Shown here: piece after piece, positions 1 through 64,000 of the stretch
Numbering within the stretch: position 1 is the first letter of the stretch
Layout of the letters: each line of letters opens with the position of its first letter
From: Hyphomicrobiales bacterium
Lineage (GTDB): Bacteria; Pseudomonadota; Alphaproteobacteria; Rhizobiales; Rhizobiaceae
Direction of reading: 5' to 3'
DNA: 64,000 bases
Assembly: GCA_900472675.1 (NCBI GenBank)
Contig: UCJA01000014.1
Span: 1 to 64,000, forward strand
The notes under the pieces: generated by a model
What the model was told of the DNA's origin: nothing
Databases searched by the model: none
Seen by the model: the letters and a program-made list of their open reading frames with translations, nothing else
Made by a program: the position numbers and the translations under genes

Positions 1-53
1 CCGAGGATGACGGCGTTGAGGGTAGGAAGGACCGAGGATGACGGCGTTGAGGG
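1..53. repeat. 31-bp tandem repeat at the window edge (two copies visible)
   Basis: A 22-base unit (CCGAGGATGACGGCGTTGAG plus GG) occurs at 1-22 and again at 32-53, giving a 31-base period with a 9-base linker. The array may extend to the left of the window, so copy number is unknown. Positions 54-294 hold no convincing gene: short frames in this stretch overlap one another and lack ribosome sites or recognisable products. Confidence 0.6.
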
Positions 54-294
54 CCATTCCAGTAAATCGCTAAGGATGGTCGTTGCCCGTGCCCCAGACC
101 GCTTCAGTGCCGTCACTGGCTGGTAGGAGGGAGCAACCAGCCGGGATATTGTTGCGGCAGGCGGCAGGTGTCAGGTGGCAGATGGCCAAGACGAACAGGC
201 CACTTTTCCCCCATGCCGCTTCTGCCTTGTGCGTCTCCTTGCGTGAGATCTCTGGTGGCCGCTCCGTCATGGCAGAGCGGCCCTCCACGTGTTT

Positions 295-1398
295 TTAGAC
301 CAGGATGTTCTGCCGATGTCCCGTGTCGGCTGCCTTTTCAATGGCTGCGACCAGGCGGCTATTGTGGAGTGCATGCGCGAAGCCGGGCGTGAAACGGGTG
401 TTGTTGGCAAGGTCCCTGCCCAGTGAGGCATAGACTTCGCCGACATTGATCGATGCGCCTGCCCAGAAGTCAGCGGCCGTCGGCCCGACGCCGGAGGCAA
501 CAGGCGCCTCCGGTGTCTCGAATTCGACACTTGAGACAAGCGTGAGGTCGCCGACCTGCACCCCGGCAAAGTGATTTCCTGTCAGTCTCAGCCAGCCGTT
601 CGCGCCCCGGATTTCGAAGGTGAAGTTTGCCTGATCTGCGGGAACGCCGGCCAGCACCTGAACCGAAACGGGAGCGCCGCTTGCCGTCTTGGCGATGAGG
701 TCGAGATGATCGGCAATGTCCCGGAGCGACGTTTCCCCGGTATCGACGATGTCGATTTCCGGCCAGAGACGCTCGGTGCGTGCATCCACTTGCGTGATGG
801 CGCCCAGCACGCTCTCGATGACATCGACCACATGGCCGGTGGTGATGGTCATGAAGCTCGCGCCCGAGGCAGCCTTGTTGAAATAGTCATACGCCTTGGG
901 CGATTGCGGGCCGTAGCCGAATGTCGTGGCGATCACGCGGGCCGACATCAGGCGTCCGAGCCGGCCGGATGCGACGATTTCGGCCGCCCGCCGAACGGAG
1001 GGGTTGTGGCGGCCCTGCAAACCGATGGCGGTGTGCAACGAGCCTGCCGCAGCGGCCATCTCTTCCGTATGCGCAAGCGTCGCGCCAAGCGGGGATTCGG
1101 AATAGACGGCCTTTCCAGCCTTGAGCGCGGCCAGCACGAGGTCCCGGTGAGCGGGCACCTTGACGGCGACGGTCACGACATCGATGGAGGGGGCTTCGAT
1201 CATGGCATAGGGGTCTGCATACCAGCGCTCCGCCCCGAAGGCTTCCGCCGCCGCCTTCGCGCTCTCCTCCCGCCTCGTTGCAACGGCCGCGAGCTTCAGG
1301 TGTGGCTGTGTCGCCAGCGCGGGGATGTGCGAGGCCCCGGCCCAGCTTGCGGCGGTATCTGCGCCGATGATACCAACGCGAAATGTCTTGTCGTTCAT
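295..1398 (-). CDS. Gfo/Idh/MocA family oxidoreductase, Gal80-like
   Basis: The product has 367 residues, normal for the family. An N-terminal Rossmann fold starts with VGIIGADTAASWAGASH (residues 8-24) and is followed by the C-terminal alpha/beta domain typical of NAD(P)-dependent sugar dehydrogenases. The start at MNDKTFRVG is preferred because the fold begins directly after it; an upstream in-frame ATG at 1425 would add nine unconserved residues. The usual E-K-P motif, whose Lys is catalytic, reads E101-S102-P103. Loss of that Lys is known in non-catalytic Gal80-type regulators, so this may be a sugar sensor or an atypical enzyme. It lies downstream of, and in the same direction as, a LysR gene. 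Family sure; activity not. Confidence 0.8.
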   Translation of the reverse strand: MNDKTFRVGIIGADTAASWAGASHIPALATQPHLKLAAVATRREESAKAAAEAFGAERWYADPYAMIEAPSIDVVTVAVKVPAHRDLVLAALKAGKAVYSESPLGATLAHTEEMAAAAGSLHTAIGLQGRHNPSVRRAAEIVASGRLGRLMSARVIATTFGYGPQSPKAYDYFNKAASGASFMTITTGHVVDVIESVLGAITQVDARTERLWPEIDIVDTGETSLRDIADHLDLIAKTASGAPVSVQVLAGVPADQANFTFEIRGANGWLRLTGNHFAGVQVGDLTLVSSVEFETPEAPVASGVGPTAADFWAGASINVGEVYASLGRDLANNTRFTPGFAHALHNSRLVAAIEKAADTGHRQNILV

Positions 1399-1497
1399 GT
1401 CTTTCAGGCTCCTGAATACAATCAATCGCCAATCGGCGACATGTGAAGGAGCCTATCGAGGGACGTCACGCTGCGGAAATCGATAGCCGATATGTCG

Positions 1498-1520
1498 CAC
1501 TATCCACCGCATGGATAGTG
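1498..1520. promoter_or_regulatory. 9-bp perfect inverted repeat between LysR and oxidoreductase genes
   Basis: CACTATCCA and TGGATAGTG are separated by five bases. The site is about 100 bases upstream of the oxidoreductase start and about 30 bases past the LysR stop. There is no following T-run, so an operator, perhaps for the adjacent LysR protein, is more likely than a terminator. This is inference from position and symmetry. Confidence 0.4.
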
Positions 1521-1549
1521 GTCCAGCGCCGGGTGGCTGCCGGGCAGCC

Positions 1550-2506
1550 TCAATAGTAGGGCTGGACAAGGTCGCCGCAGAGATTTTCCGAAGCAAGCCA
1601 CACATGCGGAAACGCGCCAAGAAGCGCGTTCCTGATCCAGCGCTGTGCCGGATGCGCGTCGTTTCTGCGGTGCCATGACAGGACAAAGGGTACCGGGTTG
1701 AGCGGCAAGGGAAAATCGACCACGGTCAGCCGATCGGCAAAGCCGGAGTTAGCCACAACGCCCTCCATCACGATCGCAAGCATATCCGACGCGGCGACCA
1801 GTTGCGGTGCCGATGCCATTTGCGGAACCGTCAGCGCGACGCGCCGCCTCAGGCCCTTGGTCGCCAAAGCCGCGTCCGCGACATCCAGTCCATCCGTATC
1901 CGGTGCAATCTGGATATGGTTGAGCGACAGGAAGCTCTGCGTATCGAGCGGGTGTTCGGTTGCAGGATGATTCTTGCGCAGGATGCAGACGAACCGCTCC
2001 TGGAACAGTCGCGCATTGAGGATGCGGCTGGATGCTGGCAGGGGTATCCCAACCGTCAGATCGACATCCCCGGCGTCGAGAAGATCGATCGCGGCATCCC
2101 GGCTGTCGAATTCCCGCACTTTCAGATCGATACCCGGGGCCTTTGCCGACAGGACCGCGAGAAGTCGCGGCAGGACGATGGATCCCGCATGTCCGGACAG
2201 GCCGAGCGAGAACGTCATCCGGACCGCCGACGGTTCAAACTCCTGGGTAAAATCGAGGGTGCGCTGAATGTCGCGCAAGGCGGTCGCAATCGGTTCCGCC
2301 AGTTCCGCCGCCCGAGGGGTCGGCTGCAAACCGGAGGGGCCCCGCACGAACAGCTCATCCTTCAGAAGGTCGCGCAGGCGGGCGAGCGCCGCACTCATGG
2401 CAGGCTGGGTGCGGCCGATACGGGCACCGGCGCGCGTCACATTCCGTTCGGCGTTGATCGCGTCAAAGGCGACGAGCAGATTGAGATCGATGCCATGTAA
2501 ATTCAT
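1550..2506 (-). CDS. LysR family transcriptional regulator
   Basis: The product has 318 residues. The N-terminal winged helix-turn-helix is classical: DLNLLVAFDAI, then RAGARIGRTQPAMSAALARL and DELFVRGPSGLQPT, within residues 1-65. The substrate-binding domain follows. The layout resembles the NodD/SyrM branch that starts with 'LxxxDLNLL'. The start at MNLHGIDLNLL fits family starts better than an in-frame ATG seven codons upstream. LysR genes usually face their target; here the likely target, the oxidoreductase gene, lies downstream in the same direction across a gap containing an inverted repeat. Ligand unknown. Confidence 0.88.
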   Translation of the reverse strand: MNLHGIDLNLLVAFDAINAERNVTRAGARIGRTQPAMSAALARLRDLLKDELFVRGPSGLQPTPRAAELAEPIATALRDIQRTLDFTQEFEPSAVRMTFSLGLSGHAGSIVLPRLLAVLSAKAPGIDLKVREFDSRDAAIDLLDAGDVDLTVGIPLPASSRILNARLFQERFVCILRKNHPATEHPLDTQSFLSLNHIQIAPDTDGLDVADAALATKGLRRRVALTVPQMASAPQLVAASDMLAIVMEGVVANSGFADRLTVVDFPLPLNPVPFVLSWHRRNDAHPAQRWIRNALLGAFPHVWLASENLCGDLVQPYY

Positions 2507-2582
2507 GGCTTGGATGCATAGGCGCAAGCACCATCAATGACAAGCATGCCTCGCCATGACCCGCTCCAAACGGGTCAGTCGC

Positions 2583-2632
2583 CATCCGAATGGAGTCGCA
2601 GGAGCTCGCGGGCGGCACCCTCGTCGGTGATC
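2583..2632. repeat. Orphan copy of the SorC-regulator 3' end (left flank of inserted module)
   Basis: These 50 bases match 5106-5155, the 3' end of the intact SorC-type gene, at 46 of 50 positions. Read on the minus strand they encode ITDEGAARELLRLHSD, identical in protein to the intact gene's end. The differences within the alignment fall at third codon positions and are silent (ACC/ACT, GGT/GGC, CTC/CTG, CGA/CGG). This copy has no gene body attached. It marks the left edge of a 2.5-kb module. Confidence 0.85.
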
Positions 2633-2640
2633 GACTGACC

Positions 2641-2829
2641 TTGGCGGATATCGATATCGCGGCTCCCTTTTCGCAATGGGTGCGAACTAAAGTGCCATTC
2701 GGTGAATTCCCGAATCTCGTGGCCTAGCAGCAGCGGCTGCTGGACAGGGTGCCTGCCTGGGCCGCGACCAAGCGGGAGGTCGATACGCGCATGGATGGCG
2801 CTATGACGGCCGCCGGCATCAAACTGTGA
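2641..2829 (+). pseudogene. Remnant of a glutathione S-transferase C-terminus
   Basis: Translating from 2641 gives LADIDIAAPFSQWVRTKVPF, then GEFPNLVA, an in-frame TAG, then QQRLLDRVPAWAATKREV and a final TGA at 2827-2829. 'ADI.IAAP..QW' followed by 'P.L..W..R....PA' is the pattern of GST C-terminal helices. The TAG stands where Trp (TGG) is expected. No N-terminal thioredoxin-like part precedes it, so this is a decayed 3' fragment adjoining the orphan SorC end. Positions 2830-3002 hold nothing I can identify. Confidence 0.6.
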
Positions 2830-3002
2830 AGGATGCGCGTAAGCTTAGAGGTGGAACGGCTGGCCTTGGCGCAAAAACCGGGCATAGGTCGGATTTTGGC
2901 GGGGTGCCGGACGTTCCTATGTGAGACCTTGAAGCCAGTTTTGCGCCTTCGATCTGGTCGCTTACGCCCGTTACTGTGTTCAACCCTCCTCTACTAATGC
3001 AA

Positions 3003-3545
3003 TCAAAAAGTCATTTTCGACTGAAGTCCCCTCGCAGCAGCTGGCAGCCTTCTGCCGTAGATTGCCTGATACAGCGCGTCGAGGCAGTCGACGATTGATT
3101 GGATGCTTGTCTCAACATCCTTCTTTGTCAGCGTTGTGACGTCCTTAGGATGAGATATCTGGTTGCGGACCTTCAACGACACCTTCAGCTTCGCCCACCA
3201 CGGTGCATCTTTGTCGAGCGTAGACTTGGTGAAGCGAGCGAAAAGGAACAGGATACGGTCTTCCAGCCGGTGCATCTTCAAGTCATTTTTCAACTTATAC
3301 TGGCCATTGTCGAGGCGAACCTCCCGCTCAAGCAGGATCGACTTTTCGTGCGCTGTCAGCCCTTTCTGAAGGGCCATTTCGTCCGATACCGCGTTAACAT
3401 GGGCCTCGAGCGCGCAGAACGCTAGGACAATGCTGGCATGAAGATTGGCGTTCACGCCCTCCTCTTCGCTGGCCTCACCAGCGAGCTCTAGGAACCGCTT
3501 TGCTTCTTCAAGGAGAAGCGATGCAAATGTGTCAATGCTATCCAT
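3003..3545 (-). CDS. HEPN-like putative ribonuclease, second gene of a two-gene module
   Basis: The product has 180 residues and is largely helical. It ends with KVRNQISHPKD, in which R127 and H132 form an Rx4H motif, the catalytic signature of HEPN RNases. An N-terminal helix with 'FCALEAHVNAVSDEMA' also resembles HEPN/MAE_28990-type proteins. ATG at 3543-3545 is chosen because it overlaps the stop of the upstream gene (3538-3540) by eight bases, implying translational coupling. A longer frame starts at 3584, inside the upstream gene. I infer a toxin or effector controlled by, or working with, the ParB-like partner. A plain structural HEPN protein without RNase activity is the alternative. 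Confidence 0.65.
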   Translation of the reverse strand: MDSIDTFASLLLEEAKRFLELAGEASEEEGVNANLHASIVLAFCALEAHVNAVSDEMALQKGLTAHEKSILLEREVRLDNGQYKLKNDLKMHRLEDRILFLFARFTKSTLDKDAPWWAKLKVSLKVRNQISHPKDVTTLTKKDVETSIQSIVDCLDALYQAIYGRRLPAAARGLQSKMTF

Positions 3546-4770
3546 TTGCCCGAGCAATCTTGGCCTTTTCCCTCTCGACCTCAAGCTGAGCCTGCTTGGC
3601 GTGATATTTCATGATCCCGATGTTGATGTTGCCCTTGGTGATCCCGGAGCCGTCCTCCGCTTGCAGAAAGAAAAGTTCGGCAAACCGGCCACGCTCTTTG
3701 GCATCAGTGCGATAGCCAAGCCCACGGTATTGATCGGAGTCGGACTTGTGACGCCCCTTTACGAGCGCGCTGACATTTAACGGATCATGACCGGTGGCGT
3801 CTGCAAGGGCATAATGCCGTTGCAGACGCACGGCGTTGTTGCGCAGAACACCCGCTACAAACGTCCACGCGGCCAAGAGGGCCATGTTACTGGCCTTTTC
3901 TGGATAGTCCACAGGCGGCTTCGGCTTCTTGCCTTCGAACGCTTTCCGCTGGGCTGCGGCGAGACGCGCATATTCCTGACCAGCACGCTTTAACTCGGCA
4001 TCAGTCCAGAGGTGGGGCTGATCAGCTTTGACTGCATCCCACAATAGGTCGTGCTGCCCCGTCACTGTGATCGGCGGCAAGGTCTCCTTGCTGTCAAATT
4101 CGGCGGACGGAACCTTCGTCCCGGCAAAATAGCTCACAATGAACGTGCGGGCTGTCTGCACGGTAACGGCGCCGCGCGATTTTCGATCCGCGAAGTCCTC
4201 GCCCGGATCGAGCAGGCCGACTGACTGACACCAGTCGCGAAGCTGGGGTCCGCTCACTGTCTCGTGCATGCGGTCGAAGAGGTCTGACGATATCGCGATC
4301 ACAGTGTTAGATATGAGCTGGGCGTCGAGCCGCTGTTCGGTCGCCAGATCGAGATAAATCTTCACTCCGTGCCATTCATCGACGCCGGCTTCCAATGCCT
4401 CTTTGATGGCATGATAGCGATGTTGGCCGCCGATGATCATCAGCGGTTTGTCGATCGGCTTCTCGTGCGAATACTCTGTAACGATGCCGCTGAAGCTACG
4501 GCGTGCCTTAGCGTCGGACTTCATCTTAGCAAAAGCCGGGGCGTTGCTGACTACGTCGCGATTTGCGCGATAGTCTCCCTGCTCGTCCGGATCGAGCGGG
4601 GCGTCGGGGGTTGCGAACTCGACGAACTTGCTGCCGCGAACGTGGCAATCGCAGTACCGCGCACCCGTCCGCTCGTCGGTGATGATGTATAACTTATCGA
4701 GGTCTTCCATCGGGGCGAGCGTCGCGACGAGGTCCTTCTTTATTTCTTCAAGCGACTTGTCTGCTGCCAT
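3538..4770 (-). CDS. DGQHR/ParB-like domain protein, first gene of a two-gene module
   Basis: The product has 410 residues. The motif MIIGGQHRYHAIKEAL (residues 111-126) matches the DGQHR/ParB-sulfiredoxin-fold signature 'DGxHRxxA' seen in DndB-like and other defence-associated proteins, with Gly for the first Asp. A long helical C-terminal part follows, ending in a charged coil (KQAQLEVEREKAKIARANG). ATG at 4768-4770 is preferred because AGAGGGAAACAAG precedes it; the frame is open for 67 more codons upstream but these look non-conserved. It overlaps the HEPN gene by eight bases. The function may be nucleotide or DNA sensing, but this is inference. The module sits between duplicated gene ends, so it was probably acquired. 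Confidence 0.65.
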   Translation of the reverse strand: MAADKSLEEIKKDLVATLAPMEDLDKLYIITDERTGARYCDCHVRGSKFVEFATPDAPLDPDEQGDYRANRDVVSNAPAFAKMKSDAKARRSFSGIVTEYSHEKPIDKPLMIIGGQHRYHAIKEALEAGVDEWHGVKIYLDLATEQRLDAQLISNTVIAISSDLFDRMHETVSGPQLRDWCQSVGLLDPGEDFADRKSRGAVTVQTARTFIVSYFAGTKVPSAEFDSKETLPPITVTGQHDLLWDAVKADQPHLWTDAELKRAGQEYARLAAAQRKAFEGKKPKPPVDYPEKASNMALLAAWTFVAGVLRNNAVRLQRHYALADATGHDPLNVSALVKGRHKSDSDQYRGLGYRTDAKERGRFAELFFLQAEDGSGITKGNINIGIMKYHAKQAQLEVEREKAKIARANG

Positions 4771-5094
4771 CTTGTTTCCCTCTGACCATGCCACAGAGGA
4801 TAACCCGCCCGCGCAGAGCAACGCAATCGAATGCCTCTTGCGCCCGATTATTGCGCGAAGCGCCGATCGACGTGACTGGTGTAGGGCGATGGCCACTATC
4901 GTTGGTACGTCGTCTGCAAGCTGCCTGTCTGCTTTCGGCACCAAGTCGGACAGTGCGTCGGTTGAAGCCAATGACCCCTCCCAGCGCTATTCAGCCCTGC
5001 CACCCTATCCGCATCAGCGTGCGGCGGGAGCTTGCGCGTCAGTCGATGGCGGGACGCCCATACAGCGGGTGAAGGCACTCTCAGTCAGAGGCTT
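4771..5094. other. Intergenic region upstream of the DGQHR gene
   Basis: These 324 bases separate the DGQHR start from the 3' end of the SorC gene. They should carry the module's promoter on the minus strand, but I see no strong -35/-10 pair, palindrome or small gene. Short open frames here look random. Confidence 0.5.
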
Positions 5095-6084
5095 CTATGC
5101 GGCTTCATCCGAATGGAGCCGCAGCAGCTCGCGGGCGGCGCCCTCGTCAGTGATCAGCGTGTTGCAGCCGATGCGGCGGATGGTGGCGCGGATGGCGACG
5201 GCGCGGTGGGCGCCGCCGGATGAGAGCACAATGTGGCGGGCCTTCTTCAGCGTATCGAGATCGACGGACATGACCCGCTCGTTCAAGGCATGATCGACCG
5301 AGCGGCCTTCGGCATCGAGGAAATTGAACATGGTATCGCAGACGCAGCCGGCGGCGATCAGCCGCTCGAGCTCGGACTTGGCGATGAAGCCTTCCGAGAG
5401 CGAGGTGGAATGCGGGCCGATATCGCCGCAGCTGACCACCGCAAGATCGAGGTTTTCGGCCAGGTCGTAGATGGTCTTCAGCCCGCATTTGTCGATGAGG
5501 GCGCGCTTGGTCTCCACCGTATCGACCAGCAGGGGTGCGAGGAACATGTAGCACTCGGCGCCGAGCTGGCTTGCCAGCCGCCAGGTGTAATCGATCGGGT
5601 TGGTCTGGTGCACCGCGACGATGCCGCCCAAGAGCGACACGACCTTGCAGTTTTCGCGGCGCGGCGGGCGAAAGCCGGCGAGCGAGGCTGCCATGGTGCG
5701 ACCCCAGCCGACGCCGATGGTCATGTCGTTCTGGATGACCTGCGAGAGAAACTGCCCGAGTGCGAGGCCCACGGCGGTCGCGAGCGCTGCGGCACTGTCG
5801 TCACGCGGAGCCGGCACGACCACGGCCTCATCCAGGCCGTAAGCCTTTTCAAGGCCGGTTGCCAGCTCCAGGCAGGTGTCGACGCCCTCGCTGATCCAGA
5901 TCTGCACCTCCGACCGCTTCATGGCTTCATCGAGCAGGCGGATGACGGTCGAGCGGCTGACGCCCAGCCTTTCGGCCACATCCTTCTGGGTCATGCCCTG
6001 GTTATAATACAGCCAGGCAGCGCGCAGCCGCAGCGAGGCGGCTTCGGAAAACGTGGCGTGGGCATCGCGTCGCAGCTTGGGCAA
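5095..6084 (-). CDS. SorC/DeoR-type sugar-binding transcriptional regulator
   Basis: The product has 329 residues, the usual length. The N-terminal HTH is clear: AAWLYYNQGMTQKDVAERLG, then VSRSTVIRLLDEA, about residues 23-57. The sugar-phosphate-binding domain follows (VGLALGQFL, IGVGWGRTM, VSLLGGI, GAECYMFLAPLLV, LVITDEGAA-like end). It is divergent from transaldolase with a 198-base gap, which suggests it regulates that gene in response to a pentose or pentose-phosphate ligand. Its last 48 coding bases are duplicated at 2583-2632. Confidence 0.88.
   Translation of the reverse strand: MPKLRRDAHATFSEAASLRLRAAWLYYNQGMTQKDVAERLGVSRSTVIRLLDEAMKRSEVQIWISEGVDTCLELATGLEKAYGLDEAVVVPAPRDDSAAALATAVGLALGQFLSQVIQNDMTIGVGWGRTMAASLAGFRPPRRENCKVVSLLGGIVAVHQTNPIDYTWRLASQLGAECYMFLAPLLVDTVETKRALIDKCGLKTIYDLAENLDLAVVSCGDIGPHSTSLSEGFIAKSELERLIAAGCVCDTMFNFLDAEGRSVDHALNERVMSVDLDTLKKARHIVLSSGGAHRAVAIRATIRRIGCNTLITDEGAARELLRLHSDEAA
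5106..5155. repeat. Right-hand copy of the SorC 3'-end repeat (inside the intact gene)
   Basis: This is the partner of 2583-2632 in direct orientation (46/50 identical). It lies within the final codons of the intact SorC gene. The DGQHR/HEPN module and the GST remnant lie between the two copies. Confidence 0.85.
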
Positions 6085-6187
6085 AGGCCTTCAGATCCTG
6101 GCTGTTCGAGGCAGTCTCAGCCTCATTCTTATACAGCAGGCATGATAGAAGGGCGTGGACATATGTCAATCTTGAACGACAAATGTC

Positions 6188-6216
6188 TTGACTTATTGAG
6201 GCTAAAGGCGTGTTAT
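6188..6216 (+). promoter_or_regulatory. Sigma-70-type promoter of transaldolase
   Basis: TTGACT (6188-6193) and TGTTAT (6211-6216) are separated by 17 bases, 67 bases before the transaldolase ATG. Just upstream, TGTCAATCTTGAACGACA (6164-6181) has partial dyad symmetry and is a candidate operator for the divergent SorC regulator. Read from sequence; untested. Confidence 0.55.
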
Positions 6217-6282
6217 CCGGACAAGGCCAGGGACCCTTCGGGCGCCGCAGGCGTTTAAGAAGCCAATAGCGAGGATTACCGA

Positions 6283-7248
6283 ATGACGTCGAAACTAGAG
6301 CAGCTCCGCACCATGACTACGGTCGTCGCCGATACGGGTGACATCGAAGCCGTGACCCGCCTGAAGCCGGTGGATTGCACCACCAATCCGACCATCGTTC
6401 TCAAGGCGCTCGGCAGCGATGCGTTTGCCGACAAGGTCAAGGAAGCGATTGCCTGGGGTCGCAAGCAGGGTGGACAGGACGATGCCGTCGTTGCGTCCGT
6501 TGCCGACCGCATGGCAATCGACGTGGGTGCTGCCCTTGCCGCCATCGTGCCCGGCCGCGTTTCGACCGAAGTGGACGCCGACCTTTCCTTCGATACGGAA
6601 GCCTCGATCCACAAGGCGCACCAGATCATTGCCGCCTACAACGAGCGCGGCATCGAGCGTGACCGCATCCTGATCAAGCTGGCTTCGACCTGGGAAGGCA
6701 TTCGCGCTGCCGAAGTGCTGCAGAAGGAAGGCATCGACTGCAACCTGACGCTCCTGTTCAGCCAGGCCCAGGCGATTGCCTGCGCGCAGGCCAAGGTGTT
6801 CCTGATCTCGCCCTTCGTCGGTCGCATTCTAGACTGGCACAAGAAGTTCACCGGCCAGGAGTACACGTCGGAAACAGATCCGGGCGTGGTTTCGGTCCGT
6901 CAGATCTACAATTACTACAAGGCGAACGGCATCAGCACGATCGTCATGGGTGCGTCCTTCCGCAACGTCGGCGAGATCGAAGCGCTGGCCGGCTGCGATC
7001 GCCTGACGATCAGCCCGAACCTGCTCGACGAACTCGACAAGGACACTGGCAAGCTCGACCGCAAGCTGACGCCCGATACCTTCAATGCCGAGCCGATGCG
7101 TTCGCTCACCGAGAAGGAATTCCGCTGGATGCTGAACGAAGACCAGATGGCGACCGAAAAGCTTTCGGACGGCATCCGCATGTTCGCCAAGGATCTGGTT
7201 GCGTTGCGCACCATGGTCAAAAAAGAACTTGCGGTTGCGCAAATCTGA
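6283..7248 (+). CDS. tal: Transaldolase
   Basis: The product has 321 residues, matching TalB-type transaldolases. It transfers a dihydroxyacetone unit between sedoheptulose-7-phosphate and glyceraldehyde-3-phosphate in the non-oxidative pentose phosphate pathway in the cytosol. The Schiff-base Lys sits in [28 protein letters not shown] near the N-terminus and [10 protein letters not shown] near the C-terminus are family signatures. The gene stands alone, divergent from a SorC regulator, and ends at a strong intrinsic terminator. Confidence 0.96.
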
Positions 7249-7274
7249 CAGTCAATCCCGATAGAATTCAGCAG

Positions 7275-7306
7275 GAGGGCCCGTTCGCAACGGGCCCTCT
7301 TTTTTT
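7275..7306 (+). terminator. Intrinsic terminator of tal
   Basis: GAGGGCCCGTT and AACGGGCCCTC form an 11-bp perfect stem around a three-base loop, followed by seven T. It lies 27 bases after the tal stop. Confidence 0.95.
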
Positions 7307-7440
7307 GTCGAAAAACGCCAGGAAATTCGATGGATTTCTACTGGAGCGAATGGTGATTTAAGAGAAAATTCAGGAACATAGATCAAGTCTTGGAGTGCGG
7401 ACTGCCACAGGGAGTGGCACAGTCATTCTTTGGAGCCAGC

Positions 7441-9150
7441 ATGGTTAGCCTTCCCTTTGGTCGTCAGTCCTCCGACGCCGCCCTGATCGATGCCATCTAT
7501 CGTTCACAGGCCGTCATCGAGTTCGACATGAACGGCACGATCCTCACCGCCAACGAAAATTTCTGCAAGACTTTGGGGTATTCGCTGCAGGAGATCGTCG
7601 GCAAGCATCACCGGATGTTCGTCGATCCTGAAGATGCAGGCTCTGCCGTCTATGCGGATTTCTGGAAGCGGCTGGGCAAGGGCGAATACGACCAGGGCAA
7701 GTACAAGCGCTTCGGCAAGGGCGGCCGCGAAATCTGGATCGAAGCCTCCTACAATCCGATCTTCCGGGGCAAGAAACCCTACAAGGTCGTGAAGCTGGCA
7801 ACCGACATTACGGCGTCGCGGAAGGTGGCTCTGGAAAACCGCGGCAAGCTGGAGGCGCTGTCGCGGGCGCAGGCCATCATCGAATTCACGCCGTCAGGCG
7901 AGATCATCACCGCCAACGAAAACTTCCTCAGCACGCTCGGCTACCAGCTCGACGAGATCGTCGGCAGGCACCACGCGATGTTCTGCGAGCCGGAGTACAC
8001 CCGTTCTGAAGGCTACAAGGCCTTCTGGCGGAACCTTGGCGCCGGGCAGTTCGTGGCCGACCAGTTCACCCGGATCGGCAAGGGCGGTCGGCTCGTCTAT
8101 ATCCAGGCCTCCTATAACCCGATCATCGACGACAACGGCCATGTCCTCAAGGTGGTGAAATTTGCTACTAATGTGACGGACCGGATGCATGTGGTGACGG
8201 AACTCGGGGCCGGGCTTGCCCGCCTGTCCGAGTGCAATATCCGCCAGACGATCGATGAGCCCTTCATCGCCGAATTCGAGCCGCTGCGCCGGGATTTTAA
8301 CGCCTCGATCGGCGCCTTCCAGGAGGCGCTGGTCAGCGTGCTGCAGCAGACCAACAGCCTCAACGGCAACAGCAGCCAGATGCACGAGGCGGCAGACCAG
8401 CTTTCGCTGCGCACCAAGGAACAGGCGGCTTCGCTGGAACAGACCTCGGCTGCGCTCGAAGAGGTGACTGCGACGGTGCGCTCCTCGACCGTCAACACGG
8501 AAGACACGCGCAAGCTCGTAAAGAACGCGCTCGATTCCGCCTCCACCTCCGCCTCGGTGGTACAGGAAACCATCACCGCCATGCAGAGGATCCGGTCTGC
8601 TTCGTCGGAAATTACCAAGATCATTTCGGTGATCGACGAGATCGCCTTCCAGACCAACCTGCTGGCGCTCAACGCCGGCGTCGAGGCGGCGCGGGCCGGT
8701 GAGGCTGGCAAGGGTTTTGCCGTCGTCGCCCAGGAAGTGCGCGAGCTTGCGCAACGGTCGGCAAAGGCTGCCAAGGAGATCAAGGGTCTGATCGAGAACT
8801 CCGGCCGCGAGGTGACCGAAGGCGTGCGTCTAGTGGATGCCACCGGTGTCGCGCTGCATGAGATCGAGAGTTTTGTGGCGTCGATCGACCGCAACATGCA
8901 GTCGCTCGCAACGGCTGCCACGGAACAGTCGGTCGGACTTTCGGAGATCAACAATGCGGTCTCGCAGATCGACCGGATGACCCAGGAAAATGCCGGCATG
9001 GTGGAGCAGACGACGCAGATCAGCGCGGCACTGGCCGACGGTGCCGCACAACTGGCCGAGCTCGTCTCCCACTTCAAGCTCAACCGCCGCTCAATGGTGC
9101 GCGAGCCGGGGTCGACCGCCAGCCGCCAAGCACCCCGCCAGGCCGCCTGA
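7441..9150 (+). CDS. Soluble PAS-PAS methyl-accepting chemotaxis protein
   Basis: The product has 569 residues. Two PAS domains stand in tandem (about 10-130 and 135-252) with near-identical cores (QAVIEFDMNGTILTANENF and QAIIEFTPSGEIITANENF), so one arose by duplication. A HAMP-like helical linker leads to the MCP signalling domain with hairpin tip EIAFQTNLLALNAGVEAARA near residues 400-419. No transmembrane segment is seen, so it is a cytoplasmic energy, redox or aerotaxis sensor working through CheA/CheW. ATG at 7441 is preferred over TTG at 7390 because the PAS begins soon after it and GGAG precedes it. There is no C-terminal NWETF-type CheR/CheB tether. Confidence 0.93.
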   Translation: MVSLPFGRQSSDAALIDAIYRSQAVIEFDMNGTILTANENFCKTLGYSLQEIVGKHHRMFVDPEDAGSAVYADFWKRLGKGEYDQGKYKRFGKGGREIWIEASYNPIFRGKKPYKVVKLATDITASRKVALENRGKLEALSRAQAIIEFTPSGEIITANENFLSTLGYQLDEIVGRHHAMFCEPEYTRSEGYKAFWRNLGAGQFVADQFTRIGKGGRLVYIQASYNPIIDDNGHVLKVVKFATNVTDRMHVVTELGAGLARLSECNIRQTIDEPFIAEFEPLRRDFNASIGAFQEALVSVLQQTNSLNGNSSQMHEAADQLSLRTKEQAASLEQTSAALEEVTATVRSSTVNTEDTRKLVKNALDSASTSASVVQETITAMQRIRSASSEITKIISVIDEIAFQTNLLALNAGVEAARAGEAGKGFAVVAQEVRELAQRSAKAAKEIKGLIENSGREVTEGVRLVDATGVALHEIESFVASIDRNMQSLATAATEQSVGLSEINNAVSQIDRMTQENAGMVEQTTQISAALADGAAQLAELVSHFKLNRRSMVREPGSTASRQAPRQAA

Positions 9151-9172
9151 CCTTCCCAATCAGTCTGGAAAA

Positions 9173-9199
9173 GCCCGCCGGATGACCGGCGGGCCTTTT
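9173..9199 (+). terminator. Intrinsic terminator of the chemoreceptor gene
   Basis: GCCCGCCGG and CCGGCGGGC form a nine-base-pair stem with an ATGA loop followed by CTTTTT. It begins 23 bases past the stop codon. Confidence 0.92.
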
Positions 9200-9213
9200 T
9201 GTGTGTGCGATTC

Positions 9214-9250
9214 CATGGTTTCTCAGGCAGGCTGGGGGGTAAGGCGGGCG
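9214..9250. repeat. Orphan copy of the MFS-gene 3' end (left flank of PIN module)
   Basis: These 37 bases match 10612-10648 at 33 positions. Read on the minus strand they give RLTPQPA plus a stop, against RLVPQPA plus stop in the intact MFS gene. Two of the four differences are silent third-position changes and two lie in one Val/Thr codon. The stop codon of the PIN gene begins at the very next base (9251). Confidence 0.85.
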
Positions 9251-9745
9251 CTAAACATTGAAGCTCTTTTGCGGATCTTCCGGCGGTAAAGGAAGCTTGT
9301 CGATCATCCGCAATTCGACCGAGCTTCCCACCAGATATCGCCCCAAATTCGCGTCACTGGTGTAGATCGCACTTGCGCCTCTCACGATCGCTGTCGCCGC
9401 AATCATGGCATCGTACTTCATCGTGACTTTCCAATTTTCCGCTCGGTCCTGCGGCTTCAGATTGGCCTGATGATAGGCAATACGTTCGCCCGTCTCGATC
9501 GCAATGACTTCGTCAAAAGGCTGGACTGTAAAGCCCTTCAGCCGGCGCTGACTCTCGACCACCTCTTCGATCTTTTGCGCTCGACCCGCAACAAGTTCAG
9601 CGATGGCCGGAGCCGGGATCGTGATGACGGTGTTGGTCTTGGAAAGCCCGTCGACAAAGTATCTGACCTTTGCCGCGCGACTGTCGCTCTGAGTGCTGTC
9701 GGGGTGGATCATCAAGATCAGGAACACAGTGTCGACGACAATCAT
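9251..9745 (-). CDS. PIN-domain nuclease (putative VapC-like toxin)
   Basis: The product has 164 residues. The acidic PIN residues are in place: D5 (MIVVDTVFLI), E50 (PAPAIAELVAGR), D112 (MKYDAMIAATAI) and D131 (YTSDANLG). PIN proteins of this type are Mg-dependent RNases, often toxins. Its ATG overlaps the upstream gene's TGA in an ATGA arrangement, so the two are translationally coupled. It is longer than typical VapC (about 130 residues). The flanking repeats suggest acquisition. A housekeeping PIN protein is less likely given the context. Confidence 0.82.
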   Translation of the reverse strand: MIVVDTVFLILMIHPDSTQSDSRAAKVRYFVDGLSKTNTVITIPAPAIAELVAGRAQKIEEVVESQRRLKGFTVQPFDEVIAIETGERIAYHQANLKPQDRAENWKVTMKYDAMIAATAIVRGASAIYTSDANLGRYLVGSSVELRMIDKLPLPPEDPQKSFNV

Positions 9746-10464
9746 GCTCGACGAAGCTCATCGATAGCCTGAATGAGGCTTAATGCGCCTGATTCAGGTA
9801 CGGCACTGCGCAATTTCTGCAGGGTTTGACGCAAAGGGAGATCCTCCAGTAGCTCGAAGGAGGCGGCGGAGAGGTCATCCAAGTGCCATTTGCCCGATGT
9901 GTCGCGTCTCCATTTGCCGTCACCGCTCACCCTCACGTATTGATGGAAGAGTTTAGCCAGAGCGAGAGCATGTGCGGCGTCGATGGAAATCCGGGCAGTC
10001 AGGGCGCCGTCGATCTCCAGGCCGATCTTCACTCTCTCGCCAGCTCCCTCAATGCGAATGAGGCGGCCTTGAACCGATGTCTGTTGGTTGACGACACGTA
10101 TGATCTTTGATGCTTTAGAGGCTCCTGGGAATGCGATGGTCTCACCGCCGTTCGGCAGCGGCATCTCCGCCGTCCACCCGTCCTCGGCCAGGAATTCGTT
10201 CAGCTTCTTCCAAGGTGCAGCGGCATCAGCATCATTGTCATTCTGCGCCGCTTCTCGTATTCGCGGAGATATGGTTGCGATGGCCTGATCTTCCACGAAT
10301 GCAACAATGCTGACGCTTTGGTCCCGAAGTTCTTTGAAGTGGACACTTTCGGCCGCGCCCATCAGCTTCGATAGTTCGACCATGTAGAGCCCCAGCCTTG
10401 CCATTGAGATGGTTTCAGGCTTGGCCCCCAGTATGCGGAATGAATATTCGATGAAATCAGTCAT
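9742..10464 (-). CDS. Protein of unknown function coupled to PIN nuclease (possible antitoxin)
   Basis: The product has 240 residues and no family I recognise. It starts MTDFIEYSFRILGAKPETIS and ends in a charged helical tail (LSLIQAIDELRRA). The middle holds a beta-rich stretch (QGRLIRIEGAGERVKIGLEI). ATG at 10462-10464 follows GGAGCGGTAGA; longer starts lack support. It precedes the PIN gene with a four-base overlap and has a 9-bp palindrome upstream, both usual in toxin-antitoxin operons. The antitoxin role is inferred from context only. No canonical antitoxin DNA-binding motif is visible, and it is larger than common antitoxins. Confidence 0.6.
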   Translation of the reverse strand: MTDFIEYSFRILGAKPETISMARLGLYMVELSKLMGAAESVHFKELRDQSVSIVAFVEDQAIATISPRIREAAQNDNDADAAAPWKKLNEFLAEDGWTAEMPLPNGGETIAFPGASKASKIIRVVNQQTSVQGRLIRIEGAGERVKIGLEIDGALTARISIDAAHALALAKLFHQYVRVSGDGKWRRDTSGKWHLDDLSAASFELLEDLPLRQTLQKLRSAVPESGALSLIQAIDELRRA

Positions 10465-10529
10465 TCTACCGCTCCGCATCCGTCTTGAGCTCACCGATCC
10501 TAGCATAATGCACCATTGAACCCAAAAGA

Positions 10530-10549
10530 ATGCAGCGAAATCGCTGCAT
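10530..10549. promoter_or_regulatory. Palindromic operator upstream of the PIN module
   Basis: ATGCAGCGA and TCGCTGCAT form a perfect inverted repeat around AA. On the minus strand a TATGCT -10-like box lies between it and the start at 10464, so binding here could block transcription. Its position suits autoregulation of a toxin-antitoxin operon. Confidence 0.55.
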
Positions 10550-10611
10550 GGCACGCGGACCTTTCCTCTTCCGCGATTGTCGCTGGTGCTCGTGGATCAA
10601 TCTTACTATCG

Positions 10612-10648
10612 CATGGTTTCTCAGGCCGGCTGGGGGACCAGGCGGGCG
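10612..10648. repeat. Right-hand copy of the MFS 3'-end repeat
   Basis: Partner of 9214-9250 in direct orientation (33/37). It covers the last codons and stop of the intact MFS gene plus nine bases beyond. The whole PIN operon and its palindrome lie between the copies. Confidence 0.85.
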
Positions 10649-11916
10649 GAGCCAGGCTTCTTGAGCAAGAGCACCGAGACGGCGGCGAGCATGCACATCA
10701 CGCCGGCGATCTGCAGGGCCGGCATATAGGTGTCGAAGCCGCTCTTCAGGTAGCCGGCGCCGAAGGCTGCGGTGGCTGCGCCCAGCTGGTGGCCGGTGAA
10801 GACCCAGCCGAAGACGATGCCGGCCTTTTCGCGACCGAAGGTATCGGCGGCGAGACGCACCGTCGGGGGCACGGTGGCGATCCAGTCCAACCCGTAGAAG
10901 ACGGCAAAGGCCGACAGCTCGTAGAAGCTGAAGCCGGAGAAGGACAGGTAGATCAGCGACAGGCCGCGCAGGCCATAATACCAGAACAGCAGGACGCGAT
11001 TGTCGTAGCGGTCGGACAGCCAGCCCGACATGATCGTGCCGACGAAGTCGAAGATGCCCAGCACGGCAAGCGTGCCGGCCGCCGAGACGGGGCTCATGCC
11101 AAAGTCTCCGCAGATGGAGATCCAGTGGGTCTGGATGAGGCCGTTGGTGGAGAGGCCGCAGACGAAGAAGGTGCCGAACAGCACCCAGAAGGTTCCGCTG
11201 GTGGACACGCTCTTCAGGACCATGATCGGGGAGGCGAGGGTGGCCAGCAGCTTGTGATCCTGCTTTGGCGGGCGGGTGACGGTTGCTTCGCCGTAGGCGG
11301 GCAGATCGAGATCGGCCGGATGGTTGCGCATCAGCGCCAGCACCAGCAGCATGGCAATCGTGATGGCGGTCGCCGTCAGGGTCAGTGCCGTGCGCCAGCC
11401 ATAGGTTTCACTGAGCTGGGCGAGCAGCGGCAGGAAGATCAGCTGGCCCGTCGCGTTGCTTGCGCTCAACAGGCCGATCACCAGGCCGCGGCGGTGCGAG
11501 AACCAGCGCGAGGCGACCGTCGCGCCGAGCACCATGGCCGTCATGCCGGTGCCGACGCCGATCACTACGCCCCAGAGCGCGACCAGCTGCCAGACCTGCG
11601 TCATGAACAGTGACAGCACGATGCCGCCGAGAATGAGTGCAAGGGCGAAGGAGACCACCTGGCGGACGCCGAAATGGTTCATGAAGGCGGCGGCGAAGGG
11701 ACCGAGCAGGCCGAATAGCACGAGACGGACCGCCATGGCGGAGGAGATTTCGGCGATGTCCCAGCCGAACTCCTGGTGCAGCGGCTGGATCATCACGCCG
11801 GCCGAACCCATGGCGCCAGCCGTCGCCAGCATGGTGAGGAAGGTGGTGGCGGCGACGACCCATCCGTAGTGGAGGTTTCGTTTTGCCATCCAGCGGGCGG
11901 CATAGGTGGAGATCAT
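10621..11916 (-). CDS. MFS transporter (monocarboxylate-type or multidrug)
   Basis: The product has 431 residues with about 12 membrane helices. Features include an RNLHYGWVVAATTFLTML start, an LGATVASRWFSHRRG loop between helices 4 and 5, and GWLSDRYDNR in the second half, which is the MFS motif A. YGWVV at the N-terminus is typical of the OFA/monocarboxylate-transporter-like branch. ATG at 11916 follows GGAAGGG. The gene is 73 bases downstream of a MarR gene and has its own copy of the MarR palindrome upstream, so it is probably induced by a MarR ligand. Substrate unknown. Confidence 0.87.
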   Translation of the reverse strand: MISTYAARWMAKRNLHYGWVVAATTFLTMLATAGAMGSAGVMIQPLHQEFGWDIAEISSAMAVRLVLFGLLGPFAAAFMNHFGVRQVVSFALALILGGIVLSLFMTQVWQLVALWGVVIGVGTGMTAMVLGATVASRWFSHRRGLVIGLLSASNATGQLIFLPLLAQLSETYGWRTALTLTATAITIAMLLVLALMRNHPADLDLPAYGEATVTRPPKQDHKLLATLASPIMVLKSVSTSGTFWVLFGTFFVCGLSTNGLIQTHWISICGDFGMSPVSAAGTLAVLGIFDFVGTIMSGWLSDRYDNRVLLFWYYGLRGLSLIYLSFSGFSFYELSAFAVFYGLDWIATVPPTVRLAADTFGREKAGIVFGWVFTGHQLGAATAAFGAGYLKSGFDTYMPALQIAGVMCMLAAVSVLLLKKPGSARLVPQPA

Positions 11917-11960
11917 GCGTCGTGTCCCTTCCAGATCATGCCGCTGCGGCATATGATAAA

Positions 11961-11978
11961 ACGGGCATATACCCGCGT
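11961..11978. promoter_or_regulatory. MarR operator upstream of the MFS gene
   Basis: ACGGGCATATACCCGCGT contains CGGG-n6-CCCG dyad symmetry and matches the perfect palindrome at 12395-12410 in 15 of 16 positions. It lies 45 bases before the MFS start. Confidence 0.75.
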
Positions 11979-11989
11979 CAGTTCAAACG

Positions 11990-12391
11990 TCAGAGCGCGG
12001 TAAGCAACTCCTGCAGCTGTTGCGTCTTCTCCCGCCCCAGCCTGTCTTCGATTTTGGCCTGCACGCCATCCCAAAGCGGCGCACCCTCTGCAAGAAGCGC
12101 ATGTCCCGCTTCGGCGAGGGAGAGCAGTGCCTCGCGCTGGTCCTCGCCGGCGCCAATGATGACGAGGCCCATCCGCTCCAGCACCTTTGTATTTCGTCCG
12201 ACGGTCGAGCGATCCAGCTCCACGCGCAGGGCGAGGTCCGTCAGCGAGACGGGTTCCAGGGACCTGATGTTCCGCAGCAGGCTGAACTGGCTGATATTCA
12301 CCCCGAGCGGCGCCAGGGCCTCGTCATAGTAGGACGAGATCTTGCGGGAGGCCTTGCGCAGGAGAATGCAGTGGCAGGTGTCTGAGCTCAT
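11990..12391 (-). CDS. MarR family transcriptional regulator
   Basis: The product has 133 residues, usual for MarR. The winged helix is visible as SLTDLALRVELDRSTVGRNT followed by KVLERMGLVIIGAGEDQREALLSLAEAG (about residues 47-95). It has CHCILLRKASRKI near the N-terminus; the cysteines could be redox-active but this is speculation. Start at ATG 12391, directly next to a perfect palindrome, which fits autorepression. It precedes the MFS transporter it probably controls. Confidence 0.88.
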   Translation of the reverse strand: MSSDTCHCILLRKASRKISSYYDEALAPLGVNISQFSLLRNIRSLEPVSLTDLALRVELDRSTVGRNTKVLERMGLVIIGAGEDQREALLSLAEAGHALLAEGAPLWDGVQAKIEDRLGREKTQQLQELLTAL

Positions 12392-12394
12392 GGT

Positions 12395-12410
12395 GCGGGT
12401 ATATACCCGC
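12395..12410. promoter_or_regulatory. Perfect MarR operator at the regulator's own start
   Basis: GCGGGTATATACCCGC is a perfect 16-base palindrome starting four bases before the MarR ATG. The same site recurs before the MFS gene. Confidence 0.78.
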
Positions 12411-12439
12411 GGGCCAGTCCTGTGCAAGAGGCCGTGGCG

Positions 12440-13291
12440 TCAGTCGGTGGCGGTGGCCAGCGTGGGCTTCATGGTGGTGCGGATGAAGGCGCCGATGAAG
12501 GTTGCGGTCATCAGCAGCACGATGGTGGGGGCGGGGGCACTATCGAGGAAGAAGCTGATGTAGATGCCGAGTACCGAGGCACTGAGCCCGATCGCCACCG
12601 CAACCATGACCATGGAGGTAAAGCGGCGGGTCAAGAGGAAGGCGATGGCACCGGGCGCGACCAGCATGGCGACAGAAAGGATGATGCCGACGGCTTTCAG
12701 CGCGCCGACGACGGTCAGCGACAGAACCGCCAGCAGGCCGTAGTGCAGCAGGCGGGTCGGCAGGCCGATCGCCTTGGCATGCTGTTCGTCGAAGGCATGC
12801 ACCAGCAGATCCTTGCGCAGCACGAGCAGGAAAAGGGTCGAGGCAAGCGCGATCAGCCCGGTCTCCAGGACGTCGCTCGGAAGGATGCCGAGCATGTCGC
12901 CGAACAGGATGTGGTCGAGGTGGATATCCGCCTGGACGTGGACGAAGAGCACAAGGCCCAGGCCGAACATGCCGGAGAACACGATGCCGAGCACAGTGTC
13001 TTCCTTGATGCGGCTGTTTTCCTTCAGGAAGCCGGTCAGCAACGCGCAGGTCATGCCGGCCACGAAGGCGCCGATCGCAAAGGGGATGGCGAGCATATAG
13101 GCGATCACTACGCCCGGCAGCACGGCGTGAGAGACCGCGTCGCCCATCAGGGACCAGCCCTTCAGTACCAGGAAGCAGGAGAGGATCGACATGGGAAGCG
13201 CGATCATCAGCGTCACTGCAAAGGCGGTCTGCATGAAATCGACCCGGAAGGGGAAGGTCGCGAGATCGAGAAGGTCGAGGAGGGCGCTCAT
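12440..13291 (-). CDS. sitD: Manganese/iron ABC transporter permease SitD
   Basis: The product has 283 residues with about eight or nine membrane helices. It belongs to the ABC-3 metal permease family: FLVLKGWSLMGDAVSHAVLPGVVIAYMLAIPFAIGAF in the first third is the family hallmark, also present in SitC. It is the last gene of sitABCD and overlaps sitC by four bases. Together with SitC it forms the inner-membrane channel for Mn(II), and possibly Fe(II). Confidence 0.92.
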   Translation of the reverse strand: MSALLDLLDLATFPFRVDFMQTAFAVTLMIALPMSILSCFLVLKGWSLMGDAVSHAVLPGVVIAYMLAIPFAIGAFVAGMTCALLTGFLKENSRIKEDTVLGIVFSGMFGLGLVLFVHVQADIHLDHILFGDMLGILPSDVLETGLIALASTLFLLVLRKDLLVHAFDEQHAKAIGLPTRLLHYGLLAVLSLTVVGALKAVGIILSVAMLVAPGAIAFLLTRRFTSMVMVAVAIGLSASVLGIYISFFLDSAPAPTIVLLMTATFIGAFIRTTMKPTLATATD

Positions 13292-14148
13292 GCGGGCTGC
13301 TCCAGGGTTTTGCGCAAGCGGCGGCGGGCGGCCAGCATGCCGTGCTTGGGGGCAAACAGGAAGGCGAGCAGGAAGAGCAGCGTCTGCAGGACAACGATGA
13401 TGCCGCCGGTGGCGCCATCGAGGAAATAGCTCAGATAGGCGCCGACGAAACTGGTACCAGCGCCGATCGACAGCGCCAGCACGATGACGCGCTGGAAGCG
13501 GTCGGTCAGCAGGTAGGCGGTGGCGCCGGGCGTCACCACCATGGCGACGACCAGGAAGGCGCCGACCGTCTGCAGGGCGGCGACGGTCGAGGCGGCGAGC
13601 AGGGTAAAGAACAGCACCTTCAGGAGATCAGGGCGCAGGCCGATGGTGCGGGCGTGGTTTTCGTCGAAGAAGGCAACCATCAGGTCCTTCCATTTGACCG
13701 CAAGGACGAGAAGGCTGACGCCGCCGATGATGACGAGCTGCAGCGTATCGGCGGGGGAAATGGCGAGAATGTTGCCAAGCACGATGGTCTGGATATCGAC
13801 GGATGTGGGCGAGAGAGACACCATGAAGAGGCCAAGCCCGAAGAAGGAGGTGAAGATCAGCCCGATGATCGCGTCTTCCTTCAGCCGCGTGCGCTGGTTG
13901 AGGAAAAGCATGGCAGCGGCGGCCATTCCGCCAGAGAGAAACGCGCCGATCGAAAACGGCAGGCCGAGCATATAGGCCCCGGCGACACCCGGCACGATGG
14001 AGTGGGAGAGGGCATCGCCGATCAGCGACCAGCCCTTCAGCATAAGATAGGCGGAGAGGAAGCCACAGACACCGCCGACGAGCGCGCTGACCCAGATGGC
14101 GTTCAGCATGTAGCCGTAGGTGAAGGGCTCAAGGAGCGTCTGGAGCAT
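13288..14148 (-). CDS. sitC: Manganese/iron ABC transporter permease SitC
   Basis: The product has 286 residues and is a paralogue of SitD (shared [20 protein letters not shown] core). The start at [14 protein letters not shown] is chosen because the first membrane helix follows closely; the frame stays open for 64 codons inside sitB but that part is low-complexity Ser/Thr/Arg and unlikely to be coding. The gene overlaps the end of sitB by 20 bases. Confidence 0.92.
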
Positions 14149-15022
14149 CGACCTTCTCCTTCGCTTTGCGAGTGCCGTTGCCATAGGTGACGAAGGGGCG
14201 CTCGTCGTCGGTGATAACCTTGACGTGGCGGGCGTCGTCATCGTCGTGCAGGTCGCGGCCGCCGAGAATGAAGTGGCGCAGCACGCCGCCGAAGGCCTTT
14301 TCGAGGTTTTCCTCAGTGAAGGTGTCCTCCGTCTTGCCAAAGGCGATGACGGTGCCCTTTACGAAGACGGTGCGATCGCAGAAATCCGGAACGCTGCCGA
14401 GATTGTGGGTGGAGACCAGCATGACGCGGCCTTCGTCGCGCAGGGACTTGAGGAGCGCGACGATCTGCTCTTCCGTCGTCACATCGACGCCGGTGAAGGG
14501 CTCGTCGAGCAGGATGACCTGCCCTTCCTGCGCGAGCGCGCGGGCCAGAAAGACGCGCTTGCGCTGGCCGCCGGAGAGTTCGCCGATCTGGCGCTTGCGG
14601 TATTCCTCCATGCCGACCCGCTTCAGCGCCTGGGTGACCAGGTCGTGGTCATGCCTGGAGGCGATGCGCAGGAGGTTCATGTGGCCGTAGCGGCCCATCA
14701 TCACCACGTCCTCGACAAGAACGGGGAAATTCCAGTCCACTTCTTCCGACTGCGGCACATAGGCGACAAGGTTGCGGCGCAGCGCCTCGCGTGCTGGCAT
14801 CCCGAGGATCTCGACAGAGCCTTCCGACAGGGGGACGAAGCCCATGATCGCCTTGAACAGGGTGGATTTGCCCGCGCCGTTGACGCCGACGAGCGCCGTG
14901 ATCGTGCCTTTGGGCACCGAGAAGCTTGCCTTGCGCAGGGCCGTCAGCCCGTTGCGGTAGGCGACGGTCACGTTCTCCAGCTGCAGGCCGGCCTCGGACC
15001 GTTTCTTGCTGCCCATCATCAT
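14129..15022 (-). CDS. sitB: Manganese/iron ABC transporter ATP-binding protein SitB
   Basis: The product has 297 residues. Walker [10 protein letters not shown] is at 46-54, the signature [15 protein letters not shown] is in the middle, Walker B is VILLDEP, and the H-loop is STHN. The C-terminus carries an extra acidic/His tail ([13 protein letters not shown]). It energises SitCD. ATG overlaps the sitA stop by four bases. Three successive ATG codons start the protein, so the exact first Met is uncertain. Confidence 0.93.
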
Positions 15023-15942
15023 TGCGCAAGCCCCTTGGCTATGGTTTCGGTTGTGACCCTGAGGAGGTCGAGATAGGTCGGCACCGGACCGTCCGCGTCG
15101 CTCAGCGAATCCACGAAGAGCACGCCGCCATAGGCCGCGCCGGTTTCCGCGGCGACCTGTTTGGCCGGCTTGTCCGATACGGTGCTTTCGCTGAAGATCA
15201 CCTTCACGTCATGCTCGCGCATGGCATCGATAACGCCACGGACCTGCTGCGGCGTGCCCTGGCCATCGGCGTTGACCGGCCACAGATAGAGCTCGTGCAG
15301 GCCGAAATCGCGGGCGAGATAGGAGAAAGCGCCTTCGCTCGTGACCAGCCAGCGGCGGTTTTCGGGCAATTTTGCCAAGGCATCGCGGATCGGCTGGACC
15401 AGTGCCCGGATCCGGTCGGTATAGGCCTTGGCATTGGCGGCGTAGATGTCCGCATGAGCGGGATCGACCTCCGCCAAGCCCTTGCGGATGTTCTCGACAT
15501 AGATCACCGCGTTTTCCGGCGACATCCAGGCATGCGGATTGGGACGACCCTGATAGGCGCCGCCGGCGATCGAGACGGGCTCGATACCATCCGACACAGT
15601 GACGCTGGGAAGTTCGCCGAGATTGCGCAGGAAGCGCTCGAACCAGGTTTCGAGGTGGAGGCCGTTGCGGAGTACGAGATCGGCGTCGCGGGCGCGCAGC
15701 AGATCACGAGGGGTCGGCTGGTAATTGTGGATCTCGGCGCCGGGCTTGGTAATGCTTTCCACGTTCGCCGCGTCGCCGGCAACGTTGCGGGCCATATCGG
15801 CGATGATGGTGAAGGTGGTGACGACCTTCGGCCGCTGGTCGTCCGCGGCCCGGCCAGGCCCCGACGCACCAAGCGCCAAGTAAAGACCAAGTCCGATCCC
15901 AAGACAGAGGGTGAGCATGCCCGCCAGTGTCGTTCGCTTCAT
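15019..15942 (-). CDS. sitA: Manganese/iron ABC transporter substrate-binding protein SitA
   Basis: The product has 307 residues with an N-terminal hydrophobic export signal (about 5-25). Metal ligands expected for the cluster A-I family are all visible: H72 (EIHNYQPT), H137 (NPHAWMSP), E203 (TSEGAFSY) and D278 (FVDSLSD). These positions match the His-His-Glu-Asp set of Mn-binding homologues. It is the first gene of the operon, behind two Mur-type boxes. ATG 15942 is preferred; ATG 15978 lies inside a Mur box upstream. Confidence 0.94.
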
Positions 15943-15961
15943 CGCGCCATCGCAGCTGCTG

Positions 15962-16031
15962 TTGCAAGTCATTCGCAAGATAATCTAGTGGCGAATTGAT
16001 GCTTGTCAACGCTTTTGCAAATCATTCGCAA
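15962..16031 (-). promoter_or_regulatory. sitABCD promoter with two Mur/Fur-type boxes
   Basis: TTGCAAGTCATTCGCAA (15962-15978) and TTGCAAATCATTCGCAA (16015-16031) differ at one base. Between them, on the minus strand, TTGACA (16009-16004) and TAGATT (15987-15982) form a promoter with a 16-base spacer. Rhizobial Mur, the manganese-responsive Fur homologue, represses sit operons through paired TGCAA...TTGCA-like boxes, so Mn-dependent repression is expected. Box assignment is by similarity. Confidence 0.8.
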
Positions 16032-16191
16032 AAGCGCGCGGCGGTGGCTGTGTGGAATGCCTGCCAAATGACTGCAGGGCTCCATTCAGAACGTCCCGAT
16101 TAAAGCTTCCTCAAGAAGATCAGGGCAAGATCGCCGCTTGTTCCATGTCTTGTAGTGCGTCATTGGGGTAACGAATGCCTGAGTTCGGCAG

Positions 16192-17652
16192 ATGAAGGTC
16201 CGGCTGTCGAAAAAAGTCGTGGCTATAACGGTCGGCGTGCTGGTGATCTGCGCCGGCAGCGGTGCGGCTGCCGTCTACGTTGGGACCGACAAGCTGCTCG
16301 GGCCCTCCTACCTCGATGTCAACGGTCTGGAGTGCACGACGCTGCAGACGGACCGGATCAAGCGCGACAAACGCAACTGGATCCGCAAATATGTGGTGAG
16401 CGACAAGCCGGGCGACGGAATGGCGCGGATCCGCACGGCGCTGCGCGTGGCGCGGGCGGTGCAGGAGAAGGAAAAGGCCGACCTCGTGCAGGTGTCGGTG
16501 CTCGACAAGTCTGGGCCGACCGAACGGGCCGAGATGCGCGGCCGGGTGATCGGCGCACAGGTCGTCTACATCCCCGACCTCGCCAAGGCGCCTGATGGCG
16601 CGCAGGTCCAGACCTATTCCGCTTACTACATGGATGGATCCCCGACGCCCAAGGGCGAATATTTTGGCCTGCGGATGGATGTGCCGCTGGAAGACGTGGA
16701 AGCGCTTTCGGCCAAGCTCACCGACAAGGCCGACTGCGTCGATCCCGTCGTTGCTGTGCCGGAAGGCGAGCATGGAGCGCCTTCCGCGCATGGCGACAAG
16801 AAGAAGCCCAAGCCGAAGGGCGGCGAACACGGTGCTGCGGCCGAGGGCCATGGCGATGGTCACGGCGCAGCGGAAGGTGATGGCCATGGCGCTGGGGCAG
16901 AGGGCAAGCACGCCGCCGACGGTCATAGCGCACCCGACGGCCACGAGGGTGCTGCCGGCCACGAAGACCAGGTCGCCTCCAAGGAAAGCGGCGGTTTCCT
17001 CGGCTCTGTCACGTCGATGATCTTCGGCTCCAAGGAAGAGGCAAAACCTGAAGCGTCTGCCGGCGAAGCCAAGCCTGGCGAGACGCATGGCGCAGAGGCC
17101 GAAGCCGCTGCTGCACAAGGGCATGGCGCTGCGACCACCGACGTGAAAGGCCATGCCGCGCCAGAGGCAGCTTCTAAAGCAGCGCCTGAGGCAACTGCCA
17201 AGTCAGCGCCAGAGCACGCCGCCAAGCCAGAATCCTCACCCGAGACCAAGGCTGCTGATGCTGCTCCCGCCGAGCCGGCAAAGGAGGAGGGCGGGATGTT
17301 CTCTTCCCTTAAGGGGATGATCTTCGGCAGCGGGGAGGCGGAGAAAGCCGCAGAGCCGCTAAAGGAAGCATCGGCGGAACCAGCCAAGCCCTCCGAAGAG
17401 GCGCCCCCGCCGCGCACCTCTGCGGAAGGCGGCAAGCGCTGGTCCTCGCAGACCGAAGCGGACGCCATCCATTCCGACAAGGCGCCGCCCCCGCAGGAGG
17501 CCCAGGTGACCGCTGCACCGCCCCCGACCAACGGATCGACGGAAGCCGATGCCGCAGGGGCTGCCTGGCTTGCCAAGTTCCGCCAGCAGCAGGCAGATGC
17601 CGCATCTGCGGCAGCTCCCGCCGCCGTGGACGCGACCAAACCGGCACATTGA
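16192..17652 (+). CDS. Membrane-anchored protein with His-rich and low-complexity tail, unknown function
   Basis: The product has 486 residues. A single N-terminal membrane helix (about 9-30) is followed by a folded-looking domain (about 35-190), then a long Ala/Glu/His/Gly tail. Residues 194-258 are His-rich (repeats such as EGHGDGHGAAEGDGHGAG) and could bind metal. A short motif occurs twice, 100 residues apart: GGFLGSVTSMIFGS (267-280) and GGMFSSLKGMIFGS (367-380). It faces away from sitABCD but sits beside it, so a role in metal binding is possible. The ribosome site is weak. The second half is repetitive, and its true length across strains may vary. Confidence 0.75.
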   Translation: MKVRLSKKVVAITVGVLVICAGSGAAAVYVGTDKLLGPSYLDVNGLECTTLQTDRIKRDKRNWIRKYVVSDKPGDGMARIRTALRVARAVQEKEKADLVQVSVLDKSGPTERAEMRGRVIGAQVVYIPDLAKAPDGAQVQTYSAYYMDGSPTPKGEYFGLRMDVPLEDVEALSAKLTDKADCVDPVVAVPEGEHGAPSAHGDKKKPKPKGGEHGAAAEGHGDGHGAAEGDGHGAGAEGKHAADGHSAPDGHEGAAGHEDQVASKESGGFLGSVTSMIFGSKEEAKPEASAGEAKPGETHGAEAEAAAAQGHGAATTDVKGHAAPEAASKAAPEATAKSAPEHAAKPESSPETKAADAAPAEPAKEEGGMFSSLKGMIFGSGEAEKAAEPLKEASAEPAKPSEEAPPPRTSAEGGKRWSSQTEADAIHSDKAPPPQEAQVTAAPPPTNGSTEADAAGAAWLAKFRQQQADAASAAAPAAVDATKPAH

Positions 17653-17664
17653 CGTGGCCGAGGG

Positions 17665-17689
17665 CGCGTCTCCCCATCGGAGAGACGCG
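17665..17689. terminator. Hairpin between convergent genes
   Basis: CGCGTCTC and GAGACGCG pair around a nine-base loop, between the stop of the His-rich protein gene and the stop of lysS. The T-run is poor, so termination strength is uncertain. Confidence 0.5.
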
Positions 17690-17701
17690 TGAACGCTTCT
17701 T

Positions 17702-19201
17702 CTAGTCCTGCTTGCTGCGGCGGGCCGGGAAGAGGATGACGTCGCGGATAGAGGGCGCGTCGGTCAGGAGCATCACCAGGCGGTCGACGCCGATGCCGAG
17801 GCCACCGGCCGGCGGCATGCCCTGGTCGATCGCATCCAGGAACTCGTCGTCGAGCTGCTTGTCCTTTTCGCCGCGGGCATGGGCCTGCTCGAGCTGCTCG
17901 ACCATGCGCTTGCGCTGCTCTTCCGGGTCGTTGAGTTCCGAGAAGGCGTTGCCCAGTTCCCAGGCATTGCAATAGGTCTCGAAGCGCTCAACGAGGCGCG
18001 GCTCGCCCGGAACTTCCTTGGCAAAGGGCGAGATGTCCTTCGGGAAGTGGGTGACGTGGCTCGGCTGGATCAGCGTACCTTCGACCTTTTCCTCAAAGAT
18101 GAAGGCGAGGCACTCGCCCCAGGTCCAGTCCTTCTCGATTTCGAAACCGGCGGCCTTCGCAGCAGTGCGGGCTTCCTCGTCGGTCTTCATGGCAAGGAAA
18201 TCGATGCCGGTCGCTTCCTTGACGGCGTCCGGCATGGGGACGCGCTTGAACGGCCCCTTGAAAGAGAGTTGCTTGTCGCCGAACTTCACGTCGGTCGAAC
18301 CATGGAGCGTCATGGCGAGGCGCTCGAACAGGCGCTCGACGAGGTCCATGATGTCCTCGTAGTCGGCATAGGCCCAGTAGCACTCCATCATGGTGAACTC
18401 GGGATTGTGCCGTGTGGAGACGCCTTCGTTGCGGAAGTTGCGGTTGATCTCGAACACTTTGTCGGTGAGGCCGGAGACCAGCGTGCGCTTCAAGAACAGT
18501 TCCGGCGCGATGCGCAGGTACATGTCGAGCTTCAGCGTGTTGTGGTGGGTCTTGAAGGGTTCGGCGGTCGCGCCGCCATAGACCGAATGCAGCATTGGGG
18601 TTTCGACTTCCATGAAGCCGTCGTCTTCCATGAAGCGGCGAATGCCGGAGACGATCTTCGAGCGCTGCTGGAAGCGGAGCTTGCTTTCCTCGTTGCTCAA
18701 GATATCGAGGTGGCGCTTGCGATAGCGGATCTCGACGTCGGCAATGCCGTTCCACTTTTCCGGCATAGGCAGGAGCGACTTGGTCAGCATGGTGATCTCG
18801 CGGGCGCTGATCGACAGCTCGCCGCGCTTGGTGCGGCGCACGATGCCGGTGACGCCGATGATGTCGCCGATGTCGATCATCGCCAGCATGGCCCGGGCTT
18901 CGTCGGGCGTCACATCCTTGTGGGAGAAGATCTGGATCTTTCCGCCAGCGTCATGGATATCCATGAACATGCCGGAATTGCGCGAGGAATAGACCCGGCC
19001 TGCGACCGTGACGACGTCGGTCGTCTCCACGTCGGCCTCGAGATCCTTGTATTTCTCGGCCAGCTCGGCGTTGGTCATGGTCCGGTGGAAATGGGCCGGA
19101 TAGACGTCGCCGATCTTGTCGCGCAGAAGGGCAAGCTTCTGGGCGCGGACCTGGGTGGCGTCGGAGGAGAGGGCGGTTTCGGTCGTCGTCTTGTCGGTCA
19201 T
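17702..19201 (-). CDS. lysS: Lysyl-tRNA synthetase, class II
   Basis: The product has 499 residues, usual for LysS. An N-terminal OB-fold (VAGRVYSSRNSGMFMDIHDA) precedes the class II core: motif 2 around FEINRNFRNEGVSTRHNPEF and motif 3 in GLGIGVDRLVMLLTD. It charges tRNA-Lys. A repeat element separates it from gltX, which is on the same strand upstream. Confidence 0.97.
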   Translation of the reverse strand: MTDKTTTETALSSDATQVRAQKLALLRDKIGDVYPAHFHRTMTNAELAEKYKDLEADVETTDVVTVAGRVYSSRNSGMFMDIHDAGGKIQIFSHKDVTPDEARAMLAMIDIGDIIGVTGIVRRTKRGELSISAREITMLTKSLLPMPEKWNGIADVEIRYRKRHLDILSNEESKLRFQQRSKIVSGIRRFMEDDGFMEVETPMLHSVYGGATAEPFKTHHNTLKLDMYLRIAPELFLKRTLVSGLTDKVFEINRNFRNEGVSTRHNPEFTMMECYWAYADYEDIMDLVERLFERLAMTLHGSTDVKFGDKQLSFKGPFKRVPMPDAVKEATGIDFLAMKTDEEARTAAKAAGFEIEKDWTWGECLAFIFEEKVEGTLIQPSHVTHFPKDISPFAKEVPGEPRLVERFETYCNAWELGNAFSELNDPEEQRKRMVEQLEQAHARGEKDKQLDDEFLDAIDQGMPPAGGLGIGVDRLVMLLTDAPSIRDVILFPARRSKQD

Positions 19202-19255
19202 GGTGTGTTTGCCTTTTCAACGGCACTGCCGCAGATAGATTTAGCCTGGGAAGCT

Positions 19256-19373
19256 ACGCTCCCCCTCACCCTGCCCTCTCCCCGAGGGGAGAGGAGACTT
19301 GAGTATGCCGCTCGTGCCGCAATCCTCTTCTCCCCAACGGGGAGAAGGTGCCGGCAGGCGGATGAGGGGGTGA
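19256..19373. repeat. Rhizobial intergenic palindromic element, copy 1
   Basis: Two hairpin arms are visible: CTCTCCCCGAGGGGAGAG at the left and CTTCTCCCCAACGGGGAGAAG at the right, with outer CCCCCTCA...GATGAGGGGG ends. The core GGGGAGAAGGTGCCGGCAGG followed by CGGATGAGGGG recurs at 42.1, 43.3 and 44.7 kb. It fills the lysS-gltX gap. Confidence 0.85.
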
Positions 19374-19380
19374 TTTCCCC

Positions 19381-20838
19381 TTACTTTCCGTCGCCGACCA
19401 TCGTTGCCACAACCGTCGCAGCGATCTTCAGGCGCTGGCGCACGACCGAGCGGCCGAGCAGCGCCATGCTGTCGAACAGCGGCAGCGAGCGTGACGAGCC
19501 GGACATGGCGATGAACAGCGGCGGCGTGACGACACGCAGCTTCTTGCCCAGCTTGTCGGCGATGGCGCGCAGTTCCGCATCGATCGACTCGACGTTGAAC
19601 TCGATCATCTTTTCGAAATCGGCCTGTACTGTGGCGATGATTTCCAGCGTCTCGGCAGGCGTGGTCTTCAAGCCGGCAAAGGAGGCGGGCGTCAGGCCAA
19701 CGTCGCCCGCCAGGAGGAAGCCGGCAAGGTTCGGCAGTTCGCCGAGCTTGGAGACGCGGCTCTGCGAGAGCTTCAGGCCTTCGGTGAGACGGCTGTTTTC
19801 CATCGCCCATTCGAGGGTGCGGGCAATGAACTGTTCCGGGGTCAGCTTTTCGCGCAGCCAGCGGCCGTTCAGCCAGTCCAGCTTCTGGATATCGAAGATG
19901 GCGCCGGCCTTCGACAGGTTGTCGGGATCGAACTTTCCGATCAGCTCGTCCATGGTCAGCAATTCTTCGCCTTCGGAGATCTGGATGAAGAACAGGCCGA
20001 GGAAGTTCATCAGCGCTTCCGGCAGGTAGCCGAGAGCGGAGTAGTAGGAAATCGAGGTCGGGTTCTTGCGCTTCGAGAGCTTGGACTTGTCGGCGTTGCG
20101 CATCAGCGAGAGATGCATGAACACCGGCGCTTCCCAGCCGAAGTAGCGATAGAGCAGGATGTGCTTCGGCACCGATGCCAGCCATTCCTCGCCGCGCGCG
20201 ACGTGGGTGATCTTCATCAGATGGTCGTCGATGACGTTTGCCATATGATAAGTCGGCATGCCGTCGCCCTTGATCAGCACCTGCATGTCGACCGAGTCCC
20301 ACGGAATGGACACGTCGCCATAGACGCCGTCGGTAAAGTCGCAGGAGCCTTCGGTCGGGATCTTCATGCGGATGACGGAGCTTTCGCCCGCGTCCATCTT
20401 GGTGGTGACCTCCTCGGCGGTCAGGTGCAGGCAGAGACCATCGTACTTTGGCGGCTTGCCGGCAGCGCGCTGGGCTTCGCGCATCTCTTCAAGGCGCTGC
20501 GGCGTGCAGAAGCAGCGGAAGGCATGGCCCTTGTCCAGCAGGTCCTGCGCATGCGGCTGGTACATGTCCTTGCGGTCGGACTGGCGATAGGGGCCATAGG
20601 GGCCGCCGATATCGGGACCTTCCACCCAGGACAGACCGGTCCATTTCAGCGCATCCAGCACCTTCTGCTCGAACTCAAGGGTCGAGCGGGTGGCATCGGT
20701 GTCTTCGATGCGCAGGATGAATTCGCCGCCGTTCTTCTTGGCAAAGAGGTAGTTGAACAGCGCGATGTAGGCGGTGCCGACATGAGGCTCGCCGGTGGGC
20801 GAGGGGGCAATACGGACGCGTGGGGTCGGATGGATCAT
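19381..20838 (-). CDS. gltX: Glutamyl-tRNA synthetase
   Basis: The product has 485 residues. The class I HIGH box appears as SPTGEPHVGTAY (residues 13-24) and the KMSKS box as KSKLSKRKN. It attaches Glu to tRNA-Glu. ATG 20838 is chosen because the catalytic domain begins immediately (MIHPTPRVRIAPSPTG); the frame is open for 34 codons upstream without family support. Alphaproteobacteria often carry two GltX copies, so another may exist elsewhere. Confidence 0.96.
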   Translation of the reverse strand: MIHPTPRVRIAPSPTGEPHVGTAYIALFNYLFAKKNGGEFILRIEDTDATRSTLEFEQKVLDALKWTGLSWVEGPDIGGPYGPYRQSDRKDMYQPHAQDLLDKGHAFRCFCTPQRLEEMREAQRAAGKPPKYDGLCLHLTAEEVTTKMDAGESSVIRMKIPTEGSCDFTDGVYGDVSIPWDSVDMQVLIKGDGMPTYHMANVIDDHLMKITHVARGEEWLASVPKHILLYRYFGWEAPVFMHLSLMRNADKSKLSKRKNPTSISYYSALGYLPEALMNFLGLFFIQISEGEELLTMDELIGKFDPDNLSKAGAIFDIQKLDWLNGRWLREKLTPEQFIARTLEWAMENSRLTEGLKLSQSRVSKLGELPNLAGFLLAGDVGLTPASFAGLKTTPAETLEIIATVQADFEKMIEFNVESIDAELRAIADKLGKKLRVVTPPLFIAMSGSSRSLPLFDSMALLGRSVVRQRLKIAATVVATMVGDGK

Positions 20839-20958
20839 GGGATATTGCTCGATCTGCGGCGCGGTTTGGGCGCCAAGGCCTGCTTCAGCTGGGATCACGG
20901 ATGAGGCAGGCCTTAGCGCATATTCGGCGCACAGCGTCAAGAAATTTAGGGCCGGGGT

Positions 20959-22731
20959 TCAGTGAACCGGCCACACCCACATCAGGCCAGGTACGGTGAC
21001 CAGGATGATCAGCACGGACAAGGGCAGGCCAAGCCTTGGATAGTCGGAGAACCGGTAGCCGCCCGGGCCGAAGACCAGCGTGTTGCACTGGTGCCCGACG
21101 GGGGTGAGGAAGTCGGAACCCGCTCCGATTGCGACCGCCATCAGGAAGGCCTCCGGCCGGAACCCCAGATCCGTGGCAAAGCTTGCCGCAATCGGCGCCA
21201 TGACCAGGACTGTCGCCGCATTGTTGAGGAAAGGCGTAACCGCCATGGCCGTGATGAGGATCATGGCAAGCGCGCCCCAGGCAGGCAGGCTGGCGGCGAC
21301 GCTTCCCAGCCAATGGGCGATCAGGTCGCTGCCGCCTGAGGTGCGCAGCGTATCGGAGACGGGGATGAGGGCTGCCAGCATGATGAGGATCGGGCCGTCG
21401 ACCGACTTGTAGATGTCGTTGAGGGGGATTGCCCGGAAGACGACCATGCCGAGTGCCGCGGCAAAGAAGGCGACCGGCACCGGCGCCAGGCCGACCGCGG
21501 TTATGCCCATGGCCACCGCAAGGATGAGGAGGGGAACGAAGGCGTGACGGCGCGTGCCAAGCAGGATTTCGCGCTGGGCGAGCGGCAGGAGCGACAGATC
21601 CTGCAGGGCGGCGGGCAGGGTCTTGCGGCTTCCCTGCAGCACCAGCACGTCGCCGGGCATGAAGGTGAGGGTGGCGAGCCTTTCCTTGAGCCGCTCGCCG
21701 CGCCGGCTGACCGCCAGCAGGTTGACGCCACGGGTATAGGAGAGTGCGAGGTCCTTTGCGGAGAGGCCCTTCAGGCTCGATCCCGGCGTGACGATGGCCT
21801 CGATGGAGATAACGTCCGTCTGGATCTCGCCTTTTTCGCGGATCGGCCGGCCGGACAGCTTCAGCTTGCCGTTGGAGATGGCGCGGTCGAGCGCCTTCGA
21901 CGGGCCGGCGAGAAGGACAATATCGCCTTCGCGCAGATGCAGGTCGGGAAGCGGCGCAATGCGGGATGTGCCGCGGAGGACTGCTGTCGCGACGATATCG
22001 CCATCGCCGAGCTTCAGGAGTTCGCTGACAGGCTTGCCGAGCACGGTGGATTCAGCCGTGATCGAGACTTCCGAGGTGAAATCAGTGATCTCCACGGCCT
22101 CCTCGATCGAGCTGTTCTGCTTGGTACGGCTCGGTACCAGCCAATGGAAAAACAACAGGAAGGTGAGGCCGACCACCGTCAGCATGACGCCCATGGGCGC
22201 GAAGTCGAACATGGAGAAAGGCGTGCCGGTCATTTCGCCGCGCAGGCGCGATACGACGATGTTGGGCGAGGTACCGATCTGCGTCATCAGGCCGCCCAGC
22301 AGGGCCGCAAACGCCATGGGCATCAGGTATTTGGAGGGCGAAGCGCCCGATTTTCTGGCGAACTGGAATGCGACCGGCATCATGATCGCCAGTGCGCCGA
22401 TATTCTTGATGAAGGCCGACAGGACCGCCACAACGATCATCAGAAGCGCAAGCTGGGTATGCAGCGTGTTGAGGTTCGGAAAGAACTTGCGGATCGCGAT
22501 GTCGACGATCCCTGACCGGGCGACGCCGGCGCTGACCACCAGCGCGCTGCCGACGATGATGACGATATCGTCCGAAAAGCCTGAGAAAGCCTTGTCGACG
22601 GGCACGATGCCGAGCGCGACTGCGGCGACAAGAGCGCAGCAGGCCACAACGTCATATCGGAACCGATCCCAGATGAAGACCGCCATCATGACGGCAATGA
22701 CCGAGAAGGCGAGGATCTGCTGGGTTGTCAT
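20959..22731 (-). CDS. SLC13/DASS-family transporter with two RCK_C (TrkA_C) domains
   Basis: The product has 590 residues. Membrane helices form two halves, with the DASS signatures MTQIGTSPNIVVSRL and LTPVGHQCNTLVFGPG, and two cytosolic TrkA_C domains between them (about 205-385; VLGKPVSELLKLGDGDIVA and LKGLSAKDLALSYTRGVNLLAV). Such proteins import dicarboxylates, sulfate or other anions. The RCK_C domains are thought to regulate or to bind nucleotide. ATG 22731 (MTTQQILAFS) is the better start. It ends 120 bases from gltX on the same strand. Confidence 0.88.
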   Translation of the reverse strand: MTTQQILAFSVIAVMMAVFIWDRFRYDVVACCALVAAVALGIVPVDKAFSGFSDDIVIIVGSALVVSAGVARSGIVDIAIRKFFPNLNTLHTQLALLMIVVAVLSAFIKNIGALAIMMPVAFQFARKSGASPSKYLMPMAFAALLGGLMTQIGTSPNIVVSRLRGEMTGTPFSMFDFAPMGVMLTVVGLTFLLFFHWLVPSRTKQNSSIEEAVEITDFTSEVSITAESTVLGKPVSELLKLGDGDIVATAVLRGTSRIAPLPDLHLREGDIVLLAGPSKALDRAISNGKLKLSGRPIREKGEIQTDVISIEAIVTPGSSLKGLSAKDLALSYTRGVNLLAVSRRGERLKERLATLTFMPGDVLVLQGSRKTLPAALQDLSLLPLAQREILLGTRRHAFVPLLILAVAMGITAVGLAPVPVAFFAAALGMVVFRAIPLNDIYKSVDGPILIMLAALIPVSDTLRTSGGSDLIAHWLGSVAASLPAWGALAMILITAMAVTPFLNNAATVLVMAPIAASFATDLGFRPEAFLMAVAIGAGSDFLTPVGHQCNTLVFGPGGYRFSDYPRLGLPLSVLIILVTVPGLMWVWPVH

Positions 22732-22963
22732 GCGGCTCCCGGAATCAGACGGGCTTTGATGCCGCCCGCAGTTTGGCGGCATCCAACGCAGCTATCCTCG
22801 CAAAGTTCCAGCAGTCCAGAGCGCAATTGCGGAGGGTGGGACAGGCTCTTAGAGAAGAGGTGCCGGATGGATGACTGCGGCAAGATACATCGTGGCTATC
22901 GGAGGGGGCAACTCCGGCCGGGACGATCCCCGGGGCAGGCTTGGGGACGAAGTCGGGGTTGGA

Positions 22964-22990
22964 ACATCCCCGGGCCAGGCCCGGGGATGT
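22964..22990. repeat. 12-bp perfect palindrome downstream of terC
   Basis: ACATCCCCGGGC and GCCCGGGGATGT pair around a three-base loop, ten bases past the terC stop. A weaker related hairpin, GATCCCCGGGG, lies at 22924-22934. No T-run follows on the minus strand. It may be a transcription-end hairpin or a dispersed palindromic unit. Confidence 0.6.
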
Positions 22991-22999
22991 CCTATATGG

Positions 23000-23764
23000 C
23001 TAGTGACGGGTTTCGACGCCGGTCTGCTTCTTCATCCGTTTGTTGCGCACGACCATGTTGAGGATCTCGACGCCGGCCGAGAAGGCCATGGCGGCATAGA
23101 TGTAACCCTTGGGAACATGGACGCCGAAGCCTTCGACAATCAGCGTGCCGCCGATCATCAGCAGGAAGGCGAGCGCCAGCATGACGATGGTCGGGTTCCG
23201 CTCGATGAAGTTGGCGAGCGGGGTCGCGGCGAGCAGCATGACGGTCACGGCGGCGATAACGGCCACGATCATGATCGGCAGGTGAGGCGTCATGCCGACC
23301 GCAGTGATGATGCTGTCGATCGAGAAGACCAGGTCGAGGATGAGGATCTGGCCGATGGCGGCCGCAAAGCTCATCTTCACCACTTCCTTGCCGGCGCCGA
23401 CCATGTCTTCCTTATGGTCCTGTGCATCGACGGAGTGGTGGATTTCCGTGGTCGCCTTGTAGACCAGGAAGAGGCCACCGGCGATCAGGATGAGGTCCTT
23501 CCACGAGAAGTCATGGCCGAATGCGGTAAACAGCGGATTGGTAAGCTGGACGATCCAGGCCACGGTGCCGAGCAGGCCGAGACGCATGACGAGTGCGAGG
23601 CCGATACCGATCTTGCGGGCCTTCTCACGGCTTTCTGGGGGAAGCTTGTTGGTGAGGATGGAAATGAAGATCAGGTTGTCGATGCCGAGCACCACTTCCA
23701 TGATCACAAGTGTAACGAGCGCTACCCAGGCTGCCGGGTCTGCTATTAGCGCTGAAATCTCCAT
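23000..23764 (-). CDS. TerC family integral membrane protein
   Basis: The product has 254 residues and seven to eight membrane helices. TerC hallmarks with acidic membrane residues are present: [20 protein letters not shown] near the N-terminus and [17 protein letters not shown] in the middle. The family is linked to tellurite resistance and to metal (Mn) export in characterised members. It is a different subfamily from the longer TerC at 37.2 kb. Substrate here is unknown. Confidence 0.9.
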
Positions 23765-23786
23765 CCATGTCTCCTATCTTGTGGCC

Positions 23787-23805
23787 AAAAAGGCGAAATT
23801 CCGCC
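23787..23805 (-). terminator. Weak terminator-like hairpin after the TetR gene
   Basis: On the minus strand GGCGGAATTTCGCC is followed by five T, between the TetR stop (23863) and the terC start (23764). The stem is only four to five base pairs, so it may act as an attenuator or not at all. Confidence 0.35.
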
Positions 23806-23862
23806 CCGATGTAAGAGCGGAAGGGGCAAAGACAAGACGAGCAGGCATCGGGTCTGGTTGAA

Positions 23863-24564
23863 TCAGGCTCCTTGCGTCTCACGCGCGATCACAGATTCGT
23901 CATTACGGCCGTATGCGGCCATAAAGACGCGAATGGCGCCGCGGATAACGCGTGCCATCTCTTCCTGAGACGGTGGCTCGGGCATGGTGCCGAACAGGCG
24001 AAACTTGAAGAAGCTGCCGCTTGCAAGATCCAGATATTGACCGGCGGCGAGGTCGGTGTCGTCGATGACCAGCCTGCCGTTTGCAACCTGGCGGACAATG
24101 TACTCGTGCAGAACGGTGCGCAGGTTCTGGGGACCCTTGAAAAAGCGGCTGCAGAGCTCCGGCATACGTTCGCGCACGCCCAGTACCATGCGCATCGCGG
24201 TGATGATCTTCTCGTCCGTCAGATGTTCCAGAAAGCGGATGCCGAAGGAATAGAGGTTGGTCTCCACATCGGCATCGCTTGCCAGGATGATCCGGAGCGC
24301 GGAGAGGAAGGCCTCACGCTCGGTTTCAACCATGGCTTCGAACAAGTCTTCCTTGTTCTGGAAGTAGACATAGATCGTGCCCTTGGAGACGCCCGCCTCG
24401 CGGGTAATATCGTTCATGCTGGCTGCGTCGAAACCCATCCGCAGGAAGACCTGTTTGGCGCCGGCGATGATCTGCTCGCGCTTGGCGGGATCCTCGCCGG
24501 CCGCAAAACGCCCGAAGGAGGCCGAAGCCTCGACCACCGCCGTCTTTTTGGATGCTTTCAGCAT
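23863..24564 (-). CDS. TetR/AcrR family regulator, probable repressor of the emrAB-type operon
   Basis: The product has 233 residues. The HTH is typical: REQIIAGAKQVFLRMGFDAA, then SMNDITREAGVSKGTIYVYFQNKEDLF (about residues 29-75). The C-terminal ligand domain is of the TetR_C type. It is divergent from the membrane fusion protein gene; two CGAAC...GTTCG sites lie in the shared 111-base gap. It likely represses the pump and itself, and is released by a pump substrate. Confidence 0.9.
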   Translation of the reverse strand: MLKASKKTAVVEASASFGRFAAGEDPAKREQIIAGAKQVFLRMGFDAASMNDITREAGVSKGTIYVYFQNKEDLFEAMVETEREAFLSALRIILASDADVETNLYSFGIRFLEHLTDEKIITAMRMVLGVRERMPELCSRFFKGPQNLRTVLHEYIVRQVANGRLVIDDTDLAAGQYLDLASGSFFKFRLFGTMPEPPSQEEMARVIRGAIRVFMAAYGRNDESVIARETQGA

Positions 24565-24588
24565 GTATTTACCCGTTTCGATCTTTTT

Positions 24589-24666
24589 CGAACCGTTCGG
24601 TTCGATCGCCTCTTGATATGTGGTATGGATGCTTCTATGTCAACTCCGTCGAACTGAACGGTTCGG
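24589..24666. promoter_or_regulatory. Two TetR-type operators in the divergent promoter
   Basis: CGAACCGTTCGGTTCG (24589-24604) is an inverted repeat with 7-bp arms around TT. A related site with CGAACTGAACGGTTCGG lies at 24650-24666. One copy is near each gene start, the arrangement of a repressor controlling both directions. Confidence 0.7.
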
Positions 24667-24675
24667 TGCGATCCA

Positions 24676-25887
24676 ATGTCCGACGGTGGTTTCGAGATGA
24701 CGGCTTCCCAGAATGCGGGCGCGCTTCGCGCCGTGACGAAAGACGATGCCAAGGTGACTGAGGGCGAAGCCCGTCAGCCTGCGCCTGCCGGCGAGCCTCC
24801 TGTTGCTGCCGCCGCCCCGGCTGCCGAACCGGCTGCGCCTGCGAAAAAGAAGAAGCGCAGTCTCATCCTTCCCATCGTCGTGCTTGCTCTTCTGGCGGGT
24901 GGCGGCTGGTATGGCTACCAGTGGTGGACAACCGGCCGTTTCATGGTCTCGACCGACGACGCCTACATCGAGGGCGATATCGCAACGATTTCGCCCAAGG
25001 TGACGGGCTATGTGGCGAAGGTCAACGTCGTTGCCAACCAGACCGTCAAGGCAGGTGACGTGCTCGCCGTGCTCGACAATGGCGACTACCAGAACGCGCT
25101 CGACCAGGCGAATGCCCAGATCGCCACGCAGAAGCTTTCGCTGACCCGCATCGACGCGCAGATCGAAGGCGGCAAGGCAAGCCTTGCGCAGTCGCAGGCT
25201 TCCAAGGTCGCCCTCGAGGCTGCCGTTCGCGGCGCCGCCATCACCCAGAAGCGCCAGGCGGAACTCGCCACCAAGGCGGTCGGCACGGCTGCTGACCTCG
25301 ACAGCGCCAATGTGGCTCTTGACCAGGCGAAGGCTAATCTGATCGGCGGCGATGCCAGCATCCAGTCGGCGCAGGCCAATATTGCGATCCTCGACGCGCA
25401 GCGCAAGGAAGCCGAAGGCACCGTGCGGATGTACGAGCTGCAGCGCGACAAGGCCGCCCGCGACCTGTCGTTTACGGTTCTCAAGGCGCCCTACGACGGC
25501 ATTGTCGGCAATCGCTCGGTGCAGGAGGGCGACCTGGTGTCGCCCGGCCAGCGGCTGATGGCGATCGTTCCGGTGCACGACCTCTATATCGACGCCAACT
25601 TCAAGGAAACGCAGATCCAGCATCTGGTTCCCGGTTCCAAGGTGAACGTGCAGGTGGATGCCTATGACGAGCATCCGATCGTCGGCACGGTGGAATCGAT
25701 CGCACCGGCTTCCGGCTCGGTGTTCTCGCTGCTGCCGCCTGAAAACGCGACCGGCAACTTCACCAAGATCATCCAGCGCGTGCCGGTGCGCATCGCCCTG
25801 CCCAAGGAGGCGCTCGACAGCGGCCGTCTGAGGGCCGGCCTCAGCGTCGTCGTCGACGTCGACACCCGTACGGCGCCCAACAGTTAA
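24676..25887 (+). CDS. emrA: EmrA/HlyD-type membrane fusion protein of an efflux pump
   Basis: The product has 403 residues. A cytosolic Ala/Pro-rich N-terminus leads to KKKK and one membrane helix (62-80). Next come the biotinyl-lipoyl half-motif (DAYIEGDIATISPKVTGYVA), a coiled-coil hairpin rich in Gln/Ala, and the second lipoyl half with FTVLKAPYDGIVGNRSVQEG. It links the inner-membrane pump EmrB to an outer-membrane channel. ATG 24676 or ATG 24697 could start it. It is followed 25 bases later by the MFS pump gene. Confidence 0.9.
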   Translation: MSDGGFEMTASQNAGALRAVTKDDAKVTEGEARQPAPAGEPPVAAAAPAAEPAAPAKKKKRSLILPIVVLALLAGGGWYGYQWWTTGRFMVSTDDAYIEGDIATISPKVTGYVAKVNVVANQTVKAGDVLAVLDNGDYQNALDQANAQIATQKLSLTRIDAQIEGGKASLAQSQASKVALEAAVRGAAITQKRQAELATKAVGTAADLDSANVALDQAKANLIGGDASIQSAQANIAILDAQRKEAEGTVRMYELQRDKAARDLSFTVLKAPYDGIVGNRSVQEGDLVSPGQRLMAIVPVHDLYIDANFKETQIQHLVPGSKVNVQVDAYDEHPIVGTVESIAPASGSVFSLLPPENATGNFTKIIQRVPVRIALPKEALDSGRLRAGLSVVVDVDTRTAPNS

Positions 25888-25912
25888 GCCCGCTCCGGGC
25901 GGAGATGGTCCC

Positions 25913-27514
25913 ATGGCCGCAAGCGCAACCACGACAGCAGGTGCCATGCCTGCCGCGCCCTCCAAGGCGGACGACACCATGGATCCGAGGAAGCTCATCG
26001 CGTTTTTCGCGATGGTCGTCGGCATGTTCATGTCGATCCTCGACATCCAGATCGTGTCCGCATCCTTGGCGGAAATCCAGGCCGGTCTCTCCGCCGGCTC
26101 GGACGAGATCGGCTGGGTGCAGACTGCCTATCTGATCGCCGAAGTGATCATGATCCCGCTCTCGGGTACGCTGGCGCGGATCGTCTCGACCCGCTACCTG
26201 TTCGCGTTTTCGGCGGCAGGTTTTACCGCGGCCAGCGCGCTGGCGGCGACTGCCAGCAACATCGACCAGATGATCGTCTACCGCGCCATCCAGGGTTTTA
26301 TCGGCGGCGGGATGATCCCGTCGGTGTTTGCGGCCGCCTTCACCATTTTCCCGCCGTCCAAGCGGGCGATCGTCTCGCCGATCATCGGGCTGATCGCGAC
26401 ACTTGCGCCGACCATTGGTCCGACCGTCGGCGGCTATCTTTCGAACGCGTTTTCCTGGCACTGGCTGTTTCTCGTCAACATCATTCCGGGCATCATTGTC
26501 ACCATCGTGACCTGGAACTTCATCGATTTCGACAAGCCGGAACTGTCGCTGTTCAAGAAGTTTGACTGGTGGGGCCTGCTGTCGATGGGCGTGTTCCTCG
26601 GCGCGCTGGAATACGTGCTGGAAGAGGGCAATTCGAACGACTGGTTCAACGACAACATGATCGTGCTGGGCGCCTGCGCCTCGGTGATCGCCTGCGTGAT
26701 TTTCTTCTACCGCGCGCTCACCGTCTCGTTCCCGGTCGTGGATCTTACCGCGTTTACCAACCGCAATTTTGCGTTCGGCTCGATCTTCTCCTTCGTGATG
26801 GGCATCGGGCTCTACGGCCTCACCTACATCTATCCGGTCTATCTCAGCCGCATCCGGGGCTACGACAGCCAGATGATCGGCGAGACCATGTTCGTGTCGG
26901 GCCTTGCCATGTTCATGACGGCGCCGCTGGCGGGCAAGCTTTCCACCAAGATGGACCTGCGGCTGATGATGGTGATCGGCTTCGTGAGCTTTGCCTCCGG
27001 CACCTATATCATGACCAACATCACCCAGGACTGGGACTTCTACGAGCTGTTGGTGCCGCAGCTGTTGCGCGGCTTCGGGCTGATGATGTGCATGGTGCCG
27101 ATCAACAATATCGCGCTCGGCACGCTATCGCCGGCCCGCATCCGCGGCGCATCGGGCCTGTTCAACCTGACCCGGAACCTCGGCGGCGCCGTTGGCCTGG
27201 CGGTCATCAGCACGGTGCTGTCAAACCGGCAGGACCTGCATTACGAACGTCTTCGCGAAAGCATTGACTGGGGCAAGGGTGCCGCCATCAAACAGCTCAA
27301 CGACATGGCGACGAACCTCGACGCACTTGGCCTCGACGGCACGACAGGTGCGTTGAAGCAGATGGTGCAGCTTGCCACCAAGCAGGCCGTGGTGATGTCG
27401 TTCAGCGACGTGTTCATGATCCTGACCGTGCTCTTCACGCTGATGATTCTGGGCGTCGCGCTGATCGACAAGCCTGCCCCTCAGGGCGGCGGAGGCGGTG
27501 GCGGGGGCCACTGA
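25913..27514 (+). CDS. emrB: EmrB/QacA-type DHA2 MFS drug exporter
   Basis: The product has 533 residues, consistent with 14 membrane helices. Motif features of the DHA2 family are visible: FMSILDIQIVSASLAEIQAG in helix 1, SDEIGWVQTAYLIAEVIMIP, and the helix 5 motif LAPTIGPTVGGYLS. It exports hydrophobic compounds by proton antiport, as the inner-membrane part of a tripartite pump with the upstream fusion protein. The C-terminus ends in a glycine run (GGGGGGG). The first 22 residues are Ala/Thr-rich, and a downstream Met is possible. Confidence 0.92.
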   Translation: MAASATTTAGAMPAAPSKADDTMDPRKLIAFFAMVVGMFMSILDIQIVSASLAEIQAGLSAGSDEIGWVQTAYLIAEVIMIPLSGTLARIVSTRYLFAFSAAGFTAASALAATASNIDQMIVYRAIQGFIGGGMIPSVFAAAFTIFPPSKRAIVSPIIGLIATLAPTIGPTVGGYLSNAFSWHWLFLVNIIPGIIVTIVTWNFIDFDKPELSLFKKFDWWGLLSMGVFLGALEYVLEEGNSNDWFNDNMIVLGACASVIACVIFFYRALTVSFPVVDLTAFTNRNFAFGSIFSFVMGIGLYGLTYIYPVYLSRIRGYDSQMIGETMFVSGLAMFMTAPLAGKLSTKMDLRLMMVIGFVSFASGTYIMTNITQDWDFYELLVPQLLRGFGLMMCMVPINNIALGTLSPARIRGASGLFNLTRNLGGAVGLAVISTVLSNRQDLHYERLRESIDWGKGAAIKQLNDMATNLDALGLDGTTGALKQMVQLATKQAVVMSFSDVFMILTVLFTLMILGVALIDKPAPQGGGGGGGGH

Positions 27515-27554
27515 TCACGACCCTTCTCCTTTCATGAGATCCACCGCCGGAATG

Positions 27555-27585
27555 GGCCGTCGCGAAAGCGGCGGCCTTTTCTTTT
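27555..27585 (+). terminator. Intrinsic terminator of the efflux operon
   Basis: GGCCGTCGC and GCGGCGGCC pair (one G-T wobble) around GAAA, followed by TTTTCTTTT. It begins 41 bases past the emrB stop. Confidence 0.92.
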
Positions 27586-27645
27586 GGCCGAACGTCGTCG
27601 TCCGTCCCGGTCGACAGCGCTAAAAACCTGCGGCTCCGGAATTTC

Positions 27646-27661
27646 TGATTTACGTACCTCA
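27646..27661. promoter_or_regulatory. LacI-type operator before the regulator-xylBA operon
   Basis: TGATTTACGTACCTCA has TGA-n2-TACGTA-n2-TCA symmetry. Fifteen of these 16 bases recur at 38327-38342 before the sugar ABC transporter, and the similarity extends several bases on each side. It is 34 bases before the regulator start. Confidence 0.72.
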
Positions 27662-27695
27662 AAAACTGGGCTACGACGCTTTCCGGGAGGAATGA

Positions 27696-28721
27696 ATGAA
27701 GCCGACGGTTCATGACATTGCGCGCAGCGCAGGCGTCAGCCTTGCGACCGTGGACCGTGTCCTCAACGGCCGGCCCGGTGTGCGGCGCGTTACCCGCCAG
27801 AAGGTGGAGGGCGCCATCGTGGCGCTCGGCTATGTGCGGGACGTGGCCGCTGCAAACCTTGCCAAGGGCCGGACCTATGGTTTTACCTTCATCCTGCCGG
27901 GCAATGACAACTCCTTCATGATCGGGCTTGCCGACGAGGTGCGCACCGCGATGGCCCGCTCCATTCCCGAGCGCACCCATATCCGCATCGTCGATGTGCC
28001 GCCGTTCGATCCGGCTGCTCTGGTCGCCGCACTCGAGGCGGTACTTGAGGCGCCGCCATCCGGGGTCGCCTTCGTGGCGATCGATTCGCCCGAGGTTCGG
28101 GCCATGACGGCACGGCTCGCCGCAGCCGGCATCCCGACCGTGACTCTGGTTTCCGACATTCCGGACTCGGGCCGGGACCATTATGCGGGGATCGACAATA
28201 TCGCCGCCGGCAGGACGGCTGCCAGCCTTATGGGCCGGTTCCTCGGGCGCCGACCGGCGACCGTTGCGGTGCTGGCCGGCTCGATGCTGGTGCGCGACCA
28301 CCGCGAGCGGCTGGAAGGGTTTTCCACCGTGATCCGTGAGGCCTTTCCCGAGATCGTAATCCTACCGGTGCTGGAGGGGCGCGACGACCCGGCGCTGGCC
28401 GAGATGCTGATTGCCGAGGCGCTGCGGCAGAACCCGCAGATCGGCGGCATGTACAGCCTGGGGGCCGGCAACCGCGGCCTGATCCGGGCACTGGCGACCA
28501 TCGAGCGGGGCGAGCGCCCGCTGGTGATCGCCCATGAACTGACCACGTCGACCCGGACCGCCCTTGCGGGGGGCCTGATCGACGCGGTTCTCAACCAGGA
28601 TGCCGGACATGAGGTTCGCAGCGCGATCCGCGTGCTGAAGGCCAAGGCGGACGGCCTGCCCGTGCTTGCGGCGCAGGAGCGGATCCGCATCGACATATTT
28701 CTGAAAGACAATCTGCCCTGA
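27696..28721 (+). CDS. LacI family regulator, probable xylose/pentose operon repressor
   Basis: The product has 341 residues. The N-terminal HTH and hinge are clear: PTVHDIARSAGVSLATVDRV then LNGRPGVRRVTRQKVEGAI (1-45). A periplasmic-binding-protein-like sugar domain follows. GGAGGAAT precedes the ATG. It is the first gene of a unit with xylB and xylA, with a TACGTA palindrome upstream, so autoregulation plus control of xylBA is likely. The same palindrome before the ABC genes at 38.5 kb suggests a wider regulon. Confidence 0.88.
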   Translation: MKPTVHDIARSAGVSLATVDRVLNGRPGVRRVTRQKVEGAIVALGYVRDVAAANLAKGRTYGFTFILPGNDNSFMIGLADEVRTAMARSIPERTHIRIVDVPPFDPAALVAALEAVLEAPPSGVAFVAIDSPEVRAMTARLAAAGIPTVTLVSDIPDSGRDHYAGIDNIAAGRTAASLMGRFLGRRPATVAVLAGSMLVRDHRERLEGFSTVIREAFPEIVILPVLEGRDDPALAEMLIAEALRQNPQIGGMYSLGAGNRGLIRALATIERGERPLVIAHELTTSTRTALAGGLIDAVLNQDAGHEVRSAIRVLKAKADGLPVLAAQERIRIDIFLKDNLP

Positions 28722-28745
28722 CCGGCAGCAAGGAAGGAATTGAGC

Positions 28746-30200
28746 ATGTATCTCGGTCTCGATCTCGGCACATCCGGCGTCAAAGCGATGCTGATCGACG
28801 AAAACCAGGCGATTGCCGGGTCCGCGAGCGGCGCGCTGGATGTATCGCGCCCACATTCGGGCTGGTCGGAGCAGGACCCGGCGCACTGGATCCGCGCCAC
28901 GGAAGAGGCGATTGCCGGTCTCAAGGCGCAGTTTCCGCAGCAGCTTGCCGCGGTGAAGGGCATCGGTCTGTCCGGCCAGATGCATGGCGCGACGCTGCTC
29001 GATGCGGATGACAAGGTGCTGCGGCCCTGCATCCTGTGGAACGACACGCGCTCGCATCGGGAAGCCGCGGCACTCGACGCCGATCCGCGCTTCCGGGCGA
29101 TCACGGGGAATATCGTGTTTCCGGGCTTCACCGCGCCGAAGCTTGCCTGGGTGAAGAACAACGAACCGGAGATCTTTGCCAAGGTTGCGAAAGTGCTCCT
29201 GCCCAAGGATTTCCTGCGGCTGTGGCTGACGGGCGAGCATATCTCGGAGATGTCGGATTCGGCCGGCACGTCCTGGCTCGATACCGGCGCCCGCCGCTGG
29301 TCGCCTGAGCTTCTGGCGGCGACCGACCTTACCGAAGAGCAGATGCCGCGGCTGGTCGAGGGTACGGATGAAGCCGGCCGGCTGCGCGCCGAGCTGCGGT
29401 CCGCCTGGGGCATTTCCGGCGACGTGGTCGTGGCCGGCGGGGCAGGGGACAATGCGGCCTCGGCCTGCGGCATGGGCACGGTGGTCGAAGGCCAGGCCTT
29501 CGTTTCGCTCGGCACATCCGGTGTTCTGTTTGCCGCCAATGCCGCGTACCTGCCGAAGCCGGAGAGCGCCGTGCATGCCTTCTGCCACGCGTTGCCGAAG
29601 ACCTGGCACCAGATGGGCGTGATCCTGTCGGCAACCGATGCTCTCAACTGGCATTCCAAGGTGACGTCGAAGCCTGCCGCCGATCTCGTGGCGGAACTGG
29701 GCGAGACGCTGAAGACGCCGTCGGGCGTGACCTTCCTTCCCTATCTCTCGGGCGAACGCACACCGCACAATGACGCCGTGATCCGCGGCGGCTTTCTTGG
29801 CCTCGAGCACGAGAGCAACCGGGCTGTGCTGACGCAGGCGGTGCTGGAAGGCGTGACCTTTGCGATCCGCGACAACCTCGAGGCGCTAAAATCGGCGGGC
29901 ACGTCCATCTCCCGCGTCACGGCGATCGGCGGGGGATCCCGCTCGCGCTACTGGCTCGCCTCGATTGCAACCTCTCTCGGCGTCTCGATCGACATCCCGG
30001 CGGACGGCGATTTTGGTGCGGCCTTCGGCGCGGCGCGGCTCGGGCTGATCGCCGCGACCGGTGCCGATCCGGTTTCGGTCTGCACGCCGCCCAAGACCGA
30101 AGCGACGGTAGAGCCGGTGACGGCGCTGACGGAGGCCTATGAGGCCGCCTACGGCCGCTACCGCGCCGCCTATCCGGCGATCCGGTCGCTGGTGCACTAA
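28746..30200 (+). CDS. xylB: Xylulokinase
   Basis: The product has 484 residues, FGGY kinase family. MYLGLDLGTSGVKAMLID is the N-terminal phosphate loop. LSGQMHGATLLD and GTSGVLFAAN are xylulokinase-like, and GGGSRSRYWLASIA is the C-terminal FGGY signature region. It phosphorylates D-xylulose to xylulose-5-phosphate. ATG 28746 follows AAGGAATTG; the TTG two codons upstream is less likely. It acts with xylA downstream, separated by a repeat element. Confidence 0.94.
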   Translation: MYLGLDLGTSGVKAMLIDENQAIAGSASGALDVSRPHSGWSEQDPAHWIRATEEAIAGLKAQFPQQLAAVKGIGLSGQMHGATLLDADDKVLRPCILWNDTRSHREAAALDADPRFRAITGNIVFPGFTAPKLAWVKNNEPEIFAKVAKVLLPKDFLRLWLTGEHISEMSDSAGTSWLDTGARRWSPELLAATDLTEEQMPRLVEGTDEAGRLRAELRSAWGISGDVVVAGGAGDNAASACGMGTVVEGQAFVSLGTSGVLFAANAAYLPKPESAVHAFCHALPKTWHQMGVILSATDALNWHSKVTSKPAADLVAELGETLKTPSGVTFLPYLSGERTPHNDAVIRGGFLGLEHESNRAVLTQAVLEGVTFAIRDNLEALKSAGTSISRVTAIGGGSRSRYWLASIATSLGVSIDIPADGDFGAAFGAARLGLIAATGADPVSVCTPPKTEATVEPVTALTEAYEAAYGRYRAAYPAIRSLVH

Positions 30201-30204
30201 TCCT

Positions 30205-30312
30205 TTACCTCCCCGTTGACGGGGAGGTCGCCGCAAAGCGGCGGGTGGGAGTGACAACCGCAATCACCCCACCCCGGACCTGCGGTCCGACCCTCCCCCT
30301 CAAGGGGAGGGT
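30205..30312. repeat. Intergenic palindromic element between xylB and xylA
   Basis: It has left hairpin ACCTCCCCGTTGACGGGGAGGT and right hairpin ACCCTCCCCCTCAAGGGGAGGG, with internal GCCGC/GCGGC pairing. It differs in sequence from the GGGGAGAAG family but has the same two-hairpin layout. Being inside the operon, it could affect the relative levels of xylB and xylA mRNA. Confidence 0.75.
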
Positions 30313-30338
30313 GAATTTTCAACCAAGGAGGAAATACC

Positions 30339-31649
30339 ATGTCGACAGGATTTTTCGGCGACATACAGAAGATCAAGTACGAGGGACCGGACAGCACCAA
30401 TCCGCTGGCGTTCCGCTTCTACAATCCCGACGAAATGGTCGGCGGCAAGCGCATGGAAGACCATCTGCGTTTTGCCGTCGCCTACTGGCACTCCTTTGCC
30501 TGGGAAGGCAGCGACCCCTTCGGTGGGCGCACCTTCGATCGCCCCTGGTATGGCGACGAGATGGCTAAGGCCAAGCTCAAGGCCGACGTGGCCTTCGAGA
30601 TGTTCAGCCTGCTCGGCTCTCCCTATTACTGCTTCCACGACGCCGATGCGCGTCCGGAGGGCAACAGCTTTGCCGAGAGCACGAAGAACCTCAACGAGAT
30701 CGTCGACTATCTCGGCCAGAAGCAGGCTGACACCGGCGTCAAGCTGCTGTGGGGAACGGCAAACCTGTTCTCCAATCGCCGCTTCATGTCGGGTGCCTCG
30801 ACCAATCCGGACCCGGACGTGTTTGCCTATTCGGCTGCGACCATCAAGACCTGCATGGACGCGACCATGAAGCTCGGTGGCGAGAACTACGTGCTGTGGG
30901 GTGGCCGCGAAGGCTACGAAACGCTGCTCAACACCGATCTCAAGCGCGAATTCGACCAGATGGCGCGGATGCTGCACATGGTCGTCGAATACAAGCACAA
31001 GATCGGCTTCAAGGGCGCGATCCTCGTCGAGCCGAAGCCGCAGGAACCGACCAAGCATCAGTATGACTATGACGTCGCGACGGTCTACGGCTTCCTGAAA
31101 AAATACGGCCTCGAAAACGAAGTGAAGATGAACATCGAGCAGGGCCACGCGATCCTCGCCGGGCATACGTTCGAGCACGAACTGGCGCTGGCGTCGGCAC
31201 TCGGCATCTTCGGTTCGATCGACATGAACCGCAACGACTACCAGTCGGGCTGGGATACCGACCAGTTCCCCAACAACGTTCCGGAAATGGCGCTGGCCTA
31301 TTACCAGGTCCTGCAGGCCGGCGGCTTTACCACCGGCGGCACCAATTTCGACAGCAAGCTGCGTCGCCAGTCGCTCGATCCGCAGGACCTGCTGATCGGT
31401 CACATCGGTGGCATGGATTGCTGCGCCCGTGGCCTGAAAGCGGCCGCGAAAATGGTGGAAGACGGTGCGCTGTCGAAGCCACTCAATGAGCGCTACGCCA
31501 AGTGGGACAGCCCGGAAGCCCAGAAGATGCTGCGCGGCGAGTACAAGCTCGACGACATTGCTGCCATGGTCGAGCGCGACAACATCAATCCTGAGCCGAA
31601 ATCCGGTCGCCAGGAGCTTCTCGAAAACGTCGTCAACCGCTACGTCTGA
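30339..31649 (+). CDS. xylA: Xylose isomerase
   Basis: The product has 436 residues, the class II length. Signatures are present: [11 protein letters not shown], the [16 protein letters not shown] motif, [17 protein letters not shown] (metal ligands and catalytic Lys region), and [18 protein letters not shown]. It converts D-xylose to D-xylulose in the cytosol with divalent metals. AAGGAGGAAATACC precedes the ATG, a near-perfect ribosome site that would allow independent strong translation after the repeat element. Confidence 0.97.
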
Positions 31650-31657
31650 CGACAGAA

Positions 31658-31686
31658 GACAGGCGGCGGTTTGCCCGCCGCCTGTC
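31658..31686. terminator. Strong hairpin between convergent xylA and a minus-strand gene
   Basis: GACAGGCGGCGG and CCGCCGCCTGTC form a 12-bp perfect stem with a five-base loop. It starts nine bases past the xylA stop and ends ten bases before the stop of the convergent gene, so it probably serves both. Confidence 0.8.
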
Positions 31687-31695
31687 GCTTTCAGT

Positions 31696-32283
31696 TTACG
31701 ACCTTGAGGCCGAAGACGTGTCGGCGGGATTGCCGAAGCCCTTTTCGGGATTGTGCCGCTGATCGGTCAGATCCTTGCGCGCCGCGCTGCGCGCTGCCTC
31801 CACGCCCTTCGGAAAGCCGCTCCGATCGCTGTAATCGCGTGCGTCTCCGCTCGGGCGCTTGTGCCGCGCCCTCGAAGCGCTGAAGGCGACGATATCCAGC
31901 AGAGTCACGCCGGCCACCATAGCAAGTGCCACGCCGACATTGCCGCGTTTGCGGTTGCCGGGATACATGGCCGTCATGAGTGCCGCGATGTCGAGTGCGT
32001 CGCCGGCAAGGCGGGTTGCCAGGCCCGCTTCCTTTTCGACCGACAGCGTCATCATGCCAGAGGCTATCTCGCGCGCGCCATATGCCTGCACCAGGCTTTC
32101 GCTGCCGCGCATGCCCAGGGCGCCGGTGATCTTTCTGGCGGCAAAGATCTGGGCAAAGCCCAGGCCGATGCTGAACCAGCCGAGATTGCGGGCGAGCCGG
32201 TCAGACGCGCTGAAGGAACTCTGACCCGACTTCAGGATCTTGGGGTCGCCCTGCGGACGCAACTTGTTGATCAGATAGGGCAT
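31696..32283 (-). CDS. Membrane protein of unknown function, paired with an alcohol dehydrogenase
   Basis: The product has 195 residues. A hydrophobic core region (about 30-125) has three or four predicted membrane segments, including NLGWFSIGLGFAQIFAARKI and VGVALAMVAGVTLLDIVAF. The charged C-terminus contains Arg/Asp-rich sequence (RHKRPSGDARDYSDRSG). It lies 14 bases downstream of a zinc alcohol dehydrogenase gene on the same strand, so they are probably co-transcribed. Similar small proteins accompany such dehydrogenases in other bacteria, but I do not know a function. Confidence 0.8.
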   Translation of the reverse strand: MPYLINKLRPQGDPKILKSGQSSFSASDRLARNLGWFSIGLGFAQIFAARKITGALGMRGSESLVQAYGAREIASGMMTLSVEKEAGLATRLAGDALDIAALMTAMYPGNRKRGNVGVALAMVAGVTLLDIVAFSASRARHKRPSGDARDYSDRSGFPKGVEAARSAARKDLTDQRHNPEKGFGNPADTSSASRS

Positions 32284-32297
32284 TGGTTAGCCTCCGT

Positions 32298-33473
32298 TCA
32301 GGGTTTCAGAACCACCTTGATGCAGCTGTCCTGCTTGTCGCGGAACACCTTGTACATCTCGGGACCGTCTTCGAGCCCGACGGTGTGGGTGATGACGAAG
32401 GAGGGATCGATCTGACCCTCTTCGATGCGGCGCACGAGATCGTCGGTCCAGCGCTTGACGTGGGTCTGACCCATGCGGAAGGTCAGGCCCTTATTCATGG
32501 CCATGCCGAGCGGAATCTTGTCGACCAGGCCGCTGTAGACACCGGGGATGGAGATGATGCCGCCGGGGCGGCAGACGTAGATCATCTCGCGGACGACGTG
32601 CGGGCGATCGTTCTCCAGCATCACCATCTGCTTGGCGCGATCGAGCAGGGTATCGGGCTGACCCATCGAGACGTGGCTTTCCAGGCCAACCGCATCGATG
32701 CACTTTTCCGGACCCTTGCCGTTGGTGAGCTCGTTCAAGCGCTCGACGACGCTTTCCTCTTCGAAGTTGATGGTGATCGCACCACCGGCTTCAGCCATGG
32801 ACAGACGCTCAGGCACGCAGTCGATGGCGACCACCTGCTTTGCACCGAGCAGGATCGCGCTGCGGATGGCCATCTGGCCAACCGGGCCGCAGCCCCAGAT
32901 GACGACTGTATCGGTCGGCTCGATGTCGCAGTGGACGGCGGCCTGCCAACCGGTCGGCAGGATGTCGCCGAGGAACAGGGCCTGCTCGTCGGTCATGCTG
33001 TCCGGGACCTTGATGTGGGTGGCATCGGCAAAGGGCACGCGCAGATATTCCGCCTGGCCGCCGGGATAGCCACCGGTCAAATGGGTGTAACCGAACAGGC
33101 CGGCCGTCGCGTGGCCGAAGGCGGTATCGGCGAGTTCCTTGTTGCGGTTGGTAATCTCGCAGACCGAAAAGTTGCCGCGCTTGCATTGGTCGCATTCGCC
33201 GCAGCTGATGGTGAAAGGAACGACGATACGGTCACCCTTCTTCAGCTTGCCGCGCATGTCCGAGCCCGTCTCGATGACTTCGCCCATCATCTCGTGGCCC
33301 ATGATGTCGCCCGGCTTCATGGCCGGAATGAAATTATGGAAGAGGTGCAGGTCGGAGCCGCAGATGGCGCAGCTCGAAACCTTGATGATCGCGTCCCGAG
33401 GATGTTCGATCTCCGGATCGGTTACCGTGTCGCATCGTATGTCTTCTTTGCCGTGCCAAACCAAAGCGCGCAT
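32298..33473 (-). CDS. Zinc-dependent alcohol dehydrogenase (formaldehyde dehydrogenase-like)
   Basis: The product has 391 residues, medium-chain dehydrogenase. Catalytic zinc ligands are in CAICGSDLHLFHNF and GHEMMGEVIE; structural zinc cysteines are in CGECDQCKRGNFSVC. The NAD-binding site is VIWGCGPVGQMAIRSA. ATG 33473 follows GGAACGGAGACC. This branch resembles glutathione-independent formaldehyde or threonine dehydrogenase-like enzymes; the substrate cannot be read. It is upstream of the membrane protein gene. Confidence 0.9.
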   Translation of the reverse strand: MRALVWHGKEDIRCDTVTDPEIEHPRDAIIKVSSCAICGSDLHLFHNFIPAMKPGDIMGHEMMGEVIETGSDMRGKLKKGDRIVVPFTISCGECDQCKRGNFSVCEITNRNKELADTAFGHATAGLFGYTHLTGGYPGGQAEYLRVPFADATHIKVPDSMTDEQALFLGDILPTGWQAAVHCDIEPTDTVVIWGCGPVGQMAIRSAILLGAKQVVAIDCVPERLSMAEAGGAITINFEEESVVERLNELTNGKGPEKCIDAVGLESHVSMGQPDTLLDRAKQMVMLENDRPHVVREMIYVCRPGGIISIPGVYSGLVDKIPLGMAMNKGLTFRMGQTHVKRWTDDLVRRIEEGQIDPSFVITHTVGLEDGPEMYKVFRDKQDSCIKVVLKP

Positions 33474-33678
33474 GATGGTCTCCGTTCCTGTCGTCTCTGA
33501 AATCGCGACCGCAAGTGGCATTTTTGATGATGCTGCAAGCCGCATGGTGTGTGTGCAGAACAGGACGGGGCACGAAAGGTTTCCATATTTACCAAAAAAC
33601 CCGGCGCAGGGCGGAAGCCTGCGTCGGGTCGATGTTCGCAAAGAAGGCGAGGGGTGGCGCCTTCGGAATGGCTGCGGT

Positions 33679-34545
33679 TCAGCCGGCGATGGCGTTCAGC
33701 GCTGCCATGTCGTCCTGGTCGAGGGTGATGCCTGCGACCGCCAGGTTTTCCGTCAGGTGATCCGGCGAGGAGGTGCCCGGGATCAGCAGGATGTTCGGCG
33801 ATCGCTGCAGCAGCCAGGCGAGCGCCACCTGCATGGGTGTTGCGCCAACCTTTGCGGCGACGTCTGAGAGCGTCGACGACTGGAGCGGCGTGAAGCCGCC
33901 GAGCGGGAAGAAGGGCACATAGGCGATGCCGTCTGCCGCCAGATCGTCGATCAGCGCATCGTCCTTGCGGTTGGCGATGTTGTACATGTTCTGCACGCAG
34001 ACGATCTCGACGATCTGGCGGGCCGCTTCGATCTGCTTCGGCGTCGCGTTGCTGATGCCGATATGGCGGATGAGACCATCCTTCTGAAGCTCGGCCAGGG
34101 CATGGACCTGATCCTCAATCGGTCCTTCCGCGGGGCCGTGCTGGCTGTAGATGACCCGAAGATTGACCACGTCGATCTGTTCGACGTTAAGGTTGCGCAG
34201 GTTGTCATGGACGGCAGAATTCAGTTCCGGTGGTGAGAAGGCAGCCGGCCAGGATCCGTCCGGGCCGCGCTTGGCGCCGACCTTGGTGACGATGGTGAGA
34301 TCCTGCGGGTAGGGATGGAGCGCCTCGCGGATGATCTGGTTGGTGATGTGCGGGCCGTAGAAGTCGCTGGTATCGATGTGATCGACGCCGGCCTCGACCG
34401 CCTGGCGCAGCACGGCGATCGCCTGGTCGCGGTCCTTCGGCGGGCCGAACACGCCCTTGCCGGCAAGCTGCATGGCGCCGTAGCCGAGACGCTTCACCTC
34501 GCGGTCGCCGAGACGGTAGGTGCCGGACTGTTGGATATTGGACAT
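33679..34545 (-). CDS. pdxI: Aldo/keto reductase, PdxI-like pyridoxal reductase
   Basis: The product has 288 residues. Long stretches match what I know of E. coli PdxI (YdbC): RLGYGAMQLAGKGVFGPPKD, VDHIDTSDFYGPHITNQII, IVTKVGAKRG, and IAYVPFFPLGGFTPLQSSTL. Catalytic Asp, Tyr and Lys are present. The usual His of the tetrad is replaced in DVVNLRV, as in PdxI itself. PdxI reduces pyridoxal to pyridoxine with NADPH in vitamin B6 salvage. It is divergent from a LysR gene that may regulate it. A broader aldehyde reductase role is possible. Confidence 0.85.
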   Translation of the reverse strand: MSNIQQSGTYRLGDREVKRLGYGAMQLAGKGVFGPPKDRDQAIAVLRQAVEAGVDHIDTSDFYGPHITNQIIREALHPYPQDLTIVTKVGAKRGPDGSWPAAFSPPELNSAVHDNLRNLNVEQIDVVNLRVIYSQHGPAEGPIEDQVHALAELQKDGLIRHIGISNATPKQIEAARQIVEIVCVQNMYNIANRKDDALIDDLAADGIAYVPFFPLGGFTPLQSSTLSDVAAKVGATPMQVALAWLLQRSPNILLIPGTSSPDHLTENLAVAGITLDQDDMAALNAIAG

Positions 34546-34654
34546 GGTGATCTCCTGTTTCAGTGGAACCGAAGCTGTCGTGCGGGCCGGGCAATTCGGC
34601 CGGCTGGCGACATCGATGATTGCAAGATAGGTCTTGGCGTCTCATTCGATAATC

Positions 34655-34671
34655 CCGTACAGTCAGTACGG
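34655..34671. promoter_or_regulatory. Inverted repeat in the pdxI/LysR divergent promoter
   Basis: CCGTAC and GTACGG are separated by AGTCA, 20 bases before the LysR start and 109 bases before the reductase start. LysR proteins bind imperfect dyads near their own promoter, so this is a candidate autoregulatory site. Confidence 0.5.
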
Positions 34672-34691
34672 CTTGTGCGGAAAACAGATCA

Positions 34692-35588
34692 ATGGCAGTC
34701 GACCTCGGTGACCTTGGAGCTTTCGTTGCGGTTGCCCGGGCTCGCGGTTTTCGCGAGGCGGCGCGGGTCAGCGGGGCCAGTGCCTCGGCGCTGAGCGAGG
34801 CGGTGCGGCGGCTCGAAACGCAGCTCGGGCTGCGGCTGCTCAACCGGACGACCCGTAGCGTGGTGCCGACGGAGGCGGGGGCTGGGCTCTTGGCGCGGCT
34901 CGGCCCGGCGCTGACCGAAATGGAGGCGGCGCTCGACGTCGTCAACGGATTTCGCGAAAAGCCGGCCGGGTCGCTGAAGCTCAACGTGCCGGTCAGCGTG
35001 GCGCGGCTGGTGCTGCCGAAGATCGTGCCTGCGTTTCTCAAGGCCTATCCCGACATACAACTCGAGATCATTCCGGAGGACAGTTTCGTGGACGTGCTGG
35101 CTGCCGGCTGCGACGCGGGCATCCGCTATGACGAACGGCTGGACCTGGACATGGTGGCGGTTCCGATCGGCCCGCGCCGCCAGCGGTTCGCGACCGCAGC
35201 CTCGCCCGCCTATCTTGAGGCTCGCGGGCGGCCGGAGCATCCCCGCGACCTTCTGGAGCACGCCTGCCTGCGCAGCCGTTTTGCGAGCGGCGTGACGCCC
35301 GCCTGGGAGTTCGAGAAGGATGGCGAGGTGGTCAAGGTGGAGCCAAGGGGACCGCTGATGGTGCGGCCCGGCGGGGCCATGGAACTGGCGATCGATTGCG
35401 CCGTGCAGGGGATCGGCGTGATCTACCTGTTTGAGGAATGGCTGCGGCCGGAATTCGACCGCGGCACGCTGGTGCCGGTGCTGGAGCCCTGGTGGGAAAG
35501 CTTTCCCGGGCCCTTCCTCTATTATCCCGGACGCCGGCTGGTGCCGGCGCCGCTTCGTGCTTTCATCGATTTCGTCAAGTCGCAGTAG
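34692..35588 (+). CDS. LysR family transcriptional regulator
   Basis: The product has 298 residues. N-terminal winged helix: DLGAFVAVARARGFREAARV then SGASASALSEAVRRLETQLG and LRLLNRTTRSVVPTEAG. The effector domain follows, with the 'RPGGAMELAIDCAVQGIGV' segment typical of the branch near AaeR/DmlR-like regulators. It faces the PdxI-like reductase, its probable target. It ends 29 bases from the convergent SDR gene. Ligand unknown. Confidence 0.9.
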   Translation: MAVDLGDLGAFVAVARARGFREAARVSGASASALSEAVRRLETQLGLRLLNRTTRSVVPTEAGAGLLARLGPALTEMEAALDVVNGFREKPAGSLKLNVPVSVARLVLPKIVPAFLKAYPDIQLEIIPEDSFVDVLAAGCDAGIRYDERLDLDMVAVPIGPRRQRFATAASPAYLEARGRPEHPRDLLEHACLRSRFASGVTPAWEFEKDGEVVKVEPRGPLMVRPGGAMELAIDCAVQGIGVIYLFEEWLRPEFDRGTLVPVLEPWWESFPGPFLYYPGRRLVPAPLRAFIDFVKSQ

Positions 35589-35617
35589 GCGCCCACCCCA
35601 GTGGGCGGGCGTGTCGA

Positions 35618-36382
35618 CTAGATGCCGAGGCCGCCTGCCATGTCGATCTGCTCGCCATTGATGTAGCCGGCATGCGGTCCGGCCAGGAAGCAGATGGTCT
35701 CCGCCACTTCCTCCAGCGTCGCAATGCGGCGGATCGGGTGCATGTCGAGGATGGCGTCCCGGTCAGGCAGCTCGCCGGCGACGTCCGCCGCCATATCGGT
35801 CGGCATGATGCCCGGCTGCACAACGTTGACGGTGATATTGCGCGGCCCCAGATCGCGGGCGATGCCCTTGGCGTAACCGGCGAGCGCCCATTTGGTGGCG
35901 GCATAATCGGCAACGCCCGGAAAAGGCACTGCGGATCCGAGCTTGGAGCCGACAAAGATGATGCGACCGCCATCGCTGATCTTTGACGCAGCGGCCCGCG
36001 TGTTGGCGATCGTGCCCATGACGTTGACCTGCCACTGGCGGTTATACTTGTCCCAGTCGAGGTCCGGATCGTCCACCGTGTGGCCCTGGATGGCGATGCC
36101 GGCATTGTTGACGAGGATGTCGAGCCGGCCGAACTCGGCCATGACCGCGTCGATCAGAGGCCGGGCGGAGGCGAGATCGGCCTGGTCGCTTTTGACGGCG
36201 ATGGCGCGACCGCCGTTCGCCTTAATCTCGTCTACGACCGCCTGCGCCTTGTCGGCTGATGCGGCGTAGCTGATCGCGACATCGGCGCCGTGTTCGGCGA
36301 GAGCCTTGGCCGTTGCGGCTCCGAGCCCGCGCGAACCACCGGTGACCAGCGCGACTTTTCCATTGAATATGTCTGACATCAC
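35618..36382 (-). CDS. Short-chain dehydrogenase/reductase
   Basis: The product has 254 residues. The cofactor loop is VTGGSRGLGAATAKALAEHG, the structural NNAG motif is present, and YAATKWALAGYAKG supplies the catalytic Tyr and Lys. The C-terminus (EQIDMAGGLGI) is normal. It uses NAD(P)H to reduce or oxidise a small carbonyl or alcohol. It is divergent from a TetR regulator with two TAAC/GTTA sites between them, which probably control it. Two adjacent Met codons (36382, 36379) could start it. Confidence 0.9.
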   Translation of the reverse strand: MMSDIFNGKVALVTGGSRGLGAATAKALAEHGADVAISYAASADKAQAVVDEIKANGGRAIAVKSDQADLASARPLIDAVMAEFGRLDILVNNAGIAIQGHTVDDPDLDWDKYNRQWQVNVMGTIANTRAAASKISDGGRIIFVGSKLGSAVPFPGVADYAATKWALAGYAKGIARDLGPRNITVNVVQPGIMPTDMAADVAGELPDRDAILDMHPIRRIATLEEVAETICFLAGPHAGYINGEQIDMAGGLGI

Positions 36383-36408
36383 AATTCCCTATCGTCTCGT
36401 CAATATCG

Positions 36409-36470
36409 TAACGGATGTTACTATAACGATCGGTATGTTATTTGACAGCGTGCCGTCAACAGGTTTAATA
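36409..36470 (+). promoter_or_regulatory. TetR-gene promoter and two TAAC/GTTA operators
   Basis: TAACGGATGTTA (36409-36420) and ATAACGATCGGTATGTTAT (36423-36441) are inverted repeats. Immediately next, TTGACA (36442-36447) and TTAATA (36465-36470) with a 17-base spacer form a strong promoter for the TetR gene. The operators abut the -35 box and lie toward the SDR gene. Confidence 0.65.
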
Positions 36471-36501
36471 ACAGCCGTTATGAAATTTCGGGATTGACCT
36501 C

Positions 36502-37101
36502 ATGGGACGCCATCGCGAGTTCGATGTCGACACGGCACTGGATGCGGTGACCTGCGTCTTCTGGCGCAAGGGCTATGAGGGCGCGTCCTATTCCGACCTG
36601 ACGGAAGCGACGGGTGTCGAACGGCCGGCCCTCTATTCCGCCTTCGGCAACAAGGAGGCGATGTTCGGCAAGGCGCTGGCGCGCTATTACGATCGCTACC
36701 TGGACTATATTCCCGAAGCGCTTGCGCTTGCGACCTCGAGAGACGTTGCTGCCCACATCCTGAAGCATGCGGTGGATCTCAACACGCGGTTCACGGAGCA
36801 TAGAGGCTGCTTCCTCATCAATGGCATGCTGGCCGGCCCGGACACGGCCGAACCGATCCGGCAGATGCTGATCGACGCACGTGCGGATGGCGAACGCCAG
36901 ATCAGGGAGCGGTTCGAGCGGGCAAAAGCCGAGGGTGACCTGCCCGAGAGCGCCGATCCCGCGACACTTGCCATGTTCCTGATGACGGTGCTGCACGGCA
37001 TCGCGGTCCAGGCCAAGGCAGGGTTTGCGCGCGAGGCGCTGGCAGCCGTTGCGGCACAGGCGCTTTTAAGCTGGCCCACCGCTCCAACACGCACCTCTTG
37101 A
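36502..37101 (+). CDS. TetR/AcrR family regulator
   Basis: The product has 199 residues. HTH: DAVTCVFWRKGYEGASYSDL then TEATGVERPALYSAFGNKEAMF (about 13-54). The C-terminal domain, with FLINGMLAGPD, resembles the YcdC/TetR_C_16-like group. Divergent from the SDR gene and likely its repressor, with autoregulation through the same sites. Confidence 0.9.
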   Translation: MGRHREFDVDTALDAVTCVFWRKGYEGASYSDLTEATGVERPALYSAFGNKEAMFGKALARYYDRYLDYIPEALALATSRDVAAHILKHAVDLNTRFTEHRGCFLINGMLAGPDTAEPIRQMLIDARADGERQIRERFERAKAEGDLPESADPATLAMFLMTVLHGIAVQAKAGFAREALAAVAAQALLSWPTAPTRTS

Positions 37102-37208
37102 ACCGCGTCCCAACGCCTCCCATGTGACGAAATGAGCATCGGGCCCCTCTGACGTGTATCGCCGGACCGACCGTGATGTCGGTGCTCTCTCAGTCAACTT
37201 GATCCGGC

Positions 37209-38210
37209 ATGGACAATGTCATGGATTTTCTTTGGGTTGATTTTCAGGGAGCAGCCGTCTGGATGTGGCTCTCCTTCATCGCCTTGGTGATCGCGCTTCT
37301 GGCGCTCGACCTCGGCGTCCTCCACAAGAAAAGTGCAGAGATCGGCATCCGGGAGAGCCTGCTGATGTCGGGCTTCTACATGTCGCTCGGACTTCTGTTC
37401 GGCGGCTTCGTGTGGAGCCAGTTCGGGCAGCAGGCGAGCCTCGAATACCTCACAGGCTTCGTGATCGAGAAAAGCCTGGCGATGGACAATATCTTCGTCA
37501 TCGCCATGATCTTCGGCTATTTCTCCATTCCGCGCGCCTACCAGCACCGCGTGCTGCTTTATGGCATCCTCGGCGTGATCGTGCTGCGCGGCATCATGAT
37601 CGCCGCCGGTGCCGCCGTGGTCGAGAACTATGGCTGGGTGCTCTACCTGTTTGCCGCCTTCCTGATCATCACCGGGATCAAGATGCTGTTTTCCAGCAGC
37701 GAGCCTTATGCCGTGGAGAACAATCCGGTGCTGAAGGTGCTGCGCAAGCGCCTGCCGGTGACCGACCGTCTGCATGGCGAAAAATTCCTGGTGCGCCAAC
37801 CGGATGCCACGACGGGCAGGCTGAAAACCTATCTGACGCCGCTGATGCTGGCGCTGATCCTGATCGAATTCGCCGACCTGGTGTTCGCGGTGGATTCGAT
37901 CCCGGCCATCTTCGCCATCACCACGGATCCTTTCATTGTCTACACGTCGAACATCTTTGCGATCCTTGGCCTGCGTGCGCTCTATTTCGCTCTGGCAGCC
38001 CTCATTCACCGGTTTGCCTATCTGAAGTATGCGCTCTCGGTGGTGCTGATCTTCATCGGCTCGAAGATCTTCGTGGCCGACATGCTGGGGCTGGCGAAGA
38101 TCCCGCCGCTGGTCTCGCTTGGCGTCACGCTCGGCATTCTGGCCACCGGCATCATCGGTTCGCTCTGGGCCACCCGGAAGGCGCCGGCGCAGATCGAAGG
38201 CGGGCGGTAA
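37209..38210 (+). CDS. TerC family protein, Alx-like
   Basis: The product has 333 residues with about nine membrane helices. Acidic membrane motifs VIEKSLAMDNIFVIAMIFGY and IEFADLVFAVDSIPAIFAIT are those of the Alx/YkoY-type TerC branch, whose E. coli member exports manganese and responds to alkaline pH. ATG 37209 is followed by a second possible ATG at 37218. I looked for a yybP-ykoY Mn riboswitch in the 107-base upstream gap and did not find its conserved core. It is the second TerC gene in the window, not adjacent to the first. Confidence 0.9.
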   Translation: MDNVMDFLWVDFQGAAVWMWLSFIALVIALLALDLGVLHKKSAEIGIRESLLMSGFYMSLGLLFGGFVWSQFGQQASLEYLTGFVIEKSLAMDNIFVIAMIFGYFSIPRAYQHRVLLYGILGVIVLRGIMIAAGAAVVENYGWVLYLFAAFLIITGIKMLFSSSEPYAVENNPVLKVLRKRLPVTDRLHGEKFLVRQPDATTGRLKTYLTPLMLALILIEFADLVFAVDSIPAIFAITTDPFIVYTSNIFAILGLRALYFALAALIHRFAYLKYALSVVLIFIGSKIFVADMLGLAKIPPLVSLGVTLGILATGIIGSLWATRKAPAQIEGGR

Positions 38211-38326
38211 CCCCTTGCGGACATTTCGGCCTGCGGTTTTGCCGCGGGCCGATTTGCGGCACCACCCGGCCTCCTGCACCCACCAAGAATTCCCGGGGTG
38301 ATTGTCGGGCTCGCGCGGCGCAATTC

Positions 38327-38342
38327 TGCTTTACGTACCTCA
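38327..38342. promoter_or_regulatory. LacI-type operator before the sugar ABC operon
   Basis: TGCTTTACGTACCTCA matches the site at 27646-27661 in 15 of 16 bases, with TTC before it and AA two bases after it also shared. It lies about 130 bases before the ATPase start, beside a possible promoter region. Confidence 0.72.
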
Positions 38343-38469
38343 GAATCTTCGCTAGCCTTGAAAAAAGGGAGGAAGTTCAGGTGCATTCGACCGCTTGCGA
38401 GGAGGCTGGCGTTCGGGTGTCGATTCCTGCGGGAATGGCATCCACGTCTATTCGACCAAGGCTGCGTCC

Positions 38470-40004
<1,535 letters not shown>

Positions 40005-40008
<4 letters not shown>

Positions 40009-41009
40009 CGGGCGCGACGACCCCGGAGACCGGCGCCAAGCCGAAAACCTCGCGCGACTGGGACATGGCGGCGATCGCTCCCTTCGTGGCGCTGGCGCTG
40101 CTTCTGGTGCTCGGCTATTTCGCCAATCCGAGCTTTGCCTCGCTCGCCAACCTCACCAATGTCATTACCCGCAGCGCCTTTATCGCCATCATCGCGCTCG
40201 GCGCCACCTATGTGATCTCGTCGGGCGGTCTCGACCTTTCGGTCGGCTCGATGGTCGCCTTCGTCGCCAGCCTGATGATCATGTTTTTGAACTCCGGCGC
40301 GATCGCCGATCCGGTGATGCTGCTCGCCTGCGCGATGCTTCTGGCGCTTGGCATGGGGGCTGCCTGCGGGCTCGCCAACGGGCTGATCACCACGGTCGGC
40401 CGGATCGAGCCGTTTATCGCGACGCTCGGGACGATGGGCATCTTCCGCGGCCTCACCACCTGGCTGTCGCAGGGCGGAGCGATCACGCTCAAGGACCGCG
40501 AGTTGCAGGCGCTTTACCGGCCTGTCTATTTCGGCAGCGTGGCCGGCGTGCCGATCCCCATCGTGGTGATCTTCGTGACGGCAGCGATTGCTGCCTTCGT
40601 GCTCTACCGCACCCGCTACGGCCGCCACCTGATCGCGGTCGGCTCGAACGAGGACGTGGCGCGCTATTCGGGCATTTCGGTCAACCGGGTACGGACGATC
40701 GCCTATGTGGTGCAGGGGCTCTGCGTCGGCGTGGCGGTGCTGCTCTACGTGCCGCGGCTTGGCTCTACATCGGCCACCACCGGCATCCTGTGGGAGTTGC
40801 AGGCGATCACCGCGGTGGTGGTGGGCGGTACGGCGCTTCGGGGCGGTGTCGGGCGGATCTGGGGCACGGTCTGCGGTGCCTTCATACTGGAGATCGTCGG
40901 CAACATCATGCTGCTGTCCAATTTCGTCAGCGAATACCTGATCGGCGCCATCCAGGGGGCAATCATCATCATCGCCATGCTCGTGCAGAGGTCGCTGATG
41001 CGAAAATAG
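40005..41009 (+). CDS. Sugar ABC transporter permease (RbsC/BPD_transp_2 type)
   Basis: The product has 334 residues with about ten membrane helices. Family signatures: GATYVISSGGLDLSVGSMVA and TVGRIEPFIATLGTMGIFRG, plus VGSNEDVARYSGISVNRVR in the cytosolic loop that contacts the ATPase. It forms the sugar channel in the inner membrane. Confidence 0.93.
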
Positions 41010-41094
41010 GGTCCGATGAGGACCAGAAGTCGGCCGGACATCTGGGGCGTGTCCGGCTTTGGGAGGAGACCCCGCAACTTTTGGGAGAGAGACC

Positions 41095-42060
41095 ATGCAC
41101 AGAAGAACATTCGGGCTCAGCGCCGCCGGGCTGGTGGCGGCTGCTGCCGTCGGCCCCGGCCTTGCGCTTGCGCAGGACGCCAAGAAGGTTACCATCGGCG
41201 TTTCCATTCCGGCCGCCGACCACGGCTGGACGGGCGGCGTCGTCTATCACGCGGAGCGCGTCGCCAAACTGCTGATGGCCGAGCACAAGGGGCTGACCGT
41301 CATCGTCAAGACCTCGCCGGATGCGGCAAGCCAGGCAAACGCCGTACAGGACCTTGCGGTGCAGGGCATCGATGCGCTGGTCATCCTGCCGTCCGATCCG
41401 GATCCGCTGGTCAACGCCATCCAGCAGGTGAAGGACAGCGGCAAGTTCGTGGCGCTGGTCGACCGCGCCCCTTCCGTCAACGACGGATCGATCCGCGACC
41501 TCTATGTGGCCGGCAACAACCCTGCACTCGGCGAAGTGGCCGGCAAGTACATCGCCAAGACCACGCCGGACGCGCAGGTCGTCATCATCCGCGGCCTGCC
41601 GATCCCGATCGACCAGCAGCGGCAGGACGGTTTCGACAAGGGCATCGCCGGCTCCAAGGTGAAGATCCTCGAACGGCAGTACGGCAACTGGAACCGCGAC
41701 GACGCCTTCCGGGTGATGCAGGACTATCTGACGAAATACCCGAAGATCGACGTGGTCTGGTGCCAGGACGACGACATGGCGGTCGGCGTGCTGGAAGCGA
41801 TCAGCCAGGCCAAGCGCACCGACATCAAATATGTGGTGGGCGGCGCCGGCTCCAAGGACATGGTCAAGCGCGTGATGGACGGCGACAAGACCGTGCCGGT
41901 CGACGTGCTCTATCCGCCGGCGATGGTGGCGACCGCCATGCAGCTGACGGCGGCCAATTTCTACGATCAGGTTCCGGTGAGCGGCAGCTACATTCTCGAC
42001 GCGACGCTGGTGACCAAAGAGAACGCGAAGAACTTCTACTTCCCGGATTCGCCGTTCTGA
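41095..42060 (+). CDS. Sugar ABC transporter substrate-binding protein (periplasmic)
   Basis: The product has 321 residues. The signal peptide is MHRRTFGLSAAGLVAAAAVG then PGLALAQDA, a likely twin-Arg or Sec type with cleavage after ALA. The mature part begins KKVTIGVSIPAADHGWTGG, as in ribose/rhizopine-like binding proteins (Peripla_BP_4). GGGAGAGAGACC precedes ATG 41095. Gene order is ATPase-permease-binding protein, the reverse of the common order. Ligand is a monosaccharide or cyclitol by family; exact identity not readable. Confidence 0.92.
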   Translation: MHRRTFGLSAAGLVAAAAVGPGLALAQDAKKVTIGVSIPAADHGWTGGVVYHAERVAKLLMAEHKGLTVIVKTSPDAASQANAVQDLAVQGIDALVILPSDPDPLVNAIQQVKDSGKFVALVDRAPSVNDGSIRDLYVAGNNPALGEVAGKYIAKTTPDAQVVIIRGLPIPIDQQRQDGFDKGIAGSKVKILERQYGNWNRDDAFRVMQDYLTKYPKIDVVWCQDDDMAVGVLEAISQAKRTDIKYVVGGAGSKDMVKRVMDGDKTVPVDVLYPPAMVATAMQLTAANFYDQVPVSGSYILDATLVTKENAKNFYFPDSPF

Positions 42061-42074
42061 TGTCCGGGTAGGTC

Positions 42075-42200
42075 ATGCACCACCCCCCTCATCCGCCTGC
42101 CGGCACCTTCTCCCCGAGGGGAGAAGACACTTGAAGCGGCGTCTGCGTGCCCTTCTCCCCACGGGGAGAAGGTGGCCCGAAGGGTCGGATGAGGGGGATT
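42075..42200. repeat. Rhizobial intergenic palindromic element, copy 2
   Basis: CCCCCCTCATCCGCCTGCCG leads to hairpin CTTCTCCCCGAGGGGAGAAG at the left, and CTTCTCCCCACGGGGAGAAGG at the right is followed by GGATGAGGGGG. It separates the binding-protein gene from the isomerase gene. Confidence 0.85.
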
Positions 42201-42233
42201 TTCTTCGACTGCCGATATCGAAAAGGAAACATC

Positions 42234-43286
42234 ATGAAGACGATCAAAGGACCGGCCATCTTCCTCGGCCAGTTTGCGGGCGATGCGGCTCCGTTCAACT
42301 CCTGGGACGGCATCACCAAATGGGCGGCCGACAAGGGCTATGAGGGCGTGCAGGTGCCCACCTGGGCCGGACAGCTGATCGACCTCAGACAAGCTGCGTC
42401 CTCCAAGGATTATTGCGACGAACTGGCCGGGGTGGCGCGCCAGAACGGCGTCGAGATCACCGAGCTGTCGACCCATCTGCAGGGGCAGCTGGTGGCCGTG
42501 CATCCGGCTTATGACGAGGTCTTCGACGGTTTCGCGGCGCCCGAAGTGCGCGGCAATCCGAAGGCGCGGCAGGAATGGGCGGTCGAGCAGGTGAAGATGG
42601 CGATCACCGCCTCGAAGCACCTCGGCATCAGTGCGCATGCGACGTTTTCGGGCGCGCTGGTCTGGCCCTATCTCTATCCGTTTCCGCAGCGTCCGGCAGG
42701 CCTTGTGGAGACTGCCTTCGACGAACTCGCCCGCCGCTGGACGCCGATCCTCGACCACGCGGAGGAGAACGGCGTGGACGTCTGCTACGAGATTCATCCG
42801 AGCGAGGACCTGCACGACGGCGTGACATTTGAGATGTTCCTGGAGCGCGTGAAGAACCATCCGCGCGCCAACATGCTCTACGACCCATCGCATTACGTGC
42901 TGCAGTGCCTGGATTATCTCGAGAACATCGACATCTACAAGGACCGGATCAAGATGTTCCACGTCAAGGATGCGGAGTTCAATCCGACCGGCCGGCAGGG
43001 GGTCTATGGCGGCTTCCAGAGCTGGGTCAACCGGGCCGGCCGCTTCCGTTCGCCGGGCGACGGGCAGGTGGATTTCGGCTCGATCTTTTCCAAGATGGCG
43101 GCCAATGATTTCGACGGCTGGGCCGTGGTCGAGTGGGAATGCGCGATCAAGAATTCCGAGGACGGCGCTCGCGAAGGCGCTGATTTCGTGCGCCACCACA
43201 TCATCCGCGTGACCGACAAGGCCTTCGACGACTTTGCCGGAGCCGGCACGGACGAGGCCGCCAACCGGCGGATGCTGGGGATTTAG
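42234..43286 (+). CDS. Sugar phosphate isomerase/epimerase-like TIM-barrel protein
   Basis: The product has 350 residues of the AP-endonuclease-2-like xylose isomerase family. Likely metal-site residues lie in HATFSGALVWPYLYPFPQR, VCYEIHPSEDLHDG, YDPSHYVLQCLDY, MFHVKDAEF and VVEWECAI, the Glu/Asp/His pattern of these barrels. ATG 42234 follows AAAAGGAAAC. It sits between an ABC transporter and a Gfo/Idh/MocA dehydrogenase, so it may isomerise or eliminate a keto-sugar intermediate. Exact reaction unknown. Confidence 0.87.
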   Translation: MKTIKGPAIFLGQFAGDAAPFNSWDGITKWAADKGYEGVQVPTWAGQLIDLRQAASSKDYCDELAGVARQNGVEITELSTHLQGQLVAVHPAYDEVFDGFAAPEVRGNPKARQEWAVEQVKMAITASKHLGISAHATFSGALVWPYLYPFPQRPAGLVETAFDELARRWTPILDHAEENGVDVCYEIHPSEDLHDGVTFEMFLERVKNHPRANMLYDPSHYVLQCLDYLENIDIYKDRIKMFHVKDAEFNPTGRQGVYGGFQSWVNRAGRFRSPGDGQVDFGSIFSKMAANDFDGWAVVEWECAIKNSEDGAREGADFVRHHIIRVTDKAFDDFAGAGTDEAANRRMLGI

Positions 43287-43289
43287 GGC

Positions 43290-43435
43290 CTTCCTCTTCT
43301 CCCCAGCGGGGAGAAGATGCCCGTCAGGGCAGATGAGGGGGAGGAGCGGAGCGACGTCCCGAGCCAATGGTGAGGGACAGTTCGGGGCAGGCCCCCTCAT
43401 CCGGCTGCCGCCACCTTCTCCCCGCTGGGGAGAAG
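43290..43435. repeat. Rhizobial intergenic palindromic element, copy 3
   Basis: It begins CTTCTCCCCAGCGGGGAGAAG and ends CTTCTCCCCGCTGGGGAGAAG, with GATGAGGGGGA and CCCCCTCATCC inside. The two ends are inverted copies, so the whole element could fold into one large structure in the isomerase-dehydrogenase mRNA. Confidence 0.85.
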
Positions 43436-43485
43436 AGACCAGCCGCATCGCCGCATCACTCAATTTCTTTACGGAGACACACATC

Positions 43486-44673
43486 ATGACCATCGAAGGC
43501 AAGGACGAACAGGCACGGAGCCCGCGCATCAGGCTCGGCATGGTGGGCGGCGGAGCCGGTGCCTTCATCGGCGCCGTGCACCGCATGGCGGCCAGGCTGG
43601 ACGACCAGTTCGAGCTGGTTGCCGGCGCGCTGTCCTCGACGCCGGAAAAGGCGCTCGCGTCCGGCCGGGACCTCGGACTCGATCCGGCCCGCACCTATGG
43701 CTCCTACAAGGAGATGGCGATCCGCGAGGCACGCCTGAAGGACGGCATCGAGGCGGTCTCGATCGTCACGCCGAACCATGTGCATTACGATGCGGCCAAG
43801 GAGTTTTTGAAGCGTGGCATCCATGTGATCTGCGACAAGCCGCTCACCTCCAACCTCGCCGACGCCAAGAAGCTGAAGAAGCTTGCCGATGAGAGCGGCG
43901 CGCTGTTCATCCTCACCCACAATTACACCGGCTATCCGATGGTGCGGCAGGCCCGGGAAATGGTGGCAAACGGCGAACTCGGCGACATCAGGATCGTGCA
44001 GGCGGAATATCCGCAGGACTGGCTGACCGAAGCGGTGGAAGAGACCGGCGCCAAGCAGGCAGTGTGGCGAACCGATCCGGCGCAATCGGGTGCCGGCGGC
44101 TCGACCGGCGACATCGGCACGCATGCCTATAACCTTGCCTGCTTCATCACCGGGCTTACGCTCGACAGCCTGGCGGCGGATCTCGACAGTTTCGTTCCGG
44201 GCCGGCGGCTCGACGACAATGCGCATGTGATGCTGCGGTTTGCGGCGAAGGGCGAGGAGAAGCCAGCCAAGGGCATGCTCTGGTGCAGCCAGGTGGCGCC
44301 GGGCCACGAGAACGGGCTAAAAATCCGCGTCTATGGCACCAAGGGCGGCATCGAATGGGTGCAGGCTGATCCGAACTATCTGTGGTTCACGCCGTTCGGC
44401 GACCAGAAGCGGTTGATCACCCGCAATGGGGCGGGCTCGGGTGCTGCCGCGGCTCGTGTTTCCCGCGTACCGTCCGGGCATCCAGAAGGCTATCTCGAAG
44501 CGTTCGCGACGATCTATACGGAGGCAGCGCATGCCATCAATGCGGCGAAGACCGGCGTTGCCGTGGACAAGGCGGTGATCTACCCGACCGTGGACGACGG
44601 CGTGCTGGGCGTCGCCTTCGTCGAGGCCTGCGTGGCGTCATCGAAGAAGAACGGGGCGTGGGTAAAGGTGTGA
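43486..44673 (+). CDS. Gfo/Idh/MocA family oxidoreductase
   Basis: The product has 395 residues. Rossmann start RLGMVGGGAGAFIGAVHR (about 13-30), catalytic D117-K118-P119 motif (VICDKPL), and the downstream GGSTGDIGTHAYNLACFITG with the conserved Asp and His. It is an NAD(P)-dependent sugar or cyclitol dehydrogenase. Unlike the family member at 0.3 kb, the catalytic Lys is intact. Context suggests it oxidises the imported sugar or glycoside to a keto form for the TIM-barrel partner. Confidence 0.9.
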   Translation: MTIEGKDEQARSPRIRLGMVGGGAGAFIGAVHRMAARLDDQFELVAGALSSTPEKALASGRDLGLDPARTYGSYKEMAIREARLKDGIEAVSIVTPNHVHYDAAKEFLKRGIHVICDKPLTSNLADAKKLKKLADESGALFILTHNYTGYPMVRQAREMVANGELGDIRIVQAEYPQDWLTEAVEETGAKQAVWRTDPAQSGAGGSTGDIGTHAYNLACFITGLTLDSLAADLDSFVPGRRLDDNAHVMLRFAAKGEEKPAKGMLWCSQVAPGHENGLKIRVYGTKGGIEWVQADPNYLWFTPFGDQKRLITRNGAGSGAAAARVSRVPSGHPEGYLEAFATIYTEAAHAINAAKTGVAVDKAVIYPTVDDGVLGVAFVEACVASSKKNGAWVKV

Positions 44674-44706
44674 GCTAGAGACGGACTGAGAGGGTGCGGC
44701 ATATCT

Positions 44707-44842
44707 TCTTCTCCCCAGCGGGGAGAAGGTGGCGGCAGCCGGATGAGGGGGTAACGGCAAACTCGCTCTTTGCTTGTATTTGAAGGCCCGCTTGTCCCCC
44801 TCATCTGCCCTTCAGGCATCTTCTCCCCGCTGGGGAGAAGAT
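44707..44842. repeat. Rhizobial intergenic palindromic element, copy 4
   Basis: CTTCTCCCCAGCGGGGAGAAG with GGATGAGGGGG at the left and CCCCCTCATCTGCCCTTC with CTTCTCCCCGCTGGGGAGAAG at the right. It occupies most of the 313-base gap before the beta-glucosidase. The remaining bases (44843-44986) show no further feature. Confidence 0.85.
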
Positions 44843-44986
44843 AAGGCAAGCAAGCCGTCGCTGCTGCGTCTTGCACTGAACGAGCTTCCAAGACCCGATC
44901 CTGTACAACCGCGCCGCGCTTCGGTAAATGCAACTCCGTGACGGCCGGGGTCATCGCCTGGTCACAACCAAACATGGCGGCATCTC

Positions 44987-46345
44987 ATGTCCGATCCCAA
45001 AATCCTCGCATCCCGCTTTCCGGCCGATTTTACCTTCGGCGTGGCGACGGCGGCGTATCAAATCGAAGGCTCGACCCGGGCGGATGGGCGAAAGCCGTCC
45101 ATCTGGGACGCCTTCAGCCGCATGCCCGGCCGGGTCCACAACCGCGATACGGGCGATGTGGCCTGCGATCACTACAATCGGTGGGAAGAGGATCTCGACC
45201 TTATCCAGGAGATGGGTGTCGAGGCCTACCGGTTCTCGATCGCCTGGCCGCGGATCATTCCCGATGGCACGGGGCGGATCAACGAAAAGGGTCTGGATTT
45301 CTACGACCGGCTGATCGATGGCTGCAAGGCTCGCGGCATCAAGACCTATGCGACGCTCTATCACTGGGACCTGCCGCTTTCGCTGATGGGCGAGGGCGGC
45401 TGGACGGCGCGCTCCACGGCCTTTGCGTTCCAGCGTTATGCCAAGGTGGTGATGGCGCGGCTCGGAGACAGGCTGGATTCCGTTTCGACGTTCAACGAAC
45501 CCTGGTGCTCTGTCTGGCTTTCGCATCTCTACGGCATTCACGCGCCGGGCGAGCGCAACATGGAGGCGGCCCTTGCCGCCATGCACACGACCAATCTGGC
45601 GCATGGGCTTGCGGTCGAAGCGATCCGGCATGTGGCGCCGAACGTGCCGGTTGGCCTGGTGCTGAACGCGCAGGCCGTCATCCCGGGCTCCGACAGCCCG
45701 GAGGACCTGGCTGCAACCGAACGGGCATTCGATTTCCACAACGGCGCCTTCTTCGGGCCGGTGTTCAAGGGGGAATACCCTGCCTCGCTGCTTTCGGCGC
45801 TGGGGGGGCAGATGCCTTCCGTGGAGGAGGGGGATCTTGCGGTCATCAGCCAGAAGCTCGACTGGTGGGGCCTAAACTACTACACGCCGTTGCGTGTTTC
45901 GGATGATCCGTCCAAGGACGCGGTGTTTCCGGCGACCCTGCATGCTCCCTTCGTCAGCCAGACGGTGACCGACATCGGCTGGGAGGTCTATCCGCCGGCC
46001 ATGCGGTCTTGCGTCGAGGATCTCTACCAGCGCTACGAATTGCCCGATTGCTACATCACTGAAAATGGCGCCTGCGACAACACGGCGCTCGTGGACGGTG
46101 TGGTGGACGACCAGAGGCGGCTTGCCTATTACGCGGACCATCTGTCTGTCGTGGCGGACCTCGCCCGCGATGGCTATCCGATGAAGGGCTATTTCGCCTG
46201 GAGCCTGATGGACAATTTCGAGTGGGCGGAAGGCTACCGGATGCGCTTCGGGCTCGTGCATGTGGATTATGACACCCAAGTGCGGACCATCAAGACGAGC
46301 GGGGCCTGGTACAGCATAATCTGCAAGACAGCTGGCGCTCAATAA
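44987..46345 (+). CDS. Beta-glucosidase, glycoside hydrolase family 1
   Basis: The product has 452 residues, normal for GH1. The N-terminal signature FTFGVATAAYQIEG, acid/base E171 in STFNEPW and nucleophile E359 in CYITENGA are all in place. FAWSLMDNFEWAEGY is the aglycone/glycone site near the end. No signal peptide, so it acts on imported glycosides. It may belong functionally with the upstream ABC transporter and oxidoreductase, although the repeat element separates them. Confidence 0.95.
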   Translation: MSDPKILASRFPADFTFGVATAAYQIEGSTRADGRKPSIWDAFSRMPGRVHNRDTGDVACDHYNRWEEDLDLIQEMGVEAYRFSIAWPRIIPDGTGRINEKGLDFYDRLIDGCKARGIKTYATLYHWDLPLSLMGEGGWTARSTAFAFQRYAKVVMARLGDRLDSVSTFNEPWCSVWLSHLYGIHAPGERNMEAALAAMHTTNLAHGLAVEAIRHVAPNVPVGLVLNAQAVIPGSDSPEDLAATERAFDFHNGAFFGPVFKGEYPASLLSALGGQMPSVEEGDLAVISQKLDWWGLNYYTPLRVSDDPSKDAVFPATLHAPFVSQTVTDIGWEVYPPAMRSCVEDLYQRYELPDCYITENGACDNTALVDGVVDDQRRLAYYADHLSVVADLARDGYPMKGYFAWSLMDNFEWAEGYRMRFGLVHVDYDTQVRTIKTSGAWYSIICKTAGAQ

Positions 46346-46426
46346 GTAATCTTGAATATATTCGGCAGTGCTTCATTAAGATATGCTATGATACCTATTC
46401 TGGATTGATCGCTGGGGACGCATGTA

Positions 46427-47179
46427 ATGACCGTGGGCTGTGCCGGATGTCGTGACGGGAAGAAATTCGAGCAGTCTTTCTCGATGGCGTTCCAACCGAT
46501 TGTCAACCTGCGGGACGGTTCGGTGTTTGCGCAGGAGGCCCTGGTTCGCGGCTCCACCGGGGATAGCGCCTATTCGGTGCTCTCCAACGTGACGAATGAA
46601 AACCGCTACGCCTTCGACCAGCAGTGTCGCGTCAAGGCGATCCAACTCGCCTCTCATCTCGGCACCGACAGCCCCGAGACCAAGCTGTCGATCAACTTCA
46701 TGCCGAACGCTGTTTACGAACCACGGGCCTGCATCCGACTGACGCTGGCAACCGCCGAACAGTTCGGGTTTCCGCTGGAGCGGATCATCTTCGAATTTAC
46801 CGAAGACGAGCAGGTCGATACGGATCATCTGCTCAACATCCTGCGCACCTACAAGGATATCGGCTTCAAGACGGCGATCGACGATTTCGGCGCCGGCTAT
46901 TCGGGCCTCAACCTCCTGTCGAAGTTCCAGCCGGATATCGTCAAGCTCGACATGGCGCTGATCCGCAACATCGACCAGGACGCCGCCAAGCGGGTCATCG
47001 TGCGCCATACGCTGGCGATGCTCGAGGACTTTAGCATCACCCCCGTCTGCGAAGGGGTGGAGACACCAGCCGAACTGGAGGTTCTGCGGGACATGGGCGT
47101 CAACCTGGTGCAGGGCTATGTCTTCAGCCGCCCGTCCTTCGAGAGCTTCACCAAGCCGCAGATTGCCCTGGCTGCCTGA
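46427..47179 (+). CDS. Stand-alone EAL domain protein (c-di-GMP phosphodiesterase)
   Basis: The product has 250 residues, one EAL domain and nothing else. Catalytic motifs are largely intact: QEALVRG (EAL), NFMPNAV (substrate loop), FEFTEDEQ, DDFGAGYSG, IVKLDM and CEGVET in place of the usual AEGVE. N-terminal CAGC could bind metal or be redox-active. It would degrade c-di-GMP and reduce biofilm or raise motility. No partner sensor gene is adjacent. Confidence 0.88.
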   Translation: MTVGCAGCRDGKKFEQSFSMAFQPIVNLRDGSVFAQEALVRGSTGDSAYSVLSNVTNENRYAFDQQCRVKAIQLASHLGTDSPETKLSINFMPNAVYEPRACIRLTLATAEQFGFPLERIIFEFTEDEQVDTDHLLNILRTYKDIGFKTAIDDFGAGYSGLNLLSKFQPDIVKLDMALIRNIDQDAAKRVIVRHTLAMLEDFSITPVCEGVETPAELEVLRDMGVNLVQGYVFSRPSFESFTKPQIALAA

Positions 47180-47427
47180 GGCAGCCGCGGCATAGCCGGG
47201 TGATTTTTCCGTAAAGTCTGTTTTTCTGGAATAATATTCCTCGGCTTTTGCTGTCCTGTCATGCGATAGGAACCCCAGATCGGCCCGGCCTGCGGCCAAC
47301 TGGTTCTGTGGAAACGACATGCGTGGATTTTCAGATCAGACGACCGACGGTCAAGCCTGCCGCTGCCCGATCTTCTGAACCCTGATTCCCACCGGCGCTC
47401 CGTGGCGCTGTGCATGTAGAGTAGCCG

Positions 47428-48564
47428 ATGTCCGTAACGCCCGATCCGCTTCCGCAAGGGCCATATCCCGGCCAGCCTCTCCAGTCTGCCGGTCGTAGCC
47501 CGCAGAACGGCGGGCATGACGCCATGGTGGCCTTCGAAGCCGTGACCAAGCAGTTTGGCGGACGCGGCGGAAAACCGGGGTTTACCGCGCTCGACGGGGT
47601 CGATTTTGCCGTGCCGCGCGGCGCGATCACCGGCATCATCGGACGGTCGGGTGCCGGCAAGTCGACGATGATCCGGCTCGTCAACGGGCTCGAGAAGGCA
47701 AGCTCAGGCCGTGTCGTCGTAGACGGCGTCGAGGTCGGCGGCCTCTCCGAAACGGATCTGCGCGGGCTTCGCCGGCAGGTCGGCATGATCTTCCAGCACT
47801 TCAATCTGCTTTCTTCCCGAACCGCCTTCGACAATGTGGCGCTGCCGCTCGAGATCGCCGGGATGGACGCCCGCGCAATCCGCGACAAGGTCGGGCCACT
47901 TCTCGACCTCGTCGGCCTCGGCGACAAGGCGAACAGCTATCCGGCCGAGCTTTCCGGCGGGCAGAAGCAGCGCGTCGGCATCGCCCGCGCGCTGGCCACG
48001 GACCCCAAGCTGCTGCTCTCCGACGAGGCAACCTCCGCGCTCGATCCGGAAACGACGCAGTCGATCCTGCAGCTGCTGAAGCGCATCAATGGCGAACTCG
48101 GCCTCACGGTGCTTTTGATCACCCACGAGATGGAGGTGGTGAAGACCATTGCCACGGACGTCGCGGTGATCGATCGCGGCCGGATCGTCGAGGCGGGCCG
48201 CACCTTCGATATCTTCACCCTGCCGCAGCACGATACGACGAAGGCGCTGCTGTCGTCCTCGCTCGGCGTCAAGCTGCCCGAATGGGTGCGTTCCGGCCTG
48301 CAGCCGCAGCCGCTTTCCGGCGGGCGGGTGATGGTGCGGCTGGTGTTCTTCGGCGAGACGGCTTTCCAGCCGCTGACCGCCCGGCTGGTCAGCGAGATCG
48401 GCACCGACGTCAACATCATGGCCGGCACGATCGACGAGATTGCCGGCGAGCCCTACGGATCGCTGGTCGTGTCCTACCCCTCGGATGCGGCGGTGCTGGA
48501 ACGGGCCGCCCGGTTCTATGCCGAAACCGGCCTGACTACGGAGGTACTCGGCTATGTCGGCTGA
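47428..48564 (+). CDS. metN: D-methionine ABC transporter ATP-binding protein MetN
   Basis: The product has 378 residues from this start. Walker [10 protein letters not shown] (72-80), [15 protein letters not shown], Walker B region [12 protein letters not shown], and a C-terminal NIL/ACT-like domain that senses methionine. The first 32 residues are Pro/Gly/Gln-rich and unusual; ATG 47524 ([11 protein letters not shown]) would remove them and could be the true start. No clear ribosome site decides it. It overlaps metI by 11 bases. Confidence 0.92.
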
Positions 48565-49222
48565 AATGCTTTTCACCCTTCTCTGGAAGGCGATGGGCCA
48601 GACCCTGCAGATGGTCGGGATCGCCGGCGTGCTGGGGTCGCTGATTGGCCTGCCGATCGGGATTTTTCTCGCCACGAGCGGCCGGGGCGAGCTGTTCCCG
48701 GCGCCCACCGTCAACCGCATCATTGGGCTGATCGTCAATGCGGCGCGCTCGACGCCCTTCATCATCCTGGTGGTCGCCATCATTCCCTTTACGCGGCTTG
48801 TCACCGGCACGTCGATCGGCACCTATGCCGCGATCGTGCCTCTGACGATCGCCACGGTTCCCTTTTTCGCGCGGCTGGTGGAATCGGCGATCCGCGAGAT
48901 CGACAAGGGCCTGATCGAGGCGGCACGCGCCATGGGCGCCACGCCATTCCAGATCGTCTGGAAGGTGCTTTTGCCGGAAGCGCGGCCGAGCCTGATCATG
49001 GCGCTCACCATGACGCTGGTCAGCCTTATCGGCTATTCGGCCATGGTTGGTGCCGTGGGCGGCGGCGGTCTCGGCGACCTCGGCATCCGCTACGGCTACC
49101 AGCGCTTCATGCCGGACGTGATGCTGACGGTCGTGGTCGTGCTGATCGTTCTCGTGCAGGCGGTGCAGAGCATCGGCGACCGCATCGCGCGACGCTTCGA
49201 CCGGCGCAGCCGCAAGAACTGA
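48554..49222 (+). CDS. metI: D-methionine ABC transporter permease MetI
   Basis: The product has 222 residues with five membrane helices. The permease EAA-type loop reads [20 protein letters not shown], and [20 protein letters not shown] near the end is typical of MetI. It forms the channel for methionine with MetN and MetQ. Confidence 0.94.
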
Positions 49223-49277
49223 GCCTATCCCAAGCCAGTCGTTCAAAAACTGGCGATCAACAACAAAGGAGACATTC

Positions 49278-50054
49278 ATGAAGACGTTCATCATTGCTGC
49301 CGCCATGGCGGCACTTGCCGCGACCTCGGCACTGGCCGAAACCATCAAGGTCGGCGTCACGCCCGGCGAACACGCGCAGATCATGGAGAAGGTGAAGGAG
49401 ATCGCCGCCAAGAAGGGTCTCGACGTGGAGATCCTGGAGTTCTCCGACTACGTGGTTCCGAATCAGGCGCTGGTGGATGGTGACCTCAACGCCAACTCCT
49501 TCCAGCACCAGCCCTACCTCGACAACCAGGTGACCGACCGCGGCTTCGATCTGGTCAGCGTCGGCACAACCATCACCACGCCGATGGGCGTCTATTCCAA
49601 GAAGGTGAAGAGCCTCGACGAGCTCAAGGACGGCGCGAGCGTCGCCATCCCCAACGATCCGACCAACGGCGGCCGCGCGCTGCTGGTGCTGGCCAGCAAG
49701 GGCATCATCAAGGTCAATCCGGCCGTCGGTCTGAAGGTCACCCCGATCGACATCACCGAGAACCCGAAGAACATCCAGTTCTCGGAACTCGATGCCGCGC
49801 AGCTGCCGCGCTCGCTCGACGACGTGGACGCTGCGGTGATCAACACCAACTACGCCATGGAAGCCGGCCTGCATCCGAAGACAGATGCGATCGCGATCGA
49901 GAGCGACAAGTCGCCCTATGCCAACGTGATCGCCGTGCGCCGCGCCGACAAGGATGCCCCCTGGGTCAAGACGCTGGTCGAATCCTACCATGACGACAGC
50001 ATCCGCAGCTTCATCAACACCCAGTTCAAGGGCGCCCTGATCCCCTCCTGGTAA
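49278..50054 (+). CDS. metQ: Methionine-binding protein MetQ/NlpA family
   Basis: The product has 258 residues. Signal peptide MKTFIIAAAMAALAATSALA, then ETIKVGVTPGEHAQIMEKV, the NlpA start. No lipobox Cys is present, so it should be free in the periplasm. AAGGAG precedes the ATG. It delivers methionine to MetNI. Confidence 0.94.
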   Translation: MKTFIIAAAMAALAATSALAETIKVGVTPGEHAQIMEKVKEIAAKKGLDVEILEFSDYVVPNQALVDGDLNANSFQHQPYLDNQVTDRGFDLVSVGTTITTPMGVYSKKVKSLDELKDGASVAIPNDPTNGGRALLVLASKGIIKVNPAVGLKVTPIDITENPKNIQFSELDAAQLPRSLDDVDAAVINTNYAMEAGLHPKTDAIAIESDKSPYANVIAVRRADKDAPWVKTLVESYHDDSIRSFINTQFKGALIPSW

Positions 50055-50062
50055 GCGAATAG

Positions 50063-50096
50063 ACCGGGCCGGTGCATCTTGCTGTGCCGGCCCGGT
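50063..50096 (+). terminator. Terminator-like hairpin after metQ
   Basis: ACCGGGCCGGTGCA and TGTGCCGGCCCGGT form a 14-bp stem with two wobble pairs and a six-base loop, followed by GATCTTTA. The U-tract is weak but the stem is very stable. Confidence 0.75.
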
Positions 50097-50158
50097 GATC
50101 TTTAACGGTATGTGAAGAAATACTCGCGAAAGATGTGCCTACTCTCGCGAGGAACCCC

Positions 50159-52345
50159 ATGCGACTTTCACCGCCACGTATGCGACATCCCGTTGCTGCC
50201 GGCCGGCGGCTGACCGGCTTGCTGATGCTGGCCGCGTTTGCGCTGGTGGTCGTGCTCGTGACCATTTTCATTCTCACCGCCATCAACCGCATCGCCGACT
50301 ACGCCAACCGGCTGGACGACGACCGCTCGCGGCAGACCACCGCCGGTGCGCTTGGCACCTTCGAGAGCCAGTTGCGCGCGACGCTGAATGACTATGCCGC
50401 CTGGGACGATGCAGCCCAGTTCGTCTACGCGCCGGACGGCGAGGCGTGGGTAAAGAGCAACTACGGCGAGATGACCGTCAACAGCGACCTGTTCGACGTC
50501 GCCATGGTGATGGATGCCCGCCGCCAGGTGGTGATGTCCTACCAGGACGGGCAGCCAGCCGGCTGGGACCCCCACGACTATTTCGACGCGTCCTTGTGGA
50601 CGCTGTTCGACAAGGCGGCCTCGGCTGCAGCCGGCAGTTCTCCGGAAGCCACCGGCTTCGTGCGCACGACCAAGGGCGTGGCGGTCGTCGGCGTTGCGTT
50701 GGTGCGGCAGAAATCCGGCGATCTGGACAAGCCGAATGATGAGCGCCGTTTCCTCGTGTTCGCGCGCCACCTGGTCGCCGCGCAGGTGGCCAAGATGGGC
50801 CAGACCTATGTGGTCGAGGGGCTGCAGTTCACGTCGAACGACGCGGGATCGCCGAACAAGGTGGAAATCCGCAACGTCCACGGCAAACTGCTTGCAACAC
50901 TCGGCTGGCGGTCGCGGCTGCCGGGCAATCTGGGCTATCATCAGGTCAAGCCGCTGGTCTATTGCGCACTTGCCATGGTGGGTCTGTTCTTCCTGCTGTT
51001 GCTGGTCAGCGGTTCGAACACGCTGAACCGGCTGAAGGACGACGAGGCGGCGGCGCGGCGGCTGGCGATGAGCGACCGGCTGAGCGGGCTCCTCAACAGG
51101 GCGGGCTTCTTTGCAGCGCTCGATGAACTCGTGGCGGAGGGGCGGCAGCGCGAACTCCATGTGCTGCTTCTCTATCTCGATCTCGACGGGTTCAAGGAGG
51201 TCAACGACGCCTATGGCCATGCGACGGGCGACCAGCTGATCCGCGGCGTGGCGGCCGGTCTCAAGGCGCTGGTCACTGCCGATTCGGTGCTGGCCCGCGT
51301 CGGCGGCGACGAGTTCGCCGTGGCCCTGTTGAGCTTCGATGCGCAGCAGACGGCAGAGACGCTTTCGGACCGCATCCTCGGCTTCTTCGACGAGCCCTTT
51401 GTGATCGGGGAGCGGGTGGCGACGATCGGCACCAGCATCGGGATCGCCATTTCGCCGCGCGGCAGTGTCGCTGGCGAGGAACTCGTGCGGCGCGCCGACA
51501 TGGCCATGTACCGGGCCAAGGAAACCGGTCGCGGACGGGCGGACTACTATCGGCCGGAAATGGACGCCGAGCGCGAGGATCGCAACAGGCTGGAGATCGA
51601 CCTCAGGATCGCGATCGAGCGGCGGGAACTGCATGTGGTCTACCAGCCGGTGGTGGACGCCGAAGGCTGGGGCCTGATCGGCGTCGAGGCGCTGGCGCGC
51701 TGGACCCGCAAGGGCTATGGGCCGGTGCCGCCGGAGGTTTTCATTCCCATCGCCGAATCGACCGGGCTGATCGACCAGCTCGGCCTGTTCGTGCTGCACC
51801 GCGCCTGCGACACGCTGCGCCACTGGCCGGGACTGAAGCTGGCGGTGAACGTTTCGCCCGGCCAGTTCCGCGACCCCGCCTTTGCCACGCATGTGGGATC
51901 GGTGTTCCGCAAGACGGATACGGATCCTTCCCGCATCACGCTCGAAATGACCGAGGGCTATTTCATCCAGAACCCGGATCGGGCCCGCATGGCGATCACC
52001 ATGCTGCGGCAGCTGGGCGTCAAGATTGCGCTCGACGATTTCGGCGCCGGCTTTTCCAGCGTCGGCTACCTGCGGCAGTTCGGCTTCGACCGGATGAAGA
52101 TCGACAAGTCGCTGGTCAACGCGCTCGACGAGGGCGGCCGGGCCGTCGACTTGCTACAGGCGACCGTGGCGCTGGCCCGCTCGCTGTGTATCCCCGTGAC
52201 GGCCGAGGGCGTGGAATCGCAGGATCAGGCCATCCAGCTGCGGCTGACCGGCTGCGATGAGCTGCAAGGCTATTTCTTCGGAAAGCCGATGCTGGCGGAG
52301 GAGATCGATGCCATGTATCGGGGCGGTCGCCGCAACTCCAACTGA
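50159..52345 (+). CDS. Membrane-bound GGDEF-EAL protein with CHASE4-like sensor
   Basis: The product has 728 residues. N-terminal membrane helix (about 18-42), an extracytoplasmic CHASE4-like region (about 45-265; NDYAAWDDAAQFVY is characteristic), a second helix (about 268-285), then GGDEF (motif at 382-386) and EAL (motif at 510-512). Both catalytic motifs are intact, so it could make and break c-di-GMP. GAGGAA precedes ATG 50159; a GTG at 50135 is a weaker start. It is the second c-di-GMP enzyme near metNIQ. Confidence 0.93.
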   Translation: MRLSPPRMRHPVAAGRRLTGLLMLAAFALVVVLVTIFILTAINRIADYANRLDDDRSRQTTAGALGTFESQLRATLNDYAAWDDAAQFVYAPDGEAWVKSNYGEMTVNSDLFDVAMVMDARRQVVMSYQDGQPAGWDPHDYFDASLWTLFDKAASAAAGSSPEATGFVRTTKGVAVVGVALVRQKSGDLDKPNDERRFLVFARHLVAAQVAKMGQTYVVEGLQFTSNDAGSPNKVEIRNVHGKLLATLGWRSRLPGNLGYHQVKPLVYCALAMVGLFFLLLLVSGSNTLNRLKDDEAAARRLAMSDRLSGLLNRAGFFAALDELVAEGRQRELHVLLLYLDLDGFKEVNDAYGHATGDQLIRGVAAGLKALVTADSVLARVGGDEFAVALLSFDAQQTAETLSDRILGFFDEPFVIGERVATIGTSIGIAISPRGSVAGEELVRRADMAMYRAKETGRGRADYYRPEMDAEREDRNRLEIDLRIAIERRELHVVYQPVVDAEGWGLIGVEALARWTRKGYGPVPPEVFIPIAESTGLIDQLGLFVLHRACDTLRHWPGLKLAVNVSPGQFRDPAFATHVGSVFRKTDTDPSRITLEMTEGYFIQNPDRARMAITMLRQLGVKIALDDFGAGFSSVGYLRQFGFDRMKIDKSLVNALDEGGRAVDLLQATVALARSLCIPVTAEGVESQDQAIQLRLTGCDELQGYFFGKPMLAEEIDAMYRGGRRNSN

Positions 52346-52360
52346 TCGGAACGGTGCCGA

Positions 52361-52774
52361 TCAGTTGCGCCGGCGGTCGTAGTCGGCCTGCGCGGCCTCC
52401 ATCGCCGCGCCATGGTTGGCAGCCCAGTCGTACATGGCGGTAAAGGGTCCGCGGAGCGACTCTCCGAGCGGCGTGATCGTGTATTCGACCCCGACCGGCG
52501 TGGTGGGAAGTACCTGCCGATTTACCAGCCCGTTGCGTTCCAGGCGCTTCAGCGCGTCGGCTAGCGCCTTGTGGGTGATGCCATCGAGACGCCGCATGAT
52601 CTCGTTAAAGCGCGATGGCTTGGTGCACAGCACCGTCAGGATCAGCACCGACCACTTGTTGCCGATCTGCTCGAGCACCGGACGGACTTTCCGGGTGTCG
52701 ATCAGCGCCTCGTCCATGATGCGTTTGAGGGGCCGTCCGCCTGCTGTGGGCAAGCTGCCTGCGATGTCGCCCAT
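52361..52774 (-). CDS. HxlR family transcriptional regulator
   Basis: The product has 137 residues. HxlR winged helix: VLEQIGNKWSVLILTVLCTK, PSRFNEIMRRLDGITHKALA and DALKRLERNGLVNRQVLPTT. ATG 52774 follows ATCGAGGAGTATACCG. It is divergent from an SDR gene across a 96-base gap, the usual arrangement of an HxlR repressor with its oxidoreductase target. Such regulators often respond to quinones or aldehydes. Confidence 0.9.
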   Translation of the reverse strand: MGDIAGSLPTAGGRPLKRIMDEALIDTRKVRPVLEQIGNKWSVLILTVLCTKPSRFNEIMRRLDGITHKALADALKRLERNGLVNRQVLPTTPVGVEYTITPLGESLRGPFTAMYDWAANHGAAMEAAQADYDRRRN

Positions 52775-52870
52775 CGGTATACTCCTCGATATCTGCTTTA
52801 TATCTGGTGCGTATCCTAGCGTAGATGCGGCGATCATATCTAGAGCCTTCCAACAAGAGAAGGAGTTCAC

Positions 52871-53608
52871 ATGAGCAGTTTGACGAACAAGATCGCCGTG
52901 GTCATCGGCGGCGTAGGTGGCATAGGCGGGGCCATTTCCGAGCGGTTTGCGGCCGAAGGCGCGCAGGTTGTTGCGACCAGCCGCACGGCACCACTGGACG
53001 GACCGGCGACAGCTGTCAGCCCGGCTGAGGGCGGCATCCGCCTGCAGCGGGCCAATGCGAGCAGCCTGGCCGATCTGAAGCAGGTGTTCGACACAGTCCG
53101 CAAGGAGGAAGGCCGGATCGATGTGCTCGTCATCAATGCAGGACTGTCCGAGTTTGCCATGCTCGGGGACATCAGCGAAGACCTGTTCGACAGGACATTC
53201 GGGCTGAATGTGCGGGCGCTGCTGTTTGCAGCTCAGGGTGGCATCGATCTAATGCAGCCAGGCGGATCGATCGTGCTGGTCGGCTCGATTGCCGACGTGG
53301 TGGGCACCAAGGGCTACGGCGTCTACAGCGCCAGCAAGGCCGCCGTCCGCTCCTTCGCGCGGACATGGGCCAACGAGCTGGCCGTCAAGGGCATCCGCGT
53401 CAATGTCGTCAGCCCCGGCCCGACGGACACCGCGATGATGGGTGCAGCTTCCGACGAGCTTCTTGCCGCACTCCTGAAGATGATCCCGCTCGGGCGCCTC
53501 GGCCGGCCGGACGAGGTGGCTGCCGCGGCCCTGTTCCTGGCCAGCGACCAGAGCAGCTTCACGACGGGCGCCGAACTCTGCGTCGATGGTGGCGGCACAC
53601 AGGTGTAG
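52871..53608 (+). CDS. Short-chain dehydrogenase/reductase under HxlR control
   Basis: The product has 245 residues. Cofactor loop VIGGVGGIGGAISERFAAEG, catalytic YSASKAAVRSFA and C-terminal GAELCVDGGGTQV. AGGAG precedes the ATG. The divergent HxlR gene probably represses it; the gap contains repeated ATATCT motifs (two copies, near 52794 and 52808) that could be the binding site. Substrate unknown. Confidence 0.9.
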   Translation: MSSLTNKIAVVIGGVGGIGGAISERFAAEGAQVVATSRTAPLDGPATAVSPAEGGIRLQRANASSLADLKQVFDTVRKEEGRIDVLVINAGLSEFAMLGDISEDLFDRTFGLNVRALLFAAQGGIDLMQPGGSIVLVGSIADVVGTKGYGVYSASKAAVRSFARTWANELAVKGIRVNVVSPGPTDTAMMGAASDELLAALLKMIPLGRLGRPDEVAAAALFLASDQSSFTTGAELCVDGGGTQV

Positions 53609-53659
53609 CCGCGAAACTACGCAGGTCATCTCTCCGCTTCGGGCATCTTGCCCGAAGCC

Positions 53660-53914
53660 TCAAGCGAGCGAACGCCGGCGCGTCAGACGACGCCGGACGA
53701 ACAGGGCAAGCGCGATAAGGATCGCCAGCAGGAGGGCGGTTTCCAGAAAGGCGGTGCGGTCTTCGGTCAACTGCTGCTGCGTGCTGATTGATCCGAGCGA
53801 GCCGATAATGCAGTCATCATGGTCCTGCACGCCATCCGGCACGTGTCCGCACCAGCCCAGCGCGGTCTGGTAGGCCGGGAAAAAGGGGCTGCCGCTCTTG
53901 GGTGTGTTCTGCAT
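53660..53914 (-). CDS. Small single-pass membrane protein, unknown
   Basis: The product has 84 residues. ATG 53914 is preceded by GGAGGATCGAGCC, a good ribosome site. A C-terminal membrane helix (FLETALLLAILIALALFV) is followed by an Arg cluster (RRRLTRRRSLA), which fixes the tail in the cytosol. The N-terminus has three cysteines. I do not recognise a family. Confidence 0.55.
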   Translation of the reverse strand: MQNTPKSGSPFFPAYQTALGWCGHVPDGVQDHDDCIIGSLGSISTQQQLTEDRTAFLETALLLAILIALALFVRRRLTRRRSLA

Positions 53915-54173
53915 GGCTCGATCCTCCACAACGAGATCCGCAATATGGGCTTCCGGAGCCGGCCTGTCACGCCTTTGCCGAGCCAGTCTATCGCGCCTGC
54001 CTCCACCGGATACCCGTCAGGATGCCGGCGAAATACTTGATGAAATTCAATTTATACGCGATCTTGCCGCTGATTACATCAATTTCTTGATGTTGCGAAT
54101 GCTGCAGGCAAGCTTGGCGGCCTAGATCTGCTCGCGAGACGCCTTTTCAACTGCAGCCAGGAAGACCTTAATC

Positions 54174-54902
54174 ATGCAGTTTCCTCCCATCAATACGCCC
54201 GAGTTCCTGCAATCCTTGCTGAACGTGTTCGATTTCTCGCTGGCCAATCCGCGCGGCGGCGAAACGTTCAATGTGGATTCGGTGGCGCGACTGGCGGCAG
54301 CCATTTCCTCCTCGCAGTATCTGTACACGCGCATGACGGGTGCCAAGCGTTTCGAGACGCCGCTGGAGCTGGTCGACTACTGCGTATCCTGCTCGAAGGT
54401 GGAAGGGCTCGCACTCGAATTCGGCGTGTTCTCCGGTCGTTCGATCAACCGCATCGCTGAAAACTGGCGCGGTACGGTCTACGGCTTCGACAGTTTCGAG
54501 GGACTGCCCGAAGACTGGCGCGAAGGCTACGACAAAGGCGCTTTCGCGCGCCAGGACCTGCCGGCAGTGCTGCCCAATGTGGAGCTGGTGGTGGGCTGGT
54601 TCGACAGGACCCTGCCGACCTTCCTCGATGCGCATCCAGGTCCGGTGTCGTTCCTGCATGTGGATTGCGACCTCTACAGCTCGACCCAGACGCTGTTTAC
54701 CCAGCTGAAGGAGCGGATCGTGCCTGGCACGATCATCCTGTTTGACGAATACTTCAACTATCCGGGCTGGGAGATGCACGAATTCAAGGCGTTCCAGGAG
54801 TTCGTCGAGACCACCGGCATGCAGTACGAATACATCGGCCTGCACCCGCACCACCAGAAGGTGGCGGTGCGCGTCAACGGCATGTTCAACCGCCGCGCCT
54901 GA
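54174..54902 (+). CDS. TylF/MycF-type class I SAM-dependent methyltransferase
   Basis: The product has 242 residues. LALEFGVFSGRSINRIAENW is the SAM-binding motif I, VYGFDSFEGLPEDW follows, and SFLHVDCDLYSSTQTLF with ILFDEYFNYPGW holds the metal/catalytic Asp residues typical of TylF O-methyltransferases. AGGAAGACC precedes the ATG. It is not in an antibiotic cluster, so a role in surface glycan methylation is likelier. The 244-base gap upstream shows no other gene. Confidence 0.87.
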   Translation: MQFPPINTPEFLQSLLNVFDFSLANPRGGETFNVDSVARLAAAISSSQYLYTRMTGAKRFETPLELVDYCVSCSKVEGLALEFGVFSGRSINRIAENWRGTVYGFDSFEGLPEDWREGYDKGAFARQDLPAVLPNVELVVGWFDRTLPTFLDAHPGPVSFLHVDCDLYSSTQTLFTQLKERIVPGTIILFDEYFNYPGWEMHEFKAFQEFVETTGMQYEYIGLHPHHQKVAVRVNGMFNRRA

Positions 54903-54932
54903 GGCGGTCACGCATCCTCCATCGGCGGCCTG

Positions 54933-55877
54933 TCAGCCGCCGATGTGCCGATCGCCACGCTTGCGGGCCAGCGCGATCTGTAACTGCCGCTGACGGTACC
55001 GTAGCCGGTCTTCCTCGGTACGACTGTCGTAGCAATGAGAGCAGGAGACGCCTTCCTCATACTTGGGCGAGGTGATCTCTTCGGCGGTAATCGGATTGCG
55101 GCAGGCATGGCAAAGCTTGTGGCTGCCTTCCTTCAGACCATGCTCGACGGAAACCCGCTCGTCGAACACAAAGCAGGCGCCTTCCCACAGGCTCTGTTCT
55201 GCCGGGACCTCTTCCAGATACTTCAGGATGCCGCCCTTGAGGTGGTAGACCTCGTCAAAACCCTGTTGCTTCATGAAGGCGGTTGCCTTCTCGCAGCGGA
55301 TGCCGCCGGTGCAGTACATGGCGATCTTCGGCTTGTTGTGCAGGCCGGTATTGTTCTTCACCCAGTCGGGAAATTCGCGAAACGTCTTGGTGTTGGGGTC
55401 GACTGCGCCCTTGAAGATGCCGATCGCCGTTTCGTAATCGTTGCGGGTATCGATGACGATGGTCTCGGGATCCGAAATCAGCGCGTTCCAGTCCTTGGGC
55501 TCGACATAGGTGCCGACGATGCGCTTGGGGTCGATGTCCTCGACGCCCATGGTGACGATTTCCTTCTTCAGCTTCACCTTCATCCGCACGAAGGGCATTT
55601 TGGACGCCCGGCTTTCCTTGTGCTCCAGGCCGGAAAATTCCGGCTGGGCGCGCAGATGGGCAAGAAGGCCGGCGATGGCCGCATCGGTGCCGGCGACGGT
55701 TCCGTTGATGCCTTCGCGGGCCAGCAGCAGCGTGCCCTTGATGCCGTTGTCGTCGCAGAAGGCCTGCAGCGGGTCGCGGAAGGACTGGAAGCGATCGAAG
55801 CTGGCAAAGTGGTAGAGCGCGGCAACGAGCCAGGCGCCCGTCAACTCAGGCTGGGGTTGGGTCGGATGTTGTGTCAT
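54933..55877 (-). CDS. trhO: tRNA uridine(34) hydroxylase TrhO (rhodanese-like)
   Basis: The product has 314 residues. N-terminal acylphosphatase-like UPF0176 domain ([18 protein letters not shown]), then a rhodanese domain with active Cys in [16 protein letters not shown], and a C-terminal cysteine cluster (CHACRNPI...[13 protein letters not shown]). TrhO hydroxylates U34 of certain tRNAs. ATG 55877 is preferred; an upstream Met three codons away is possible. It stands alone on the minus strand. Confidence 0.94.
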
Positions 55878-55953
55878 GCCGCTCAAATACAGCCGGACGG
55901 CCTTGCTTGCAACGGATCAGCTGCCACGGCGGCCCGGTAAATTCAGCCCGCAG

Positions 55954-56979
55954 TTATTCCGCCGCAAGCCTTTGCTCGGGTACGGCGCTTGTGTTTGCCG
56001 GAGCACTCTCTTTTGCCGGTGCTGGTGGCCGATCGGGATGCTTGCGTTTGCCGCTCTTGCGACCGGAGCGGGCCGCGTCCTTCCACAGGCGCGCAACGAT
56101 GTCGGCTTCGATAGCGGCCTCGTCGCCGAAGACCAGGGCGGCCACGGGCAGGGCCTCCTGCCGCAAGCTCTGCTGCCGGGCGATAATGGCGCCAAGGATG
56201 CGGGCCAGAGTCTCGCTGTCGCCGAACAGTTCGGGGCTCTCGTCGACGAGCTGAGTGAGGACCGAAAGGTCGTGTTCGTGGCCGAGCAGATCGACCAGTT
56301 GCTTTGCCTCGGCCTGCTTGGCGCGCATGGCGGAGGGCCAGATGCCGCCCAGAAGCGCCAGATGCATCCAGTAGGTCTGGCCTGACTTGCGCAGCTCGTG
56401 AAAAGCCTCCGCATGGGCATTCTCGTGGCACTCGCGCAGAGCAGCCCGGGCCTTCGTCCCTTGCGTCTTCCAGACCCGGGCGAGCATAGCGCCCGTGCGG
56501 CGGGGGCCATGTGCGAGATCGAGCTGGTCGAGCGCCGCAATTGCTGCCCGGCAGGCGGCGGCAGCAGACTGCATCTTTGCCGGCAGGTCGTGCTCTTCGG
56601 CGGCAATGCGATCGCGCCGGTCCGAAAGGATCGTGCGGGCGAAGGACAGCGCGGCCTTTTCCTCAGGCGATCCGGCGCCCTGCGACAGGTAATCGACCGT
56701 TTCCACCAGCGCGGTCGCGTCTCGCACGGCCGACAGCGCCTGGGCCATGTCGCGGATGCGGGCGTTCTCGCGTTTGCGGAAGGCTTTCGCCTCAGGCTGG
56801 ACCAGCCGGTAGAGCGCGCGGACGCGCTTGAACTTCTTGCGTGCATCGTGAACCGCCTCGTGCGGGCCGTCCGGCTGCTCTTCCAGAAGCTGGATCGCCT
56901 TTTCGAGCTGGCTCCTGGCAACGGAGCGGAATTCCGCCGGAAAGGGTTTAGCCGGCTGCAGTCGGTAGGCCATCCACAA
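55954..56979 (-). CDS. CHAD domain protein
   Basis: The product has 341 residues. The conserved His/Arg/Lys helices of CHAD are visible: HEAVHDARKKFKRVRALYRL and FHELRKSGQTYWMHLALLGG. CHAD domains bind polyphosphate. The C-terminus is Lys/Arg/Pro-rich (SGRKSGKRKHPDRPPAPAK). It overlaps the upstream CYTH gene by 32 bases, so the two are coupled. ATG 56979 or 56973 starts it. Confidence 0.92.
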   Translation of the reverse strand: MWMAYRLQPAKPFPAEFRSVARSQLEKAIQLLEEQPDGPHEAVHDARKKFKRVRALYRLVQPEAKAFRKRENARIRDMAQALSAVRDATALVETVDYLSQGAGSPEEKAALSFARTILSDRRDRIAAEEHDLPAKMQSAAAACRAAIAALDQLDLAHGPRRTGAMLARVWKTQGTKARAALRECHENAHAEAFHELRKSGQTYWMHLALLGGIWPSAMRAKQAEAKQLVDLLGHEHDLSVLTQLVDESPELFGDSETLARILGAIIARQQSLRQEALPVAALVFGDEAAIEADIVARLWKDAARSGRKSGKRKHPDRPPAPAKESAPANTSAVPEQRLAAE

Positions 56980-57445
56980 GCTCCCTGCTCAGGTCTTCGG
57001 TTGCCATGACGAGGTTGGAATAGCGGCGATCGCCGGTGATCTCGCGGCCCAGCCAGGCGGGCCTGTCGGGCTCAGCGCCTTCGTGCTCCATCTCCACTTC
57101 CGCTACCACCACGCCGCGGTAAACGCCATCATAGACATCGATTTCCCAGGTGTAGCCGCCATGGTCGACCTTGAAGCGGGTCTTTTCCAGGACGACGCCA
57201 ATCGCCACCCCGGCCATATCCTGTGCATCCTGCAAGGGGATGTCGTATTCGAACTCGTCGCGGGACAGGAGTTCGCGGCCGATCTTGATGGTCAGGCGAG
57301 CGGTCTTCCCGTCAAAAATCCGCACGCGGACGGACCGATCGTCGCCGCTCGCCACATAGGCCTGCAGAAGTTTAGCAGAGGAGGCCACTTCGGAGCGCCA
57401 GGCGTCGGTCTCGACCAGAAACTTGCGCTCGATCTCTTTGGCCAT
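56948..57445 (-). CDS. CYTH domain triphosphatase/adenylate cyclase-like protein
   Basis: The product has 165 residues. EIERKFLVETDAW is the ExExK motif of CYTH enzymes, which hydrolyse inorganic triphosphate or cyclise ATP. Further conserved charged strands are SVRVRIFDGKTARLTIKIG and VVVAEVEME. ATG 57445 (MAKEIERKF) is clear. With the CHAD gene it forms the usual CYTH-CHAD pair linked to polyphosphate metabolism; here they are two genes, not one fusion. Confidence 0.93.
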   Translation of the reverse strand: MAKEIERKFLVETDAWRSEVASSAKLLQAYVASGDDRSVRVRIFDGKTARLTIKIGRELLSRDEFEYDIPLQDAQDMAGVAIGVVLEKTRFKVDHGGYTWEIDVYDGVYRGVVVAEVEMEHEGAEPDRPAWLGREITGDRRYSNLVMATEDLSRELVDGLPTAAG

Positions 57446-57610
57446 GCTGATCCTGTCGTTGATGCCCTGCTGACGATGTCCGCGGAGACTACTGCAAACG
57501 GGCGTTGCAGGGAACTGTCCCGCAGGCGGCACCGGTTTTTTCTCGACAGGATGCCCCTGCGGCGTTATTTCAGCAGCCTATTTCAATCGTTTTACCGGAG
57601 GATGACCGCC

Positions 57611-58249
57611 ATGACCGGCAAGAGTGAAATGCTGCTTTCGATCCTGAAACTGCAGCCCGTCGTGCCGGTGCTGATCGTCGACGACGCGAAGTCGGCGGTG
57701 GAACTGGCGCGGGCGCTGGTGGCCGGCGGCCTGAAAGCAATCGAGATCACCATGCGCACGCCTGCTGCGCTGGATGCAGTCAAGGCTGTCGCTGCCGAAG
57801 TGGAAGGCGCCAATGTGGGTGCCGGCACCATTCTCAACGCGCGCGACTTCGATGCCGCGGTGAAGGCGGGCTCCACCTTTATCGTCAGCCCCGGCTCGAC
57901 GCCTGGGGTGCTGGATGCCGCAAGAGCCTCCGACGTGCCGCTTTTGCCCGGTGCTGCCACCGCCAGCGAAGTGATGAAGCTGCGCGAAGACGGCTACGAG
58001 GTGATGAAGTTCTTCCCGGCCGAACAGGCGGGTGGTGCGGCCTATCTCAAGGCACTGTCGTCGCCGCTCGCCGGCACGCTGTTTTGCCCGACGGGTGGCG
58101 TTTCGCTTTCAAACGCGATGGACTATCTGTCGCTGCCGAACGTCGTTTGCGTCGGCGGATCCTGGGTGGCGCCCAAGGATCTGGTCGCGATCGGCGGCTG
58201 GGCAGGGATCACAAAGCTTGCCTCGGAAGCCTTCGCGCTGCGCAAGTAG
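57611..58249 (+). CDS. eda: 2-dehydro-3-deoxy-phosphogluconate (KDPG) aldolase
   Basis: The product has 212 residues. Catalytic Glu lies in KAIEITMRTPAALD and the Schiff-base Lys in YEVMKFFPAEQAGG; FIVSPGSTPGVLDAA and LFCPTGGVSLSN complete the family pattern. It splits KDPG to pyruvate and glyceraldehyde-3-phosphate in the Entner-Doudoroff pathway. GGAGG sits nine bases before ATG 57611 and directly against ATG 57602, which decides for 57611. edd and zwf are not in the window. Confidence 0.95.
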   Translation: MTGKSEMLLSILKLQPVVPVLIVDDAKSAVELARALVAGGLKAIEITMRTPAALDAVKAVAAEVEGANVGAGTILNARDFDAAVKAGSTFIVSPGSTPGVLDAARASDVPLLPGAATASEVMKLREDGYEVMKFFPAEQAGGAAYLKALSSPLAGTLFCPTGGVSLSNAMDYLSLPNVVCVGGSWVAPKDLVAIGGWAGITKLASEAFALRK

Positions 58250-58372
58250 GGTTTCCGGCAGGCGCTCTGACAATCACGTTATCTCGGCGTTATCGGCGGG
58301 CGGGAAATTTGTTTTCTCCGCCTGCGCTCCCTATGTCCGGCTCGATTACAGAGAGAAAGAGGGAGATCACCG

Positions 58373-59110
58373 ATGTTTGACGCTAAAAAGCTTCTCGACC
58401 AGTTCCTCGGTTCGCAGGTTCCGGGTCTTTCCGGTACGCTCAGAGACCGCGCAGGCCAGGCAACCCAGATGGCCCGCAACAACCCGATGAAGACCAGTGC
58501 GCTTGTGGCCGCTCTTCTAGGCACCAAGACCGGCCGTGGTCTGGCGGGCAATGTGGCGACCGTCGGCGGCATCGCCGCCATCGCGGGCCTCGGCTACCTC
58601 GCCTACAAGAATTATCAGTCCGGACAGGCGCCAGGAACGGTTCCGCAGACATCCGCAACGCCCGCATCCGGATCCGGCCAGCAGGCCGCTGCACGGCTGC
58701 TCGAGCCGCCGAAGGATTCTCCCTTCCATCCGCAGTCTCCGTCGCTCACCAATGATTTTGCCCTGACGCTGGTGCGCGCGATGATCGCGGCTGCCAAGGC
58801 CGATGGTCACATCGATGACGCCGAGCGCGCCAACATCATGGACAAGGTGCATGCCGTGGATCTCGGCTCGGAGGCCGAGGCCTTCATCGCCCAGGAACTG
58901 GCCAACCCGATCGACATGGACGATCTGGTCGCTGCTGCCCGCACGGAAGAGCAGAAGGTGGAGATCTATGCGGCGTCCCGCCTGACCATCGATCCCGATA
59001 CGCGCACCGAAAAGGGCTACCTGGACATGCTCGCCGGTCGTCTGGGCCTTGCCGATGCGCTGATCGAGCACATCGATGCGACGGTATCGGCGGCCAAGGT
59101 GCCCGTCTGA
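58373..59110 (+). CDS. DUF533 (YebE-like) inner membrane protein with TerB-like domain
   Basis: The product has 245 residues. KKLLDQFLGSQVPG at the N-terminus, a Gly/Ala-rich hydrophobic segment (VATVGGIAAIAGLGYLAYKN), then a TerB-like helical acidic C-terminus (LVRAMIAAAKADGHIDDAER). The Asp/Glu-rich TerB helix can bind metal in relatives. Function unknown; envelope stress induced in enterobacteria. Confidence 0.88.
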   Translation: MFDAKKLLDQFLGSQVPGLSGTLRDRAGQATQMARNNPMKTSALVAALLGTKTGRGLAGNVATVGGIAAIAGLGYLAYKNYQSGQAPGTVPQTSATPASGSGQQAAARLLEPPKDSPFHPQSPSLTNDFALTLVRAMIAAAKADGHIDDAERANIMDKVHAVDLGSEAEAFIAQELANPIDMDDLVAAARTEEQKVEIYAASRLTIDPDTRTEKGYLDMLAGRLGLADALIEHIDATVSAAKVPV

Positions 59111-59124
59111 TCGGGAAGGCCCCT

Positions 59125-59508
59125 ATGGTCGCGGATCTCCAAGATCGCTACCGCGCCTATATCGACTGCCTCAACCGGCAGGACTGGGCGCGGCTCGGCG
59201 ACTATGTGGATAACGAGGTCATCCACAACGACCGCCCGTTCGGGCTGTCGGGCTATCGTCAGATGCTGGAAGGGAATTTCGCCGATATTCCCGACCTTCG
59301 CTTTACGATCGATTTCCTGGTCGCCGATCCGCCGCATGTCGCCAGCCGGCTGACCTTCGATTGCACGCCGAAGGCCGAGTTTCTCGGGCTGCCGGTGAAT
59401 GGGCGCAGGGTGTCGTTCAGCGAAAACGTGTTCTACCAGTTCTCCAACGGCAAGATCACGCGAGTCTGGTCGATCGTCGACAAGGCCGCCATCGAGGCGC
59501 AGCTCTAG
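59125..59508 (+). CDS. SnoaL-like ester cyclase family protein
   Basis: The product has 127 residues, an NTF2-like cone fold. AYIDCLNRQDWARLGDYV, HNDRPFGLSGYRQMLEGN and the C-terminal ITRVWSIVDKAAIEAQL are typical of SnoaL-like 'ester cyclase' proteins. It starts 15 bases after the DUF533 stop, so co-transcription is likely. Substrate unknown. Confidence 0.82.
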   Translation: MVADLQDRYRAYIDCLNRQDWARLGDYVDNEVIHNDRPFGLSGYRQMLEGNFADIPDLRFTIDFLVADPPHVASRLTFDCTPKAEFLGLPVNGRRVSFSENVFYQFSNGKITRVWSIVDKAAIEAQL

Positions 59509-59586
59509 CTGTCTGCGTTCCGTCCCGGACCGTTGCCTTTCCCGCGCGGCTGCCCTAAGCCTCATGGCTCCCACCTGGAGGCTCCC

Positions 59587-60282
59587 ATGCGCGACCTTAA
59601 GACCTACATGGCACCCGCTCCGGCCCCCGTCACGCTTGCCGGGCGCTTTCTCACGCTCGAGCCCTATGATCGCGCGACCCATCTGGCGGACCTCTGGGAT
59701 GCGCTGGGTGGGGCCGAAGGCATCAATGAGCTGATCCGCTACTTTCCCAACGATCATTATTCCGACGCCGACGAATTCGGCGCCTGGCTCGACAACGTCC
59801 GCACCAATTCCAGCTTCGTGACGCTGGTCGCCCGCAAGAATGCTTCCGGCAAGATCGTCGGCATGGCGAGCTATATGCGGCCCGACCCGAAGAACGGCGT
59901 GATCGAGGTGGGCTCGGTTGCGCATGGCGCGGCGATGAAGCGCTCGCCGATGTCGACGGAGCTGCACTACCTGATGGCCCGGCATGTGTTCGAGGATCTC
60001 GGCTACCGGCGCTACGAGTGGAAGTGCCACAATGAGAACGAGCCAAGCAAGGTGACGGCTCGCCGCTACGGCTTCAGCTTCGAAGGGGTGTTCCGCCAGC
60101 ACCTGATCTCCCGCGGCGCCAACCGGGACACTGCGTGGTTCTCGATGATCGACAGCGAATGGCCGGTGATCGGCAAGGCATTCGAGGCCTGGCTGTCGCC
60201 GGATAACTTCGACGCGGCCGGTCAACAGAAGCGCCGGCTGGAAGATATCAGGGCCGAGATCGCGAAGGGTGCGAGCGTATGA
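59587..60282 (+). CDS. GNAT family N-acetyltransferase (RimJ/RimL-like)
   Basis: The product has 231 residues. GRFLTLEPYDRATHLADLWD opens the fold, with AMKRSPMSTELHYLMARHVF (acetyl-CoA binding region) and GYRRYEWKCHNENEPSKVTA then RRYGFSFEGVFRQHL. This branch includes many putative acetyltransferases that act on amino groups of small molecules or proteins. GGAGGCTCCC precedes the ATG. It overlaps the next small gene by four bases. Confidence 0.9.
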   Translation: MRDLKTYMAPAPAPVTLAGRFLTLEPYDRATHLADLWDALGGAEGINELIRYFPNDHYSDADEFGAWLDNVRTNSSFVTLVARKNASGKIVGMASYMRPDPKNGVIEVGSVAHGAAMKRSPMSTELHYLMARHVFEDLGYRRYEWKCHNENEPSKVTARRYGFSFEGVFRQHLISRGANRDTAWFSMIDSEWPVIGKAFEAWLSPDNFDAAGQQKRRLEDIRAEIAKGASV

Positions 60283-60485
60283 CGCCCGAAGCCAAGTCCC
60301 AGGCGCTGGCCGCCGCCGTCATCCTTCTCGTCGTCGGGGTTGTGATCTATTTCCTGCCGACGATTGTGCTTGCGATTGCGGCCTATTCGCCGGTGCTGGC
60401 GGTGGTTGTCGGTGCGGCATTGCTGCTCGGTTTTTTCGCCATCTTCTGGCTGCGGGCCCGCTATCAGAAGCGCCAGGGCCGTTAG
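60279..60485 (+). CDS. Small two-helix membrane protein
   Basis: The product has 68 residues with two membrane helices (about 10-30 and 36-58) and a basic C-terminus (RARYQKRQGR). The ATG overlaps the GNAT stop in an ATGA arrangement, which argues for real, coupled translation. No family recognised. Confidence 0.72.
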   Translation: MTPEAKSQALAAAVILLVVGVVIYFLPTIVLAIAAYSPVLAVVVGAALLLGFFAIFWLRARYQKRQGR

Positions 60486-60491
60486 AGCGGC

Positions 60492-61529
60492 TCAGGCCTG
60501 CAGCGAGGCGCCAAGCAGCGACAGGCCGACCAGCAGCACGAACAACGCTCCCCCGATCTCGATCGCGTGGCCGATATAGCTGCCACGGCGCGAGCCTTTG
60601 CCTGCCACGCGCAGGGCAAGATCCTTGGCGGTGACCGCGAGGGTGGCGAGAATGGTGACCGTGATCGCCGTCCCCAGCGACATGGCGAAAACCGATAGCA
60701 CCCCGCCGAGATAGAGGCCGTTGAGGAGTGCGAAGCTCATCACCAGGATGGCGCCCGAACAGGGGCGGAGCCCCACCGCGATGATGGCCGACCAGGCTTC
60801 ACGCAAAGTGAAGTCATCGGCGCCGAGCGTTTCGGGATCCGGCATGTGGCTGACGCCGCAGACCTCGCAATAGCCGTCGTCATCGGTGCTGTCATGGCCG
60901 GTTACCTCGACCGCCTGGAAGGTGAGGCCGGTCGGGCCGGTGCCTGCACCGGAACCGCCGGCGGAGGCCATGGCTGTGGAGACTGCCGGCATGCGCAGCG
61001 CCCGCAGCTTCCTCACGAGCAGCCAGGCGCCGAAGAGGGAGACCATTGCAAAGCTTGCAATCTCCATCGCCTGGGTGGCCTGCGTCATGGTGATGCCGGA
61101 GCCACGCAGCACCAGATAGGCGGTGCCGACAAGGGCAATGGCGACGATGCCCTGCAGCATGGCGGAGAGGAAGGAGATCACCACGCCGCGTTTCAGTTCC
61201 ACCTCGTTGGCGATCATGTAGGACGAGATGACGGCCTTGCCGTGGCCGGGGCCGGCGGCGTGGAAGACGCCGTAGGCGAAGGACAGCCCGATCAGGCCGG
61301 ACAGCGCCCAGGGATCCTCGCGCATGGCTTTAAGAGAATTGGTCAGGGCGCGGTAGAAGGCCTGCTGGTAGTGATTGATCAGGCCGAAGAAGGGGGCGAG
61401 GGGTCCTCCGACCGAAAAGGCGGGTTCCGCCGAGCCAACGCCCAGCGGCGACTGGGCATGGGCTACAGCAGCGACCGTCAGGCCGAGCGCGAGCACCGGC
61501 AGCAGGAGGGCAAGCCGACCCTTCAGCAT
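60492..61529 (-). CDS. NicO-family nickel/cobalt (or zinc) transporter
   Basis: The product has 345 residues with about six membrane helices. Family motif: GVFHAAGPGHGKAVISSYMI in the first half, AVGLRPCSGAILVMSFALLNG in the second. The central loop contains HDSTDDDGYCEVCGVSH, a Cys/His/Asp-rich stretch that may sense metal. ATG 61529 is chosen because the signal-like helix begins there. It overlaps the DUF1007 gene by seven bases; such pairs act in zinc or nickel homeostasis. Confidence 0.88.
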   Translation of the reverse strand: MLKGRLALLLPVLALGLTVAAVAHAQSPLGVGSAEPAFSVGGPLAPFFGLINHYQQAFYRALTNSLKAMREDPWALSGLIGLSFAYGVFHAAGPGHGKAVISSYMIANEVELKRGVVISFLSAMLQGIVAIALVGTAYLVLRGSGITMTQATQAMEIASFAMVSLFGAWLLVRKLRALRMPAVSTAMASAGGSGAGTGPTGLTFQAVEVTGHDSTDDDGYCEVCGVSHMPDPETLGADDFTLREAWSAIIAVGLRPCSGAILVMSFALLNGLYLGGVLSVFAMSLGTAITVTILATLAVTAKDLALRVAGKGSRRGSYIGHAIEIGGALFVLLVGLSLLGASLQA

Positions 61530-62185
61530 GTCACTTCCATGCGGGTCGCGAACAGCTTGGTCATGTCGGTGCCGGTCGGATCGTTGAAGAAGGCGTCGGT
61601 CAGCGAAGCGCTGTTTTGCGAAATCACGTCGTCCGGATCGGGGCGCACCACCTTGTGCTGGCATTTGGAAAAGGCCTCGCCCTTCAGCACCAGGTCATTG
61701 TCGGTCGGGAAGTCGATCGATGTGTAGAGCGAGGGGTCGTAGATGCCGAAGGTGAGGCGGCCCTTCAAGGGCACCGGCTTTTCCGGCTTGACCGCAAAGA
61801 GCACCAGCAGCTGGTTTTTGATCATAGTGACGTGGAGCACGTCCGGTTTGGTGATCGGCATGTTGGCGCCATTGAGGGTGATCGTCGTGAAATAGTGGAA
61901 GTCGGCCAGCGACTTGCGCATGGTTTCCCCCAGCGCTGCCAGTTCGTCCGGGTCGAGCTTGAAGTTGCTGTTCTTGTCGTAGTCGAGGATCACGCTCGAG
62001 GAGAACACCTCGTCGAAGCGCCAGACATTCTGCAACTGGGCGATATTGCCATCGTCGCCTGCCACGATCTCGAGCCGGGCTTCGGCGAAGATATGGGGAT
62101 GCGCCAGCGCCGGCATGGGCAGGCATATGGCACCAAGCACAGCCATGGTGGCAAATCGGTAATGCATGTGCAGGCCTGTCCCCAT
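61523..62185 (-). CDS. DUF1007 periplasmic protein, partner of the NicO transporter
   Basis: The product has 220 residues from ATG 62185. An N-terminal export signal (FATMAVLGAICLPMPALAHP) is followed by the DUF1007 core, starting HPHIFAEARLEI. The His pair directly after the signal cleavage site would be the new N-terminus and could bind metal. ATG 62167 is an alternative. ZevA of Haemophilus is a characterised relative linked to zinc. Confidence 0.88.
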   Translation of the reverse strand: MGTGLHMHYRFATMAVLGAICLPMPALAHPHIFAEARLEIVAGDDGNIAQLQNVWRFDEVFSSSVILDYDKNSNFKLDPDELAALGETMRKSLADFHYFTTITLNGANMPITKPDVLHVTMIKNQLLVLFAVKPEKPVPLKGRLTFGIYDPSLYTSIDFPTDNDLVLKGEAFSKCQHKVVRPDPDDVISQNSASLTDAFFNDPTGTDMTKLFATRMEVTC

Positions 62186-62259
62186 TCGTCCTGCCCCTGC
62201 TTGTGCGGCAAATGGGACGGAATTTCGGCTCAACCGAGCGTAGAGCTCCGGCTTGCCGG

Positions 62260-63171
62260 TCACGATTGCGCGGGGTCCTGCTGATGCTTGCGGAACCACT
62301 GGGCCAGGAAGTCCACGAAACTGCGCACCTTGGCGGGCAGATAGCGGCGGTGCGGATAGACGGCGTAGATGCCGCGGTCCTTGATGATGTAGTCGTCGAA
62401 GAGGTTCACCAGTTCGCCCGACTGAAGGGAAGCGGCGGCGATGAAATCCGGGATAATGGCCACGCCGAGGCCGGAGCGGGCGGCGCGCAGCGTGACCTGC
62501 GGGCTGTTGACTTCGATCGGTCCGGTGACGGCGACCGAAATCAACGAGCCGTCCTTGTCGACGAAGCGGACGTTGTTGTGCCAGCGGGAGTTGGTATCGA
62601 TGATGAAAGGCGTGCGGTTCAGGTCCTGCGGGTGATCGAGAGGGCCGTATTTCGCCACCAGTTCCGGGGTCGCCACCGCATAGACGCGGAAATCGGAGAG
62701 TTTTCTGGCGATCATGCCCGAATCCTCCAGCTTGGTGATTCGGATGGCGAGGTCGAAATTCTCCTCGATCAGGTCGACGAACCGGTCTTCCGCGACGATT
62801 TCAAGCGAAACGTCCGGATGGGCCTTGGCGAAGTCGATCATCGACTGGCCGACGTCCGCGTCGATGAAGGTGCGCGGCGCGGAGATTCGCAGCTTGCCCT
62901 TCAGATCGGTGTTGTTTTCGCGCACCAGGTCGGCGAGGCTGTCGATCTCCTTCAGAATATCGGCTGCGGTGCGGTAGTAGGTGTGACCCGCCTCCGTCAG
63001 CGAGAACTGGCGCGTCGTGCGGTTGAGAAGGAGGGCGCCGAGATCATCCTCCAGTTCCCGAACGTATTTCGATAGCAGCGCCTTGGATCGGCCGGTGCGG
63101 CGTGCGGCGGCCGAAAAGCCCTCCGCCTCGACGACGTCGATAAAGGCACGCATGCGGGTGAGTGTATCCAT
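62260..63171 (-). CDS. LysR family transcriptional regulator
   Basis: The product has 303 residues. Winged helix: MRAFIDVVEAEGFSAAARRT then GRSKALLSKYVRELEDDLGA and LLLNRTTRQFSLTEAG. The ligand domain has the AaeR/DmlR-like layout (SLEIVAEDRFVDLIEENFDL). No obvious divergent partner: a MazEF-type pair lies upstream on the same strand. Target unknown. Confidence 0.9.
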   Translation of the reverse strand: MDTLTRMRAFIDVVEAEGFSAAARRTGRSKALLSKYVRELEDDLGALLLNRTTRQFSLTEAGHTYYRTAADILKEIDSLADLVRENNTDLKGKLRISAPRTFIDADVGQSMIDFAKAHPDVSLEIVAEDRFVDLIEENFDLAIRITKLEDSGMIARKLSDFRVYAVATPELVAKYGPLDHPQDLNRTPFIIDTNSRWHNNVRFVDKDGSLISVAVTGPIEVNSPQVTLRAARSGLGVAIIPDFIAAASLQSGELVNLFDDYIIKDRGIYAVYPHRRYLPAKVRSFVDFLAQWFRKHQQDPAQS

Positions 63172-63190
63172 GGTGATCGTCTCTTCCGGC

Positions 63191-63520
63191 TCAGTTTTTC
63201 AAGCCTAGTGCAAAGGCTAAGGCCACATTGAGCCGTTGGAGGTCGACATCGTGCAGTCTCCCGATGGCTGAACCAATTCGATGACGTGCCATGGTCAGAG
63301 GCTTGTCTGCCATGATCTGCGAGAGGGTCCGCAAGCCATTCGATTCACTGGGTTCAACATCTACCCTATAGTCTGCATCGTTCAGCAATGTCGTCGTGAA
63401 TTGGCAGAAACAAATCGAGGCGTGTTCATCGATGAGTTCGTCTGCGAGAATGACGACTGCAGGGCGTGGCTTGCCGTAGTCGCCGGGAGCGGCAAGGATA
63501 ACAATGTCGCCGCGTCTCAT
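63191..63520 (-). CDS. PemK/MazF family toxin (mRNA interferase)
   Basis: The product has 109 residues. MRRGDIVILAAPGDYGKPRP then AVVILADELI is the MazF start with the conserved Gly-Lys-Pro-Arg-Pro. SQIMADKPLTMARHRIGSAI holds the second conserved region. It cleaves RNA unless bound by its antitoxin. The ATG overlaps the antitoxin stop by four bases. Confidence 0.92.
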   Translation of the reverse strand: MRRGDIVILAAPGDYGKPRPAVVILADELIDEHASICFCQFTTTLLNDADYRVDVEPSESNGLRTLSQIMADKPLTMARHRIGSAIGRLHDVDLQRLNVALAFALGLKN

Positions 63521-63735
63521 TCGAATTCCAGGAGACCATCTGCTCCATAGTCGGAGACCGCTTCGATGGAGGCGATTTCCGCAGCTTCCGCCGCTGCATC
63601 GGTCGATCTGTGGGACAACCTTATCCGTTCCTGAACTTCAGGGTGGGAAGCGTCTGGCACCAGCAGGCGCAACTCCCGAACCGGAAGCCCCGTGACCTTG
63701 TCCCGTAACACCTTGTGTCGCGCAGTCGCCGACAT
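63517..63735 (-). CDS. DUF3018/MazE-like antitoxin
   Basis: The product has 72 residues. KVTGLPVRELRLLVPDASHP and EVQERIRLSHRS match the small MazE-type (DUF3018) antitoxins that pair with PemK/MazF toxins. It precedes the toxin with a four-base overlap. Positions 63736-64000 to the window end hold its promoter region and no other gene that I can see. Confidence 0.88.
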   Translation of the reverse strand: MSATARHKVLRDKVTGLPVRELRLLVPDASHPEVQERIRLSHRSTDAAAEAAEIASIEAVSDYGADGLLEFE

Positions 63736-64000
63736 CGCGAAATCCTTCCAAGCAGGCGAAGGACACCACTATAGGCGACTAGTGATTTCGTGCAAACGAC
63801 GCTCGCTGTCACGGTCAGTATTTTTACGCGGCGTTGAAAAAACTTCTTGATTATGACGGCGAACATTCTTATCTCCCGGTCAGCCCAAAGTCGCACGTGC
63901 CCGTGGGTGTCCGCCGACCCTCTATTTGGTGAGGTCATCGGTAAGGTACCTGGAACTAACCCCTCCAGTCGCTATTCCGGCCATCCGGGAAATGCGAGGA

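Follow-up and report, generated by a model that had tools for sequence, protein, structure and literature searches.

The locus considered here raises the question of what a pair of overlapping genes, lodged between duplicated ends of a chromosomal gene, might do for the bacterium that carries it. Within the window, i.e. the whole stretch of 64,000 nucleotides that was analyzed, the initial annotation had seen in this pair a candidate uncharacterized defense or toxin-antitoxin system.

The gene pair and its insertion site

Both genes were confirmed as real and lie on the minus strand, which had previously been left unspecified; their overlap was borne out as one of 8 nt, with products of 410 aa and 180 aa. 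The features are as follows:

2583..2632, unstranded: distal copy of the direct repeat (50 bp) on either side of the insertion (92% identity to 5106-5155)
3003..3545, minus: gene 2, HEPN protein (RiboL-PSP-HEPN family), predicted RNase, 180 aa (PF18735, predicted fold)
3150..3167, minus: RNQISH (RNxxxH), predicted catalytic motif of gene 2, residues 127-132 (alignment)
3538..3545, minus: 8-nt overlap of gene 1 and gene 2, ATGGATAG (sequence)
3538..4770, minus: gene 1, ParB/sulfiredoxin-fold protein with a GGQHR motif (DGQHR-like), 410 aa (translation, predicted fold)
4294..4653, minus: ParB/sulfiredoxin (Srx) domain of gene 1, residues 40-159 (predicted fold)
4417..4431, minus: GGQHR motif of gene 1, residues 114-118 (alignment)
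5095..6084, minus: sugar-binding regulator gene beside the module (Sugar-bind PF04198, E 1.6e-55)
5106..5155, unstranded: proximal copy of the direct repeat (50 bp), located at the regulator gene's 3' end (92% identity to 2583-2632)

Gene 1 is the first gene of the proposed operon, and across 33 paired loci (the window and 32 places outside it) the spacing between it and the HEPN gene, measured from the earliest start codon in the HEPN frame, ranges from -122 to +5 nt. The two genes presumably share a transcript; scans for promoters and terminators gave scores not clearly above those of shuffles.

The reported duplication of the end of the neighboring gene is real, the two 50-bp copies matching at E 2e-16. 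The regulator, which we take to be SorC/DeoR-like, is a core gene of the genus (57/57 genus genomes at E <= 1e-100), and similarity to 29 other genus loci starts at 5117-5144. No recombinase-like ORF was seen between the repeats in addition to the two module genes, implying that any element here would be either a remnant or one that relied on enzymes supplied in trans; the same lack argues against a site-specific element carrying its own integrase. By eye, 2635-2727 was labeled a remnant, and a PDB sequence search with it gave no match.

Folds and conserved motifs of the two proteins

Gene 2 is matched by the RiboL-PSP-HEPN family PF18735 (E 6.4e-07; 29.9 bits, above the curated cut-off of 28.4), and its predicted structure displays the HEPN fold on which the initial annotation depended, with MntA-HepT among the structures nearest to the model. 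The RNxxxH motif, which conforms to the Rx4-6H pattern, is kept in 33/33 paired loci (window included); R127, N128 and H132 are invariant in all 28 HEPN sequences of the alignment (window copy counted), and the R127 and H132 of the earlier Rx4H call both stand. Relatives of this protein number 393 at E <= 0.001 among 542 candidates, and its sequence profile retrieved from the PDB only matches to designed helical proteins, nothing meaningful. Gene 2 is predicted to be an RNA-cutting HEPN toxin, with a putative RNase activity; HEPN RNases work as dimers.

In the predicted structure of gene 1 the ParB/sulfiredoxin superfamily fold is followed by a mostly helical part (residues 160-410). Relatives comprise at least 771 proteins at E <= 0.001 (8000 candidates scored). 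Conservation is strong and reaches across phyla, with 78/410 positions identical in 33/33 paired loci and invariant stretches that include the helical part, e.g. YRGLGxR. The segment IGGQHRYHAI noted initially is present, its GGQHR occurring in 26/26 rows of the gene 1 alignment and in 32/33 paired loci, the exception (L010) having GGQRR. The description of gene 1 as DGQHR/ParB-fold thus holds for the ParB/Srx fold, but not for membership in the DGQHR/DndB family: while gene 1 shares a ParB-type domain and a QHR-containing pentapeptide with DndB, DpdB and DGQHR-domain proteins, the first residue of its pentapeptide is G, it forms a two-gene unit with a HEPN protein, and it scores below the curated cut-offs, both for TIGR03187, its sole NCBIfam match (E 0.0045; 16.8 bits against 58.85), and for DndB PF14072 (11.4 bits against 29.1). 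Pfam matches of gene 1 to DUF262, HNH/DUF1524 and nucleotidyltransferase are all absent at E <= 1, and its sequence profile found nothing meaningful in the PDB (best E 0.52).

The ParB/Srx fold includes sulfiredoxin, a phosphotransferase, and the very high conservation of gene 1 would suit an enzyme. Together with the proximity of MntA-HepT to the HEPN model, this is what a type VII-like toxin-antitoxin system might look like, with gene 1 phosphorylating or NMPylating the HEPN protein at the expense of an NTP and so silencing it, as MNT does HepT. Both the module and HEPN-MNT (MntA-HepT) are two-gene units of a HEPN toxin and a partner; however, the partner there is a minimal nucleotidyltransferase, whereas here it has the ParB/Srx fold and HxY, the AMPylation target motif of HepT, is absent. 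Tyr occurs at H+2 of the HEPN motif in 0/33 paired loci and 0/28 aligned sequences, and none of the HEPN protein's Tyr, Ser or Thr residues is invariant across the 33 paired loci, which makes such a mechanism very unlikely.

ParB/Srx proteins of conflict systems are described in PMC5512222 and PMC10853773 as nucleases and NTPases. The predicted fold agrees with these descriptions, and both proteins could be effectors, gene 1 attacking invading DNA as a ParB-type DNA nickase/NTPase and the HEPN protein being a back-up RNase. We regard this as decidedly unlikely, as the ParB/Srx match is limited to residues 40-159 although the helical part also has invariant stretches, and no conserved target-recognition or modification partner was found near the pair. 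GmrSD, BrxU and SspE (DUF262 + HNH) likewise couple a ParB/Srx-fold domain to a nuclease in defense, with a weak structural match, but the predicted nuclease of the module is a HEPN RNase and a separate protein; neither module protein matched DUF262 with the DUF1524/HNH nuclease at E <= 1.

Pairing, spread and genomic neighborhood

Gene 1 and the HEPN gene are adjacent at 32/33 testable places outside the window, and for this reason the pairing cannot be ascribed to chance; homologs of the two do occur together across genomes, as their initial reading as one system supposed. At the one other testable place (L032) the gene 1 frame continues into unrelated sequence, and a search of that genome for HEPN gave no match. 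L025, whose record stops 34 bases past gene 1, was left out of the count. L013 stops inside gene 1, and its last 3223 bases are 99.97% identical to L006, even though L006 and L013 are binned as different taxa (Xanthobacteraceae and Candidatus Binataceae); hence these were counted once, as one place, and the Binatota label is unsafe. L015 and L016 are also related (91% over 3354 bases, with neighbors common to both).

The distribution is rare and patchy, with the module in 1/57 genus genomes and 2/394 family genomes (own genome counted), yet the pair is found in distantly related bacteria, spanning nine phyla or more. Mapping host phylum onto the gene 1 tree gives 11 label changes (4 for Pseudomonadota) against a minimum possible of 9; as the tree is only partly discordant, we do not claim rampant recent transfer.

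The module appears to be mobile, copies of it sitting in or beside mobile elements. Defense and phage genes lie near several copies, restriction genes adjoin the pair in some loci, and it is present on viral contigs (IMG/VR); the IMG/VR contigs are the evidence for carriage by phages, since tblastn with gene 1 against 50,697 annotated phage records gave no match. Neighbor tallies cover the first 25 of 98 and of 99 Pfam families; 30 neighbors were picked by size after the tallies were known, with another genome as their control, and 15/23 loci in the neighbor scan were without a match. A recombinase-like gene in L003 and a terminase-like gene in L037 were labeled by eye, and their PDB sequence searches gave no match. 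A housekeeping or regulatory RNA-processing pair with no role in conflict would be in keeping with the high conservation of gene 1 between phyla, but the rarity, the viral contigs and the adjoining restriction genes render it extremely improbable.

Neither protein matched any family of PADLOC-DB 2.0.0 at E <= 1, and PHROGs gave weak matches only (E 0.05 and 0.09). AbiF is reportedly under RNA control; here, no RNA antitoxin belonging to a curated family was seen: the one Rfam match within gene 1 lay far under the gathering score (E 0.26), and a scan of nine loci at gathering scores yielded a single tRNA, in L034, and nothing else. The pair could also be a plain toxin-antitoxin addiction unit, in which gene 1 is a protein antitoxin binding the HEPN toxin, the module maintains itself and its island, and defense is incidental. 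Its mere two overlapping genes, its patchy spread and the lack of any defense match among the window genes right of position 7000 (0/46 against PADLOC at 1e-40) fit this picture, but gene 1, with its fold and 78 invariant residues, is large for a simple antitoxin, and neither protein had a tblastn match in 72,556 plasmid records, a usual home of addiction modules; on balance it appears rather unlikely.

A possible switch of the HEPN toxin

Table 1 of the 2013 HEPN survey (Anantharaman et al., PMC3710099) enters Ribo L-PSP-HEPN as 'operon with ParB', which is probably the same association, given the same family PF18735, a ParB-fold neighbor and predicted activity. The earlier view that the pair belongs to no described system must be qualified to that extent, although the table entry itself offers no mechanism, distribution or test of the pair.

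The HEPN family and fold, the ParB/Srx fold, the strict pairing and the nearby defense and phage genes uphold the initial annotation in part, and the pair looks like an uncharacterized anti-phage or toxin-antitoxin module. We somewhat favor a mobile two-gene immunity or toxin-antitoxin system in which the HEPN RNase toxin is restrained by a nucleotide-binding gene 1 protein. Under this proposal gene 2 would be an endoribonuclease toxin with RNxxxH as its active site, and gene 1, through its ParB/sulfiredoxin domain and helical C-terminal part, would bind CTP, ATP or GTP and keep the RNase inactive within a complex. If a phage altered the nucleotide pool, or DNA sensed via the ParB domain, gene 1 might then be switched and the RNase released, whereupon translation would stop and the infection be aborted. 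It is the anatomy of the module that points to control of the nuclease by gene 1; the suggestion that gene 1 guides it found no support. The conservation of gene 1 is unlike that of a fast-evolving phage sensor. Further observations that count against this proposal are that neither the gene 1 nor the HEPN model had a Foldseek match in the PDB at E < 0.001, that proteins fusing the two parts number 0/2028 candidates, and the searches of annotated phages, of window genes and of neighbors given above.

If confirmed, a ParB/Srx controller would join the known regulators of HEPN toxins, and a role would be assigned to a protein group now mostly named hypothetical, in a tightly conserved and widely spread module that combines a predicted RNase toxin with a predicted NTP switch. 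A more specific version, which we hold to be quite unlikely, makes gene 1 an enzyme antitoxin of ParB/sulfiredoxin fold that uses NTP, modifies or clamps the HEPN RNase and reads the nucleotide pool, such that phage take-over of nucleotides fires the toxin. We know of no earlier case in which a ParB-fold enzyme switches an RNA-cutting toxin, and this one, if true, would be the first, present in nine phyla or more.

A gene pair inserted beside a core gene

The module in the window consists of two genes overlapping by 8 nt and enclosed by a repeat:

2583-2632 and 5106-5155: two copies of a 50-bp direct repeat (92% identity) flanking the module stretch
3003-3545, minus strand: gene 2, a HEPN protein and predicted RNase (180 aa, translation)
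3538-4770, minus strand: gene 1, a ParB/sulfiredoxin (Srx)-fold protein with a GGQHR motif (410 aa, translation)

The initial annotation had read these as a DGQHR plus HEPN pair. Both genes are real and gene 2 matches the Pfam family HEPN_RiboL-PSP with a score over the cut-off, but the match of gene 1 to the DGQHR family TIGR03187 (E 0.0045) falls under its cut-off. The Pfam comparison of gene 1 with DndB gave an E of 0.16, and neither protein had a match at E up to 1 in PADLOC-DB 2.0.0.

The duplicated ends of a chromosomal gene that had been noticed around the pair are borne out by the repeat, the copy at 5106-5155 being the 3' end of a gene for a sugar-binding regulator. This regulator gene is present in 57/57 genomes of the genus and gene 1 in one of the 57, the window's own, while in 29 loci among the 56 other genomes the similarity to the window starts at 5117-5144, at the end of the regulator gene, with no module seen in the ~1.5 kb past it. 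Hence, the pair is an insertion next to a core gene, with att-like repeats, and no recombinase-like ORF lies between them. Just past the distal repeat, a 65-codon stretch (2635-2829, plus strand) with one internal and one final stop resembles by eye a glutathione S-transferase C-terminus, a label that is unproven since a PDB sequence search with its first 30 residues gave no match. Leftward of the module the sequence stops at the start of the contig, where positions 1-60 carry the short repeat ccgaggatgacggcgttgagg twice.

Pairing, conservation and spread

Gene 1 was located by a species-genome scan (30 loci), a viral-contig scan (four loci), in G085 from the family sample, and in the window. 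Two loci, L006 (1-3223) and L013 (7798-11020), are the same sequence (99.97% over 3223 bases) and are counted once, giving 35 distinct places. The two come from separate metagenome bins of a single project whose labels name different phyla, so at least one public record must be misbinned. A HEPN gene follows gene 1 on the same strand in 33 of the 35 (window included), with the first start codon of its frame -122 to +5 nt from the gene 1 stop. As the L025 contig ends 34 bases past gene 1 it was left out, and the pairing, in places found with gene 1 as bait, amounts to 33/34 testable places, or 32/33 without the window. The one testable place without HEPN is L032, where the gene 1 frame, either a damaged copy or one joined wrongly in assembly, runs on into unrelated sequence; by eye, the frame (584-1837) lacks the C-terminal part and continues as methylase-like sequence.

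With HEPN as bait, the same 2/394 genomes of the family sample have both genes, as does 1/385 of the class sample, the window's own; three viral contigs were recovered, all of them among the four that gene 1 had located, and the HEPN patterns missed the remaining one. Exactly one HEPN match (E up to 1e-5) occurs in 27/30 locus genomes and none at that threshold in three (L013, L025, L032). Distances of gene 1 and HEPN correlate over 33 loci (r 0.78; 0/5000 permutations). Co-occurrence across genomes, expected of the two-gene system first proposed from the window, holds outside it: gene 1 and HEPN are strictly paired, and the module is real. No recurrent third gene family was found among 508 flanking ORF products, the commonest cluster occurring in 5 loci, kilobases away from the module, and no natural gene 1-HEPN fusion among 2028 candidates.

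The predicted catalytic motif of HEPN, RNxxxH, is retained in 33/33 pairs and GGQHR in 32/33, with GGQRR in L010. Positions identical across all 33 number 78/410 in gene 1, including YRANR, GGQxR, QxISNT and YRGLGxR, and 9/180 in HEPN, three of the nine being R127, N128 and H132; mean pairwise identity is 54% and 41%, respectively. Record titles place the gene 1 tree set in ten phyla, of which nine are kept because Binatota rests on L006, whose label is unsafe. For five of the nine there are records whose titles name an isolate (Pseudomonadota, L010; Planctomycetota, L012; Bacillota, L020; Actinomycetota, L022 and L033; Bacteroidota, L024), and the remainder rest on metagenome bins. In the tree several phyla are grouped, with Pseudomonadota (4 changes) and Planctomycetota (3) scattered.

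Genomic neighbourhoods and phage carriage

Around 35 loci (L003-L037, L013 repeating L006), as many as three genes of 110 aa or more were scanned on each side, yielding 173 proteins. The tallies count families per set and, beyond the first protein of a set, do not assign them to single proteins; among the first 25 families listed, housekeeping ones form the majority, accompanied by AbiH (2/84), phage integrase (3/84), SIR2_2 (2/89), C5 DNA methylases, Gabija GajA and GajB, EcoRII, phage tail and terminase. Single scans of 30 large neighbours from 23 loci, picked by size after the tallies were seen, gave PADLOC matches at 1e-40 for nine, in eight loci.

Large neighbours of the module matching PADLOC at 1e-40
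L008: helicase
L012: type I restriction enzyme
L014: type II methylase
L017: PD-T4-6-like kinase
L019: GajA
L020: Dsr1-like protein
L023 (two neighbours): Old and a type IIG enzyme
L037: type II methylase

Some of these, e.g. the kinase and the helicase, could serve other roles. In a rough control, 0/46 window genes (at least 150 aa, past position 7000) matched PADLOC at 1e-40, against 9/30 (Fisher 1e-4); as the control genes come from another genome, enrichment of defence genes near the module is graded as likely rather than measured. In L014 a Vsr endonuclease lies directly upstream of the module.

In the locus L036 the gene 1 frame starts 3 nt past a tail gene related to pyocin R2 (E 6e-34), which is preceded by a pyocin-ripcord-like gene (E 1.6e-10). 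The module here sits as cargo in a prophage with a contractile tail, which may merit screening for further defence genes. By eye, the stretch 3318-11748 runs through sheath-, tube- and tape-measure-like genes to the ripcord-like and tail genes and at once to the module. The L037 contig is phage-like, and just upstream of its module (2722-5543) stand two tandem genes with similar N-termini, ParB-methylase-like by eye, the first matching the type II methylase model. Counting against phage carriage, gene 1 had no match among 50,697 annotated phage records; neither gene matched any of 72,556 plasmid records. Overall, the module is probably mobile.

Predicted function of the pair

Our search of open-access full text, which mostly leaves out subscription papers and preprints, found no study of this pair. 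Table 1 of a HEPN survey (PMC3710099) lists Ribo L-PSP-HEPN as active, fused to endoRNase L-PSP and in an 'operon with ParB'; this 2013 entry probably marks the earliest mention of the ParB-HEPN association. Parts of PMC10853773, PMC12839542, PMC3506569, PMC5512222 and PMC4619093 provide background on ParB/Srx, DndB, GmrS and HEPN proteins, and the portion of PMC10714953 consulted does not concern this pair. The module, initially taken as a candidate defence or toxin-antitoxin system, is uncharacterised; with its ParB/Srx partner it would be a variant of the toxin or abortive-infection systems built on HEPN.

The overlapping genes, the RNase-toxin fold whose motif is intact, and the ParB/Srx-fold partner together suggest that gene 1 might hold HEPN until an altered nucleotide or DNA state frees it. 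In the MNT system, the target motif in HepT is HxY. Unlike HepT, the HEPN of the module lacks HxY (33/33 and 28/28 sequences) and, across the 33 pairs, any invariant Tyr, Ser or Thr. This makes a straightforward copy of the MNT mechanism less likely, but does not count against another kind of modification. The strong conservation of gene 1 would suit an enzyme or small-molecule switch more than a rapidly evolving phage-protein sensor.
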